Source of the DNA: Daphnia pulex
Taxonomy: Eukaryota; Arthropoda; Branchiopoda; Diplostraca; Daphniidae
Direction of reading: 5' to 3'
Assembly (NCBI RefSeq): GCF_021134715.1
Contig: NC_060023.1
Location: 10,788,001 to 10,852,000 of the forward strand
DNA: 64,000 bases
Below are positions 1 to 64,000 of this stretch, one piece after another (position 1 is the stretch's first letter; the number at the start of each line of letters is the position of its first letter). The notes under the pieces were generated by a model. The model was given only the letters and a program-made list of their open reading frames with translations, had not been told where the DNA came from and ran no database searches. Position numbers and translations under genes: made by a program.

Positions 1-2198
1 CCGGACAATTGGTTGGCGGCGCAAGTACATCTTCCAGGACGCTTTCGAGTTCTTCTAATGTTTCGATTACCTTAGGTTCTTCGGACATCTCGATAACTTG
101 GACCTCCTCAACTTCTGTTGCCTCGAGAACTTTCACCTCTTCATCTTCTGCTTGTTGTTCTTCATCCCTCACTCGTTCACACAAGGACTCGTCATCCGCG
201 TCAATATTCTCCTCGACATTATCCGTGGAGGATTCCATCTCTTTGATGTTTGTAAAACTCAAGTTGTTTTCCCATTTAGTATCTGCTTGTTGTGTGTCTT
301 GAATCGAAACATCAAGCTTTGTCTTTTTTTCCGAAGGGGAAATAGGAATTGTGACGAAATCATCCAATCTTTTTTCTATACGAAAACGAATGAATAAGAA
401 AAGTTAACACAATTTTACGGTTTCAAATAAAATTGATAGAAAATACGTTTTAAAGCCGGAGAACAGGAGTCAAGTTTCCGTTTTTCACCAGGGGAACAAG
501 GTGACGAGGGTTTCCAACCAGCGGCAGCAAACGCAGCAAGAGAGGATCGTAAACGTTGCGAAGGTGTTCCGGGCGATTCCGTCGAAACAGCAGGAGATGT
601 GTTTAACAAAGAATTGTTTTGCAGACTAAACGTGCAAGGGATTTCACGGTAAATTTCGTTTAACGACGCCTATGTCAAGCATACAGATTAGGTTTCAATT
701 TATAGACAGAAAATGATAAAAAATACTTTAACAGTTGCCAAAAGTATCTTTTCGTTTGCAACCATTAACTGTCTTTTGTCGGGTGTTACGTTGATGTCTA
801 TTTCACTAGAGTGAGTGGTTATGTTGAGCACAATGGACGGATATTGGTTGCGGTTGTACGAATGGTAGACTTCGTTAACAAGTTTTGAAACTTTAGCAGG
901 GTCACACGGACGACCGTTAATAAAATAATACTGGCGATCAGCACAACTCCGGCCCGTACCGTGTGCACAGCTCGAGACGAAACCCTCAAACTGGAAAGGC
1001 CATTCATTTAACTTGGGCAAGATATTCGCATTCAGATTGAATTCCGCTAAAATATCTTCTGACGGCTGAGTTGCTTTTATTTCTAACATGTTCTGCCACT
1101 GAAAATGCACGGAAGCGAGTATTTTAATGTCAAGAATATATAAATGTAGAATAAAAGTAGTATACACTTTTCTGTCCAAACACTAATGTAAAATTATCTT
1201 TCAAGTGTGCTCCACCTCTAGTAGACAAAACTGTGCTTGTTCTTCCACCAGTTGAGTTTGTGCAAGTTATTCTAAACACACATATTTAAGAGCTATTGGC
1301 AAAACTTCGGCATGAAAATATATCTCATTGTATTGTGCTTACCTTGTCTTTTTAGAAATCAAGCAATATCCAGTCAGCATATTGGTCATTTTGGCAAATT
1401 CTCTTCGCAAGTTCTTTAAGAACTCTTTATGTCGTACAGGCAGGGTTGAAAACAGATTTAACAAACTAACTGATGTCCCAGGCTGCATTGAAAGCAATAG
1501 AGTATAACTATTATAAGCATAACAATATGAAAGATATGAATAAGAGGGAAAATTGGTCCTTACCTGTCTGGAATACTGAGTTTGTTTTACTAGTTTGCCA
1601 TGGGAATCATATCTGTTTGGAATGTATACTGACATAAAAACCAATCCTTCATGAATAAAAATAATAAGCATTTCATACTCAAGTTTCCAACCGATTTTGC
1701 TGCCCTTTTCACATGTTGTAACACTAAGAGCACTTAGGGCACAAAGTGAGCTTAATGCTTCTCCTCGAAAACCAAATGTTTGAACATTAAGCAAGTCTTC
1801 AAACTCTTCAATTTTGGATGTATAGTGTTTGAGGCAGAGATTCTCAAAATTGGAAGGAGAAATACCGGAACCATCATCAATAACTTCAACTGAATCGCTG
1901 CCAAATTCTATCTCAAAAAAGCCATCGATCAATTCAGTACATTAAGTTAATTATTACGTTCGTTTTTTACCTTTCAGACGGACTTCAACAGCTGTGGCCC
2001 CACTATCGAGGCTATTCTCCACCAGTTCTTTGACAGCAACGGCTAAAGTTAAAACAACCTGTCCGGAACAAATCCGGTGCTGCACAATGCATTTAAAAGT
2101 GATACTTAATAGTTAGAAATTGAAAAACATGTTGTAAATAATACCACTGTGCTGTGATCAATTGGTTTGATAATACCGCCGTTTGCTGCCGAAGCCAT
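1..2198 (-). CDS. PMS2: Mismatch repair endonuclease PMS2 (MutL homologue), 5' part; 3' end cut by window edge
   Basis: Exons on the minus strand: 2145-2198, 1971-2079, 1679-1907, 1564-1612, 1343-1482, 1166-1271, 727-1098, 447-669 and from 375 past the window edge. About 552 residues are visible. The start is the ATG at 2198 (MASAANGG). The N-terminal GHKL ATPase is complete: [19 protein letters not shown] and [10 protein letters not shown] match PMS2/MutL ATP-binding motifs. The PMS2-specific [11 protein letters not shown], the transducer motif [12 protein letters not shown] and the VTPDKRQ region follow. The last two visible exons are the acidic, poorly conserved linker. The MLH1-binding and metal-dependent endonuclease region lies outside the window. 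In the family, PMS2 pairs with MLH1 (MutL-alpha) and nicks the daughter strand during nuclear mismatch repair. The introns at 1613-1678 and 1483-1563 are stop-free and multiples of three. RRP7A ends 164 bp upstream on the same strand. Identity is very secure. Confidence 0.95.
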
Positions 2199-2362
2199 CT
2201 TGATAATAATTCCAATTGAACGTTGCCGGACCATTAGTAAAGAAGAAAATTTAAGCAACAAAATATTTTTATCTTTTCCTATTTTGGTAGATGATTGATG
2301 AATGTGAGTGTATTAAAAAATAAAATACAAACGAATTTAATTTGCATTTCACTTCTGTAATA

Positions 2363-3541
2363 CTAGTATGGTTTGAACTTTCTAGCAGCTCTCATTGTTG
2401 CAATTCTTTTCTTGTCATCTTCGAATTTTCTTCTCAACTGGGTCAAATCTGTGAAGAAGAAACATTCGGAATATATTACTTGTGGGGTCGCAACGTGAAT
2501 TACTCAAAACTTACGCTCCATTTTAGTCTCTCTCATTTGGAATGAGTAAAAATTTATGAGTTTCTTGTCCTTCTGTTTCTGCTTTTCCTTATCCATGACT
2601 TTTTTCTCCATAGTCTCTGTTCTGGCAGCATGTTTACTACTGCAATATTAAAAAAATATATAAACATCTACAGTAAAAAACATTTTGTTAAAGAAAAAAC
2701 TTACTGTTTAGTGACTGTTATCCAGCCTTCATCATCAGGTTGCCCTTCTTTGAGTTTTGCTTCTTCCTCTTCTCTCTCTTTACTCGTATCAAATTCACTC
2801 ATAAAAGTGTCAACTTCTGTTTGTAAGGCTTTTGGATCAATAAATGATGATTCATATTGTGAAATCCATTCTGGAAACATATTGAGAGTTTAAATTAGAA
2901 TAATAAAAACTAAATAAAGTTCTTTTATTACTTTCAAGTCCAGTTTTGATTGGTTTTTCTTCTGTGCTCATAATGCTAGTTTTCCATTCCAACTTCATAG
3001 CTGCTTTCAGTGACACAACATTTTTGTACACCACATAAGCAACTTTAAAACCCTAGAGTTTACAAAAATGTTAGGTTCCATCAGGTGTTGATACATTTAA
3101 GTGATGCATACTTTGATATGATTTTGGAAGAAGAATGAATTCATATTGCTAATCTCCTTTGTTGCAGATGGTTTCTCTTCAAAACAGACAGATTCCACAG
3201 ATCCTGCTGCCTTAAACAATTCTTTTATTGATCTCTGTAATGCAAACAATTTTTAGCTTTCGAAATCCATATTTTTTGTAAAGTCATTTTCAAATTTTAC
3301 TTCTGTGTAGTAAGGGGGTACATTAAGGACGAACAGCGTCTTTCCAACAGGTTTCGATGGATGTGAATTTCGAACGGCATGTTCTTTATAGAATAGTGTG
3401 TGTCCTGCTGTACACTTGTCGCTGAACCTTGTCTCTATACCTTTTAAAATACAAATATTAGTTACACTGAATCAAACTTGGATTGTCGACTTTATATATA
3501 CATCTAAACCCCTGAATTGATGTTGATTTTTCTGTTCCCAT
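2363..3541 (-). CDS. RRP7A: Ribosomal RNA-processing protein 7 homologue A (RRP7A)
   Basis: Seven exons: 3502-3541, 3301-3440, 3112-3234, 2932-3052, 2705-2870, 2515-2636, 2363-2448. They sum to 798 nt, encoding 265 residues, close to the human length of about 280. The start is the ATG at 3541. TLFVLNVPPYYTE is the RRM-like signature, KWISQYESS and the following EVDTFM sit in the middle, DDEGWITVTK matches the conserved EEGWVKVTR segment, and the C-terminal RRP7 domain runs from LINFYSFQMRETKMEHL to the terminal RKFKPY. RRP7 proteins work in the nucleolus in 40S subunit (SSU processome) assembly. PMS2 starts only 164 bp downstream on the same strand, so PMS2 promoter elements must be compact or overlap this 3' UTR. 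Nothing is odd about the coding sequence. Confidence 0.95.
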
Positions 3542-4581
3542 TTTGGTAACCAAGAAGTTCACAAACTCAAAATAAAGTCACAACTCACAAAGTCACATGC
3601 ACACGTGAAGTGTTCAAAAAAAGACGTCTGCTTCAATGTACTGTTAGCGCCACCTTGCGATAAGTATAGCAAACTGGCCAGACTTTTTTTCGTCCTTCAT
3701 CTTCATGGAAGATCCTAACAAAGCATCCCTTTAATGAGTTAAAAAGGCACTGCCTTCTCTTCAGTCTTAATTATCTCCGGTAAAATTAAATTGGTAGAAA
3801 AACTAGTGTTTATCATTACAATGTCATGTATTGGTCGCTATGTAGTCAGCTAAATACAAAAAAAAAATAATACAGCCATCACGTACGAAAACACTCACGT
3901 GACCGCCAGCGTCTGGAAATAATAATGAAACAAAAAAAAAAACAATCAGAAAAAAAAACAAAATAAATGTGAAAAAAAGCGGACGGGGGAAAAAATTGTT
4001 TAGCACGAAAAGGACGAAAAAAAAATAAAAGGATTTAAACGCGTCACATTTAAGGGAAGAAACTTGATTATCACAAAGTTCAGCGCGTTCACGGCAACCT
4101 CAACGTAATTTCTGTTTGTCTTTTTCAATTTCGTCTTCAGGAGAAAATTGACAATTACAAAATACTCCCGAAAAAGGGGAGGGACGAGGGAGAGAGAGAG
4201 AGAGGATTCCACGAGTTTTTGTTCGACACAAATGTACACACTTTTATATCGCTTACATTGTCAATAATATATTTTTTTTTTCGTTTGTTTATTCTTCCAA
4301 GTACGATTGACTTGCCAATTTATAAAAGCATCTCTGGAATGGATACAAAGAGAGACACGAATCCCGCGATACATTGGGAAAGTCGTCCGACTGGCCGGGC
4401 AATTGGCCACTGCGACTCGTCTCTTGTCTTTTGCAACACAACCATCCGACAAAAAAAATAATACGATAGTATTGTAATTATTATATATATGTGAATCTAG
4501 AATGGACGGGTAGAAAAAAAAAGGGGAATTTGAGAGAGATAAGGAGGAGCAAAGATGAGAAGACAAATGAATGGCAGGATT
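3542..4581. other. Spacer between RRP7A and the peroxidase gene
   Basis: This stretch holds the RRP7A promoter (right of 3541) and the 3' UTR of the minus-strand peroxidase. It is rich in A and T runs, with a short GA repeat near 4190-4204. A minus-strand AATAAA lies at 4288-4293, about 290 nt past the peroxidase stop codon. I see no coding exon. Confidence 0.6.
4288..4293 (-). promoter_or_regulatory. Candidate polyadenylation signal of the peroxidase gene
   Basis: AATAAA on the minus strand, downstream of the stop at 4582-4584. It is placed by position and motif only. Confidence 0.35.
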
Positions 4582-7500
4582 TTAACCAAAGAGATTCAAC
4601 AAGTTGGGCAGTAAACGAGCGCCTCGCTGCGGTTGACGAGGTGGCGGTCCACCTTGCTGTTGTTGAGGGGGTCGTTGCGGCGCAGGTTGAGCCGGTGGAG
4701 GAGCCGGTGCGGCCGGAGCGGGATTGACGAGGAAAGCGCATTGAACGCGGCAGACGCTGTCGGCCAGGATGGCATCCCGACCAACATCGGTGAGCAGCTG
4801 CTGGCAGTTGACTCGCAGCGACTGACACTGCGGCTGTAGAATTAAAAGAAAATTAGAAAATCATCGACTAAAACTGAGTTATTGTTGTATCTTAGACTCA
4901 CTCCTTCAGCTGTGCAGGTACAAGATGTACAGGGAGAAACGAGCGACGAGGCTCCCAGGGCGATGGTTTTGCCCAGGACGACGCAATTGGCACTTTCCTG
5001 CTCGCGCCACGGAGTCAAGTCGAGCGGCGGCAGGGAACGGCACGGCACCCGAGGATTCAGGAAATTGTGCGGCAGGTCGAAAACGGAGCGCGTCACCTCG
5101 CCGATCGTGTCGGAATTCTCGCAGAGAAGACGGGCCAAAGCCACTTTGCGAATTTCGGCCAATTGAGCCTCAGTGAAGCGGCCGGCTTGATTGCCGTTCT
5201 CGTACCAGAACCGATCGCAGCGTCTGCAAATGAAATCAAATGGAAAATGTTTAGATTTTACAGAACAAATTTGTGAATTCCATCCAATTTTTGGTTACCT
5301 CAAACTTCGGAATTGGTTGCCGATGACGCAGGCAAAAGTGGGTCCGACCAAACCGCCCTGGAGCGGAGTCTCGGTCAAACCGCCCGTCCACAAATCAATG
5401 TCGTCGACCGAGGCGTAAACTTGTTTGAGTCGCTCAATGACTTGGGCCGTCATCTCGCGGCTCAGGTCTTCGAAGGTGGTGGCCCGTTTCAGGTTGCAAG
5501 CGGCCCGGTATTCGTTGTAGGGACGGAGGCCGTGATCTCGGCCGCGCTGGATGTTGAGGGCCGCCAGATCGAAACCGGAGAAAGGCACCGTCTTAGCCTC
5601 GAACAGGTGATTGGTGATCTCGCCCGTCACGAACTGATCTAGGTTCTCCATGGGCGAGACGAAAAGGCCTCGAACCAACTCGTCGATGGCCTGCACCTCC
5701 ATCAGCATTTCAGAGTTGAAGAAACCGGCACGCAAAAGGATTGGCGTTTTCTCCTGGATAATTTGGCAAACGAAAAATGTTGTAACTCTGACCACTTGAC
5801 CAGAAAATGAAATTAAAGTTTCAACTACAAAAACGAAATTTGACCAGGGTGTAAAACAAAAAACAAAAAAGAGAAAACTGCCGCAAGGAAACATTAGCAT
5901 ATCGCTAACTGTACACGTAACGAAGAAAACGGGCTGACTGGATAGTCCAGGAAAGAAAATCCAGTCACTCTCTTTTAAATGCAAGTCAAAACATTTTGGG
6001 GGGGAAAGTTTTTTTAGTTTCTTCTCCCTTTCCCTGTCACTGATTTAGTAATATGCTCGTAACAGTAGGTAAAGTGAGTTTCCCTTTCGTTGGATAGAGA
6101 AAGGAAAACCTGTACACTTTTGGCCGTTTCCCATGGCTGTCGTATTATTCAGTGCTAAACGGGGTGATAAAAAACTAGCAATCGGCTGGTCGACTTTGAT
6201 GGTGGAAACTCATTTTTAAAAGAAAAAGTTTTCCATCTACATGTGTGAATTCCGGCGTACAGTACCTGGAAGGAGGCGTCGACTCGTGGGAAAAAGGGGC
6301 GGACCAACGAGTGGCCGAAACGGTAGGCGGCCGTGGAGAACTCGTTGAAGATTCCGGCGTTGCAGTTGGAATCGTATCCTTCGTAGAATCCTTCCGTCAG
6401 CAGGTTGAGGCCGTAGAGGTTGATGGCGTTCCAGCCGAGGACTCGCGGAAGGTACTCGTTGTAAATGACGTGCTGCCAGATGGCGCCGGTAATCTTCCGG
6501 CTCGTCATGTACAGCCGCTCGTCGTCCCACTGGCGATTGAAAGTCTGAAGCTGGCCGGCGATCCGGTTGTGTTCTCGCACCATGACCGTGTGCAGGACGC
6601 TCAGGCCGGGATTCTCGGTGGCTCGCGAGTCGCCAGCGTCAAAACACAGGCCGGAAGCCGCTTGACATTCGGCCAGTCGACTCGTTTGGGGTAGCAAATC
6701 CCTGCCGCGGAACGGGGAGATGGTGATGTTCATCCGGCCGCCACTGAAGGCCCGGAGTCGCTGCGACTCGCAGGGGGTCTGTCCGTAAACGTGGGACAAG
6801 TCAAGGTAGGCCGTGTTCATGTCCATCTGTTCCCGGGCTCCCAATCGCTGCTGACCGGGCAAGGATCGCGTAAAGGACATGCAAACTGGCCGACCCGTCT
6901 GCAGGTTGACTTTGGGGAAGAAGGGATCGTTGCTGGGAATTGGAATGGGCCAGCATTCGGGGTGGACGTTGGTGGGCGAGTCGCAGTCGCGGCAATTCAA
7001 AATGGCGTCCTGGAATCCACGGGAAATGGGCGTCAGGCTGACGTCGTGGTCGAGGAACTGGCCAAAGTAGGTCAGCATCATCGTGTAGCGTCGGTGCATG
7101 TTGCTGACGTCCTGGTGGACCACGACGGAGATGAGACGGGGCGACGGGAGCGGTTGGTTAGTGACTGAACGCCAGCGCGGTCGGGCGATCCCGTCGTCGT
7201 AGCCGGCGGCCAGGAGACGGTTGAAAGGCGTCAGTGTCTTGCCGAACGTCGGATTGCGCAAATTGTTACACCATCCTCCGAATTTGCGGAACGGCGACGT
7301 GTTGTCGCACGGAAGGGTCTCCTCGTTGTTGCGGCAAACGTTGGGAGCAGCGGCCGGCTGGACGAAACGGGTCACGTCGACGTTGTTGAGTCCCTGCGAC
7401 AGTGGGCGAGTCAGCCGTCCGAACAAATTGCCCAGCAATCCATTCAACTGTCTCTTGACACGACCATATTTCGGCCTGGAACATAAAACGACATTATGAA

Positions 7501-10500
7501 AATTTGATGAAAAGAAATGATGTTTAGTGTGGGGTAAATTTACTGTTCCAGGTGGTTGATGAATTCTTCGGATGCGTATTCCAGCAGGAGCGACGTGTTT
7601 GACATGAAAATGGCGGCAGGACTGGCCCGGCTGAAAGCGGAAGCGATTCCCAGTGGAGATTTCGGATTGGCTCCTTTATCTGCAAAGATTTCCACATGAG
7701 ATTGAAATGAGTTGATTTTTATGATTATTAAAATAAAAAGGGCTAGTCATTACTGGTTTGGAAAAGAAGTTTTTCATTCTCTCGACGCAGGGAAATGTCG
7801 ATCAAAGCGCGCTGGATCGATTGACGGAGCAGATCGTCCGGTACTTGCATGGCAGGTGAATCGCTTACCCACGGGCTCAGTTCGATATCGACCATCATAT
7901 CGCAAGGGATCGGTGAATTCCTATCAAACAATAAAACAATTAAATCAAATTTATCAAACGGACATTTGTCTGAAATAATCCAATCAACTTACAAGAAATT
8001 ATCTCTTTCGTGGAAAACTTTCGGCGACATGGATTTGATCATTTCGAAATTCTGGCAGATGATGCCGGCCAGGCTGGTCTTGCGAATTTCCTGCAATTGC
8101 TCTGTCGATCGAAAATTTGTAAAATTTAGTTAAATTGAAATTTGTCCCTGCCAGGATTTGACAAATTTACCTCGAGAAAAGGATGAAGGTGGGACGTCGT
8201 TCTCGTACCAGAAGCGATCGGATTTCCTGAGCAACGAGAACTGATGGGCCAGGATGCAGCCGATGGTCGGGCCGACGACGGCGCCTTTGAGCGGAGTCTC
8301 TGCCAGCCCACCGGTGAACAGATCGATGTCACTGACGTGGCTGTAGACGCTGGCCAGGAGGACGATGTTGGTGGAAGAGACGATGTCGCTCAAGTCGGTG
8401 AAATTGCGGATGGGAGACAATCCGCAGAACTGGCGCCAAGCCGTGTAGCCGGGAAGGCCGTGATCGCGACCCCTCATCAGGATCTCGACGACTTTGTCCA
8501 TTCCGTTGGTGGAGCGGCGGACGTCCTTGGCGATGTGAAGACTCACCCGCCGGCTCATGGTGCTGACCAATCCGTAAAGGAGTTCTTCAGCCTGCTGGGC
8601 GTTGAGGTGGCCGGTGGCGTTGGTGGCCATCTCTCCAGACTTATCGCCCGTCTACATTTCAACCGACGAAACCAAATTTCAACATTTAATAGTCGGCCCA
8701 TCCCGTCTGCGGTAATTAGCAAATGAGAATGAACTTACCATGGTGAATGTTTCGAATTTGGCCGGAAGCATGGCCAGGGAGAAAGAGAGAGCGGCCGAAG
8801 CGGCGGCCTCCAGGCTGCCTGGATAGGCGTCGCTGTCGTAACCGAGGAAATGTCCAGCCAATTTGGGCGTGAGCTTCAGGTTCTCTGCCAAGTTCTCGCC
8901 CAGCACAGCGGGCAGGAACTCGCGGTAGGTCACGTGCTGGATCTGGGCCGTCACCAGACGCCTCGTCTCCTGGTACAGCGTCTCGTCGTCCCACATGGCG
9001 TTGACCCGGGCCAGTTTGGTGGCCAGCCGGTTGTGCTGGCGGACAAAGAGCGTGTGGAGGACCATCAAGGCCGGACTCTCGTTGACTCTGGCGTCGCCCG
9101 ACTCGACGCAATCGCTGGCGTTTCCGTTGCTGTTGGACAAATCGCAACTGTGGTCCACCGGCAGCAAATCGCCAAAGCTCGTCCGCATCAATCCGCCCTC
9201 GAAGGTCCGCAATTGATTGGCCGCGTCCAGGCTGTTGCCGTAGATGGTGGAGGCGTCCAGGAAAGCCGTGGCTCCGTTCATTTGCTCTCGGGCTCCCAAT
9301 TCGCATTTCCTGTTCAAGACGGCCACCGTTCGCGAGTAGGACGTGCATTTATTTTCTTCGTGAGTCGAAATGCAGGTGGCCGTGTTGGTTTCCGTCCCGG
9401 AGCAACACTGCCCTTCCACGCCCAGGTCTGTTGATTTAAAACAAATAAATGTTTAGCTGAAATCCTTGCGCTTTTGAATGGGATCAAATTGAAACTTACC
9501 GACATAAGAAACGGGCCTGGAAATGTCGTTTTGAACGAATTCAGCCCAGACGCCGGACAAAGTGGTGAGGTAGCCATTGCTGGTCTTTTTCGGGGCGTGA
9601 ATGGTGTCGGCAATTTTCACTGGACTCGGCAAGGGTTTGCCAGTAACGGCCAGTCTGACTTGACTGATCCCTGTGAAATTGGAATGATAAAAATTTAGTC
9701 AATCAATTCGGAACTTTTGACTAGGACTGGACACCCTACCATCACTGTAAGACGACGAGACGAGTCTGCCGTAAGTCGAGTCTGAACTGCCCCAGGTTGG
9801 ATTCTGCACGTTGTTGCAGAAGGCGGACGCGTGACGGAACTTTTGGGGTTGGCAGGTGTGCGTCTTCTTCTCGGGACAAGACTCCGACAGTTGGGTACCG
9901 GCCAGCTGGGTGCCACCCAATCGTTTGCGGATATCGGCCGAACTCACCGACCAGCTGAATGTCAAATAAAAACAAGAAAAAAATAAATAAACGAATCAAT
10001 CAAAAAAAGATGGAAAAACCACGAACAAGTAAAAAGTGAAAATAAAAGTTATTTTTGCGGAGTAGAGAAGCGGGTCATATTACTACAATGAATAACGGAA
10101 TAATGTAAAGAAACAAGAGACTTTCACTTCCAGGGCAATAACAAATTTCCACTGGCCCGCCACTAGCCCATTATACCAATGTTACGCATGCAACATTCCG
10201 GCTCTGTTACACTGCCGAGCCAGTTGAGCAACCGGCGGCCAAAAAAGATTATACCACGTCATTTTGGCAAGGAATAGAATGTCTGGTTCAAACTACAAAT
10301 ATCGGCGGAATTGATTTTTTTTTTCCCCAATAGATTCACGTGTCCCTTTTCAATTGGACAACAATAACCCGACGTCCGCCCCAAATTTGTTTGTGGGATT
10401 TCTACCCTTGTGTAGGAGGGGCGCGAGATTTGAATCGAAATTCTTGTTTACCTTTGTGCTAGGATGCGAATGACTTCTTCGGCGACCAGCGCCGCTGCGG

Positions 10501-13500
10501 CCCTGTCACGAGTGGCCGGACTGACGAACTGGGCCAACTTTCCGTTGAAGACACCTGTTGTTTGTCGAATGAATCAAAATGAAACGAAATGAAACGTGAG
10601 TTGTGGGACAAATGAAACAACAACAACAAATGAAATCGACCGTGAAACACAAGTGTTCACGGCGTGAAAAATAAAAGAATGAAATAAGAGACGCCAAATG
10701 AATCGAATCGCCGCCAGACACGATGACGTAACCAGAATCGACCAATGGCGCGTGAGAATAAAAGGAGGAGGATGACACAACAAGAAATTTGGTCAGAAGA
10801 ATTCGCTTCGACTGCGGGAGAGACTCTTCACAGACAGAAATTTCTGCTTAACAAATTCGGCCTTGACCCACAAGGGCCGCAAACGTTAAAAAAAGAAAAA
10901 AGAAACGGAAAATCCTAGTGTTTCACTCGTTTAAATAACGACAACGAAAATAACGTATTAACGAGCCTCGTTATCGACTTTTTTGGAAAATGCTCGTTTT
11001 TTTCGTTAACGATAACGAAATGGCTGTTTTTTTCGTTGTTTTCGTTAATTTCTTGCTAAATTTTTCGTATCAAAACCGTAGAGATTTCAAATTTTTTGAC
11101 CACCGGGGGAACTTTTTTTTCCCTCAAAATTTGGAATTTTCAATTTTGGGATGACCACCTACTAGCGACTTAGCGATCCCCTAGCGAGGAATTAGGTCAT
11201 TATTTTCGCTACATCATTTGGCCTAACAGGCCTTAGAAAACTAGGTTCTAAAAAAAAATCGTAAGGTAAACGATAACGGTCGCAAAAAGAGAAAAATGCG
11301 ACACGTTTAAATTAACGAAACGAAGAACGAAACGAATGAAAAATTGAAAAAATAACGATTAACGATAACGATAACGAATCCAAAAAAGCACAACGGTGAA
11401 ACACTAGAAAATCCACGAATAAAAATATAACACGTCCGTCTGCGGTTGATAAAGAAAAAGTTCCTCAACAGAGTACTAATCAGGTCACTGGGAAACGCTT
11501 CATCTGACAGCTGTGCTGCATCAGCCGAGAGATATTTTAGGCTCTCCGAAATCAGTCAACGTCAATTGGCCAAACGTAACGAAAGAATCCGGCTAAAGGA
11601 ATCCAATCCCAAAATCGCTGGAATCAAAAGACCATGAATCAAACCCCCCCGAACATTTATTATTATTACATCAAGTCCGAAAGAATGAAAGTGAAAGCGA
11701 AATGATATGTCCCATATCCGGGGTACTACAGAAATCTACCGTGAAAAAAAAACAACAAAAATTCCTCTACCCTGAAGGAGTTAGTCCCCTGGAACAATCC
11801 ATCAAGTGCCTCCTCGGAGAAGATGGAAATTTCTGCCATTTCCATGTTTTAAAAACACACACAAAAATACTAAACAGAAACCTATCCATCCACGTGAGAG
11901 CTGCGGAACAGCTAGCTCAGTACGTGTAAGAAACGAGTTTATTCCGTTTCTCTCGATTGTTTTTCTTGTTTCGTTTCTTCTGGGTGACACACGGAGAGAG
12001 AGAGAGCGAAAGTTCTCTACCCAAAAAAACAAGACGAAACGGTCAAGAGACTCTCCCGACAACTTGTTGAATGTGTGCCAAGTCTAAGTAGTTGGAATAG
12101 TTTTGGGGCTCTACGCAGGCGCAGTGGAACGAAACCACAACGGCGGACGGATGGATGATTTTTCGGTTGCGGAGAGAGAGAGAGATTCCTGGGGCAGCTT
12201 TTCATTTTTATTTGGGTCCTTGGCATTTTCTTTTTGTTTCTCCGTTTCGAATGAACCGAAATCATCCGGTGAGAGTATAAGAGAGAAAGAAAGAGAGAAG
12301 ACGAACTGGACATCTTCGATTTATTCGACCCCGCCCTGGAAGCCGATTTCCTTTTGGGACGCTGTGACGTCACGACACGACGATTTATTCACAACTTTTC
12401 CTTTTTTTTTTCTTTCTTTCTCTTTAATGGTTGAGCATCTTCCTAATTTAAAGTTTAATTTTTTTTTTTCGTTTAGGAAGGAAAATATAAAGAACTCACG
12501 CGAAGTGTCGGAGCCAGCCAGGCGTGAAACGGCCAAATCGACGGCCCAGCGCACTTGGTCATTAGTCAGGGGCAGCTGGACGGTCGTGGAAGAATTGCCT
12601 GTCGTCGTTGGGGCGTCTGTGACGGGCAGAATGGCCGGCGGGGCGATGGGATTCTCACGTCCGGATGAAGTCAAGAGTCCAGCGGATGGGCTGTCGTCAA
12701 TCTCGATGGAGGCGACGGCCAGTACAACTAGCGACAGCAGCGCCGCGATAGCCAACCTGCAAGTCATCAAAAATTCAAAATTCAAAATTCAAAATTCAAA
12801 ATTCAAAAGATGAAAAGGCAGAACTTAAAAAAGGATTTTCGGGATATAATTTCGAGTTCGACGGGGAATCAAAAAATGTGGCGGACTTGGTGAACCGTGA
12901 AATTCTTTGGCCGAAAATAAATCGGGAGAAAGAGAATTCTTCTGTTGCCGGGCCAAAAGAAAGGGAAAGCGAGAGAGCTGCTGGCCATGTCGTGGGTTGT
13001 CCGTCAAAAAATAAAAGAGTAACGGAAAGGAGCGCTCGTGAAAGAAAGAAAGAACGAAAGAAAAGGGAAAATTCCACGCACGCCATTTCTTGCGCGCCCC
13101 GTTACAAACGGCAACTGGCCAAAAAAACAGCCGACGGGCAACAACTCGTCCGTCCTCTGCGAGAAGAATAAATAACGGTGAAAGAAAAGAGAAGCAACAA
13201 ACAAGAAGAAGAAGAAGACGCTTTTATTGAGCGAGTATTGGGAAAGCTGTTCGAGGCGCTCCGTTCACGATTTCACGCAAAAGGCAAGAAGAAGAAAACC
13301 CGTCAGGCTGCTGGCCTTCTTCTCTCTCTGCACGGCCGTCCCGTTCAGTCCATTTCACATGGCGGGGCAATAAGGAGAAACCCAACGGCCGACTCGGCAT
13401 TGCTCACGAGAGCAAATTGCCCGCGTCACGACGGCCAAGCCAAGGCGACGCCATCAAAGTGAAAATGGACGAAAGAAAAAGGCCCAGGCGCAGAAGAAAA

Positions 13501-16154
13501 AGAAGAAGAATCTCTTTGATGGATATCGTGTTTCACGACACGTCGTCTCCTCTCATGCCCGGCAATGGCTCAACTCACGAAAACGGCATTGATATTGAAA
13601 AAAAGAAAAGAAAGTGCTCCGTCCGAAATAAATCAAAAACGAAATCGACTCAAAGTTGCACCGATTTTCTTCGAATAACTCATCGGGCACCAGACGTGCG
13701 TTACGAATTCCCGTTGACCGGATGGATGCTGGATCGAGAAGAAAAATAAATAAAAAGAGAGAGACCGGTAGCGTGAAAATGTGAAACTAACAAGCGGGGA
13801 AAAAAAAATAAGAAATAGGAAAAAACAAGAAAGAACTTTGTTGGCATCGTACAACAACTTTCTAAATCGTCGTCAAACTCTACACGAGTTGCATATAAAC
13901 TCTCTCTCTCTCTCCTTCTTATTCCTGGATGGATAGCGTAAATCCTTGTGATGTAAAATCCCGCGGGCGCTTAGCCAAAAAAAAAAAAAAGGGGGGGGGG
14001 GATTATTTGAAAAGGGACACGGCGTAGAATAACACGGACGGGATTGCGACTGATGCGGGGGAGTTGTTAGTGGGTGGGGGGGGGGGGATCCGCATCCGGA
14101 TTTGAATCATGACCTCCTTTTGGGAAGTATCGGTAACCGTCGAGTTACGCAAATGAAAAATTGAATTGATTTAAAAACAAAAACAAAAAATAGAGAGTCA
14201 AATTTTGATTCATTTTCTTTGGCGAAAGAATGGCGTCATATAGCCATCGGCTACGTGACACGACGAATTATTTTTTTTTCTCGAATGTGTGTCGACTCTA
14301 TTTTTTTTTTTATTTTTTAATTAGCCGGCCGAATTATCATTCCGGGAAATCTGCAAGCCGGACACGTATAAATTACTCGCAATAAAAAACCATCAAAAGA
14401 AAACATTTTTTCTTTGAAAAAAAAAAAAAAAAATTCTTAAGTGAATTTTTCTTGCGTAATCCAAAAGTTAGTATCTTCCCCTCTGCTTCTATTTTTGACC
14501 ACCCCCTCGTGTTTGACCTGGAAACTTTTTTTTCTTCTTCTTCTTCTTCTAAAAAAGATAAAAATTTTCTTTTTTATCCTTTTCCCCCTTACGTTTCTTT
14601 TTATCTCTTTTCTTAAAGGGGGGGTCCTCTGGAAAGAAAAAAAGGGGGGAAATTTCAATCGGACCAAATCTGATGAAGGAAAAAGATATATTTCCTCGGC
14701 CATCTGTGCGCCACCGTCCCTCGACTGTTGAATCACCTGCCTTGTTCTATCATAACGTAACGATCAGCTCACACAAGTCTAGAGCCAAAACGGGGCGGAC
14801 CGCTGACTTATTCGCCTTGCGTTTTCAAATGAAAAACGTGGAAGAAAGAGAACGGCAACTGTAGGAGGAGAATGGAGAAAGCGGTTGGCGCTCTGTGGCG
14901 AACTGAACGAACGAACGTAACGACAAATGTCGCTGCATTCAAATCCCCCCACCCCAACTCCTACCTTACCCAATCTCACATGAGCAGCGCGAGCCGGTTT
15001 CCCCCTTCCTTCACCTTTCTCCCCAATTTTATTCGTGAGTCTCCGTGTGTCAAACGTCGTGTAAGACACAAGACTTGAAATCACGGCCCCTTAATTACAG
15101 TCTGATTGTCGGGAGTTATGTCACGTTCCAAAATAGAAAATGACAATCGCGAAATTTACCAACGCCCCCCTCCACTCGTCAATTCCACGTTCTCCCCCGA
15201 AAACTCGTGAAAATCCCTCGACAATGTGACGTATCTCATTACGAGCCAGTTCCGGCCTAAACTTCAGAAAAAAATAAAAGAATTGAGGTCCCAACCCCAA
15301 AAGAAAATAAACGTCAAGAAGGAGGGGCTAACCTGATTTGTTGGACGTGCAATCACGCGACCAGCAGACGTGGAATCGAGGAAATGTGTAAACACAATAA
15401 CGGGGCTAACGTTTAACTTGGAAGAAGGAAATTCAAATTTTCCCTCTAATCAATTTTGTTTATCAAAATAAAAAACCCGCCACTTTCTCCTAGACAGTCC
15501 AGTTAGCCCAGGAGCTATACACAGGTGATAAAATGCAATCAATCCCTCATCATCATCCCCAGTAGTAGTGATTAGTCGAATCTTGTGCAGCACCGGGCAT
15601 CAAATCCAACACATTCGAATCGCAGAGAGGCGGGCAATTTGAAAAATAGAAAAAGGGAAAGCAGGAACCGGAGCAACCGATCGCTGAAATAAAAGAACCT
15701 AACCAAAAACTACTCCAACAAAAACTGGAACTTCTTTTTTAAAATTATTTCTTTTCTCTTTCATCTTCAATTAAGGAAAGAAGGAGCGAGTGAAAGAGAA
15801 AAGGAAAGACAAAAAAAAGAAACGACCTTTTCGGTATGGTCGTAAAAAATAAAAAAAAGGCGAATAAGTAGAAGAAAACCAGTTGTTGGTTTGTGTGTGT
15901 GTGTCTGCCGGGCCAAATAACAGACGCTCGGAGAAAGGGAATTCGAGAGAAAACAAATTACAGACACACAACCGACTTTAGCAGGAGGAAAGAAGAAGAA
16001 GAAGAAGAAGAAGAGAGAGGAGAAAAAAACTCCAAATCATCCCCTTTAGCCATATGTGAGAACTCTCACTTTCACCTAAAAATTCATTTCAAATTCATAA
16101 AATTTTTGGTTTTTTTTACCTGTGCCGGATTGGTACGAAGGCTGGCGACGCCAT
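4582..16154 (-). CDS. Secreted double-domain animal haem peroxidase; N-terminal domain degenerate
   Basis: Coding exons: 16120-16154 (probable first), 12500-12756, 10452-10554, 9740-9954, 9500-9670, 8739-9427, 8171-8651, 7993-8101, 7754-7920, 7544-7679, 6266-7475, 5299-5753, 4902-5223, 4582-4833. Total 4,602 nt, 1,533 residues. A signal peptide (LAIAALLSLVVLAVAS) leads. Peroxidase domain 1 spans roughly residues 150-690 and domain 2 roughly 820-1470, followed by a Pro/Gln/Arg-rich tail. Domain 2 has FGQFLDHD (distal His about 931), SRATEN (catalytic Arg and Glu) and YRFGHSL (proximal His about 1176), all as in myeloperoxidase-type enzymes. Domain 1 has WAEFVQND, with Gln-Asn replacing Asp-His, and Leu (about 478) where the proximal His belongs, although ARVNES keeps Arg and Glu. 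Drosophila CG10211 is, to my knowledge, also a two-domain peroxidase. A likely role is extracellular oxidation or crosslinking in cuticle, egg or mucosal layers; this is inference. If the upstream exon is wrong, the start is the ATG at 12767 (1,525 residues). Confidence 0.88.
10908..10915. repeat. 8-bp target site duplication, left copy
   Basis: GAAAATCC directly flanks the left terminal inverted repeat of the element at 10916-11406. The identical octamer is found at 11407-11414. Confidence 0.8.
10916..11406. mobile_element. Non-autonomous hAT-type MITE
   Basis: The 491-bp element begins TAGTGTTTCAC and ends GTGAAACACTA, a perfect 11-bp terminal inverted repeat. It is flanked by the 8-bp direct repeat GAAAATCC, the target duplication length typical of hAT transposons. 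The subterminal regions are dense in TTAACGATAACG-like words in inverted orientation at the two ends. The core (about 11060-11260) is unique sequence with no transposase reading frame, so it must be mobilised by an element elsewhere. It sits in the peroxidase intron between exons 10452-10554 and 12500-12756. The identical target duplications and perfect terminal repeats suggest a fairly recent insertion. Confidence 0.85.
11407..11414. repeat. 8-bp target site duplication, right copy
   Basis: GAAAATCC, identical to the octamer at 10908-10915, immediately after the right terminal inverted repeat. Confidence 0.8.
12773..12808. repeat. Short tandem repeat of TTCAAAA next to a splice acceptor
   Basis: About five copies of a 7-bp unit lie just upstream (minus strand) of the peroxidase acceptor at 12757. 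On the coding strand it reads TTTTGAA repeats and so forms part of the weak pyrimidine tract of the long first intron. Confidence 0.8.
16120..16154 (-). other. Probable first coding exon of the double peroxidase
   Basis: An ATG at 16154 in good context (A at -3, G at +4) opens a 35-nt segment encoding MASPAFVPIRH and ending CACAG before GTAAAA. Spliced to the acceptor CTTGCAG ending at 12757 it runs in frame into RLAIAALLSL, giving a classic signal peptide with a basic n-region. The alternative ATG at 12767 lies inside the acceptor region and has a poor context. The intron would be 3,363 bp. The minus-strand sequence upstream of the ATG looks like 5' UTR to about 16290. Confidence 0.6.
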
Positions 16155-19100
16155 TCTTGCGACGAAGGATTTCGGCAGGATCGATTTCGGGGGTAGGCGC
16201 CCACAGTCACCGGAATGATGTCGGGCACCAGAACCAACAAAATTTGGCGATCAATCGGCAGGAGAAGCGACGAAAGGGTAAAAAAAAAACCAACAACTTT
16301 TTGTTTTTGTTCGTGTTCACACTGAAATAAACAACAACAACAACAAGCGAAATTGTGTTGTGATTGTCAGATAGTCGGTAGGTAAGACGACTGAGTTTTG
16401 TTATTTTCTTCTTTTCGGGTGTACGAGACTTGTCGTCTCAATGGCAGTCCATGGCACACTGAACCCTGAGCTGGGCGCAAAAGCGAGAGTGGATATATAC
16501 GAAGGAGGAGGTGGTGGTGGTGGGAAAGAAGTGGAGGGTATCCAGTGGGTGGTGGTGGTGGTAGAGAAGAAGGGAGGGATACACACACACACACCTGGCC
16601 GACTGACCCACCTTAACCGTCTCGGTTTGTTCGAGGCGGTCCTGCTGCGCCGAGAATAATAACATGTGGTCCTCTGGGGGCCCTCCACTGCACGGTGTAG
16701 TGTAAGTCTAGTAACAAGGGGGCCTTCTTTCTTCTCTCCTTCTCTCTGCGCTGGATAAGACGACGGCGGCAGCCAATGGGCGACTCCAAGAGGTGGGCCT
16801 TCCTGCTGGCGGCAGAGGAGAATCTCGTCAGCTCTACACACGTCAAAGTCGAGAGTTGGTCAACCGTCACTTTCACTCCGAGATTCGCCGTCACCCGTGC
16901 CAACTTACTACTACGGGGGAAAAAATAAAAATAGAAATGGGGAGATGATTCACACAAGTCTTTCTCTCTCTCTCGTCTCCATATCTAGTCCACAAGTGAA
17001 CAAGGAAAAAGTAGATTAAGAGGTCACTGGGTATAGTACAAACAAAGATCCTTACTACGACTACTACGACTACAAAGTGTCTTTTTTTTCTTTTGATGTT
17101 GAAAAGGAAATCAGGAATTAACTTTTTTTTTGGGGGGAGTAGTACGAAAATAATTTAGGTCAACTCGGGTCGGAGAAGATCGCGCCCCCATCGCTTGTAA
17201 ACGTCCTTGACACCTCTCTCTCTTTAGATGGTCAGGTGACCGTCACTTTCCATCCAGCCGAAAAAATTTGACTTGGCCAATATGTTGGGAAATGAAATAA
17301 CCACATCATTTGATTGACCAATATTTTTCCGGCGATTATCCGCCCTACAGGAATTTTGTGAATAAAACCGGTCCGCTCATTATCTGCTCCGGCAATCCGA
17401 CAGGGTCCGGCGTGCGGAACTTTTGATTTCGTTTGACACTGGGGGGACGAATCGGCGACAGTCTGTAAAAAAAAACCAAACCAAATCACATCAAGATTTG
17501 TACACAACTTGGGCAGCTCGAGGGGATTTTATCTTTAGATGATTAACAAAAAAAAGTGAAATTTGCGTGGAGATATTAACATATCGTAAATCATTTGAAC
17601 GAATCGAAAAAAAGAATTTCTAATCATTCAATTTTGAAAAGTCAACTTTTTTCTTTTTTCTTTTGCTCTTTCCACGTGGTTCAAACCGGAATCGGAGCAA
17701 GTCGGACGGAAAAATCGAGAGTTCTGGCGATGTTGGCAGACGGCCCAGTCTCCCCCCAGAGATCCAGTCAGGGCGTCCTGCTGCTGCTGCTGGCCGTGTA
17801 GTAAACGAAAGTGAAATTCCCTCCTATTCGCTCAGCGTCAGCTTGAACTTTTCGACTAGCAAAAAAAAAAAAAAAAACGAAAATAAAAATCTTCTCCGTT
17901 GTTTTGTTGTTGTAGTATCGAGCGGACGTGAAATCGCGGTCGGGAAAACAGCCAAACTTTCAACCTGCACAACAACAACTAAGCCAAGTCCAAAGCCAAT
18001 CGTTTTCTTTTTTCTTCTTCTTCTTCTTTACTACTACGGGAGAGAGAGAAAAAGTGTCTGTATAATGTTATATCTCTTACATACGTAACGAATCGACCTA
18101 CTGTGATGTAGTTGAATAAAAATAAAAATAAAAGGGACGGCCCGGTTCTCTTCAATAAATCGCACGAGATATCCTTGACACACAGCGATAAAGATCCTTA
18201 TAAATGTGGTTTTTCCCCCCTGCGTGAACTTGTGTAGCAATTATTTGGTTATTCCGTCGCGTTTCCGAGCCTTTGTGATCGGCCCAGGGAGTGCCATTAA
18301 AAAAAAAAAAAAAAGATGACGTAATTAATGGTATGGAATGTTTGAAGATCCGCCTATGTACCTTCACATTATATTGTCTTCTCAATGGGGAATCCGTCCT
18401 TCAACTTATAGTTATTCCGGTGGCTAATTCTTCCATTATTATGTACGATATAGTACATAAGATTCGGCCGGAATGGGAGAGACTCTGTCCGCTTATTAGA
18501 AGTCTCCAGAAAAGTACGAGTGAGTTGCTGCGGTGCCTGTCAGTCGCCTCACTTCCCCTTTCCCTTTCGAAAAACAAAAACAGAAAATGAAAAAAGGGAG
18601 TCATAATTTCGAGATTAAAAAGTCTCATAAAAACAACAACAACTATACCAGCTGGGGGATAAAAAAAAAAGGGAAACGAACGTTCATTCCTTCGAGCGTG
18701 ACCGTCCTTGCCGCGAGCCTGGAAGAAAACCAGTAACCGAAAAACAGCACACGCAAAGGAGGGGGGGAAACATTCGTGAATACAAGACGATGATGGGCAT
18801 AAGAATATAGAACAAAACGGTTTTTCTTTTACTAGTTCAAACTCTGGTCACAGACCTTTTGCTTTTAGATCCTGGAACATTTGCAAATAAATCCGTTTCA
18901 GGATTTTTTTCCACAAAGCGGATGTGACCGGACATGATGAATTTTTTTCCTTCCCAGACGTCATAATAATTTTTTTCGTAGAGTTAAAAGAGAGAAAGTT
19001 CCTGAAAATTTTGGGTTTTTTTTTTCTTCTAACCGACCGAGCCCCAAAAAAAACACACATGCCCAGATAGTCGACAGTCATCAGGGTCACGGAGACTGGC

Positions 19101-22100
19101 GCCGTTCGTCTTGCACCATCACCTGAATGGTAATACACCGGCAATCACGTCGGCCACCTGTTTACTTTTAATTACTATACTAATATTATGTAGCTAGAGG
19201 ACGGGAGGGGGGGGGAAAAGTGGCAGAGAGATGACCTTTGAATATTATCGAATGATTTTCGCTAATACAAATGCTGCAGTTGCTCAAACTCTCTCTTTCT
19301 TTTAAGATTATTTATAAATAACACAACTTTTTTGGGGAAAATATCGGTTGACTGTTCAATTTCCACACGTTTTCTCCACCTTATTTTTCTTTTTGAGAGT
19401 CAACCGGCATTTTGATTATGAGAACGACCCCCAAAAAATGGCCGATTCCATCTAGAAAATGGAGGACAGCACGAAATAGGAAAAAATAGTAAAAGAGAAA
19501 ACCTTGAGACTCTTCTAATCCGGACAAACGAACCTGAAAGGAGAAGAGGGCGAAGAAAGTTCAAATAAGTACCAAATCAATCAATGGGGGGATTATATGA
19601 ATTTGAGGGACGTGATTCTAGACCTAAAAGAATTAAAACAAATTTTCTCAAGTCAAACGCCGGCGGAGGGCATACCTGTAAAAATCCAGGATGACTCGAC
19701 AAAACTTGTCCATTTCGTGTGGGGGTGTACTACACAATAAAGGCGAAAACGTCCTTGAATAAGAAATTTACAAGCCACTGCATAGACAAGGGGATGTTGT
19801 TATTTGATTTACATCCCCTCGCCTTTCATTTGTTTCCTATATTTCTCGCCTATTGTCATTAGACAATGTAGCGCTGGCAAGGCCTTTTCGTCAAAGGAAA
19901 ACACGGAATCACTCGACAAGGCAGCGACGATTGTCGGGAAATGGCATAGAAAACCAAAAAAAAAAAAAAGGAAACAATTCCAAGTGTTACCTGTCATCTA
20001 TACGGTGGCGAAGACACAGAGAGATACACCAATTTTCTGTGTGCTGGAAAAAAAAGGATGCGGATCGTTGTCTCAAGGTTGCCGGAAGGAGAATCAAGAC
20101 GATTTCTGCGGAACGAACCAATCCAGTGTCCCCGAAGAAAAATAATACCAAGGCGGGAAACAAGAATCGTGTAACGAAAATCTCGAAGTTTTTTTTTTTT
20201 CAATTTCCACTACGCCGCGTTGATTCGTGCCGTGTGTTGATTTAATTGTAAAACGAAAAAAAGAAACCGAAAATAATTCATTTCCAAATTCAGGAGAGAC
20301 AACAAGGTCGGTGACGTGACATCTTGTCTCAAGTTCAATCTTCTCCTCCTCGTCTCAAAGTGGTTAAAAAAACGTCATTTCTTTATCACCTGTTGTTGGT
20401 GAAACATCTTCTTTTTTTTGTTTTCCCGCCCGGCCATAATCGTTTGGCAGAAGCTCTAAACGCATCAACTCCCGCCCCGTCATCTCGGCTTCGTTTTGCG
20501 TAACGTACAGTAGCACAAGAAGAGGACTCGAGTCGTCGTCTTTTCAAACTCGAGTGGGTCCTCTTCTTCTTTTGATGGTTTTACAACGCCGACCTTGGCC
20601 GTCCGTCAACAAGTGACTAGTAAGAAAAAGAAAAAGAAGAAAACCTGAAATAATAAAAAAAAGGAGAGGAATTTTAGTGACAAACTTTTTAGGTTGCAAC
20701 TTGCCAACACCTCATCACGCAACACGTCGTCTATAGCTGGTTGGTTACGGACCGTTGATGATTATGGGCCCCCGCATGCAAAGTCATTTAGTATTTAGTA
20801 ATTGCGCAGCACGTAGAGTGAGAGTGAGACACCCAACCAATTTCATTCTTTAGGCCGTCAGGATGATTCCGAATATGTTGATTTACATGCGGAGAGAGAG
20901 AGAGAGAGAATATAAGCGCAAAAATAGTGTAGAGGAGGAAAAATGGTGAATACAACATACCAGGACACTTTCACTTTCTTTCTTGTTATTATCTACGTAA
21001 GAATATTCCTCCAGAGGCGTCATCGACCGGACTCGGGTTCTTAATAACTCGGAAAATGGTTTTGTTTGGCTTCGTTCCCACTTCGAACCATTTCTTTTTT
21101 CTTCTTTCTAACTCGTAACCGAAAGATGGTCAGGAGTTACACAACAACAATTTGGAAACGGGTTTGGGTGAATGCAAATTAATTTAGACATAATGAAAGC
21201 TGTAAATTATATTATGTCCTTTTTACCAAAAAATATATTCGTCTGGTGGGCTCTGCCGAAATTGAATTTTGTGAAGGCCGCGGTCGTCAAACTACAAAAT
21301 ATTCAAAAAATGATCAAATAAATAAATTATAAAGGGGAATATGATAATGGAAAAGATGGACCGGCTCGTGCTTAACCCGGCGTCAGATTACCAGTTTCGA
21401 TAAGGGGAAAAAAAGAAATACAACAACTTCCAGGTTTAGGAAAAAATAAAATAAATTTTCTTTCCATCTCTTTCAAATTTCAACCAACACGAAATAGGAT
21501 TCCGAATCGGTCGACGACTCGGTCGGAATCGTTGATGCGGAACGGCGTACACGAGAAAAATAAAATCCTATCACGATCTTTCGTCTTCTTCTTTTCTCTA
21601 TAAAAAATAAAAAAAAAACCCGAAACGAATAAGAATCAAAAGTAATCCCCTATGTGTAGAGAGGAGAATACAATCAAGGACATTGTTAGTTTAACAATTC
21701 CAGAAAGAAAATCTCCTATTGGGCTTCTCAAATTCGTTTTTCTCCTTCATCTTCTTTCGTCAGAAACATCTAAATTCGATTTTTTTTTTAAGATTTCAAG
21801 ACCTAGCCGGGGTTGTTGCTCCTGGATATATCGTGTAGTTAAAACTCTTTCAGTTCTGGTTTGACCCCGAGATCGTGCAAGAGCTCGGTGGCGGCGGTGG
21901 TGGCCATCAACTGGCAGCAACAACAAAAAAGAGTTTCCACTCAATTGGTGCTGGACGTGTAGATGAGATCTGGTTTTGGGTCGGCCGGCTCAACCCGTTG
22001 GGTTCCTCAATTTTGTTCAAAGATCATTGTCCTAATGTGTCCTCGCCCCTCAACTGATTATTTGACCAAAAGACACGATCTCGAGACAAAACACTTTCCA

Positions 22101-25100
22101 ATCGATAAATTCCGATTTTCCTGAAAACTTTTTAATTAGCAAAAGTTAAAAAAGAAAAAAAAGGAATTGGGACAAATGGAGAGAAGACGAAAAAATAAAC
22201 ACGTTCAAAGCAAAATGTGTGTGTGTGACGGGCGAAATTTTCTCTCTCCATTTCGCTCCAGGTGATTTATGATTCCCCGACTGTGCCAATAGAACGGGCA
22301 CGCAGAGCTGGCACACAAGAGCGTGCTGACCCATTTTCGATTCTTCTGCCAATATTGTTCGCACTGTGGTCAGCCCTATTGGCGCTCGCCTAGCTAAGGT
22401 CAACCGTCGTCTGTGTGATTGACATAAATTGATCGGTCCGCGATTTCCACCGCATATGAAATAATCTGCCCAGTCATGCTCACGTAGGCTACCGTCTCTC
22501 GTGTGTCTATAATAACTGCCGATGTTACGTGCGTCTTTTTTCTGGGGGAATTTCGGTGGGCATTTCGACATACCGGATTCTCGAATGATGAAAAGGTCAA
22601 ACGAAAAAAGGGAAAATAACTTTCGATTCTTTTTTGCTGTGCGTTTCCATCTGACATTTCAGCCAGGAATAAAAGAAAAACCTGTTTTTCGATGTTGAGC
22701 ATACACCAGGGAGGGCCAACAACTTCGGAGGAGAAATATCCGACACACAGAGAAAATGCGAGAGAGTTTGTTCGTGTGTTTGTGTAGAAAAAGAAGAAAG
22801 GGAGAGGAATATATAAATAAGATGAAGGTTTCAGATAGATTCTTCTTCTTCTTCTTTCTTTTCTTTTCTATACAAACAGACTATCCAGCCGAGTCAAATA
22901 TACACACGGCGATGTAGGACTTGTCCGCCGAGCAAGTCCGATGGCTCTCGGTTGATATAAGGTACAAGGTCACCACCTTCCTGGTCATCCCAAGACTAGA
23001 AGCAAGACACTCAAAGAAGAAGAAGAGAAATACCTGATGTCTGTGTAGTTTTTTTTGTTTATTATCTTGCGCTCCTCATCATTGGAATAGGACGACCCTG
23101 GAGACGATATTGGGATGGATGTCCAGTCTCTTTCAGCTCCTTTCTCTCTCTCTCTCCTCTTCGACTCTGCAGGTAATAAAAAAGACAAACGAAAAATATA
23201 AACAAAATGGTTAAATGTAATAGACCCATAGAGTTCAGGACCCACTGGGGGGAAAATAGGTAAAAAGTAGTCGAAAATAGCTGTTATCCCCCCATCTCCA
23301 AATGAAAATGGAACACAATCAGGATTGGTGGATTGTTGTGTTGAAAGAAGAAATAGGGGGGGACTGGGTCACTGTGCTTAACCTTGTGCCCCATCGCCCA
23401 TATAAACACCGAGACCAAAAGAGAAACAAAAAGTCGGTTGTCAGTTGGGATATTTGTTAAAATCCCAATGCCACCCAGCAGAATATAGAAAAGAGTCAAA
23501 ATGTATGTGCACACCTTTACACCCAAATGTGGAAGAAGATTCTTTTCTGTAACTACCTCAACAGTTGGGCAGGCCCTGACCTTGCCAAGAGGCTCTAGGG
23601 TTGCCATGAAAATATTTTTTCTAAAACGTTTACGAATCAAATAAAACGGATAACATTCATTTGAATCGATAAAGGGGGACACCAGCTGGGCAGCTGGTCC
23701 CTTCCAAAACATTCGAAAACCAGGAAAAATGTTTCTCAGTTGTTACGTGTGTTCAACAATGCGAGGATGAACGAACAGACAAGATGTAGGAAACTCTCCA
23801 GCAGGCCCTTTAACAACCGAAGAAGAAGAAGGGTGAGAATGACTCGGTTGGTTGGCAGCGAAAAAAGAAAAGAGATGAAAAACACAATTCCACGATGGCC
23901 GATTATGGCATAATTGGATACACCAGCAGGTCTCGAGAGAAAAAAGGGAATTACCGTATACTTATATGGGCTGGTCATCAGCAGGGCGAAGCCATAGGGT
24001 TGTTGGATACGTTTGAAAGTATAGAAAAACATGTATATACTTAAATATTGGGAAGCGAGTTCTTCTCCAGCGGCCATTTAGACACATTTCCAGTTTCTTC
24101 TTCACGTCCTCGAGGGGCTTTGGGAGTCCTTTTTTTTTCTATTATCAGCTATAAAGTTAAGCTTCGAGAACCTAAAAGAAAAGAAAAATAAAATGAAAAA
24201 GAATCCATTTTGAAGGGCATTTCGACTATATAACACTGGCAGACATCCCCAAGTTCTTTTCTTCAAGATTTTGACTTTCAAGGCCACAAGATTATTCCAC
24301 AACAGCATCATTATTCACGACACATCGTGTCCAATTGGATATCACATGGTTTTTTGGCCACCTCGAAAGCGTTATTATGAAAATTTCGCGTCAAGAATGA
24401 CTTAACACGTGGGGAGAGATAACTATTTACACACACACACCAGCTGATTGACCATGTCGAATTTATTAACCTTGGATTGATCTTAATTCATTCAGACATG
24501 TGGCGATTGAAATGCATCGCCGACATAATCTAGTTTGATTGCCAAAATTGATTGCAAACCAGTTGCCACTTACTTATGGCAGAAATGTGATGTGTTGCAC
24601 ACGTCGTCGATCTCGGCCATTGTGGTCGAATATCGTCGATAAAGGAGACGGTGACGTTTGGTTATTTCACGGCTCGTTGCAATAGCTCAACTTTCGATTT
24701 TATTCCACTCCGTTTCACTTCATCCAAGGGCTTCATCATCCGTGTAAACATCACTTTCCAACATTGTTGTTTTTTTAATGCAAGAGTTTCACATTCCACG
24801 AGCATTTTGATTCTGGCAAAACGTCTTCTTCGAAATCCCGACCTCATTTTCACCCAGCCAAAACATTGCCAATTATCTTGAATTCGGAAGAAAAGGGGGA
24901 AACAAAAACACGTTTCGTTCCAATCTTTTGAAATCATTATATAAAATGAGGTTATCTCCTGGGGAATTGCTTCCTGCACCAAAAAAAAAGTTCACTAGTC
25001 CATGTATTATTTCCGAACAAAAGCTAGCGGTTACCACATTTCCGGCGGCCAGGATATAATTGATTTGTTGTCTGCGGTTTTCACACAAAAATCTCCCTCC

Positions 25101-25387
25101 ATTTTTCCTCAAAAAAATCTTGTCTGCTCAACGTTGCACGAGGTTGTTATTTTGGACAGAAGATGGCGATGGCGCTTTACCATTTTAGCAGAATAAATTT
25201 TTTTTTTTGGCCTACAGAAAAGGAAAGAAGCTATGGCGTTTAGATAAATTGTTTCTTCTTGAGAAAGCCGTCGAGGTTGGGCTTGTAGAGGCCGAAATTT
25301 ATTAATTTTCTATAAGGTCTCTATTAAAACGTGTGGAATTATAAAGCCGCCAACATTTTGCCCAAGTCTAATTCACCGTCGGTGGCC
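16155..25387. other. Gene-poor spacer between the divergent peroxidase and USP22 genes
   Basis: About 9.2 kb without a reading frame that I can tie to a protein family or a consistent exon chain. It is rich in (GA)n/(CT)n tracts, A and T homopolymers and TTC/GAA runs, for example around 16500-16560, 18015-18030, 20890-20910 and 22840-22860. Likely contents are 5' UTR or promoter DNA for the peroxidase, upstream control DNA for USP22, and spacer. A minus-strand open frame of about 60-100 codons at 24662-24982 is basic and unsupported. Confidence 0.5.
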
Positions 25388-27631
25388 ATGTCGGCTGCCC
25401 ATGGCTGTCTCCACTTGAACAACTTCAAAGCGGCCAAGGGGACTAGGCCCTACCGGCTCATTCATTCCTTTTTTGTGGCATGCACATCTTCAGAAGCCCG
25501 TAAACGCAAGGTAAGAGTTCAAGTATTGTTTCTTTTAAATCACTCCTTTACTCATCATTTTTGTTGCTAGGCCAAATCGTGTGTGTGTCATGTCTGTCAG
25601 CGAAGAGGACCCAGGCTTCATGCCTGCCTTCACTGCATTTTCTTTGGCTGCTATGGTGCTGGTCACATACAGGCCCACTCTCAGCAGCGGAAACATTTCT
25701 TAGGTAATTCGACAACCAAAAATCAAATCTCATTGATACTAATGCAGCCTCCTTTTTTTTACAGCTGTAGATCTGACTTATGGAGTTGTGTGCTGCTTTC
25801 AGTGTGGGGATTACGTCTATGACCGAGAATTGGAAACTATTGCTCAAAAGCATCAAACCAAAGCTTCTCTCTCCTTGGGACTGGGTCAAGTCTATCATTC
25901 ATGGGAACCTTCTGAGGAAGAAATTGAGCTCCTCAAAAAGCATACACGACGCAAGAAGATCACAGACTCTGCCACTATCGGTTCATTATTTAAAAAAATT
26001 CATTATCCAATCTTTTATCTTAACTCCATGTTTCATTCATGGCAGGACTCAGAGGTCTAGTGAATTTGGGCAACACCTGTTTCATGAACTGCATAGTACA
26101 GGCTCTCTTAAAAGTACCTCTTCTCAGAGATTTCTTCTTGTCGGATCGTCATATTTGTCAGTTCCAAGACGAACCGAGTCGCTGTCTGGTCTGCGAAATC
26201 TCTCGCCTATTCCAAGAGGTATGTCATCCAAAAAACAAGAATCCTCGTTTCCTGTGAGAAATCTATTTTCGGATTCATAACACTCCTACTAGACTTATCG
26301 CTTCTTTTTTAATCTTCTCTTTCGCAGTTCTATTCGGGGAACAAGGCTCCTCTGACATTGCACCGACTTCTTCACTTGATATGGACTCACGCTCGTCATT
26401 TAGCTGGATATGAACAGCAAGACGCCCACGAATTTTTCATAGCAACTTTGGATGTACTCCATCGACACTGCAGGTGAAATTATTCATTGGCTATAAAAGT
26501 CGTGAGAAACGTGACATTCTAAATATAAATGATTTTTAACAGAGGACCAAATGAGCAACAGTCGACTCAGCCTCAAGAGAACTCTGTCAATCGGTGCACA
26601 TGTATCATAGATCAAATTTTCACTGGTGGTTTGCAGTCAGACGTCGTTTGTCAAGCTTGCCAGTAATAACTATTTCAAATGTTTGATGTCCTAAATTTGC
26701 TGGTCTTAACGGTTATTTTGTTTTTGTTCACTGCAGCGGTGTCTCTACAACAGTAGATCCTTTTTGGGATATTTCCCTGGACCTCGGTCCGTCACCCAGC
26801 ACGAAAGTCGTCACCACTGGCAACGGCCCTGGATCGATTCCCACTTCCTTGCAGGACTGTTTGGAGCGATTCACCCGGGCAGAGCACTTGGGATCTTCGG
26901 CTAAGATCAAGTGTTCGCGATGTCTTAGCTACCAAGAATCCACAAAACAACTGACGATGAAGAAACTGCCAGTGGTTGCTAGTTTTCACCTAAAGGTGCG
27001 TATTGTTTTGTTTTTTTATTGACTTTGAACGTCATATTATGAACCACTCATCGTTATTTTTTTCTTTACTTTATGCAGCGCTTTGAACATTCCAATCGAT
27101 TCCATAAGAAGATCTCGTCATTCATCGCCTTTCCAGAATACCTGGACATGAGTCCATTCATGTCCCACCGTCGAAACATCAATAACAACGTCAATTCGGA
27201 TTCTCCGGACCGGGCTGATAGGCCCGTCCACAAGCCCCTTATTTCCACTGAAAACATGTAAACTTGTTGCTCGGTTTATTGAGAAAACGACCGAATGTGA
27301 CTGTGACGGAATCCTCGTTGCTTCCTTCCTTCTCACCCCACCAGGTATTCTCTATTTGCTGTGATCAACCACGTCGGAACCATTGAAGCCGGTCACTACA
27401 CGGCCTACATCCGGCAGCACCGAGACCATTGGTTCAAGTGCGATGACCATCTCATCACCAAAGCTGATATTCGCGACGTCCTCCAAAGTGAAGGGTATCA
27501 AATATTCCACAAAAACAAACTTAGTTTAAAATATTTTGCAATTTGCTTGGTTGTTCTTGGATATTAATTGGGTGATTTGGTTTTTCAGGTACCTACTCTT
27601 CTACCACAAGATGATATTGGAGTATGAATAG
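25388..27631 (+). CDS. USP22: Ubiquitin carboxyl-terminal hydrolase 22 / nonstop (SAGA deubiquitinase)
   Basis: Ten exons: 25388-25510, 25571-25703, 25765-25980, 26046-26218, 26328-26473, 26543-26662, 26737-26995, 27079-27257, 27345-27494, 27589-27631. Total 1,542 nt, 513 residues; the human protein is 525. An N-terminal ZnF-UBP domain (about residues 10-125; [25 protein letters not shown]) is followed by the USP catalytic domain. The Cys box is [15 protein letters not shown], then [31 protein letters not shown], a CxxC zinc finger (IKCSRC) and the His box [15 protein letters not shown], ending [12 protein letters not shown]. In the family this enzyme removes ubiquitin from histone H2B (and H2A) as part of the SAGA DUB module with Sgf11, ENY2 and ATXN7, in the nucleus. 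The start is the ATG before SAAHGC. The gene is convergent with the membrane protein gene at 28875-32643. Confidence 0.97.
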
Positions 27632-27847
27632 AAATGGAGAAGAAAAATGTTTGTAAAGGGCAGCTCAACCGAGTCAACTTTTTTTTTTTTGCATGCAACA
27701 TCCATCCCTCCATTCACAAGACCTTTTTTTTGTTTGTTTTGTTTTTCCTTTTTTAATTTCCCTTTCTCACTTCCACTTCCAGACAGTTCATCGGCGGTTA
27801 ATGACCGTAGAAAACGACCATTTTCATTTTTTCTTTTTTCACGATTC

Positions 27848-27853
27848 AATAAA
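27848..27853 (+). promoter_or_regulatory. Candidate polyadenylation signal of USP22
   Basis: AATAAA 217 nt after the stop codon. A second AATAAA at 28307-28312 could end a longer transcript. Confidence 0.45.
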
Positions 27854-28874
27854 ATATGAAAAAAACACAAAATGGTTAGAACAAGGAATTGAAAGACGAA
27901 AAAAAAAGCGAGATTTCTCTGACATAAACCCTCCCATTGGTGTTTCTGCCCTTTGGATTCTTTTGATTGTAAATCCCAAGCAACTCTCTCTCCACCCCGC
28001 TCCTCCTTCGATCAAAGGTATATATAGTCATTTCCGGCTATTCTCCACCCGAACCCCTTCTCCCGAATCCGAATCACATACACGAGATCTACTTAAAACA
28101 GGAAACAAAAATGGACGAAGACCACACGACCATCCGCAATTGATTTATTTTTATTTTTGCGGATGGCTGGATTTCTTTCCCTATTTTATTGCGCACCTTC
28201 GATTTTCTTTTCGACATACTCTCTCGAATCTATGTGTTCAGTGTCGTTTCCTAGCTCTCTTTTTTTTTTTCTGTGTGTCTGCATGTGTTACGTCGGTCGT
28301 GAAATCAATAAAACAAAAACAAAAAAGTTAAGATGAACGAACGGAATCAATCCCGATTGAGGTCAGAACAAAGAGAGAGACGCGGAAGAAGAGAAAGCGT
28401 GACGTCGTCTGGGGGAGGGGAGGTTGACAGCAACGACGGATATCCGAAGTCGCGAGAGAAAGTTGTAATAGGCCCTCATCCATCGACTTGGTAAATTCAG
28501 GAAATTAGTTGGAAGCACAAAAACATCCCCCCTATTCAAAAAGAAACGAAAAGTTGAGATGTCTGATGACTGCGTTGGGAAATTTTCTTGTTTAAACGAA
28601 ATGTGTTTCAGAAAATAAAAAAAAAAACGACACGTTTGAATGACAGCGCGGTTGCCGTCAAAAAAGGGTTGGCTGGAAACATGTTTCTTATCTCTATGAT
28701 ATTTCAATTTACAAATGAATCAAGACAGCCACTATTCTATAGCAAAACATTATTCTTCCTTTTTTTTTCCTTTTGAGTGGGTTAGAAAAACAAAAATCAA
28801 CGAATGATAAAGAAATAATTGAGACGATTTAATTGTACAATAAAGAAAGGACGTGGTGGTTTAACTTTGGGCAT

Positions 28875-31800
28875 TCAGAACATCTCGCGTTTATCGGTGG
28901 CGCCGCTCTTGACGCTGCCGCTGGCCTGTGCCGGAATCGTCATGGAATGTAGGATGAATTCTTCGGCAATGTCGCGGTCCATCCCCGTGTAAATGTAACC
29001 GCTGACCATACTCTCACCGTCGACGTCCATCGATGGCGTCGTCAGCTGTTGCGGTGGGGCCATACCGAAAGAGATGAATTGCTGAGGCCCACCAGTCGTC
29101 GGTCGTTTCGGTTGATGTTGAGTCGCTTCCGGTTGGTCTTCGGCCTCGCTGCGAGACTTGCGGACTCGTTTCTCATCCGAGCTGCTCTTGTTCTTCTTCT
29201 TTTTGTTGTCTTTCTTATTGTTGTTGTGCGGATTCTCACAGCGAGACGGGCCGGGAGTAGCGGCTGTGGGTGCAGCCGGAAGACTGGCCATCTCTGGCGG
29301 CCGGTGCATGTAATTAGCGTGGTGGTGCATGTGCTGCATAGAGGAAAAGTCATAACTCAGCACCAGATAGTAAATAGTCAACCAATAATGATACGTTCAT
29401 GTTTTAAAACGAAAAATAAACAGTGAGTTTCATAGTTTCCAGTTGATTTATCTTTCTCTTTTTTTTATATTAGTTGACACACCGGCGGCTGGAAAAATAA
29501 AAGAATCGTAAAACCCGTGGACTACTAACCGGTGGCATGCTGGACGGGTGGTGGTGATGAAGAGAAGGAAGGCTCGTGAGCGAGTAGAAGGCTGGTCCGG
29601 AAATCATTGGCTGGAGTACGGGGACGGCACCGGCTGGAATGACGTAAGCGGTCGGAGCTCCGGTAACGAACGACGGGAAACCGACTGGCGGATGCCCGCC
29701 AGCCGCTGGCGTCGTCGGAATCGCAACTGGAATCGGATGGGCCACCATGGGGACCTTAATTGAAGAAAATACGTTCAACATTCGAAACGTGTGCGCAACA
29801 TTTCCAACAGCATAATAAAAACAACCCAAGGCAAAGTAACACTTATTTAAACTTGGGTGTGTGCGCAATCACTGTACGGTTTGACCAGTATGTACAGTTT
29901 GCTACTACCAACAGCGAGTATATTAACGGTAAATTATTATCCAGCCTAATTCCGAGAGGCACAATGTAATCATAATAACGGTAATGACGTCAAAGGAATA
30001 ATAAAGGAAAGAAAGAAAGAATAAGAAAATCTTTTGATTGTTGAAATCACCTGTGGGCTATAGAGGCGTCGGAGCAGAGGTGGCGGTGGTGGACGTCTTT
30101 GTTGTTGTTGTTGTTGCTGGTGATGATGAGACTGGCGCAACCAGCGTAACAGACGGTAAGCTCTGGCCTGACCCTCTGGGCTTTGATCGGCCGTCAGGAG
30201 ATTCATATTGGGAACGGAACCGATGCGATTAGCGCCAATTTTGTGATGATGGCTACTGTTGCAACTGCTGTTACTGTTGACCAGTCGACGGTGTTGGCCG
30301 CCGCCTGCCGAAGTCTGGGGACCGTAACACAGACACGCTTCACGCAGGCAAATCACCACGGCCGCCAGCGACAGGATCGTCGACAAAGTTCCTATGGCAA
30401 CTAGAACGGCGTTGATGATGATTGGCCGCTGCCTCAACGGCACAGTTCCGAGGAATTCCACTCGACTCCCTTCCTGTTATCCCAAATAAAAAAAAAACAT
30501 CCAATTTGTCAATTTTTTCACGGCTAGTTGGACACCAATTTAATGAGAAACGTGTGCAATAAAAAAAAATCTGGGTTTCTGGGGTCTCGTAATTGGGTGG
30601 CATTGACGGTTCAAATTCTTCAAATGAATATCAAAGTCGCTGGCCTTTGCACAGCTGCTGGATATGCTCACGGTTCAGAGCGTCGACAATATAAAAGGCG
30701 CGTTGCGCAATGTTGGTTTTGCGGCATGAAAATGGGACAACAATGTGGATGACTGGGTGACGGGAATGTTTCGTCGGGAGGGCGGGTTTTTAGAAACGCT
30801 TCGTTTACTCTCCCGTGACCTTTTAAAAGGATGGAAGAAGAAGATTCGTGTTATTGAGTACCTCTTGATCGACAAAGTATCCGTGAGGTGCGTCCGAGTC
30901 TCGTGCCAGTCCAGTAGCGGCGAAGATGAGCAATAGACCGATGGCGGCCAGGGCCAGCACACTCATCAAAAGGTAGGCGACGATGTAGATCAGGTTGGTG
31001 CGCTTCTGGCCGGCCATGATGCCCATAAGGCCGCTGAGTATCACAACAGCTCCCGTCCATAAACCTTGAAAAATGTTCGATCAAAAGTTATTTTTTTTTT
31101 TGTTTTTGTTCCCATGGCTGTCACTCGGCTTGCGGTGTCGGTCGTTCAGACTGTTGACCATCATCGAATATGTGTAACGAAGTCTTCACGAAAAAAACAA
31201 AAAAAAATCACGTCACGTTATTATTACGGGAGGGAAAAATGAGAATCAACGTGAGAAACCAAAATAAGTTTCTTGTCCTATACCAGCCAGTCATCCGTCA
31301 ACAGACAGCTGTGCATGGTCCATTGAGAATGATACCAACCTATAGCGCTGCCTGCCACTGATGGAAAACCCAAGGTGTGACAGTCCCGACCCACAATTTT
31401 TAATTTTTTAAGTTCGCAATGATTTTGTCTTTCTTCTTTTCTCCGGACGTTAAAGTTCCAGGGTCTAATTGGTCGCTACCTGCAAGGTGTGAAAGAGAAG
31501 GGGAAGCGCTCCAAACTTTCTCCAAACATTACACTAGACGTTGGGGTTAGCTACGAAAATTGTGCTTTCCCGAAAATTACGTCCATTTAAACCGCTCGGC
31601 GCAGTTATTATTACATTGTGAACGCTCTTTCACGATTTTTTTTTTAAATTTATTCCGAGGGGCTGCCGTTTATGGAAATAGGGTCCGCTATTCTCCGCTT
31701 CCCTTTTTCTTTCTCCAACAGGTTGTATAGTATTAAGTTTTTTATTATTAGCTATATAGAGGCGGGGGCATTGATGATTTAGGAAATTGACTGCGATGTT

Positions 31801-32643
31801 TATCTATTTTTACGATTCTCGCGTGAATGAAACATTTTGCTATTTGATAGACCCGCGAGGGACTTACCAATGCGTCAATTCGCGATCATAAAACTAGCTC
31901 AAATTGCGTCACACGCACAAATGCGACGGGACAAAAACAGTTAGAGCTAATTAAAGAAAAGAATAATCGTGTGAGAGTGGAGGACCGAGGATGACGGATT
32001 GAGGAAGCCATTAAAAGTTTAGGCCTTTTTCTTTTTCTTCGGACCGCAACAGTGCGTTTGAAAATGAGCCCGCCAAAAAAGAAAAAAAAAAAGAAAAGAA
32101 AGAAAAAAAAGTCGTGCTGAGCATCTTTCATCGTAACTGGACACCCGAGTTATTTTACACTTTAGAGGTACTACTACAACAGTTGGGATTTCTTTTCTTT
32201 TTTAACTCACCGGAACCGAGATAGGACATGGAGGCCTGTTCCCACAGAGCCAAAGCACCGAAAGCCACCAGCAGGACGCCTAAAAGGGTTTTAGCCATTC
32301 CTAATGCCAGGGCCAGCCGGGCGGGAAAGAGCTGACCCCGACCGATGCCGATGACAACGCCACCGGGACCGATGGAACCTGCCATTGGAATTGGCTGTTG
32401 GGGCGACGGCTTGCCCGGACCGCTGGAATCATTTTCCGAACTGCTGTTGGCCTGTTGCTTCTTCATTAGCCATTTGGTGAACAAGAGACTGGAATCACTG
32501 CGCACTGGCACCGCCACTCCGGGGTGTGATGAACGGCCAGCGCTTTCACGGTCCGGACGAGTAACTGAGCTCGACTCGGAAGATGAGCGTCGTCCGTGGA
32601 CCCACTCGGCCGTCGTCAACGACGAGTTCAATTTGCCGGACAT
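28875..32643 (-). CDS. Four-pass membrane protein with long cytosolic tail (uncharacterised; CD20/FAM189-like topology)
   Basis: Five exons: 32211-32643, 30862-31064, 30051-30473, 29530-29754, 28875-29333. Total 1,743 nt, 580 residues, starting MSGKLNSS. About 115 polar Ser/Pro/Gly-rich residues precede four hydrophobic segments: around 120-140 (TLLGVLLVAFGALALW), 146-162 (WTGAVVILSGLMGIMAG), 168-195 (LIYIVAYLLMSVLALAAIGL) and 225-255 (IIINAVLVAIGTLSTILSLA). The tail of about 320 residues is low-complexity: Gln- and Pro-runs, His runs, a Lys-rich block (NNNKKDNKKKKNK) and an ordered-looking C-terminal end (SGYIYTGMDRDIAEEFILHS). The spacing and the WTG...LSG pattern of segment 2 recall FAM189/ENTREP and MS4A proteins, but I saw no PPxY motif, so the assignment is tentative. 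An acceptor-like site at 32987 suggests a further 5' UTR exon upstream. Confidence 0.8.
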
Positions 32644-35600
32644 TTCTTGAATTTTCAAATATTGGATTTGATCAAAAAAGAAACTTTTTCGTTGAAATGT
32701 TGGTCGACCGATTGGAATTTCTCACACAACGTGGCCGGCACAGATTTCCATCACTGCGTTTGAAATGTGAATTAGTAAATAATGTTCACCCCCACTCAAC
32801 TGATGATTAAACTAACAAACAAAAAACAAATGAGGAGAGCAGTGTGATGCAAACGGTTCGAAAGCTTTTCAACGACTGGCGGCTCATTCATTCCGGAACA
32901 GGAAAGTCACTTGGGCGCGAGGGAGGTGGGCGGTCTGGCCGCCGGGTGGTTGAACGCGGGCGGGAGGAAGAAGGAGAAACCAAGCCCTGAAAAGAAAAAG
33001 AGAAAAAATATTGTTAAAAAAGACGCAAAAAAAAAGAAATGAAAGAAGAAGAAAAAAAAAATATATACGTATTTATACTATATCTACTTGTGTACAAGAG
33101 ACCGCAAACGTTATACTCGTACGCGCAAAGCGTCTTTTAGGTCACGTTGCCTGCCGGGCATTGTTTTATTTTTATTTTTTTTTTCGTGTTACACATTTTT
33201 TTTTTCTTCTTCAGAAAATAGTTGTACATTATTTCCTCCAACATATATCTGGGATTTTGTGCTGTTCGCAATGTGTCGTAAGGAGACCGGACATGTCTAA
33301 TATCCCGCGCCTCCTACTGCGTTATGTCTCATCCTCGAGACCTCATTTCTCTTCAAGGGAGGAGTGAGGATGTCTATTACTGTGCCATACTGTACTGTGT
33401 GTACCTATCCACCTTTTTTTGGGGGGTGCGTTATATGTAGAATGACAGCGTTCACATCAAGTGTCGGTCCCGGAATAAAAGGAAAACATTCCCCCCCCCC
33501 CCATCCGTGCCATTCAAGCACCCCGTTGAACAATACCGTATAGAGAGACTGCTGCTGCATAGCCGAGGGGTGAAAAGAAATCTGTTGCAACACGTTTTGT
33601 TATTATTACACACACGTTTGATATTATTAGACAATCATTTGGCGATTGAACTACTTTTTCTTTGATTATTTATAGACCGATTTTTTGGCGGTGGTTGGCC
33701 CGAATTGTGTGCAAGAACTTGGGATTAAATCATTTAATCCGACCCGCTGGCGCTATGTTGCGGCCGCTCGCTAAACGGACAATCACGCTCTAGATCGTTC
33801 GTGTTCGCCCGATCAAAGGAATTTGCATAACATAAAGGAAGCTGTGTGTTCTCGTCGAAAAAAAGAATTCGATCGCAAGTCATTGTCCGCCCTCACCACG
33901 AACCACGCTCTCAATCAAAATGAGAAGTAAAACAATGTCTGGAACGTCTCATTAGAAGACGGACGATGGGACCATCGATTCATTAAATTCGTGATTGGGG
34001 AACAACACAAATGGGACTGGATTTTCGCCACGAACTTGCGCAATAATTCCTAAAATGAACTTTTCCTTTTTTTCTTCTTTCCTCAATTCATTTCAGCTCT
34101 GCAAACGAGATGTGGGGAATGTCAACAAAGATGATTATACAAATGAGCTAGTCGAGACTTTCACCCCCCTCCAAGCCCTTAGAAATCTTCCGCTGGGCAA
34201 CAAACAAACGGCAAATGGAAGTAAAAAAAAAGAAGAAGAAAAAAAAAAAAGGCGATAAGCTTCTAAGAGATTCATCGGAGTAGAGTAGCGGTAAAAACAA
34301 GTTGTAGGTATCCCAGAAAAACAAGCCCGGGTGAAAGTGCTACGTAGTAATAGTAGTGCATACTACTACTTTTCGAACAAACGAAAACAGGTGAAAGTTC
34401 CTCTTCTTTTTCCAGCGCAGGGCCAAATTCTTCTTCTAAATCTTTGAATAATAATAAAAAAACAAAAATCTTTTCTCTTTCTAACTTCGACTTGGGCAAT
34501 TTCTTTCTCTTTCTGACCCGCTAGCCAAAACGGCCAATTTGCATCTCAATGCAGTTGAAAGCAAAAAAAGGCTTGAGGGCCGAAGATGATAAAGGCGACA
34601 GATCCATCTGGCCCTGTCAAAAATTCATATAGCTACTAACTAATATAACCCCGACCTACATTTTCACCTTCACGTTGTTTCTTTTCTTTTAAAAGAAATA
34701 AAAAAAGGGATGCATAGATTAAGGAGATTTACAATACCGGCACATTGAATTGATATCGAGGAGAAAGTGAGAGCGCTGTGCGCTGTATGAATAAAACAAT
34801 AGGCAGATAAACTTCTCGATGGCGGCAGATGGGAATTTTTTTTTAGTTCCGCATTATCAACTCTCACCTTATTTGGGATTGTCCAGCATCTCCTTCAAAA
34901 TGTATGGATCAAGAATAATTATTATTTAAAAATTGCGGTCTGGACAAGATTTTCTACAGAATAAAGCAACCGGTTTCTCGATATACACTAAAAACAGAAC
35001 CGCAAAAATTGAAAAATATAAAAACTTGTCCAACTTTACATCGACAACTTTTCCTGATGGCCTGATGGATGGATTAGAAATTGTCGTTTGGGTTAAGAGA
35101 GAAATGCCGTCAACCGACATAATTTTTTTTCTTCTCTCTGAACGAAAATGTCGTTCAACATTGACATCTCTTCCGGGCCGTGTGTGTGTGTGTGTGTGTA
35201 AAAAAGAAAAAGAAAATGAAAAGAATAAAGAAATCTTGTTGGCTTTTAAAGACGAGATGATGGGAGAGTTCCACACGACCGCATTTTTTTTTTCTGACGA
35301 TAAGAGAAGCGCACGGATCACGTCAAAGAACTTATTCAATTTTTTCCCTCGACTTTCAATGGAAGATAAAAAAAACCTGAAAGAAAAGGAGAATCTCATC
35401 TGAAAAAAATACGATCCACTCTACCGTGTACAGTAGAGTACCCAACGAAATAGGTCGCCACAGCGCCGCATATCACCTCAACCGCATATCTCTAATAATA
35501 AACAATCAAAAATTGTTTCCCTCCTCAAAGAAAAGAAATATGTCAACGCGTGTGTGTTCTTATTTCGTTTTTTCTTTCTGCCAGACTTATTTCGCGAAAA

Positions 35601-37357
35601 ATCCACCGATATTGCGCAGCTATTAATCCTTTAGTGTGTTTGTGTGTGTTTTTTTTCCTGGTGTACGATCGGAATGAAATTCATTAATGAGATGGGTTTA
35701 CGACGCTTTAACGTTATTCATCATCGTCTATCACGAAACTCTGATCCTCCCCTGCACCTTTTTTTGTGGCTTTTCTTTCGTCTGCCTCTCTTTCGTTTGA
35801 TTGGCGTCATAAATCAAATGAAAGGAATCAAACAGGGCGACCACAGAGCACGAACCATTAAATATGTATACACAGCACAGACACAGTTTCACCGCTCTTT
35901 TACTTCAGCTGGAATCTCCCTAACGAGGTGATTATTAGACCTATAGTGCGTAGTACGCTAAAAAAAAAAAAACTAGAAAGAGAAAGGGATGCACATTGCA
36001 CCAGGGGAAAACTTTCACGTGTCCGATTGAATGATGATGAGGGCTATAAGCGAACGTTATCCGAAACGCGCAATCTTTTTTGTCTAGTCTTTTCTCTTCT
36101 ATTATTGGGTTTTGCTTTGGAAGATTTTCCCGGAGAGGAACACGAATTTTATTTCATTTTTTTCCGGGTTCTCTGCAGGTGTTTCCATATATTTACCCAA
36201 TAACCTAAGTGGCCCCAAAAGTCTACAATTTACCAGCTCGCTGCCAAGAGAGGTACCCAGACGAGTATTGAAATAGAGCAGAGCCAATGGGGATGGAACG
36301 CTACGTGCGCAATGGGCGCGTTTGCGCAGTGGCAAAAGGCACGTAGACCTCCAGGCCGTCAATGGTTTTTTTTTTCTTCTTTCTCTCTCTCTCTATGGCG
36401 AGCGTATAGATTCAATAATACCGAGTAACACGTATATCTAAAGCCATCAAAAGTTTTCCCGTCTTCTTCGGGCGCTCTATCGTCTACCTAAATGGATGAG
36501 AAACTCTGATAATACTGATCCTTTCCGGTAGATGTACAGCGAGTAGGGTTGTATATATTCAGTCCAAACAACAACAAATAATGCGTATAGCGTGTCTATT
36601 AACCCAGTTTTTTTCTCATCCACCTTTTTTATTTTCCTCGATCGTGATTTTTGGTTCTTTTTTTTTTCAATTTCTGCGGTGGGTATTATCGCCCCGTGGG
36701 ATCTACTGGCGCGTGAAATATTCAATTACGCTTTGGCTGTTGTTGGCTAATACGTGTAGACTTCGTTGGAGTTGCGCATCATCGACTTGGTCAGAGAATT
36801 TCCAATCCAACGGCTTGTCACTAACTGACCGAACGGCAGTTTCACGGTTCGCTCGTTTCACCGCGGCCATATTATAACACACATACACACTGTCCGTTCT
36901 CCGGCCTGAAATGAGTTTTCCGGCGAGATGATTCCATTCCGCCAGGCACTGGAAAATAGAATCATCATAATAACAATGTCCAAACGATATAAACGTTCAT
37001 ATAATAATCATATCAAATCATCCACTTTCAGGACTTTTAGCGCTGAAACTCTCGCTGTGTAAGGAAACGGGGTTAACTGTCTAACCACCAGGTTTTCATC
37101 CGCCTGTATACGGACGTTTCAAATGATAAGATTCCTGCGGGCGGGAAAAGTTGGCAACTTCAAGCGTTTTCAACTGTTCATTTTTGAATGGCGCTAGATA
37201 CAAAAAATAATACGACGCTCATCTCTCGCGGGGAGAGAAATGACTCGAACGCTCTTTGACATTCCACTCGACCAAACTGCACTTTCTCTCCGTTCTCTTT
37301 TTCATCATTGCCCTGCGAGCGTCGTCCACCAAGAGAGAAAGGATGATGCATGCAAAT
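32644..37357. other. Gene-poor spacer with simple repeats
   Basis: It contains the promoter and 5' UTR of the minus-strand four-pass membrane protein gene (a splice acceptor TTTTCAG ends at 32987), many homopolymers, a C run at about 33491-33502 and a (GT)10 tract at 35180-35199. No family-matching coding exon was found. Confidence 0.5.
35180..35199. repeat. (GT)10 microsatellite
   Basis: An uninterrupted dinucleotide repeat seen directly in the sequence. Confidence 0.9.
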
Positions 37358-38440
37358 ATGTCGGAACCCCTCAAGAGGCGACTACACTTAGCCCAGCAGG
37401 TAGTAGGCACTTATGTTGATGTAATAAAGAAAGCGAACGACCAGTGTTGTTGTTCCAACGCCTCGGCCAAGTGGTGGTGGTCAGATTGGATGACGCTCAC
37501 ATTTCCCCCCACCGATAGCCATCGTATGAATAAACAGGCATTGTTACGCCACACGGACTAATCACTACATCTGGATACACTGATGAAAGATTCTATCTGG
37601 CAGCGCAGCTGTGTGTTGATTCCTACGAATCGGTCGCTGTTATTGGAAACAATTAAAATTTTGGTTGGGCCGTTTTTTCTTTCGAGAGAAAGAGAAACGT
37701 ATAGGACACCGACCTACATTCCATTACGCATTTTCCAGTGTTTGTTTTTTTGTTAATGTTCATGGCGAATATCAGCAGAAATGGTTATTTTTTTTTTTTT
37801 ACACTTGTGAAACGCGCCTGACCGAATTCTTTGCTCAGGCGATGAAATCGTTTCGTTGAAAAGAAACGAGAAGCTCGACGCGTCGACAGAAAATTGCGTC
37901 CATCCCAAAATACCGAAAAAGGGAACAACTGTCGATCCTCAATGAATTATTCATGCGCGCGTTTTTCTCTTGAAATTCTGCCCTTTCGGTACTGGCGGTA
38001 CCCCTGGAAAAAAGCGACAAACTAAACCGAAGAATTCTGTTGGCGATTGAAACGTTGTTAACTAGACAACTCGAAGGTATGTGCAGCAAAGCCAGCGATA
38101 ATTATTCAAACATTTGGAAAAAATCTTTTTGGTTAGGTTAGAGAGTAGCTGAATGCGCTTGTAGATGGCGACGCTTGTTGGGTGCGGACGTGCGGGACTT
38201 GTAACTAATAATCGGATGGGAATGTTTGTACATGATAATCAGAGACTTGCATGGACTTTGACAACAATGTTTCTGAATTTTGAGGACAAGGTTGAACTTT
38301 ATAACTCGTTTCTGTCACAGCATTTCAATGAAACATATTTGGCTGAAAAACTTCGTTTTCTTGAAGTAGCGCAAATTTTAAAAATAAAAAATTTTACAAT
38401 TTCAACCATTGGCCGGAATTCTCGCTGCTACTCGTTGTAA
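37358..38440 (+). CDS. Possible small two-exon gene of unknown function
   Basis: I do not recognise this protein. The segment 38165-38440 is an open frame of 91 codons beginning with an ATG straight after an acceptor-like GCTTGTAG, encoding a mixed soluble sequence (for example NFEDKVELYNSFLSQHFNE). A candidate first exon at 37358-37399 (MSEPLKRRLHLAQQ, followed by GTAGTAGG) would join it in frame across a 765-bp intron, but frame agreement alone has a one-in-three chance. No signal peptide or membrane segment is evident. It lies just upstream of the lectin relic at 38520 and could be spurious. Confidence 0.22.
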
Positions 38441-38519
38441 TAAACTCAAAGCTTCTTAGCTTCGAAGTCTCTTCTTAAACTTGCCAAGTCATTTTTCTTT
38501 TTCAAGTTCGTACCGTACA

Positions 38520-38870
38520 ATATTTTCGCTGTCGTGATTGAACGTCTTCGCTAAACTCAAGAGATGCTCAAGATGTCTAAGCTAATTTTATCCAAGCAAA
38601 GTGTTATACTAGATTCACGTGCCAAAAAAGTTTCTCCATTTCTCCTTGGAAAGAATGAAAATACACACAAGTGAGGAAAAAACTTTCCGGCGTCTGCGTA
38701 CACGACGCAGGCGACAGCTAGCGCATTTCCTATTTAAATACGAAGATCAACATTCAAAAGGTTAAACGATTTGGATTTTTACGACGCTGTGTTGTCGTTA
38801 CACAAGCGGTTGATTTCGGAACAGACGAAGAGGTTTCATGCTCCTGTGCTTGCTTTCGGCGGTCAAAACA
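38520..38870 (+). pseudogene. Decayed copy of a CUB/C-type-lectin gene (exons 2-4 region)
   Basis: Several blocks line up in order with the intact gene at 39508-40863. CTGTCGTGATTGAA (about 38531) matches exon 2. A block near 38570-38595 matches the GACCTCAAAGAAGCTCAAG region of exon 2. GATTCACG plus CCAAAAAAG...TTCTCC (about 38611-38640) matches the start of exon 3. GCGTCTGCGTACACGACGCA (about 38691) and ATTCAAAAGGTTAAACGAT (about 38752) match the exon 3 end and its splice donor. ACAAGCGGTTGATT...TGCTCCTGTGCTTGC (about 38803-38855) matches exon 4. Indels and substitutions destroy the frame, and I find no counterpart of the signal-peptide exon or lectin exons 5-6. Confidence 0.75.
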
Positions 38871-39507
38871 AGTTGCTCTTTTTAGTGGGGATAGCGCTAT
38901 CAATTAATGCATTTTTCGAATGTTGTAATAATTGTAATTGTAAAGAAATCACGCTGCCTAGAGGACACGATGCTTCGATCGAAAACAAGCCATTCAAATT
39001 GCTTGGAGCGTTGTTGTACCAATGTTACCGCCTTACCGGCGTGTTAATAGCTTTAATGCCATCGAAAATAAAAAGAAGAATTTCTAATTTTTGGTCATTC
39101 TTTTCCACAGTTCTCCAATGGAACTCCTCTTGGGAGTAGTAGAATAAGAAATACAACGATAAAAAATACCTGTCTAAACGAAGGTTCAGGGTTTTCATGA
39201 AGGTTAAGCGTCGAAAATGGACTTGCGTGGGATAACAACAAAACTCCTTCCTCCTTTGAGGGTTTTTTGGGGCGATTGATTAAGGAACGAAAAACTTGAT
39301 ATCAAACTTGATCGATATCTGATCGTCGTCCTTCAAATATTGGCCACCCTTTATCAAATGATGCAGCAAAACGTCTGGCTGATAAATTTACAAATGTTAC
39401 CAATCAGTCAAACCTGTCCCTTCTACACTTTCATGCAGACGATCGACAAAGACAAAAATTGTGAAAGTTTCTCTAGGAAATTGGAAAACTGTTTTTAAAT
39501 TTCTACC

Positions 39508-39617
39508 ATGAAGATTCCAATTTTTTGCATTCTACTTTTGACCTTTGCAGGTTTCAGCCACGGGAATGTCGTTGCTCCTCGCCGTAAGCTTTTAATAGCA
39601 ATTTACTTTCTATCCTA

Positions 39618-39648
<31 letters not shown>

Positions 39649-40863
39649 TGTCTTTTCACTTCGAGAAATTCGAGAACATTTTCTAATCCGAGATTTCGAT
39701 TTTCTGAAAGTTTGCGGAGGACGAGTTTTTGTTGAAGATTCGGTCGTGATTGAAGTCTCCACGACTCACGAAAACTGTCACTGGGATTTTCAAACACAAG
39801 AGGATCGTATTCTCGTCTTCACTGTGCTCAACGGAGACCTCAAAGAAGCTCAAGATTTCTTAGCTGTATGATTATTATTCAAGAAATAACCTGATCTCTC
39901 ATTCAACAGAGTTTTATGACAACGTAAATAAATCAGACTTGACTTACTACTTTAGATCCATGATGGGGCCAAAGAAGATTCTCCGATCCTCCTTTTAGAG
40001 GATCAAAAGATTCACGAACGTTCGAGAAAAGATTTGTCAGCGTCCGTGTACACGACCCAGTCGACAGCCAGCATCCGGTTCACCAAAGCGCCAAATTCAA
40101 ATCTAAAACTCAAGATTCAAAAGGTTAAACGAATTGTATTTTTATACTTTATATTGAGACAGTTATACTTACTCCAAGATTGGGGTGTCGTTATACAGGC
40201 GGTTGATTGCCCGTTTAATTTGGGTACAGAAAGTCAGTGTGGACGAGTTGTCGACGAGGTTTCTTGCTACTGTGCTACTTTCACCAAAGTAAGTTGATGA
40301 CAAACCTATAGATGATTTGGCACCTTTTGGGGGGCTATAAAATTTATGCACTTTTTCAAATTTTGTAATAACTAGAGAAATCATCCATCCCAAAGGTCCT
40401 ATTGCAACTCTCACAACATGAAATTACTGTCCCTGGAAACTTATGAAAAAGAACTATCCATTCACAACGCTTGGGGCACTGGTAATTGTTACATTATCGC
40501 TAGTAATGAAATGACATGCAATTTTGTATAAAGAATTTCCCTGAAGGATGACAAATGGAAACATGTGTCTACATTTTGATATTACTTGTTTGCTGAATTG
40601 ATATTAACACGGTTTCATTCCTTACAGAGGCGACATTCTTGACTTCTCTAACCGACGCACCAAACGAAGGCACTTGGTATTGGGAAAGTACCGACACAAT
40701 TTTGTATCCAGGCTACTCTAACTGGTGTTCCAAACAACCCGATGATACCGGAGCATTTGGTGGTGAAGACTGCATGGTGATTAATTATGGAGCCAATGGA
40801 TGCTGGAACGATTGCGATTGCGACAAAGACGACTCTGACGCTATCTGTCAAGCACTTCCTTAA
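39508..40863 (+). CDS. Secreted CUB-domain plus C-type lectin protein, copy 1
   Basis: Six exons: 39508-39583, 39711-39865, 39956-40123, 40199-40288, 40376-40481, 40628-40863. Total 831 nt, 276 residues. The signal peptide is MKIPIFCILLLTFAGFSHG. A CUB-like domain covers about residues 26-133 (CGGRVFV, CHWDF, FLAIHDGA). A short Cys-rich linker follows (AVDCPFN...CYCATF), then a C-type lectin domain (about 164-276) with KQPDD, EDCMVI, CWND and AICQ. QPD is the motif usually linked with galactose-type binding, and WND supplies calcium ligands. It has extra cysteines (NWCSKQPD, NDCDCDKD) absent from copy 2. Exon 5 must start at 40376, because the nearer AG at 40401 would break the frame; the same junction in copy 2 confirms this. 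Likely an extracellular pattern-recognition or gut lectin. It is convergent with the protease gene 245 bp away. Confidence 0.9.
39618..39646. repeat. C19-A10 homopolymer run in intron 1 of lectin copy 1
   Basis: Nineteen C followed by ten A, 34 bp after the splice donor of a 127-bp intron. Confidence 0.85.
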
Positions 40864-40951
40864 TAATGTTCTATTTTTCAGTGTCTTTGATTTGTTTTTG
40901 CTAACATAACAAAGAAACGTGAAAATTGATTCTATCGCAAGAGAAAAATTA

Positions 40952-40957
40952 AATAAA
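40952..40957 (+). promoter_or_regulatory. Polyadenylation signal of lectin copy 1
   Basis: AATAAA 89 nt after the stop codon, before the convergent protease 3' end. Confidence 0.6.
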
Positions 40958-41108
40958 GTTTCACAATGATCCCGTTCTTAATTGTATGCGCCACCAGATC
41001 TATTTGTCGTTTGCTACAACGACTTACTATTGAAATTAGGTTGATAATTAAATGTTAAAAGTTTAAATCTTTAATTGAAGGGTGTAGAAGCAAGAAAAAC
41101 TTGTTGGA

Positions 41109-42577
41109 TTAGTAAATCATGTTGTTACGAATCCATCCATTGTTGACGTAAGCAGAAACTCGCATCCAAGCGCCACCGTAGGTACATGATGGACCACCAA
41201 AGCTAGCGATCCCGACTTGAACATCGTTAACTATGATGGGGCCTCCACTATCTCCCTACAAATATCACAAGAAAAGTTATTTTCATCACCAAAATTATTC
41301 AATTTTAATGCTTCAAATTTTCTGTATGGGAACACATTACCCCAGTGAGGCTTAAAACAATGAAAATTTAAATACTTACAAGGCAACTTCCTTCATTGTC
41401 TCGGTAGGTACACATCATCAGTGCGTGGTTGTATGGTACGCCGACGCTTTCGCCATTTCCGACAGCTACATTAACATAATAGAATTTATACGAGCAATAT
41501 TCTTTGGATTGTATGGCCAACCATGTAGCCTTTAAATACGGGGAACCAGACGATACACCTGAATTCAATTTACACAAACAAATCGTTTAGATTGGGCAAT
41601 TATAAATAATCACAATTTAACTTGGCTATATTAAAGCTTACCGTCGATAGTCCAGCCCCAACCGACAGCTTGTGCCCATTGATTTTCGTAAGTAACGGTA
41701 GTGCCAGCAGGAGGTAGTTTCGCTATGGCAATACGGCTAAGCTCGGTTTGGCTTAGTGGAGGATCCATCTTTAGAATGGCGATGTCATCCCAGTTCTGAC
41801 CCTGGACAGTTAATAAATCAAACAAGCAAGTTTGTAAGAGTTATTCACAAAGAGCAAACGATGGAACTGTTCACTCGTTTTTATTAACAAACCTTATAGG
41901 ACGTGTGAATTCGAAAATTCCAACTTGGAACAACGCGTTTTATGTAACCACTGTCCAGTGGATTGATTGTGTAGACCCCCATGTAAACATTCACTGAGGA
42001 GAAACTGTAAAAAAGTGTGTGTGTTCTAACCTGTATTCATGCAATTGGAATGATTTGAACCGATACCCGTAAAGGCAGTGAGCAGCGGTGAGGATGTGAC
42101 GATCGCTGATTACTGTTCCGCCGCAGCCAGAACTCAAACGAGCCTATTTCAAAATCAATTCGTGTAACGAGTTAAAGTCACGGACACACGACGATTAGCA
42201 TATCACTCAAACGCTGCAGTGTACTTGCCATGTATTTGTGATCTCCTCTGGGAACTATCCAACCGCCAATAATCGTATCGACGTCGCCTTCGTCAGTTTC
42301 ATTACTGCTCCTTACCAGTCCTACCATGTAACGAAATAAAGAACAAAAAAACAAAACAAAGATGGTTGAAACTAAACAAAAAACTTAAAGTGAAGTATAT
42401 TACATTTTACATACCTTCATCAATAGAGTCGTCTATTCCCCCGGCGTTGATCAAACCAGCCGACGTAAAAAATATTACACAGAATACCTAGACATAGTCA
42501 AATGAGCACAATTAGTTTCGCATTACACAAGTATAGTATGGGTGTATTACCTTTAGCAGGATTTTGCAAGACTTCAT
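41109..42577 (-). CDS. S1 family serine protease, chymotrypsin/elastase-like pocket
   Basis: Eight exons: 42551-42577, 42415-42487, 42229-42320, 42067-42143, 41893-42004, 41642-41801, 41380-41558, 41109-41255. Total 867 nt, 288 residues. A signal peptide (KVFCVIFFTSAGLINA) and a short acidic propeptide precede IIGGW. The catalytic triad is complete: LTAAHC, DDIAIL and GDSGGP. The residue six before the catalytic serine is Gly (GSCLGDSGGP), not Asp, so the S1 pocket is not trypsin-like. The residue before the mature IIGG end is Thr (DVDT), so activation by a trypsin-like enzyme is not obvious. Exon 3 ends ATG followed by GCAAGT, a GC-AG intron; no GT site keeps the frame. Probable roles are gut digestion or extracellular proteolysis. 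Confidence 0.9.
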
Positions 42578-42635
42578 CTTGTGAATAGTTGGTCCCTTGG
42601 CCGTTACTGCTGTTCTCCAGCTGAAATGAATCGCC

Positions 42636-42643
42636 TTTTTATA
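42636..42643 (-). promoter_or_regulatory. TATA box of the serine protease gene
   Basis: TATAAAAA on the minus strand, about 60 nt upstream of the ATG at 42577, leaving room for a start site near 42610 and a short leader. Confidence 0.6.
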
Positions 42644-43185
42644 TCCAGTTCAAATGGGATGAATTGGCCAAGTGCAGAATCGAAACAGTTGTCTCCCACG
42701 CAAAGTGCAGACAACCCCAGCAAGAGGAAAATGTTTTCCATCAGTTCGCTAGGAAAATATTGCCTAATCAAACACGGAACTGAAACATCTGTGGCTGAGC
42801 AATCGTTTGATCAAGTGCATAGTTGACTAAAAAAAAGGCTGCACGAAATCGACTTGCGCTGCTGTGAAAATTTACTTTGAATATCAGCTGACAGATGTTT
42901 CCAGCGTTAACTCGTGTTAATAACCTGAGGGGGAATTTGTAATGGAATATTGAACAAGATTCTTCCACTCTATGAACGGACAGTTGGGAGCAGCTTTACG
43001 GCAACACGGTCTTCTACTATAGAGAATTTTTAATCGTTCGCAATGATGGAAACAAACAAAACTATACATTCCCAAATTAACAAGACTACCTGAAAGGGGG
43101 TAGTAATTGGAAAATATTAATCTTATCTTCCTCTTAAGTCTAACACAGGATATGACGCAGTGTCTGATTTTTGCCTGGTGTATTA

Positions 43186-43209
43186 GTGAGATAAGCGGTT
43201 AGCATTATC
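43186..43209. repeat. 24-bp block conserved downstream of both SleB-like genes, copy 1
   Basis: Begins GTGAGATAAGCGGTTAGC and is identical to 44803-44826. It sits 81 bp beyond the SleB copy 1 stop, matching the 87 bp offset in copy 2. It is either duplicated 3' UTR or a retained GATAAG-bearing control element. Confidence 0.75.
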
Positions 43210-43289
43210 AACGGGGTACTACATCATATTTCGCAACTTGCACATATGAATTAATAGCAAGACTACATTAAATGTTGAAAATTCTTTCT

Positions 43290-43703
43290 TCATTTGCTTT
43301 TATAAAATTGGTGATTGCCAATTTTCTGAAGAAAGTTACAGTTTTGGGTCCAAGGCGGGTAACCTTCTTTATCAGGATTGTTGTAATGATCTGCTCCTCC
43401 GCTCGGATCAGAGCCTTGAAAAACCGTTGGAAGCCAAGCGTCAATTGCAGCATAGGCACCGGGCTCCATGCGAATCCCCTCCTCAATCAGATGACGTCTA
43501 TCGGCGTTCCAGCACTCGAATTGATCGAGATAAAGACAAACGCCTCTGATGGTGTTACCTCCCCAGTATGAACGGTTAAGATCAGCCCGGGTTTTAATTA
43601 CCCAGGCAACTGCTTTCTGACCAATTAGCGGCTCTGCCCTACACTCAGCAAAGATCGTCTTTTTCAAGACCTGGTAGTCTTCGGATTGTTTGTTAAGAGC
43701 CAT
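43290..43703 (-). CDS. SleB-like cell wall hydrolase (Hydrolase_2 family), copy 1; probable bacterial origin
   Basis: A single coding exon, 137 residues, starting MALNKQ. It matches the bacterial/phage SleB-type cell-wall hydrolase pattern along its length: IFAECRAEP with Glu20 at the catalytic glutamate position, GQKAVAWVIKTRADL, QFECWN, DPSGGADHYNNP and the terminal IGNHQFY. These enzymes act as lytic transglycosylases or amidases on peptidoglycan. There is no signal peptide, transmembrane segment or spore-cortex binding domain, so it would be cytosolic unless released another way. A TATA box at 43885-43892, a probable untranslated first exon ending at 43814 (before GTAAGTG) and an acceptor at 43707 show a eukaryotic transcription unit. 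It is 77 % identical to copy 2 (31 differences in 137, no gaps). The family Gly after the motif Arg is Ala here (CRAEP). Confidence 0.85.
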   Translation of the reverse strand: MALNKQSEDYQVLKKTIFAECRAEPLIGQKAVAWVIKTRADLNRSYWGGNTIRGVCLYLDQFECWNADRRHLIEEGIRMEPGAYAAIDAWLPTVFQGSDPSGGADHYNNPDKEGYPPWTQNCNFLQKIGNHQFYKSK

Positions 43704-43884
43704 TTTCTTTATTTAAAAAATAATAATAAATAAAATTAAAAAATAAATAAACGAAAAAGAGGAAAGGGCGGCCAATGAAAGTAGTACTGTAAATGAGTAA
43801 ACATTTCACTTACATATTTTGGTTCTGTCGAGCTACGTAAAAATGGAAGACCTGCAAGTAACTTGTCTCTAATACAGTCGCTCA

Positions 43885-43892
43885 GTTTTATA
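43885..43892 (-). promoter_or_regulatory. TATA box of SleB-like copy 1
   Basis: TATAAAAC on the minus strand. A start near 43860 would give a roughly 45-nt untranslated exon ending at the GTAAGTG donor at 43813. Confidence 0.5.
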
Positions 43893-43903
43893 CCATTTAT
43901 CTA

Positions 43904-44802
43904 CCTACCTATCTACCCTAATTTTTCGGTAGAACTTGCACGTAGAAAGTGTTTTCTTATCTGTCGTTAAATCATTTCGAAGAAAAACAGTTCATTATCT
44001 TTGAGAAGTACCCGAATTAACTTTACGAATTCAAAGGCGTTACATTTTTGTGAAGTTTTCCATGTCAAACTTATTTTTCATCATACAACATTGTAAATAA
44101 ACGATGGCAAGAATTGTTGGGAACATTTAAAAATGTCTTCCGTGTTGTCCCGTCTACTTTTGCACCAGTTCGTTTGCATTACAATAAAGTTGAGAAATAT
44201 AGTTTTAACACATTATATTAATTCTGCTGTCGTTGCTTTGCTACTTAAATAATTAATAATACAAACTAGAAAGTACCTAACAAAGGAAATATGGTACAAC
44301 AACTAACGAAATCTTATCTCATCCAACGAAGTTTTAGCCATTTGTCTACACGAGGCAATTACGGTCTTTTTTTTAAAAAATTACAAGGGAAGGGAAAAGG
44401 TTTCGTGCCTAGACATGTCACTGTTTACTAAATGATTCCCTCAGATACGTCACGTCTCACATCTACCGACATTCTTGACTTTCGTTAATGGCGCTGAATC
44501 GCAACATGTTCTTCTCCTGCAGTCAATTGTTTTGGTCGAGAATGGTAGCAACAAACAAAACTTTACCCGCGTTTGGTTAGGCTAATACGTATGCCGGTTG
44601 CGGTGGTAAGTGGAAAGAAGTCGGTATAGATTACAGTCCGCATATTAGTTTCTTGATTTACATGATGTATGAAGGAGTAACTGCGAAAGTTTCAACAGTG
44701 CAATAACATTATCAACTTGCATTGTCTTAATAGTCTCGACTTTAAATCTGAAACAAGATTTAAAGCAACGTTCATGCTTGATTATTGCTTGGTGTTTGTA
44801 TT
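43904..44802. other. Spacer between the two SleB-like genes
   Basis: About 0.9 kb of AT-rich DNA. A stretch near 44500-44590 resembles 43000-43075 (shared ACAAACAAAACT... words), consistent with one tandem duplication unit that includes gene plus downstream flank. No other gene was seen. A 15-bp match to lectin exon 6 (CGACATTCTTGACTT, about 44467) may be chance or a relic. Confidence 0.4.
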
Positions 44803-44826
44803 GTGAGATAAGCGGTTAGCATTATC
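44803..44826. repeat. 24-bp block conserved downstream of both SleB-like genes, copy 2
   Basis: Identical to 43186-43209, lying 87 bp past the SleB copy 2 stop. It contains GATAAG. Confidence 0.75.
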
Positions 44827-44912
44827 GTCAGGCCACATCATATTCCAAAAGGAACTACACATTTTTTTTACGTATTTAGTACGATAGTAAATTTCTAAAT
44901 TTTGAAAAAAAT

Positions 44913-45326
44913 TCATTTACCTCTGTAAAATTGGTGATTGCCAATTTTCTGAAGACGGTAACAGCCGGTGGTCCAGGTCGGGTAACCTTCTATTTCAGGA
45001 TTGATGTAATAGTCAGCTCCTCCGCTCGGATCCAAGCCCAAGTAAACGGTAGGTAGCCAAGCGTCAATTTTAGCATAGACACCGGGCTCATTGCGAATCA
45101 TCTCTTCAATCAAATGACGTCGATCGGCGTTCCAGCACTCGAACTGCCCGGGATGAAGACACACGCCGGCGATGGTGTTACCTCCCCAGTATGAACAGTT
45201 CAGATCGGCCCGGTTTTTAATGACCCAAGCAACTGCTTTCTGACCGAGCACCGGCTCTCCCCTACACTCGGCAAAGATCGTCTTGAGCAAGATCTGGTAG
45301 TCGTCGGATAGTTTGTTAAGTGCCAT
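44913..45326 (-). CDS. SleB-like cell wall hydrolase (Hydrolase_2 family), copy 2; probable bacterial origin
   Basis: An intronless coding exon of 137 residues, starting MALNKLSD just after an acceptor-like TTTTTTCAG (ending 45330), so an upstream untranslated exon is likely. It keeps the full family signature: IFAECRGEP (the canonical GE form, unlike copy 1), GQKAVAWVIKNRADL, QFECWN, DPSGGADYYINP, IGNHQFY. There is no signal peptide. It is in tandem with copy 1 in the same orientation with 1.2 kb between the reading frames, and the downstream flank is shared, so a local duplication is clear. Both copies are open full-length with no indels and many conservative changes, which suggests continuing selection. 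A role in handling bacterial cell walls is inferred from the family. Base composition resembles the neighbouring genes, arguing against contamination. Confidence 0.85.
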   Translation of the reverse strand: MALNKLSDDYQILLKTIFAECRGEPVLGQKAVAWVIKNRADLNCSYWGGNTIAGVCLHPGQFECWNADRRHLIEEMIRNEPGVYAKIDAWLPTVYLGLDPSGGADYYINPEIEGYPTWTTGCYRLQKIGNHQFYRGK

Positions 45327-45699
45327 TTCCTGAAAAAAGGAAAAAAAAAGGATAACGAGATCAAACTATAAAAAGTAAAAATGCATTTAGTTTTTCTATT
45401 TCGATTTTAGGCTTATAGATACGACAGACACCTACGGAAATAAGGTGACCTTATTAGAGATTTGTGTGGATGACAAAGGAGGCAAAAAAGAAAATGGTTC
45501 TGTATCTCAGCTTGTTTAACTGTTGACTCAATTTATCTCGAATTACTCCAGATAAGTAAAATGTCTCCCATCAACTGACATTCTATCTAAAGTCCATCTG
45601 ATAATTTCACAAATTGTGTACTGTTACAGAAAGCTGACTGGCCGCCCATCACTCACTTAATAATACCGATTTCGAAACTAGTCAAACATTCCTCACTTG

Positions 45700-45707
45700 T
45701 ATAAGAT
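45700..45707 (+). promoter_or_regulatory. TATA-like box of lectin copy 2 with adjacent GATA motifs
   Basis: TATAAGAT followed by AGATAAAG, 79-86 nt upstream of the ATG at 45786. GATA-factor sites would fit gut or blood-cell expression; that is inference. Confidence 0.4.
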
Positions 45708-45785
45708 AGATAAAGCCGATCACACAATACTAGTTCTGCTTTCATTCACAGTCCAATTAACAACGTTTAGTTACTACAGCAGAAA

Positions 45786-46958
45786 ATGCTCAAGATTTTC
45801 GTATTTTGTCTAGTCGTCCTGACTTACTTCAGCAATGGAAATGTTGTTGCACCGCGGAGTAAGTTTATACTTAAATCCTATCCTGAGTAAACTCGAATTA
45901 ACATTCGTATTTCATTCAACAGCTTGTGGGGGTCGAGTATTTGTCGATAAACCGATCGTGATCGACGCCCCAATTCACGACGATTGCATCTGGGAATTTC
46001 AGACAAAAGACGATCGGATTTTGTTATTCACTTTGGTAGATGGAAACTTGAAGGAAACCCAAGAATTTTTCAAGGTAAGCGATCATAAATGGACCCATTT
46101 GTATTACTCTCAAACTAATTACTCGTTTAGATCCACGATGGACTCGACAGTGAGTCTCCGATTCTCCTTGTCGAAAACCAAAAAATTCTCGAACGTTCGA
46201 GAAAAGATTTGCCAGCGTCCGTGTACACGACCCAATCGACAGCCAGCGTTCGATTCACAAAAGCGCCAACTTCAAATCTCAAACTCAAAATTGAAAAGGT
46301 AACATCACCTTCTAATTACATCTTTATTGTGACAGCATTTTATAGTGATTACGTTTGAACTTTGCACAGGCTGTCAATTGCCCAGCAAATGTGGGTGCAC
46401 AGACAGAGTGTGGCCGAATTGTGGATACCACATCCTGTTATTGCGCAGATTTCAATAAGGCAAGGCTTATCATTACACAACAAATCAAATTATACATTGA
46501 TTGAAAAAAGGGACTCATTGTTTGTCAAATTATCTTTATTTTTTTCTCCCTGATGTTTGAGTAGAGGTCTCAAACGGATCAGAAAACCGTGTGTAGCAAT
46601 ATTGGATTCTACATGTTGGCCCTCGAAAGCCGAACTGAAGAAGATCTCATTGCTTTTGCTTGGGGCACTGGTATGTATAGGCACATTCATTCACTTTTCT
46701 CCAGATGTTTTTGTTAAAATGGAAATCGCTTTTCATATACCAGGATTTCAGTTCTGGACATCATTGAGTTACTCTAATGGATACTGGATTTGGGAGAGCA
46801 CCAATGTCCCTATTAACGGTGGATACTTCAACTGGGCCATCGGACAGCCCGACGGATCAGGTAACTGCGTGCATTTAAATGCCATCACCTCCCAAGGCGG
46901 ATGGAACGACGATTCGTGCGCCACTCCACACGAAGCCGTTTGCGAAGGCCAGCCATAA
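45786..46958 (+). CDS. Secreted CUB-domain plus C-type lectin protein, copy 2
   Basis: Six exons: 45786-45858, 45923-46074, 46131-46298, 46370-46459, 46565-46670, 46744-46958. Total 804 nt, 267 residues, with the same exon phases as copy 1. A signal peptide (MLKIFVFCLVVLTYFSNG) leads, then a CUB-like domain (CGGRVFV, CIWEF, FFKIHDGL), a Cys-rich linker (AVNCPAN...CYCADF) and a C-type lectin domain with WIWES, GQPDGSGNCV, WNDDSC and AVCEG. The QPD and WND motifs are kept, so calcium-dependent, galactose-type binding is plausible. Intron 4 starts GCAAGG after AATAAG: a GC-AG intron where copy 1 has GTAAGT. Its signal peptide and VVAPR junction resemble copy 1 closely, showing that the two are paralogues separated by the protease and SleB-like genes. 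Confidence 0.9.
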
Positions 46959-48642
46959 GATTACATCCGCTATTTTCCGAACCACTTTCTCCAATCCATA
47001 CGAAATTATCTAATAATTTTAGAGCAAGATTAACCAATACATTTTCAAAATCTATTGCTATCGATTTTCATTTCCCTTGGAGTATTTTCAAATTCAAATG
47101 GAAATCAACACAAGTTTCTTTGGCCAACTACTAGATGGCTCTCTAGCCCAATTCGGATCACGAAAATCAAAAGCCGGGTAAAAGAGGGGGAGAAATGAGA
47201 GAAATATCTAATTTTCAGTTGGCTTCATTCATTCCATCGTGAACGATAATAATAATGCCCAGGGTCGACGAGAAAAGAGTGGATGAGCCGACCCAACTAT
47301 CACACCATCAGATCTTGATAACACGAGTGAAACGGCCGGGAAAGAAGAGAGAGAGAGAAAAAAAAGAAAAAGTGGCAGTGCAGCCTCGCATCTGCACCAC
47401 ATCACACAGAAAAGAGTATAAAAAGTAAATAACAATATCATCCAAAACATCATCATAGAGCCAGTTAATGAGGCGGCGGGCACTAGTGGGGAACGTCCCC
47501 TACTCGTCATATACTCGGGTAATGTACAATTCTTAAAAAGGGGGACGGACATTAAAGTTGTAGGAGGACACCCTTTGAAGGGCTTTTAAGTGGCCACAAT
47601 GCACAATACAAATCAGCCATCAATCCCCGCACACCACTGACTTTACTGGACGTCTACCACATAGCGAAATATACTACATCTCGGGTTTTTATCGCCATTA
47701 TCACACGACGGAAAAATGCTAGGCTCAACTCTTTTCAACCGAAAATAGATGCGTCAAAAATTAACTCGACAACAAAAAAGAAAAAATCTCCGCCCCGAAA
47801 TGACGCAACGACCAATTACATTTTCTCTCTGTGTGCCGAGTTTGCTCATTTCTATACACTCAAGACTCGACTTTTATTTGATGATCTAATCAGCTTAGAG
47901 TCCGCCCACTCAAACATCCGGGCCTTTTCAAGTTCGTTAATGAACTTACTGAATCGTCGGAAATTTTCGATTGATTCGATTCTCTTTTTTAAAGGAACTT
48001 TTTTTTTAGACGCAGAGAAATCTATCGACTCCTGAATCAGCAACAAACGGCCATATATCTCTTTGATCGTTTGATTTCGAATTGGTTCGTTAACTCGTTA
48101 ACCGCTCCGATATAAATCCCCTTCTGTAATAAAACACAAGTGGCGAAAAACTCTTTGAAGTAATTTTTCTTTTTTCTTTGTTGGAAGCCGATCGATTGAT
48201 GACGGACCATCAGCAATTTACTCAATTACTACTTACTTTGACTTACTTAGAACCGGAGACGACGACATCAAACAATCAGCAAGACGAGCAGATTATTTGG
48301 GTGCGGGGAGGCAAATGCGAACAAGTCCCGTCAGGATCTCTTTTTTCCTTAATGCAGAGGCGAAACCGATACGTCATTAGACACGACCAGCAAAAGACGC
48401 GATTAGCGTGATTAATCGCACCAGAAAGCCCCTCCCAACAAAAAAATAAAGAGGAATGATAGCATTTTCGGTTGTTGTTGAAGAAGAAGCTGCTGGTAAT
48501 ATTTATTCCCCATGTAACAGAGATATAATATGCATGAGGATGACGATTCCGCTCGACTGCCCCATGCGACTGTCCCCCTCGTCATCTACCCACAGCTAAA
48601 CATCACGGCCGTAACTGGCACAAGAAAAAACAACAACATCCA

Positions 48643-48662
48643 GATAGATAGATAGATAGATA
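48643..48662. repeat. (GATA)5 microsatellite
   Basis: Five uninterrupted tetranucleotide units. Confidence 0.9.
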
Positions 48663-51600
48663 ACAAAAAATATATAAAATAAGAGGAAATGTATGAGAGA
48701 GAGAGGGGTCACGTGTATGTCATCGCCGGTTGGCCGATTAGATTACCGCGTCGCTGCTGCTGCTGCTACTACTACGTACTAGTATTTACCCTCTACACCA
48801 TCGGGAATGTCATCGGCATTAAAGTTAAGTCGCACATCGGAGGCGGAAGCAAGGAAATATAAAGCGTTCGGAATGTTTTTTGGGTGTGACTAGGCAAAGT
48901 AAAGAGAGAGTGAGAAACCAGCTCAAAACGCCGAATGTCCCATCTCCGTGGAGAGGCCAGTCAGGTGTAACGTGTAAATTGCCATTGGAAATCAAAGCAA
49001 TGGACCTTGCACGACTCCCCCACGACGATTTAGTAACACAATAGGTGAAGGTTTTTTTGATCATATGATCAGATTTGGTGAGCTGTTCTCCGTCGTTCTA
49101 GTGTTGCACAGGTTACCGGGCAACTTCTTTGACCGAAAACAACATCCCCCCTCTACTCCACCTCGACGGCTACAAACACATTGAGACTGTACACAAAAGC
49201 TAAACCGATTTACTGATTTCTCGCCATCTACAACAATTAATTGTAGTGTCTAACGCCACACCAAAAAGAGAAAATGGCATCACGATTAATTCAAAGAGAC
49301 GCAATCGTCATAAATTACCCACGTCCCGAGACACCAGAGGGAGCGGCCTGTGCAATACATTTGCATTCGATCAGCGAATATGGTCAAGTAGGAAAAAGAA
49401 AAATTGTTACGCAAAAGAAAAATGGTGTGTTAACTCGATTCAAAGAATTCCAGTTAATATAATTGAACATTGGGGCTTTCTCTCTGCGCCTATCCATCTC
49501 AATGGCAATTTGTTACTTTTGACGTTATAGATGTAGGTAGTAGTACAACCTATAACTCTATAAGGCATTACACACACACACATCTATATAACTGGCGGGC
49601 AGAAATAAAAAACAAGTCTTGTATACCGGCAATGATAAATGTTGAAGCATCACTCAAAGCGTCAGATCTCGTTCCTTTGGCAGCTTTGAAAAAATAAATA
49701 CAAAAAGCCTAGTAGTGCTGGGTAGCAGTTACACACACACACGATTGCATAAAGCCCATTTTGAAGTTGAGGATATAGACGTAGAGCTCTGCATAACTTT
49801 CCAACGTAATATGCCGGCCGGCGCCGTTTACTACAACAACAACAACATGTACGTTTTTCTACCTGCGTACAGAGTATATTGTTTAGACGCAGTGGGGGGT
49901 TTTTACCAGAGGGATGAACATTATAGGCAGCCACCACCTTTCCTATAATCGAATTGACTTTTCTTATTCTTCTGACTGACACATTCCTTTATTACAAACA
50001 GCGGCTTCTTCTATTTGAATTTGAATAAAATCTCGTTACATTCCTGGGTAGAGAGATTGTAACGTCTTACTTTTAAAATACAACAATATTCAACAGACCA
50101 GATCGTGATTGCAGATTTTGTCGAACTATTGATTTTCCTCCCTATTTTGAAATCGATCGAACATTTTCATCGCTGACTGTTTGTAAAAATTCAAAACGAT
50201 CATAATTCACTTCAGAAAAAAAAAGAGTAAAGAAATTGTTTTTCTTTCGGGCGGGAGGGGAGAGCGTGACGGAGACTCGTCGGCACCGAAATGTGCGGAT
50301 TATGGTAACAAATGGACCGACAAGAGGAAAAAAAAAAAAAAAAGGGAAACGAGAGGAAACCCGGTCAACAGTAGCGATGACCCCTCCCATTTCCAATGGC
50401 TTGTGTTACTGCAACCCCTTTCTATACCGTCTCTAACGATTAACATACATTTCAACAAGAAACAAATTCAAGTGTCCATAAAAAAAGAGAGAACCCCCCC
50501 GTCCGTCCTAGCTATTCGTGTGCAATACACGAGCGATTTATTGCCTCGTATCATATCTATCGAGAGTCTTTTTTTGGACGGCTTTCAAACATTGAATTGG
50601 AAAGTGTGCTACTGCTGCTGCTCCTGTATATATGTTTGTGCTGGACTGGGGAACCAACGAACGAAGGCACCAACGAAATGGTGGCCTAAGTTGTTTCGGG
50701 GTCCGGCAGCGACGTAATATAGATCCGAAGGGGCGCGGTGATGGACAGTTGCGAGCCGAGATTTTGATGCATAAATAACACGGTTCAAATCGATACGTAC
50801 AGGGTACGCGTTCACGTCGAGGCTGTGACTGTGGCCGCTTCGATCAAATACGCAAACCATGATTTAGGCCCATCATAGTTAACAGCTATCAACTTGCAAA
50901 GGGGGGGGGGAAGCCGGGGGGCCTGATGGTGACGTGCATTTCGGTCGATATCGAGAGCAGGACGTCACAGATAGACTCCGCTCCAACAGTTCGATGCACG
51001 CCCAATGTAGCGAGCGTCTCGGCCAGCACCGCCCAAAGGATTACGCACAAAGTAAGTCAATAATAGTAAAGGAAAAAAGTGGTCATCATCAGGATTATAC
51101 GAGGGGAGAGAGTCTACTAGATCAAAGTCAAAACGTGAAATAATTCATCAAATTATTATTTGTTGTTCCATTATGATGAATAGTTGATTTAGTTATCTTT
51201 TGAAAATAACAACTATAACAACAGACGTGTCATTCATCAGTCGACTGGACCCCAAAGGGGTTTTTTTTTGTCTGGATACACACCTGGACGATCTCTCACA
51301 TGTCACAAAGTCCAGGGCTGCTGCTGCCCAGACAAGAGTCCTGCTTCATGATTCATATTCGCTCCCGACAGTTGAAACAGAAAATCTACGCTTCAACTCA
51401 GACTTGATTCTCTATGAAATCTGGGGGGATTTGATTGAAATAACGGTGGCCGATGCCCCCCGTAAAAACCAATGAGCTCTGATAGCCGCTGATGTACTAT
51501 GTCGAGCACATCTCTCTGAACTGGTAAGACTTCTCCGCAGCTCATTACGATCGAATCACGGGTCCCTAGTGAGGATCTAGCTTTCTCTATACATATCCAC

Positions 51601-53850
51601 TGATTTCATTAATAATACTTGTATAGAGGTGGTACCAGTGCGGATTATTTGCCGGGCTTCAAATTACACACGGATCTGTACGGATGTGTGATACGTTGGC
51701 AGCGGCACATCATCATCTGCGCCAGCAGCAGCCACAGCAGCAGCTTTTTGATTGAGACATGAATAAGCACATCATTAGCTCCCACAGAGAAGCGGCTGAT
51801 TCAGTCGTCATTACATTTGGGGTCCGCGTGATGGATTACATGATGACATCAGCGTACAAGACGTTATTATTGCACAAGTCTACGTCTCCCTATAGATCAA
51901 CGGGGTACATATCTCTTTCTCTCTCTCCGAGCTGCTGCTGGTAGCAGTGGTAATCCCGGAAGCCTTCTTCATCTCTCGCTACAGCTGACAAGACAGCGTA
52001 AAAGCCAAGAGATCAAAAAGGCTCTTTTTATTCTCTAGACTCCTTCACGGCTATTTTACAATTCACAACAAAGCGACGCCCAAACACCAGGGATACCACC
52101 ACCACCAGCAGCTATTGGATCATCATAGCGCCAGTTGTTGCATTTCGGTTGTTTTAGAACACAAAAAAGAAACAAGATGATGGATAACATTTCAAGAAAA
52201 ATGTGATGTACAAGCGCTTTCTATAATAATAATAATAATAATGAAAATTAGCATTTTTCACAATTTGATTTTTTTGGAGAGAGGAGATGGCGGCTCTTTG
52301 GCAGCAGCCGAAAATGTCAGAAGTTAAAAAAAGAAAACGAAAACTCTTGCCGACATTTGTGGAGCGTTTGCTGACCTGTTGGCGCGTGTTGACACGAATT
52401 CGTCTCAACTTTAGCACCGCGATTCGAACCGCTGCTCCTCTCTTACGTAGAAATTTCTGGTTGAAACTGCCACGGTTGTTGGTCTATTTCCAACTCGCAC
52501 ACAACAACAACAGCAACAACGACAACACGAGCGCACGTTTCTCCTTCCAACATCATTGACCTGCGACCCGGCAGCTCATCAACCATCACAGCAGCCCCAG
52601 CATCATCATCATCTTTCTCTTTCTTACCTCCCGAAAAGAACAAAAAACTAAAAATTTGTTCGTTTCCTATTTCGAGTCGTATAATGCCGACACTTATACG
52701 TTACAACAAGACGGCAGTCAACCGCAACCGTCTCGCCCGTTCATATTGCGCGCGCGCCCCCCCTCCACCTCTTACGTGAAACATTTTCCAAAAAATTTTG
52801 GTTTTTACCGCGCCCGAATCCAACACACACACCGACAGCCTGCCACCCTTTGAAAGATGAATGGCCGGACCGCGGGAGTATGTCTTGAAATAAGAAAAAA
52901 CCAGGAATTTTTTTTTTCCAGCCTGAGTTTTTCTTCTTCTTTGACTTCTCAGCAGAGAGCAAGAAATGTAACGTGACCGCGCGTGTTGACGTTTGCTCAC
53001 GCGACACATCACGCGTGCTATGATGAAGTAGTTGAATTCCGCTATTGTGTTACCCGAGACGGCGCGTACAACAAGGGAAAGGAAAAAGTGAACAATTCAA
53101 TTCGGGTTTTTGTTGTTGTGTACAGTCGAAATTTCAAAAAGAGAGAGAAAAAATGTGTCGGTGTAGTAGGGTGGAAGAAAAATTTAAAAGAAGAAGAAGA
53201 AGCTGTGGAACTCGTTAGACGGATGAAGTGGAGGAAATGACTAAAAAACGCACACAAGTCCCGAATGTACACTATTTTCTAACGTCAAAGTCCTGCAGCC
53301 AACACAGCGGATACGGATGATGGTTTTTAACGAGCGAGTGACCTGTCCGCCATTTTCCCACGGCAAAAAAGATTTTTTGAGAAAGAGAGAGAAATCATTT
53401 TGTCGAATGGTTCTTCTTCTTCTTCTAGGAGGTTTTCTATTCTCTTGTGTGTTTTTGACGTTTGGTGGGGGGAGTGCAAGAAGGTCACGCGCAGATTCCC
53501 TTTTTTGGGTGGAGAGAATGAGGGGGAGTTAGGTAGGAGTAGGAGTCACACAGCCGGTTGCGGCACCACATGTGCTGCAGTCAGAGAAGATCCCGAAGGA
53601 AGGAAAAAGAGAAAAAGGTTGAACGGGGTCAACCGACACATACATCCCAATAGTATACGGCAGCATCAGCAGCCTAGATGTCGTCCACACAAACAGGCAA
53701 AACCACTCTCACTCTCTCCCCAACATTTGTGAGGCGGTAAAATAAAAAAAAGGGAAGAAGAGGACCCAACAAAACATGACCACTGAAACCGACACGTAAC
53801 CGGAGAACATCTCGGCTCTATTATGTCCCTCCTTTTGATTCAATTTCACT

Positions 53851-53878
53851 ATTATTATTATTATTATTATTATTATTA
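53851..53878. repeat. (ATT)9 microsatellite
   Basis: Nine uninterrupted trinucleotide units. Confidence 0.9.
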
Positions 53879-56800
53879 CGCAGTTATTTCAATCGGTGGC
53901 CAATGACAAAATCGAAAGTCCAATTACAGAAATTTGAAAATTTGGAAGCGGGAAATTTAAAAAATTCAAATTTTTAAAATGTTTGGACATATTTTAACGA
54001 GCCGGTGATTGGGGAAAGAAGAAGAAAAAAAAAGAAGAATCGGCAGAGGGGGGCAGGGATATAAGGAGTGGTGGTGGGGGAGGAGGATGCGGGGTTTCGA
54101 ATAACCACCGATTGATGGATGCTGCTGTTGTTTCTTTTGCGTTTTCGAAGCTGCTGGAAAAACCACCACGTGTGTTCCCACAAGAAAAGAAATGAGACTA
54201 TATCCAACCACAAAGAAAAGAAGAAGAAAAATCTTTCTTCAGTCTTGACAATCATCACCCCTTTCACTTTTGGAAATAAGAGGGGGGAACGATCCTTCTT
54301 TTCTTTAAAGGGGGGGCTCTCAAAAATCGGTGGGAATGTTTGAAAAAATTTTTTAGCATTAAAATAAAAAGAAAAAACCGCGAGGGACTCGTTTTAACCC
54401 CTTTAAAAACGAAGAAAATTGTGTTTTTCTTCTACTTTTAACCCTCGGCATATTTTTCGAATCCCAACAGATAAGGTATCGATTACACCTTGGCTTTTTT
54501 CCCACTTAAGCCTCAAGTTGAAACAACAACAAACAAAATTGACTCTCCGAAAAATTTAAAATTCAGCCAGGCTCATTCCATTCAAAGTTGATTAGGAAAA
54601 AAAGGAACTTCAAGTTGGATTCTGATAGGCCTACAGATAGACATCGATGCGAATCGACTGGAACGCAAAATCAACATTTAGTTATCCCAGTTAATCTAAA
54701 GCTCCTACGTCTAAATGAAGTGCTGATACATCAGACACGGTTCCCCTACACTGTGGTCTACCGCCATTATATCTCCAAACACATTAAAGATAATACGGTC
54801 CCCCGCAAAAGAAGAAGAAAAAAACAACAAATAAACAACCCAGAAAGAAAAAAAAACGAGATGGGTCACGGGATTCACACACGCAGCGCGTAGCATAGAG
54901 GGTTGGTCAGATAACCATCGGTTGCAGCTGTGCAAGCTAGCCTATAAACACCATTGGCTCGTTTTTTTATATTTTTTATATATCTAAGCCAACAACGGAG
55001 AGAGAAAAAAAATCAAAAAGAATATATCCCGACGACAATATGAGAGAAGATGTTCCGCGTGTGGTGGTGGGTGGAGCTTGGGTCGTAAATCAATCGAGGT
55101 GTGAGGAGGGGGAGGTTGTGATGCTATAATCAGCTGTGTGGAATCATCGCCCACACACACACAAAAGATGAAAAAAAAAACAACACTGTAGTAAGAAAGA
55201 AGAGGACCAGATATGTCCCCAATGGCGTCCGGTTTATATCGGATAACATTAATTTTTTTTTTCGAATTTGGCGCGCTCTATTTCTTGACACGCTTCGTTT
55301 TTTGGTTGGGGCCTTAAGTTAAATGAACCTCAGCGATTAACCACAGAACGTAAAAAAAAAGAAAAAAATAGTTGCTTTGATTTTTTATTACTAAACACAA
55401 TCCGATCTGGTTAATATTATTCTTTTGCGCTGGACCCGACGCATTCTATGGAATGTAATATAAATAAATAGACGAAAGAGAAAGAAAAAAAAAGAACTAA
55501 ATAAATCCCAGACCGAAAAAGGAAATTCAGATTGGATACGCATGACGCAATGAATGGCAACAGCGACGCGTGCGTGTCGCCGCCGGGGGGTCCGAAAAAA
55601 CTAATTAGATATTAGGCCGTTTGCAAGGGGGGAGGAGGAGATGCAGAAGCTTATTCAAGTTGTCGCCCCAATGTGGCCGGCCAATAACGGACGCAAAACG
55701 AAAACATTTATTGTTTTGGTTGTTATTAGAAATGAGAGACGAGATGCGTAATCGTAAATTTCACAACAGCCAATATGAGGATGGACTTGCTGTCAAAATG
55801 TCCATCCTGTCCCCCCAACACATATCGATTTGTCGACGAGGGATAACGATAAAGTTTCTCTTCTACTATTCGGTGAAAAGGTACATAACAAGATACCCGA
55901 AATAGGTTGAATATCAAAATCGGCAACGACAAACTCCCGGTCAAATTTGCATACGCTGATGGAACTTGTCAAATCGCATTCAACTGGCGACCGTCCTCCT
56001 CTCCTCAGACTGTCACACAAACTCGAAATATAAGTAGCCAGAAAATGAAAAAAAAAAAAACCTTTTTCGACCAACGTATTGGATACTATACTGCATCAGA
56101 TGATCAAAGTATTCATCCCGATGAATATGAGTAAACCCAATTCTAAAAAGGTCCTATATACACATTTATAACCACCCAAAAAAAAGGTTATTAGCGTGTA
56201 CTTTCTACAGCTAACTTTTTTGTCAAGAGGTTGTTTTTGTTGTTCATTGAAAAATAGAAAAAAACCTTTTCTATTTGGGTGGAATAAATATTTCTTTTTT
56301 GGCCGGCCGTGATGAATATAAACATGAGATTGGTTTCCTTCTTTGATGCCCGACCGCCGCCCTCTCCACAAAACGGAATAGAATAACAATATCCGCACTC
56401 ATTCACTCTCTCTGTGTGTGTGTGGTGGAGATTGAATAGAATGTTGTATACATAACTATCACAAGAGAGAGAGAGAGGGTTGATTCTATACTTTTCCACA
56501 GAGAGCGAGAGAGAGAGAGCGACCAATTTTTTGTGTGTAATAACGTCATTGGCCGAATAGAAGAGGCCGCATTCAGACAAAAAAAAAAAAAAGGTTTCCG
56601 TCGAAGGGGGGTTCAAGAGAAGGGAGTTTCCGGGCCTTACACACACTTTTACTTTGCTACAGCTATATAGCCACACACATGTATACAGTACACACACACA
56701 CCGACAGCAGTTCATTTGTGTGAGAGCCCCGAGGACCTCAACGACGTAACCGCCACTCGATCACGACGTCCGCATCCCCCCAACCCCACCGAAAATCTAA

Positions 56801-58465
56801 AAAAAAAGCCTGGCGATATATTTATTTTCCCCCTTTTTTTTAATGTAAGAGATTTCGACCATTTTCCTGTTTTTGAATTACGCGCTAGATTATTTTTAAA
56901 AATTCTGCCCCCAAACACGCACAATTAAATAATGTGTAAAAAAGTAAATAGTTTAACGAGCTTGTTGCACAGGGTGGAGAGCTACGAAAGAGAAATACAG
57001 TCGTCCCCAATTCGACTCCCCCCACTTCACCGATCAAAATTGTAATTGCATCAATGAAATAATTAGTTTGTTCAACAATTCAGGCCGTGAAATAACAATA
57101 TGCCTCCCCACTCAACCCTCCCGACCAAAAGAAAAAAAAAAATTTGAATATGCAAATGTAGAACTACGACCACGCCCAAACATCATCACAGGGCGGTTAG
57201 GGAGAAAAAAATAGAAAAAGAAACTGGATCAACTTTGATGACAATTTTCTTTCGTTTCTATTTTTTTGGATGTGGGGGGGGGGAGAGAAAGGAAATTACT
57301 TCTTCCTCCTCTTTCTTCTTCTTCTTCTTCTTCTTCGAGTGGTAACACGACTTTGGCGTGACCCGGCGTTGACCGCATCACGATCGGATAGAGCGGATGT
57401 GGCCGTAGAGAAAAAAAAAAGAAAAAACTCCAGACGATGCCCCGTGATGCACACCAGTGCAGTGCACTCTTGCACACACACACACACAGAGAGCAGCCCC
57501 TCCATTATGGCCGTTACAAACACACACGCACACAAATGACTGTAATAAAATTCACCTCATTTTAAAGAAGAAGAAGAAGACGACGACGAAGCGGATTTTT
57601 CCTTTTCTTCTTCTTCTCGTCTGGAATTTTTCTATCGATTGGTGGAACGAAAGTAAACGATCGATAGTTTGGTGGTGGGGGATAAAGATAGGGATCCGAC
57701 TCAGCGTGACTCGTGCGAGAACCTCACTCTGTTATTCCTCCACGTCGTCTCACCTTCTTTTTCCTTTCCTTTTGCTTAGATATTACCTTGCAAGGTCGAA
57801 ATGTCAAGTCCATCATTAATAACCGTAAACATCATTTATGCACCATCGTGTGTCCTTTTACAAGTTTTTACACCACTGCCACTAGAGCTACTACCACCAC
57901 CGCTAGCGGGACCAACATATACAGGGTCAGCATCTGATCTCCAGTCCGGATACGACGAGCACTGGCTGACACTTTGACTGTACACAGAAAACGTCACACT
58001 CGGGCCCCGTTTTCCAAGTGACAAATTATATCTCTCTCGCAGCCCATTATCCTACATAAATCAATGTCGCTCGATCCTCTTTTTCCTCTTCTCAGATTTT
58101 TCTCTTTACCAAAGGGAAAAACAAATTCATCAATTGCAAGAGATGATCCAACGATAAAAAGATTTCACAACAGCAGATATGACACACGAGACTTTTCCTA
58201 ATCAACATTTCTCTGGGTAGCTTTACACCACCGGCCTTACACACACATCTAGCAGGATATGTAATAATTACGGCGACCATTTATCACGCTTTAAAAGGTA
58301 AAAAAAGAAATAAATAGTATAGTTCTTACTATACGAGCGGTATCGTCGTTCATTACAGGTAAACACGGGCGATAAAACAAATTTTCTCTAGTGGCCTCTT
58401 CTTTTTTCTTCTTTTTTAAATGAAAAATAATCAAAATGCAAAAAAGGATGCATGAAGAAACTTAC

Positions 58466-58567
58466 CTTCTATGGACCGCCCGTCGTTCAAACTCTTCGGG
58501 ATGCCTCACACCTGGATGTTTCCTTCTTCTTCTTCTTCCCACTTTTCATTTTGGGATCTCGAATCAA
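58466..58567 (-). other. Candidate spliced exon (untranslated or non-coding)
   Basis: It is bounded by a good acceptor (TTTCCAACAG) and a strong donor (AAG followed by GTAAGTTTC) on the minus strand. It includes a Lys-rich frame starting ATGAAAAGTGGG that meets a stop before the donor, so it is more likely part of a UTR or long non-coding RNA. A further acceptor-like site at 57978 (GTGTACAG) opens a Ser/Gly-rich frame ending near 57838. Confidence 0.22.
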
Positions 58568-61500
58568 CTGTTGGAAAGAAAGAGGAAAAAATTCATTAGA
58601 AAAACATTTCCGTGTGTCATCATTAAATTAGAAAACGATAGTAGGCCTAGATCATATCGGCTATTTCGTCTATTTCGTCCATCGGCCACATCTTTTGAAT
58701 CGAAAGTGTCGTTTCCTCTGACCCTGTTTAACCCCTGCCTTAGTGGTAGTGGTGGCGGAGGAGGACGGAGTTGAGTTGAGTTGTGACGGGACGACCTTTA
58801 TTCATTAACCTCTCCCTACTCGATTCATCTTTCCTTTTTTTCGTTCGGGAATTATTCCACACACACAAGACATTTTGTTTTGTAAAGGAGAGAAAATGAT
58901 GTCATGATTCAACAATAACAAAAAAAAAAAAAATGGGAAAAATGAGATGACGTACAACAAAGAGCACGTGTCTCCCATGATTGGGCTGTAAATTTCTTTC
59001 ACCCAGCACACCCTGACTTCGTAGCACCTCCTTCGTGATGATGATGACGACGCAAAGTAGGCACAGGGCCCATGCGCAGATGATTCAGCACAAGAAATTC
59101 CTTCCAAAAAAAACCAAATCAATTTTCATCTTGTGGAAAAAGAAAAAGAAAAATGGAAAAAATATTTTTCAACAAAATTTTTCCCTTTTGAGCCTGGCTA
59201 TGCAAGTGTTTTGTGTATGTGTATGTGTGCCGCCTTATATCCTCTCGATAAAGAGGATGGGGGGGATACGATGATGATGATGAGATGTGGCCGGCCTTTT
59301 GTTGTGTTTGCGACGGTGTGAGCCCACCCATGCCGACGCCGAGAAGAAGAAGAAAAAAAAATTATTTTTCAAATTTTTTTTTTCTTTCTTGAATGTGTGT
59401 CTATTCTCATTTGCATACATCATCCCTCGTCTTCATCATAAAAATGAGATACACCATTTCTACCAAGAGCACCAACCACCACCGGGAATCACAAATTCTA
59501 TTTATCCTGCATCTATCGATTATTACCGAGTGTGATGTCTCGGTCTTCTCTCCTCAAATCATTTTAATTTATTTAGATAGGATGTTAAGAGCGCCGAGCT
59601 CGATTTATATCCGATATAAATCTCGCGCCTATATATAGAGAAGAGAGAGAGGATCGGGTTTTGGGTGGAAAATTATAAACGCATAAAAATGCAAACACAC
59701 AATGGGGATAGAGAGAGAAATTGTGTGAGAGCGTTTTATCGTTTGTTGTAAATTTCAAGAAGAAGAATCTATTGATTGAAAAATAAGGTGAGAAGGGGGG
59801 AACGACGACCAACCTGCGTAATAATAATAATAGAATCTGCTGTTAGGAAAAAAGAAAAGGGGCCGAATCAAAACTGACCGTTGGTTGCTCACTCTCCTTG
59901 GGCTGGAAACGGCGTGGGAATTTCACACCAGCCCACAGGTATTGCAATGGAATGGGCCCTTATGTGTGTGCGCTATTACACGCATACACGCGGCATTCTC
60001 TCTCTTCCAATTCCCCCCCTTGCTAGATAGATATATATTCTACCCCCAAAAACATTAAAAACCGTTGCCTTTATAGGTTTTGACTCTCTAACTTTTTTCT
60101 TCTTCGGGTCCAGAATATAATCAACTGGGCTATTCAAAAACGGTGAGAACCGAAAATCAGATCGATCCAGCAGAGTTTACTTTACCAGCAGCAATTGTTA
60201 CGTGTTGTATACAGACTGGCGCTGACTGTGCAGGGGTCACTTAAAAACATACACCGGCCTTTTACTTATAGAGCGTCTTTAAACAAAAATGTTATCCCAA
60301 TTAAAAAAATATTTTTTTTACGTAATGGTTAAACCATTTATTGGTTTTCCTTCTCCCTTTTTGACGCTTGCCCATAAAAAAAAACAAAAAGGGAACAAAT
60401 GCGATGCTCCTGTTTTTGTTCCTTTTGTTTTTCCCGTTTCATGTCAAAATGCTGAACTAACTGAACTTGGAAAAAAAAAGGGGATTAGACATTGAAACCC
60501 TACTCACTCATACGGGGGCCATGCAAGAAGAAGAAGAAGACCATACACAGCACCCATCGACAACAAGAAAAGAATATTTCCGGTCTAGTAGTTCCTGATT
60601 TTTTTTCTCTTTTCTACCACCCCGTGACACGCGCGGGAAACCTGAATAGCTTAAAATAAGAAAGAAAGAAAAATGAAATAATACGTGACCTCTTGGAATA
60701 GCGCAGCTTTGCCAAAACGGCACAAAAGACGCGGGGGCAGCAGCAGCCGTACAACATCGGTGGAACAAGAAAACAAAAAATGACAAGTCAGTCCGTTTAG
60801 ATAATCACGTGACGTCACCCCACAGCAGAGAGTTGATACTATAACCATCAAGTGAGAGATCATGTTTAAAAGTCGGCATCATCGGATTTTCCCCGCTCGT
60901 CAAAGATCCTTCCGCATTAGGAGGGGGGAGAGAGTCAGAGGATTCATCATCATCATTTCGTAGCTCATTCTCTACACACAGTGCACATCACATGCCTTTT
61001 CAAACAAGAGAGAAGAAGAGAACGCCCAGATTGGTGACTGCTGCACACTCAATGATGCGGCTTCATTATCCGGTGCGAGTCTCTTGATCTCAAATCTCTC
61101 ATCATTTATACCCCCACAACGGAGCCAGCGGGAAATTTGAATAGACTTTCTTCTCCTTCTTCTCGGTTGCGCGTATTAGGAGGACACGGAATCAAAATGA
61201 GACCAGCAACTCCTGCTTCATCATCGTCAACTTGTATATAATCTCTTGCCTCTTTGCTGCAGAGTCTAACCTATAGACTAAACATCCGAGCCCCGGATGG
61301 ATGGATGGATTCAATGTCTTGGGCACATTGCTGCTGGATCAAAGCCAATTCCTTTTTTTCTTTTCCTTCGGACCTGATTGCACTCGGCGCATTTCTCCGC
61401 CTCTCTCTCTCTGTCGATGTCCAATGTCCATCCGCTGGATTCTCTCTTCTTTTTCTATCCCCTTTATATTGAACGGAAAAGGAGATGGAAGGCGATTTTG

Positions 61501-62930
61501 ACTCTTTTCCTGAATGTCTTGGATGACCTTTGGACGGTGACCCGAGAATAGCGAACGCGAAGGAGGGATTGGAAAAAAGTAGGGAGGAAAACCACGTCCA
61601 TTGCGTCGTCGTCTAATGAAAAAAAATCCAGCGGGAAGAAAAGGGAACTCATCTCCGATGGGATTGAGGCTATTATCACCCGACTGCTGGCTCCTGGCTG
61701 GCTCCTCTAATCCTCATGTCATCTCTCATCCGATTCAATTTGACCGCGCCAAATTGGTCGACGGGGATTCTATCTTTTCCCCCTCTTCTTCGCCACATAT
61801 GGAGGGGAGGAGGACATCGATTTTTGTGGTACACCCAAAATAGGAGAAGAAGCTAAAATCCCTAAAATTACCTCTGATTCATTTGGAAAATAAAGGGCCG
61901 ATTCATGCTAATGTAATAAACACAAACCGCCACGACACCCTACCACCACATTTTTTGACCGGATATGATGACGGAACAAGGAAACAAATCTACATACACA
62001 TAATAATATGATTCAATTCTTTTTTACTTTCTCCCCTCTCTGAATGTCGTTTGCCAATCACAAGAGGTGGGGGGGGGGGAGAGTTGTATCAAACAGAAGG
62101 CAACATCGGGGACCTATAAATGTGATTCTGCCAACCAGCCCCACCCGAGTAGTTCTTTTTCCCCCGATTTCTTTCAATATGTCGCCCTACTCTTTTTACC
62201 AGTACGATCTATTCTATTCTTTTTCTGACTCTCTTATTTAGGGGTCACCACAGCTGTTCGGATTCAATCCACCACAAACAGATAATACACACACACAACA
62301 AAAAAGGAGAGAAAAAAGCTCTAAAAGTCGATCGATATGAATAATGGGACGATGCACAACTACGTAGTAGTAGCCCAGGCCGAGTTTTCTACACGCCACA
62401 TTCAATTCATTAGCCGAGTATTGTGTGCTGCAGTCAGAGTGGTGAGAGAAAATCAGGGCTCATATTATTACATTTTTCAAGAGGTCAAGTTAAGAAAGAA
62501 GATCTTTTGACACTTTCAGGGGATCTACTGGCAAACGGCGAGAGATGTGCACACGCTGGCACATTATTACACACACGACAGTTTTCTAGTTAGTAAAAAG
62601 AGCGGAGATAACAATGAACACACAAGAGCCCAGACAGCTCATCTGTTCTTAACCAGTTTCTCCCCTCTGTTAAAGGACATACGTACGTCTTGACAAGCAA
62701 AAGTTGAGAGGAAAAAGAACCGAGTGTTAATCTCAGCCCAGCATCACACACACTCCAAACCCCCCCACGTAACAAAACAAAAAAAAATGTGCTTGGATCC
62801 TCAATATAATCACCCATATACAGCATTTACTCTTTATCTTTACAAGCAACCTGATTTGCTTCAGTGTTTTTCGGAACGCACAAAAGAGTTGGTGGTGGTG
62901 GTGGTGTTCTAGATGCAGAAAAACACTTAC

Positions 62931-62995
62931 GGGCCTTATCGACCGACATCCATCTGACATGGTGGCACTTGGACACGAGGGGGGAAGCATTGTGT
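62931..62995 (-). other. Candidate 65-nt exon with start codon
   Basis: The acceptor AAGCTTTTGCAG and donor GGCCC followed by GTAAGTG are both close to consensus. It contains an ATG at 62990 followed by an open frame (MLPPSCPSATMSDGCRSIRP) to the donor. No downstream exon could be joined with confidence; one possible partner lies near 59890-59960. Confidence 0.25.
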
Positions 62996-64000
62996 CTGCA
63001 AAAGCTTATTGTTCAATAATGTGAAGCTACACGATGATCTTTAACAGACATTTCCACCAAAAAAATTTCCCGAAATGTTTTTTCGAACGTCACCAAAATG
63101 TTGTCAGAGATAGGCGATGTCTGAGCTAATGGGACAGTATCGTTTAGTTCGACAAAATCTTTTGTTAACGACTTTGTGTCGAGGAATAAAAATTTGCATG
63201 GCGGCTCGGCAAAATAAAAAGGAGTCTAAGCGTGACGGAGGGATTTGTTCAAAAAAAAGTTCTCATGTAGCCTACTTCTTGTTTTTATTGGGAGAAAAAT
63301 GGCTGTGGCTTTGGCTTTTCTTGTTAATGACCGACGTAAAAAGACGAGAAAATAAAACGAGACCTTACCTTTTAGAAGAAAAGTTGAGCCGAAACATGGG
63401 TAGATTATTCTAGGTCGACGTCACAAGTTTCACTGCCGATGCCGATCCAGTTTCTTTGTCTCTCGAATCATCACGTGCCAAAATCGAGTATTTTAATTTC
63501 GTCAGCTGATGACCGGAAACCAACGTCGCAATTTACTTAAATGAGCATCTTAGCGACAATTGGCAACGTTTATCAATGGCCGATCGATCGTGTCAGTTTC
63601 GAAAGAAAACAGTTTCCTGGCTCCTAGGGAGAATTCGTTTTTTTGGATCGGATGTGATTTTATTTCAAAGTCGAAATGGCTTCACCACCGCAAAACCTCA
63701 CGGCCGTCCATGAAAACAAAAAATAAAAACGAGCTAAAGGGGCGAAATATAATAATAATCGTGTCTGCTGCCAAGAAAATGGGAGACCAGAGCACACACG
63801 TTGCAGTCACGAAGAAGGTCGGAACGAGGTCAACCCGCGGCTTTTATTCATCCTGTTGTTTTGGCAGCCGAAAAAACCTTTTTCTCTTCTTCTTCAGAAT
63901 CGAAGGGCTTTTTCTTCTTGTTTTTGTAAGTATTACATTTTTGTTTTGGCCGCCATTTTTTTTGTTGTGAGAGAAAATCCTCGTGTGCATCTCTCTCTCG

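Follow-up and report, generated by a model that had tools for sequence, protein, structure and literature searches.

The window analysed here is a stretch of 64,000 nucleotides from Daphnia pulex (C7:10788001-10852000, contig NC_060023.1), and the assembly searched with it comprises 133,188,837 bases in 13 contigs. It contains two adjacent, intron-free reading frames of 137 codons, designated c1 and c2, both of which are located on the minus strand. The coordinates and reading frames given for the two genes in the original prediction were correct, and the strand can now be added. The features recorded in and around the pair, numbered from the first letter of the window, are:

43290..43703, minus strand: coding sequence of c1 (copy 1), 137 aa, stop codon included; Hydrolase_2 / SleB-type cell wall hydrolase
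43644..43646, minus strand: Glu20 codon of c1, candidate catalytic Glu (invariant column of the 43-row alignment; role by homology only)
43707..43813, minus strand: candidate 5'-UTR intron of c1, GTAAGT...AAG, 107 nt, read from the sequence and not from a transcript
43886..43892, minus strand: TATAAAA upstream of the candidate first exon of c1
44913..45326, minus strand: coding sequence of c2 (copy 2), 137 aa, stop codon included; Hydrolase_2 / SleB-type cell wall hydrolase
45267..45269, minus strand: Glu20 codon of c2, candidate catalytic Glu (alignment with SleB 4f55 and invariant column; role by homology only)
45330..45350, minus strand: polypyrimidine tract and CAG, candidate acceptor directly upstream of the ATG of c2
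43134..43289, no strand assigned: 3' flank of c1 common with c2, part of the duplicated unit (blastn; repeats)
44742..44912, no strand assigned: 3' flank of c2 common with c1 (blastn; repeats)
45786..46955, plus strand: neighbouring divergent host gene, with a probable secretion signal at 45786-45857 (judged by eye) and a C-type lectin domain in the ORF 46557-46955

The two copies are identical at 106 of 137 amino acids and 346 of 414 nucleotides with zero indels, in agreement with the predicted indel-free identity of 77 %. The downstream flank that they were said to share was recovered as well, since blastn aligned 43134-43758 with 44742-45381 at 76%, together with a 68-column piece further 3'. 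According to these limits, the duplicated unit begins about 55 bases before each ATG, so that the 3' flank and the acceptor region are common to the copies; blastn of the pair's region found no upstream promoter homology between c1 and c2. The TATA box and the 5'-UTR intron proposed for c1 can both be read, since TATAAAA occupies 43892-43886 and the GTAAGT at 43813 is a donor that might be joined to a possible AAG acceptor ending at 43707. The candidate acceptor of c2 is strong, with pyrimidines at 18 of 18 positions and then CAG, whose last base, 45330, lies three bases ahead of the ATG. Without splicing, both frames run into an upstream stop (4 and 14 codons).

The absence of a signal peptide is supported by a simple hydrophobicity scan, which was judged by eye rather than with a dedicated predictor and in which none was recognised in the ORFs of c1, c2 and their two readable relatives B1 and B2 (see below). 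In c2, the hydrophobic maximum over 8 residues near the N-terminus (residues 1-30) is 2.08 on the Kyte-Doolittle scale, and the values of c1, B1 and B2 are lower. A hidden exon encoding a signal peptide was also considered and rejected: by eye, none of the 3, 4, 4 and 2 candidate first exons within 900 nt upstream of c2, c1, B1 and B2, respectively, resembled a signal peptide, and the 2.08 stretch of c2 was not read as one.

The neighbouring gene on the plus strand carries a C-type lectin domain (Pfam Lectin_C, 5e-10). Elsewhere in the window, two adjacent pieces of an animal haem peroxidase gene are found on the minus strand at 6158-7447 and 8682-9419 (An_peroxidase, 1.2e-117 and 9.7e-65). 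The original description of the pair as lying between ordinary spliced metazoan genes is partly supported, by the lectin domain at 46557-46955 and the haem peroxidase at about 6.2-9.4 kb; the interval from 9.4 kb to the pair is covered by ORF lists (at least 110 aa from 34 kb on, at least 140 aa over the whole window).

Both proteins match Pfam Hydrolase_2 (PF07486) far beyond chance, c1 with 61.7 bits (1.1e-16) and c2 with 67.7 bits (1.5e-18) at a cut-off of 27 bits. Lysis families are their top matches in PHROGs, among them the phage endolysin family phrog_938 (1.5e-14 and 6.7e-15), and the solved catalytic domain of SleB, 4f55, was matched by the c2 sequence at 3.3e-12 and by a 43-row profile at 1.3e-16. 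The cut-off of the NCBIfam SleB equivalog (TIGR02869) was not reached (51.3 and 57 bits compared with 236.5). A match of c2 to MMACHC (Pfam 0.11, structure search 0.054-0.078) covered a short stretch and was taken as chance.

The 43-row alignment, comprising both window copies and 41 prokaryotic or viral rows, contains ten invariant columns including Glu20 and Arg22, all of which are kept in c1 and c2 (themselves rows). Glu20 is invariant in 43 of 43 rows; its counterpart in the alignment with SleB 4f55 is the Glu of GESRGEP, presumably the essential Glu of SleB. The conserved Glu of the Hydrolase_2 motif GE-x-RGE is present in both copies. The predicted SleB/CwlJ motif list applies to c2 with its AECRGEP, but not in full to c1, where AECRAEP is found. 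Correspondingly, position 23 of c1 is Ala instead of a nearly invariant Gly, and position 106 of c2 is Tyr instead of a nearly invariant His, with Tyr also standing there in SleB 4f55. In SleB, one Glu has been described as essential for the lytic transglycosylase activity (PMC12331253).

Searches of the Daphnia genome itself with PF07486, c2 and B1 revealed at least seven loci of the family, excluding a phage-borne locus on contig C1. Six of the seven are on C7, namely c1, c2 and four loci of an intron-bearing type, and the seventh is an intronless-type pseudogene near C3:7.3577 Mb, which is 69.5-69.7% identical to the pair at the DNA level and contains stops and frame breaks. Among the intron-type loci, B1 (C7, about 0.602 Mb) encodes 157 aa after joining across a GT...AG intron of 83 nt, and in B2 (C7, about 3.413 Mb) a GT...AG intron of 79 nt occupies the corresponding position, behind FECWN-x-G. 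Read from the sequence, both introns are of spliceosomal type. The other two, at about 3.348 Mb and 2.945 Mb on C7, are pseudogenes. B2 has kept the first part of the domain, and an unrelated tail replaces the C-terminal IGNHxFY motif. Moreover, B1 and B2 have Ala in the place of Arg22, so the intron-type branch may be inactive. The family as a whole is thus not strictly kept: Arg22 is lost in B1 and B2, the C-terminal motif is lost in B2, and three of the seven copies are pseudogenes.

The comparison of c1 with c2 according to Nei-Gojobori gave a dN of 0.140, a dS of 0.394 and a dN/dS of 0.355 (bootstrap 0.21-0.61), and values at or above 1 occurred in 0 of 2000 bootstraps. Hence, purifying selection acted on the two copies, as the original prediction of selection after duplication implied. 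The average silent-site divergence between D. pulex and D. obtusa has been given as 0.134 (PMC12926508). The larger dS of the pair indicates that the duplication probably predates the split of these two species. Collectively, the shared intron site, the births and deaths of copies and the selection on the tandem pair mark these sequences as resident animal genes.

Relatives in bacteria and viruses are numerous but distant. Matches at E 1e-5 or better were obtained in 315 phage records, with identities up to 39.4% among the 40 listed. Plasmids contributed 5 records. An alignment-based scan of bacterial genomes gave at least 526 relatives among at least 582 pattern matches, of which 80 were kept, mostly from Pseudomonas, Thalassospira and other proteobacteria; an earlier scan with a single protein as query had yielded 31 stretches and 0 relatives. 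Viral contigs contributed 198 relatives of 247 pattern matches, and again 80 were kept. After six duplicate contigs among 166 had been left out of the counts, 160 distinct loci were compared. The relatives found are 30-41% identical and mostly small proteobacterial and phage endolysin-like proteins. Among the matches listed there was no close prokaryotic or viral relative of the pair, the best identity to c2 being 40.9%. Short ORFs, with 160 aa or fewer, were present at 65 of 80 viral and 55 of 80 bacterial loci; each length was taken from the first start that could apply and is therefore an upper limit. The FECW motif of the Daphnia proteins occurred at 0 of the 160 distinct prokaryotic or viral loci, and the attempt to find a donor by this shared motif was dropped.

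For the tree, 50 representatives (22 bacterial, 28 viral) were chosen from the 166 rows by removing rows under 110 aa and then requiring less than 72% mutual identity, and the four Daphnia proteins and SleB were added. The four readable Daphnia copies (c1, c2, B1, B2) form one clade with a support of 100/99, good evidence for a single origin of the readable copies within this genome. A stem with 1.62 changes per column leads to this clade, the surrounding rows are mainly proteobacterial and viral, and bacterial and viral rows are interleaved. When three long rows were removed, the clade still had a support of 100/99 and the nearest row was a different one; an arrangement joining Daphnia with SleB could not be rejected in this tree (p-AU 0.283). 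The bootstrap was unsettled in both runs. Neither tree contained a supported sister of the Daphnia clade, nor any supported set beyond the four Daphnia rows among sets up to half of the rows, and the search for a donor by tree was likewise given up. Without a supported sister and with the SleB grouping not rejected, the tree fixes neither the donor nor its phylum.

The pair belongs to a kind of gene that has already been published. Li et al. 2021 (BMC Biol 19:7; PMC7807722) described Hydrolase_2 genes of transferred origin, named cwh, from Daphnia magna, ladybirds, a tardigrade and two springtails, and subjected those of ladybirds to antibacterial tests. Presence was patchy, with potential members in 55 of 1370 ecdysozoan genomes, and the animal cwh group was monophyletic inside a mainly proteobacterial group. 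The BLAST matches in that study included two water fleas, hence the gene of the present species may already be among them. The pair resembles the animal cwh genes in the Hydrolase_2 domain, the small size and the eukaryotic flanking genes, D. magna being a known carrier, and the ladybird genes are under negative selection as is the pair (PMC7807722). The non-ladybird members have been reported to have no signal peptide and to differ in splice sites or to be intron-free (PMC7807722), and in our scan by eye the pair had no recognisable signal peptide either. Introns, a eukaryotic neighbour and several host copies, by which residency of cwh genes in an animal can be judged, were all found here. 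In contrast, the tandem pair, the occurrence of intronless and intron-bearing branches in one genome and the water-flea pseudogenes are not described in the accessible text of that article (PMC7807722). Further reports on Daphnia concern other transferred genes (PMC3482391) and gene fusions with transferred parts, where cell wall hydrolase, Hydrolase_2, SleB and peptidoglycan are unmentioned in the accessible text (PMC13389597). No report of the tandem pair, the two gene types or the pseudogenes was found in the open-licence literature, supplements aside.

Two other groups of enzymes invite comparison. The phage Hydrolase_2 endolysins, such as the Pseudomonas phage PAJU2 endolysin and phrog_938, share the domain, with 39.4% identity over 90% of c2, and many of these relatives are bare domains of similar length. 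Such phage enzymes attack the bacterium from within, in the last phase of an infection. The water-flea gene, in contrast, sits in an animal chromosome, and FSCWN of the phage proteins is replaced by FECWN in Daphnia, where the following loop is three columns shorter. The Bacillus spore-cortex enzymes SleB and CwlJ (4f55, 4fet) have the catalytic domain and the aligned Glu in common with the pair, and CwlJ is also a single-domain protein (PMC12331253). However, the pair scores far below the NCBIfam SleB cut-off, and a peptidoglycan-binding domain is absent from it.

Regarding function, each copy encodes one bare SleB/CwlJ-type catalytic domain without a recognisable signal peptide. By homology, Glu20 would cut the MurNAc-GlcNAc glycosidic bond (N-acetylmuramic acid/N-acetylglucosamine) in peptidoglycan, i.e. 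the proteins would act as lytic transglycosylases. The signal-peptide-less ladybird cwh1 is induced by infection with Bacillus subtilis, and the recombinant protein limits B. subtilis, not E. coli (PMC7807722). In analogy to cwh1, a cytosolic wall-cutting enzyme could act inside host cells on bacteria that were engulfed or that invade, and could also reach gut bacteria; alternatively, it might be set free when gut or blood cells are damaged and act then. In the absence of a signal peptide, contact with bacteria requires an extra assumption. An antibacterial effector would be the most likely role on this analogy, and we infer the enzymatic activity and the place of action in the same manner, from homology and from the ladybird example. 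It is quite unlikely that the two proteins are no longer enzymes and have become peptidoglycan binders or taken up another role. Such a change might be read from the alterations at nearly invariant sites (Ala23 in c1, Tyr106 in c2) and from B1 and B2, the relatives that no longer have Arg22, but Glu20, Arg22 and the other invariant columns are kept in c1 and c2 and the pair has been under purifying selection.

A separate observation concerns contig C1 of the same assembly. From about 1,059,400 (edge by eye) to at least 1,218,000, more than 158 kb with T4-like tailed-phage genes lie in this animal chromosome contig. The stretch has many minus-strand ORFs without visible introns, and the ORF density dips at 1.118-1.128 Mb. 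Among the ORFs tested were T4-like baseplate wedge gp25 and gp6, a phage DNA polymerase in two pieces, ribonucleotide reductase, bilin reductase and heme oxygenase, as well as CHASE2 and a weak curlin repeat, both atypical of phages; its own Hydrolase_2 gene is at C1:1073977-1074312. Three pieces, 5.9 kb in total, are 96.4, 97.8 and 98.6% identical to one IMG/VR contig, and megablast of 9.9 kb gave no match to named phages. The open-licence literature searched yielded nothing on phage contamination. The high likeness to an environmental phage suggests contaminating sequence over an old insertion, hence the stretch is most likely assembly contamination and possibly a recent insertion. Beside it, at about 1,055,222-1,059,364, retroelement-like ORFs with reverse transcriptase and recombinase were read by eye.

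With regard to the origin of the pair, we consider it probable that an old transfer from a bacterium or phage into a water-flea ancestor was followed by duplication in the host and gave rise to a signal-peptide-less antibacterial peptidoglycan lytic transglycosylase. The horizontal origin and domestication suggested originally are consistent with the bacterial and phage family, the host copies with a common intron site, the pseudogenes, the dN/dS below 1 and the finding of no close relative among the prokaryotic and viral matches. Instead of the wide, vertically congruent distribution that had been named as counter-evidence, the published distribution is patchy and the gene tree departs from the host tree (PMC7807722). 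The phage stretch on contig C1, with a Hydrolase_2 gene of its own, could be taken to indicate that the pair, too, is bacterial or phage contamination or part of a chimeric assembly. Yet some relatives of the pair bear introns, siblings on two contigs have become pseudogenes, a lectin gene adjoins the pair, identity peaks at 41% over all loci found, and the Hydrolase_2 gene of contig C1 is absent from the seven own-genome matches of c2 (E up to 1). This explanation was rejected for the pair, its probability being negligible, and the earlier preference for integration over contamination is upheld.

Within the favoured transfer, the wording "bacterial or phage" cannot be narrowed with the present data. 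It is conceivable, although we do not expect it, that the donor was a tailed phage, in which case the animal would have domesticated an endolysin and not a hydrolase from a bacterial chromosome. The lead of lysis families in PHROGs, the 315 phage records and the bare short ORFs, which have the same make-up as the pair and are found at most viral and bacterial loci compared, would fit such a donor; against it stand the interleaving of bacterial and viral rows, the long Daphnia stem without supported sister and the lack of FECW at 160 of 160 distinct loci. A more elaborate version, in which a tailed-phage endolysin passed straight into the crustacean genome, became a signal-peptide-less intracellular antibacterial enzyme and expanded into a family of two branches, where genes died repeatedly and selection maintained the branch of the intronless tandem pair, seems improbable to us. 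One ancient transfer into the ecdysozoan ancestor with retention in water fleas and loss in most lineages, as opposed to a separate branchiopod transfer, is somewhat doubtful. It is a scenario listed by Li et al., whose animal cwh proteins are monophyletic (UFBoot 97), and the large divergence of the Daphnia proteins from the prokaryotic and viral relatives found would agree with it, but gene tree and host tree disagree, matches are confined to 55 of 1370 ecdysozoan genomes, and the splice sites differ between groups (PMC7807722).

Regardless of the donor, the tandem pair and the seven-locus family with its births and deaths enlarge the small set of bacterial wall-cutting enzymes acquired by animals. 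Expression, infection and gene removal are all open to experiment in water fleas, which are kept as laboratory animals. Furthermore, the branchiopod genes and their intron sites bear on the question raised by Li et al. whether one old transfer or several brought cwh genes into animals (PMC7807722).
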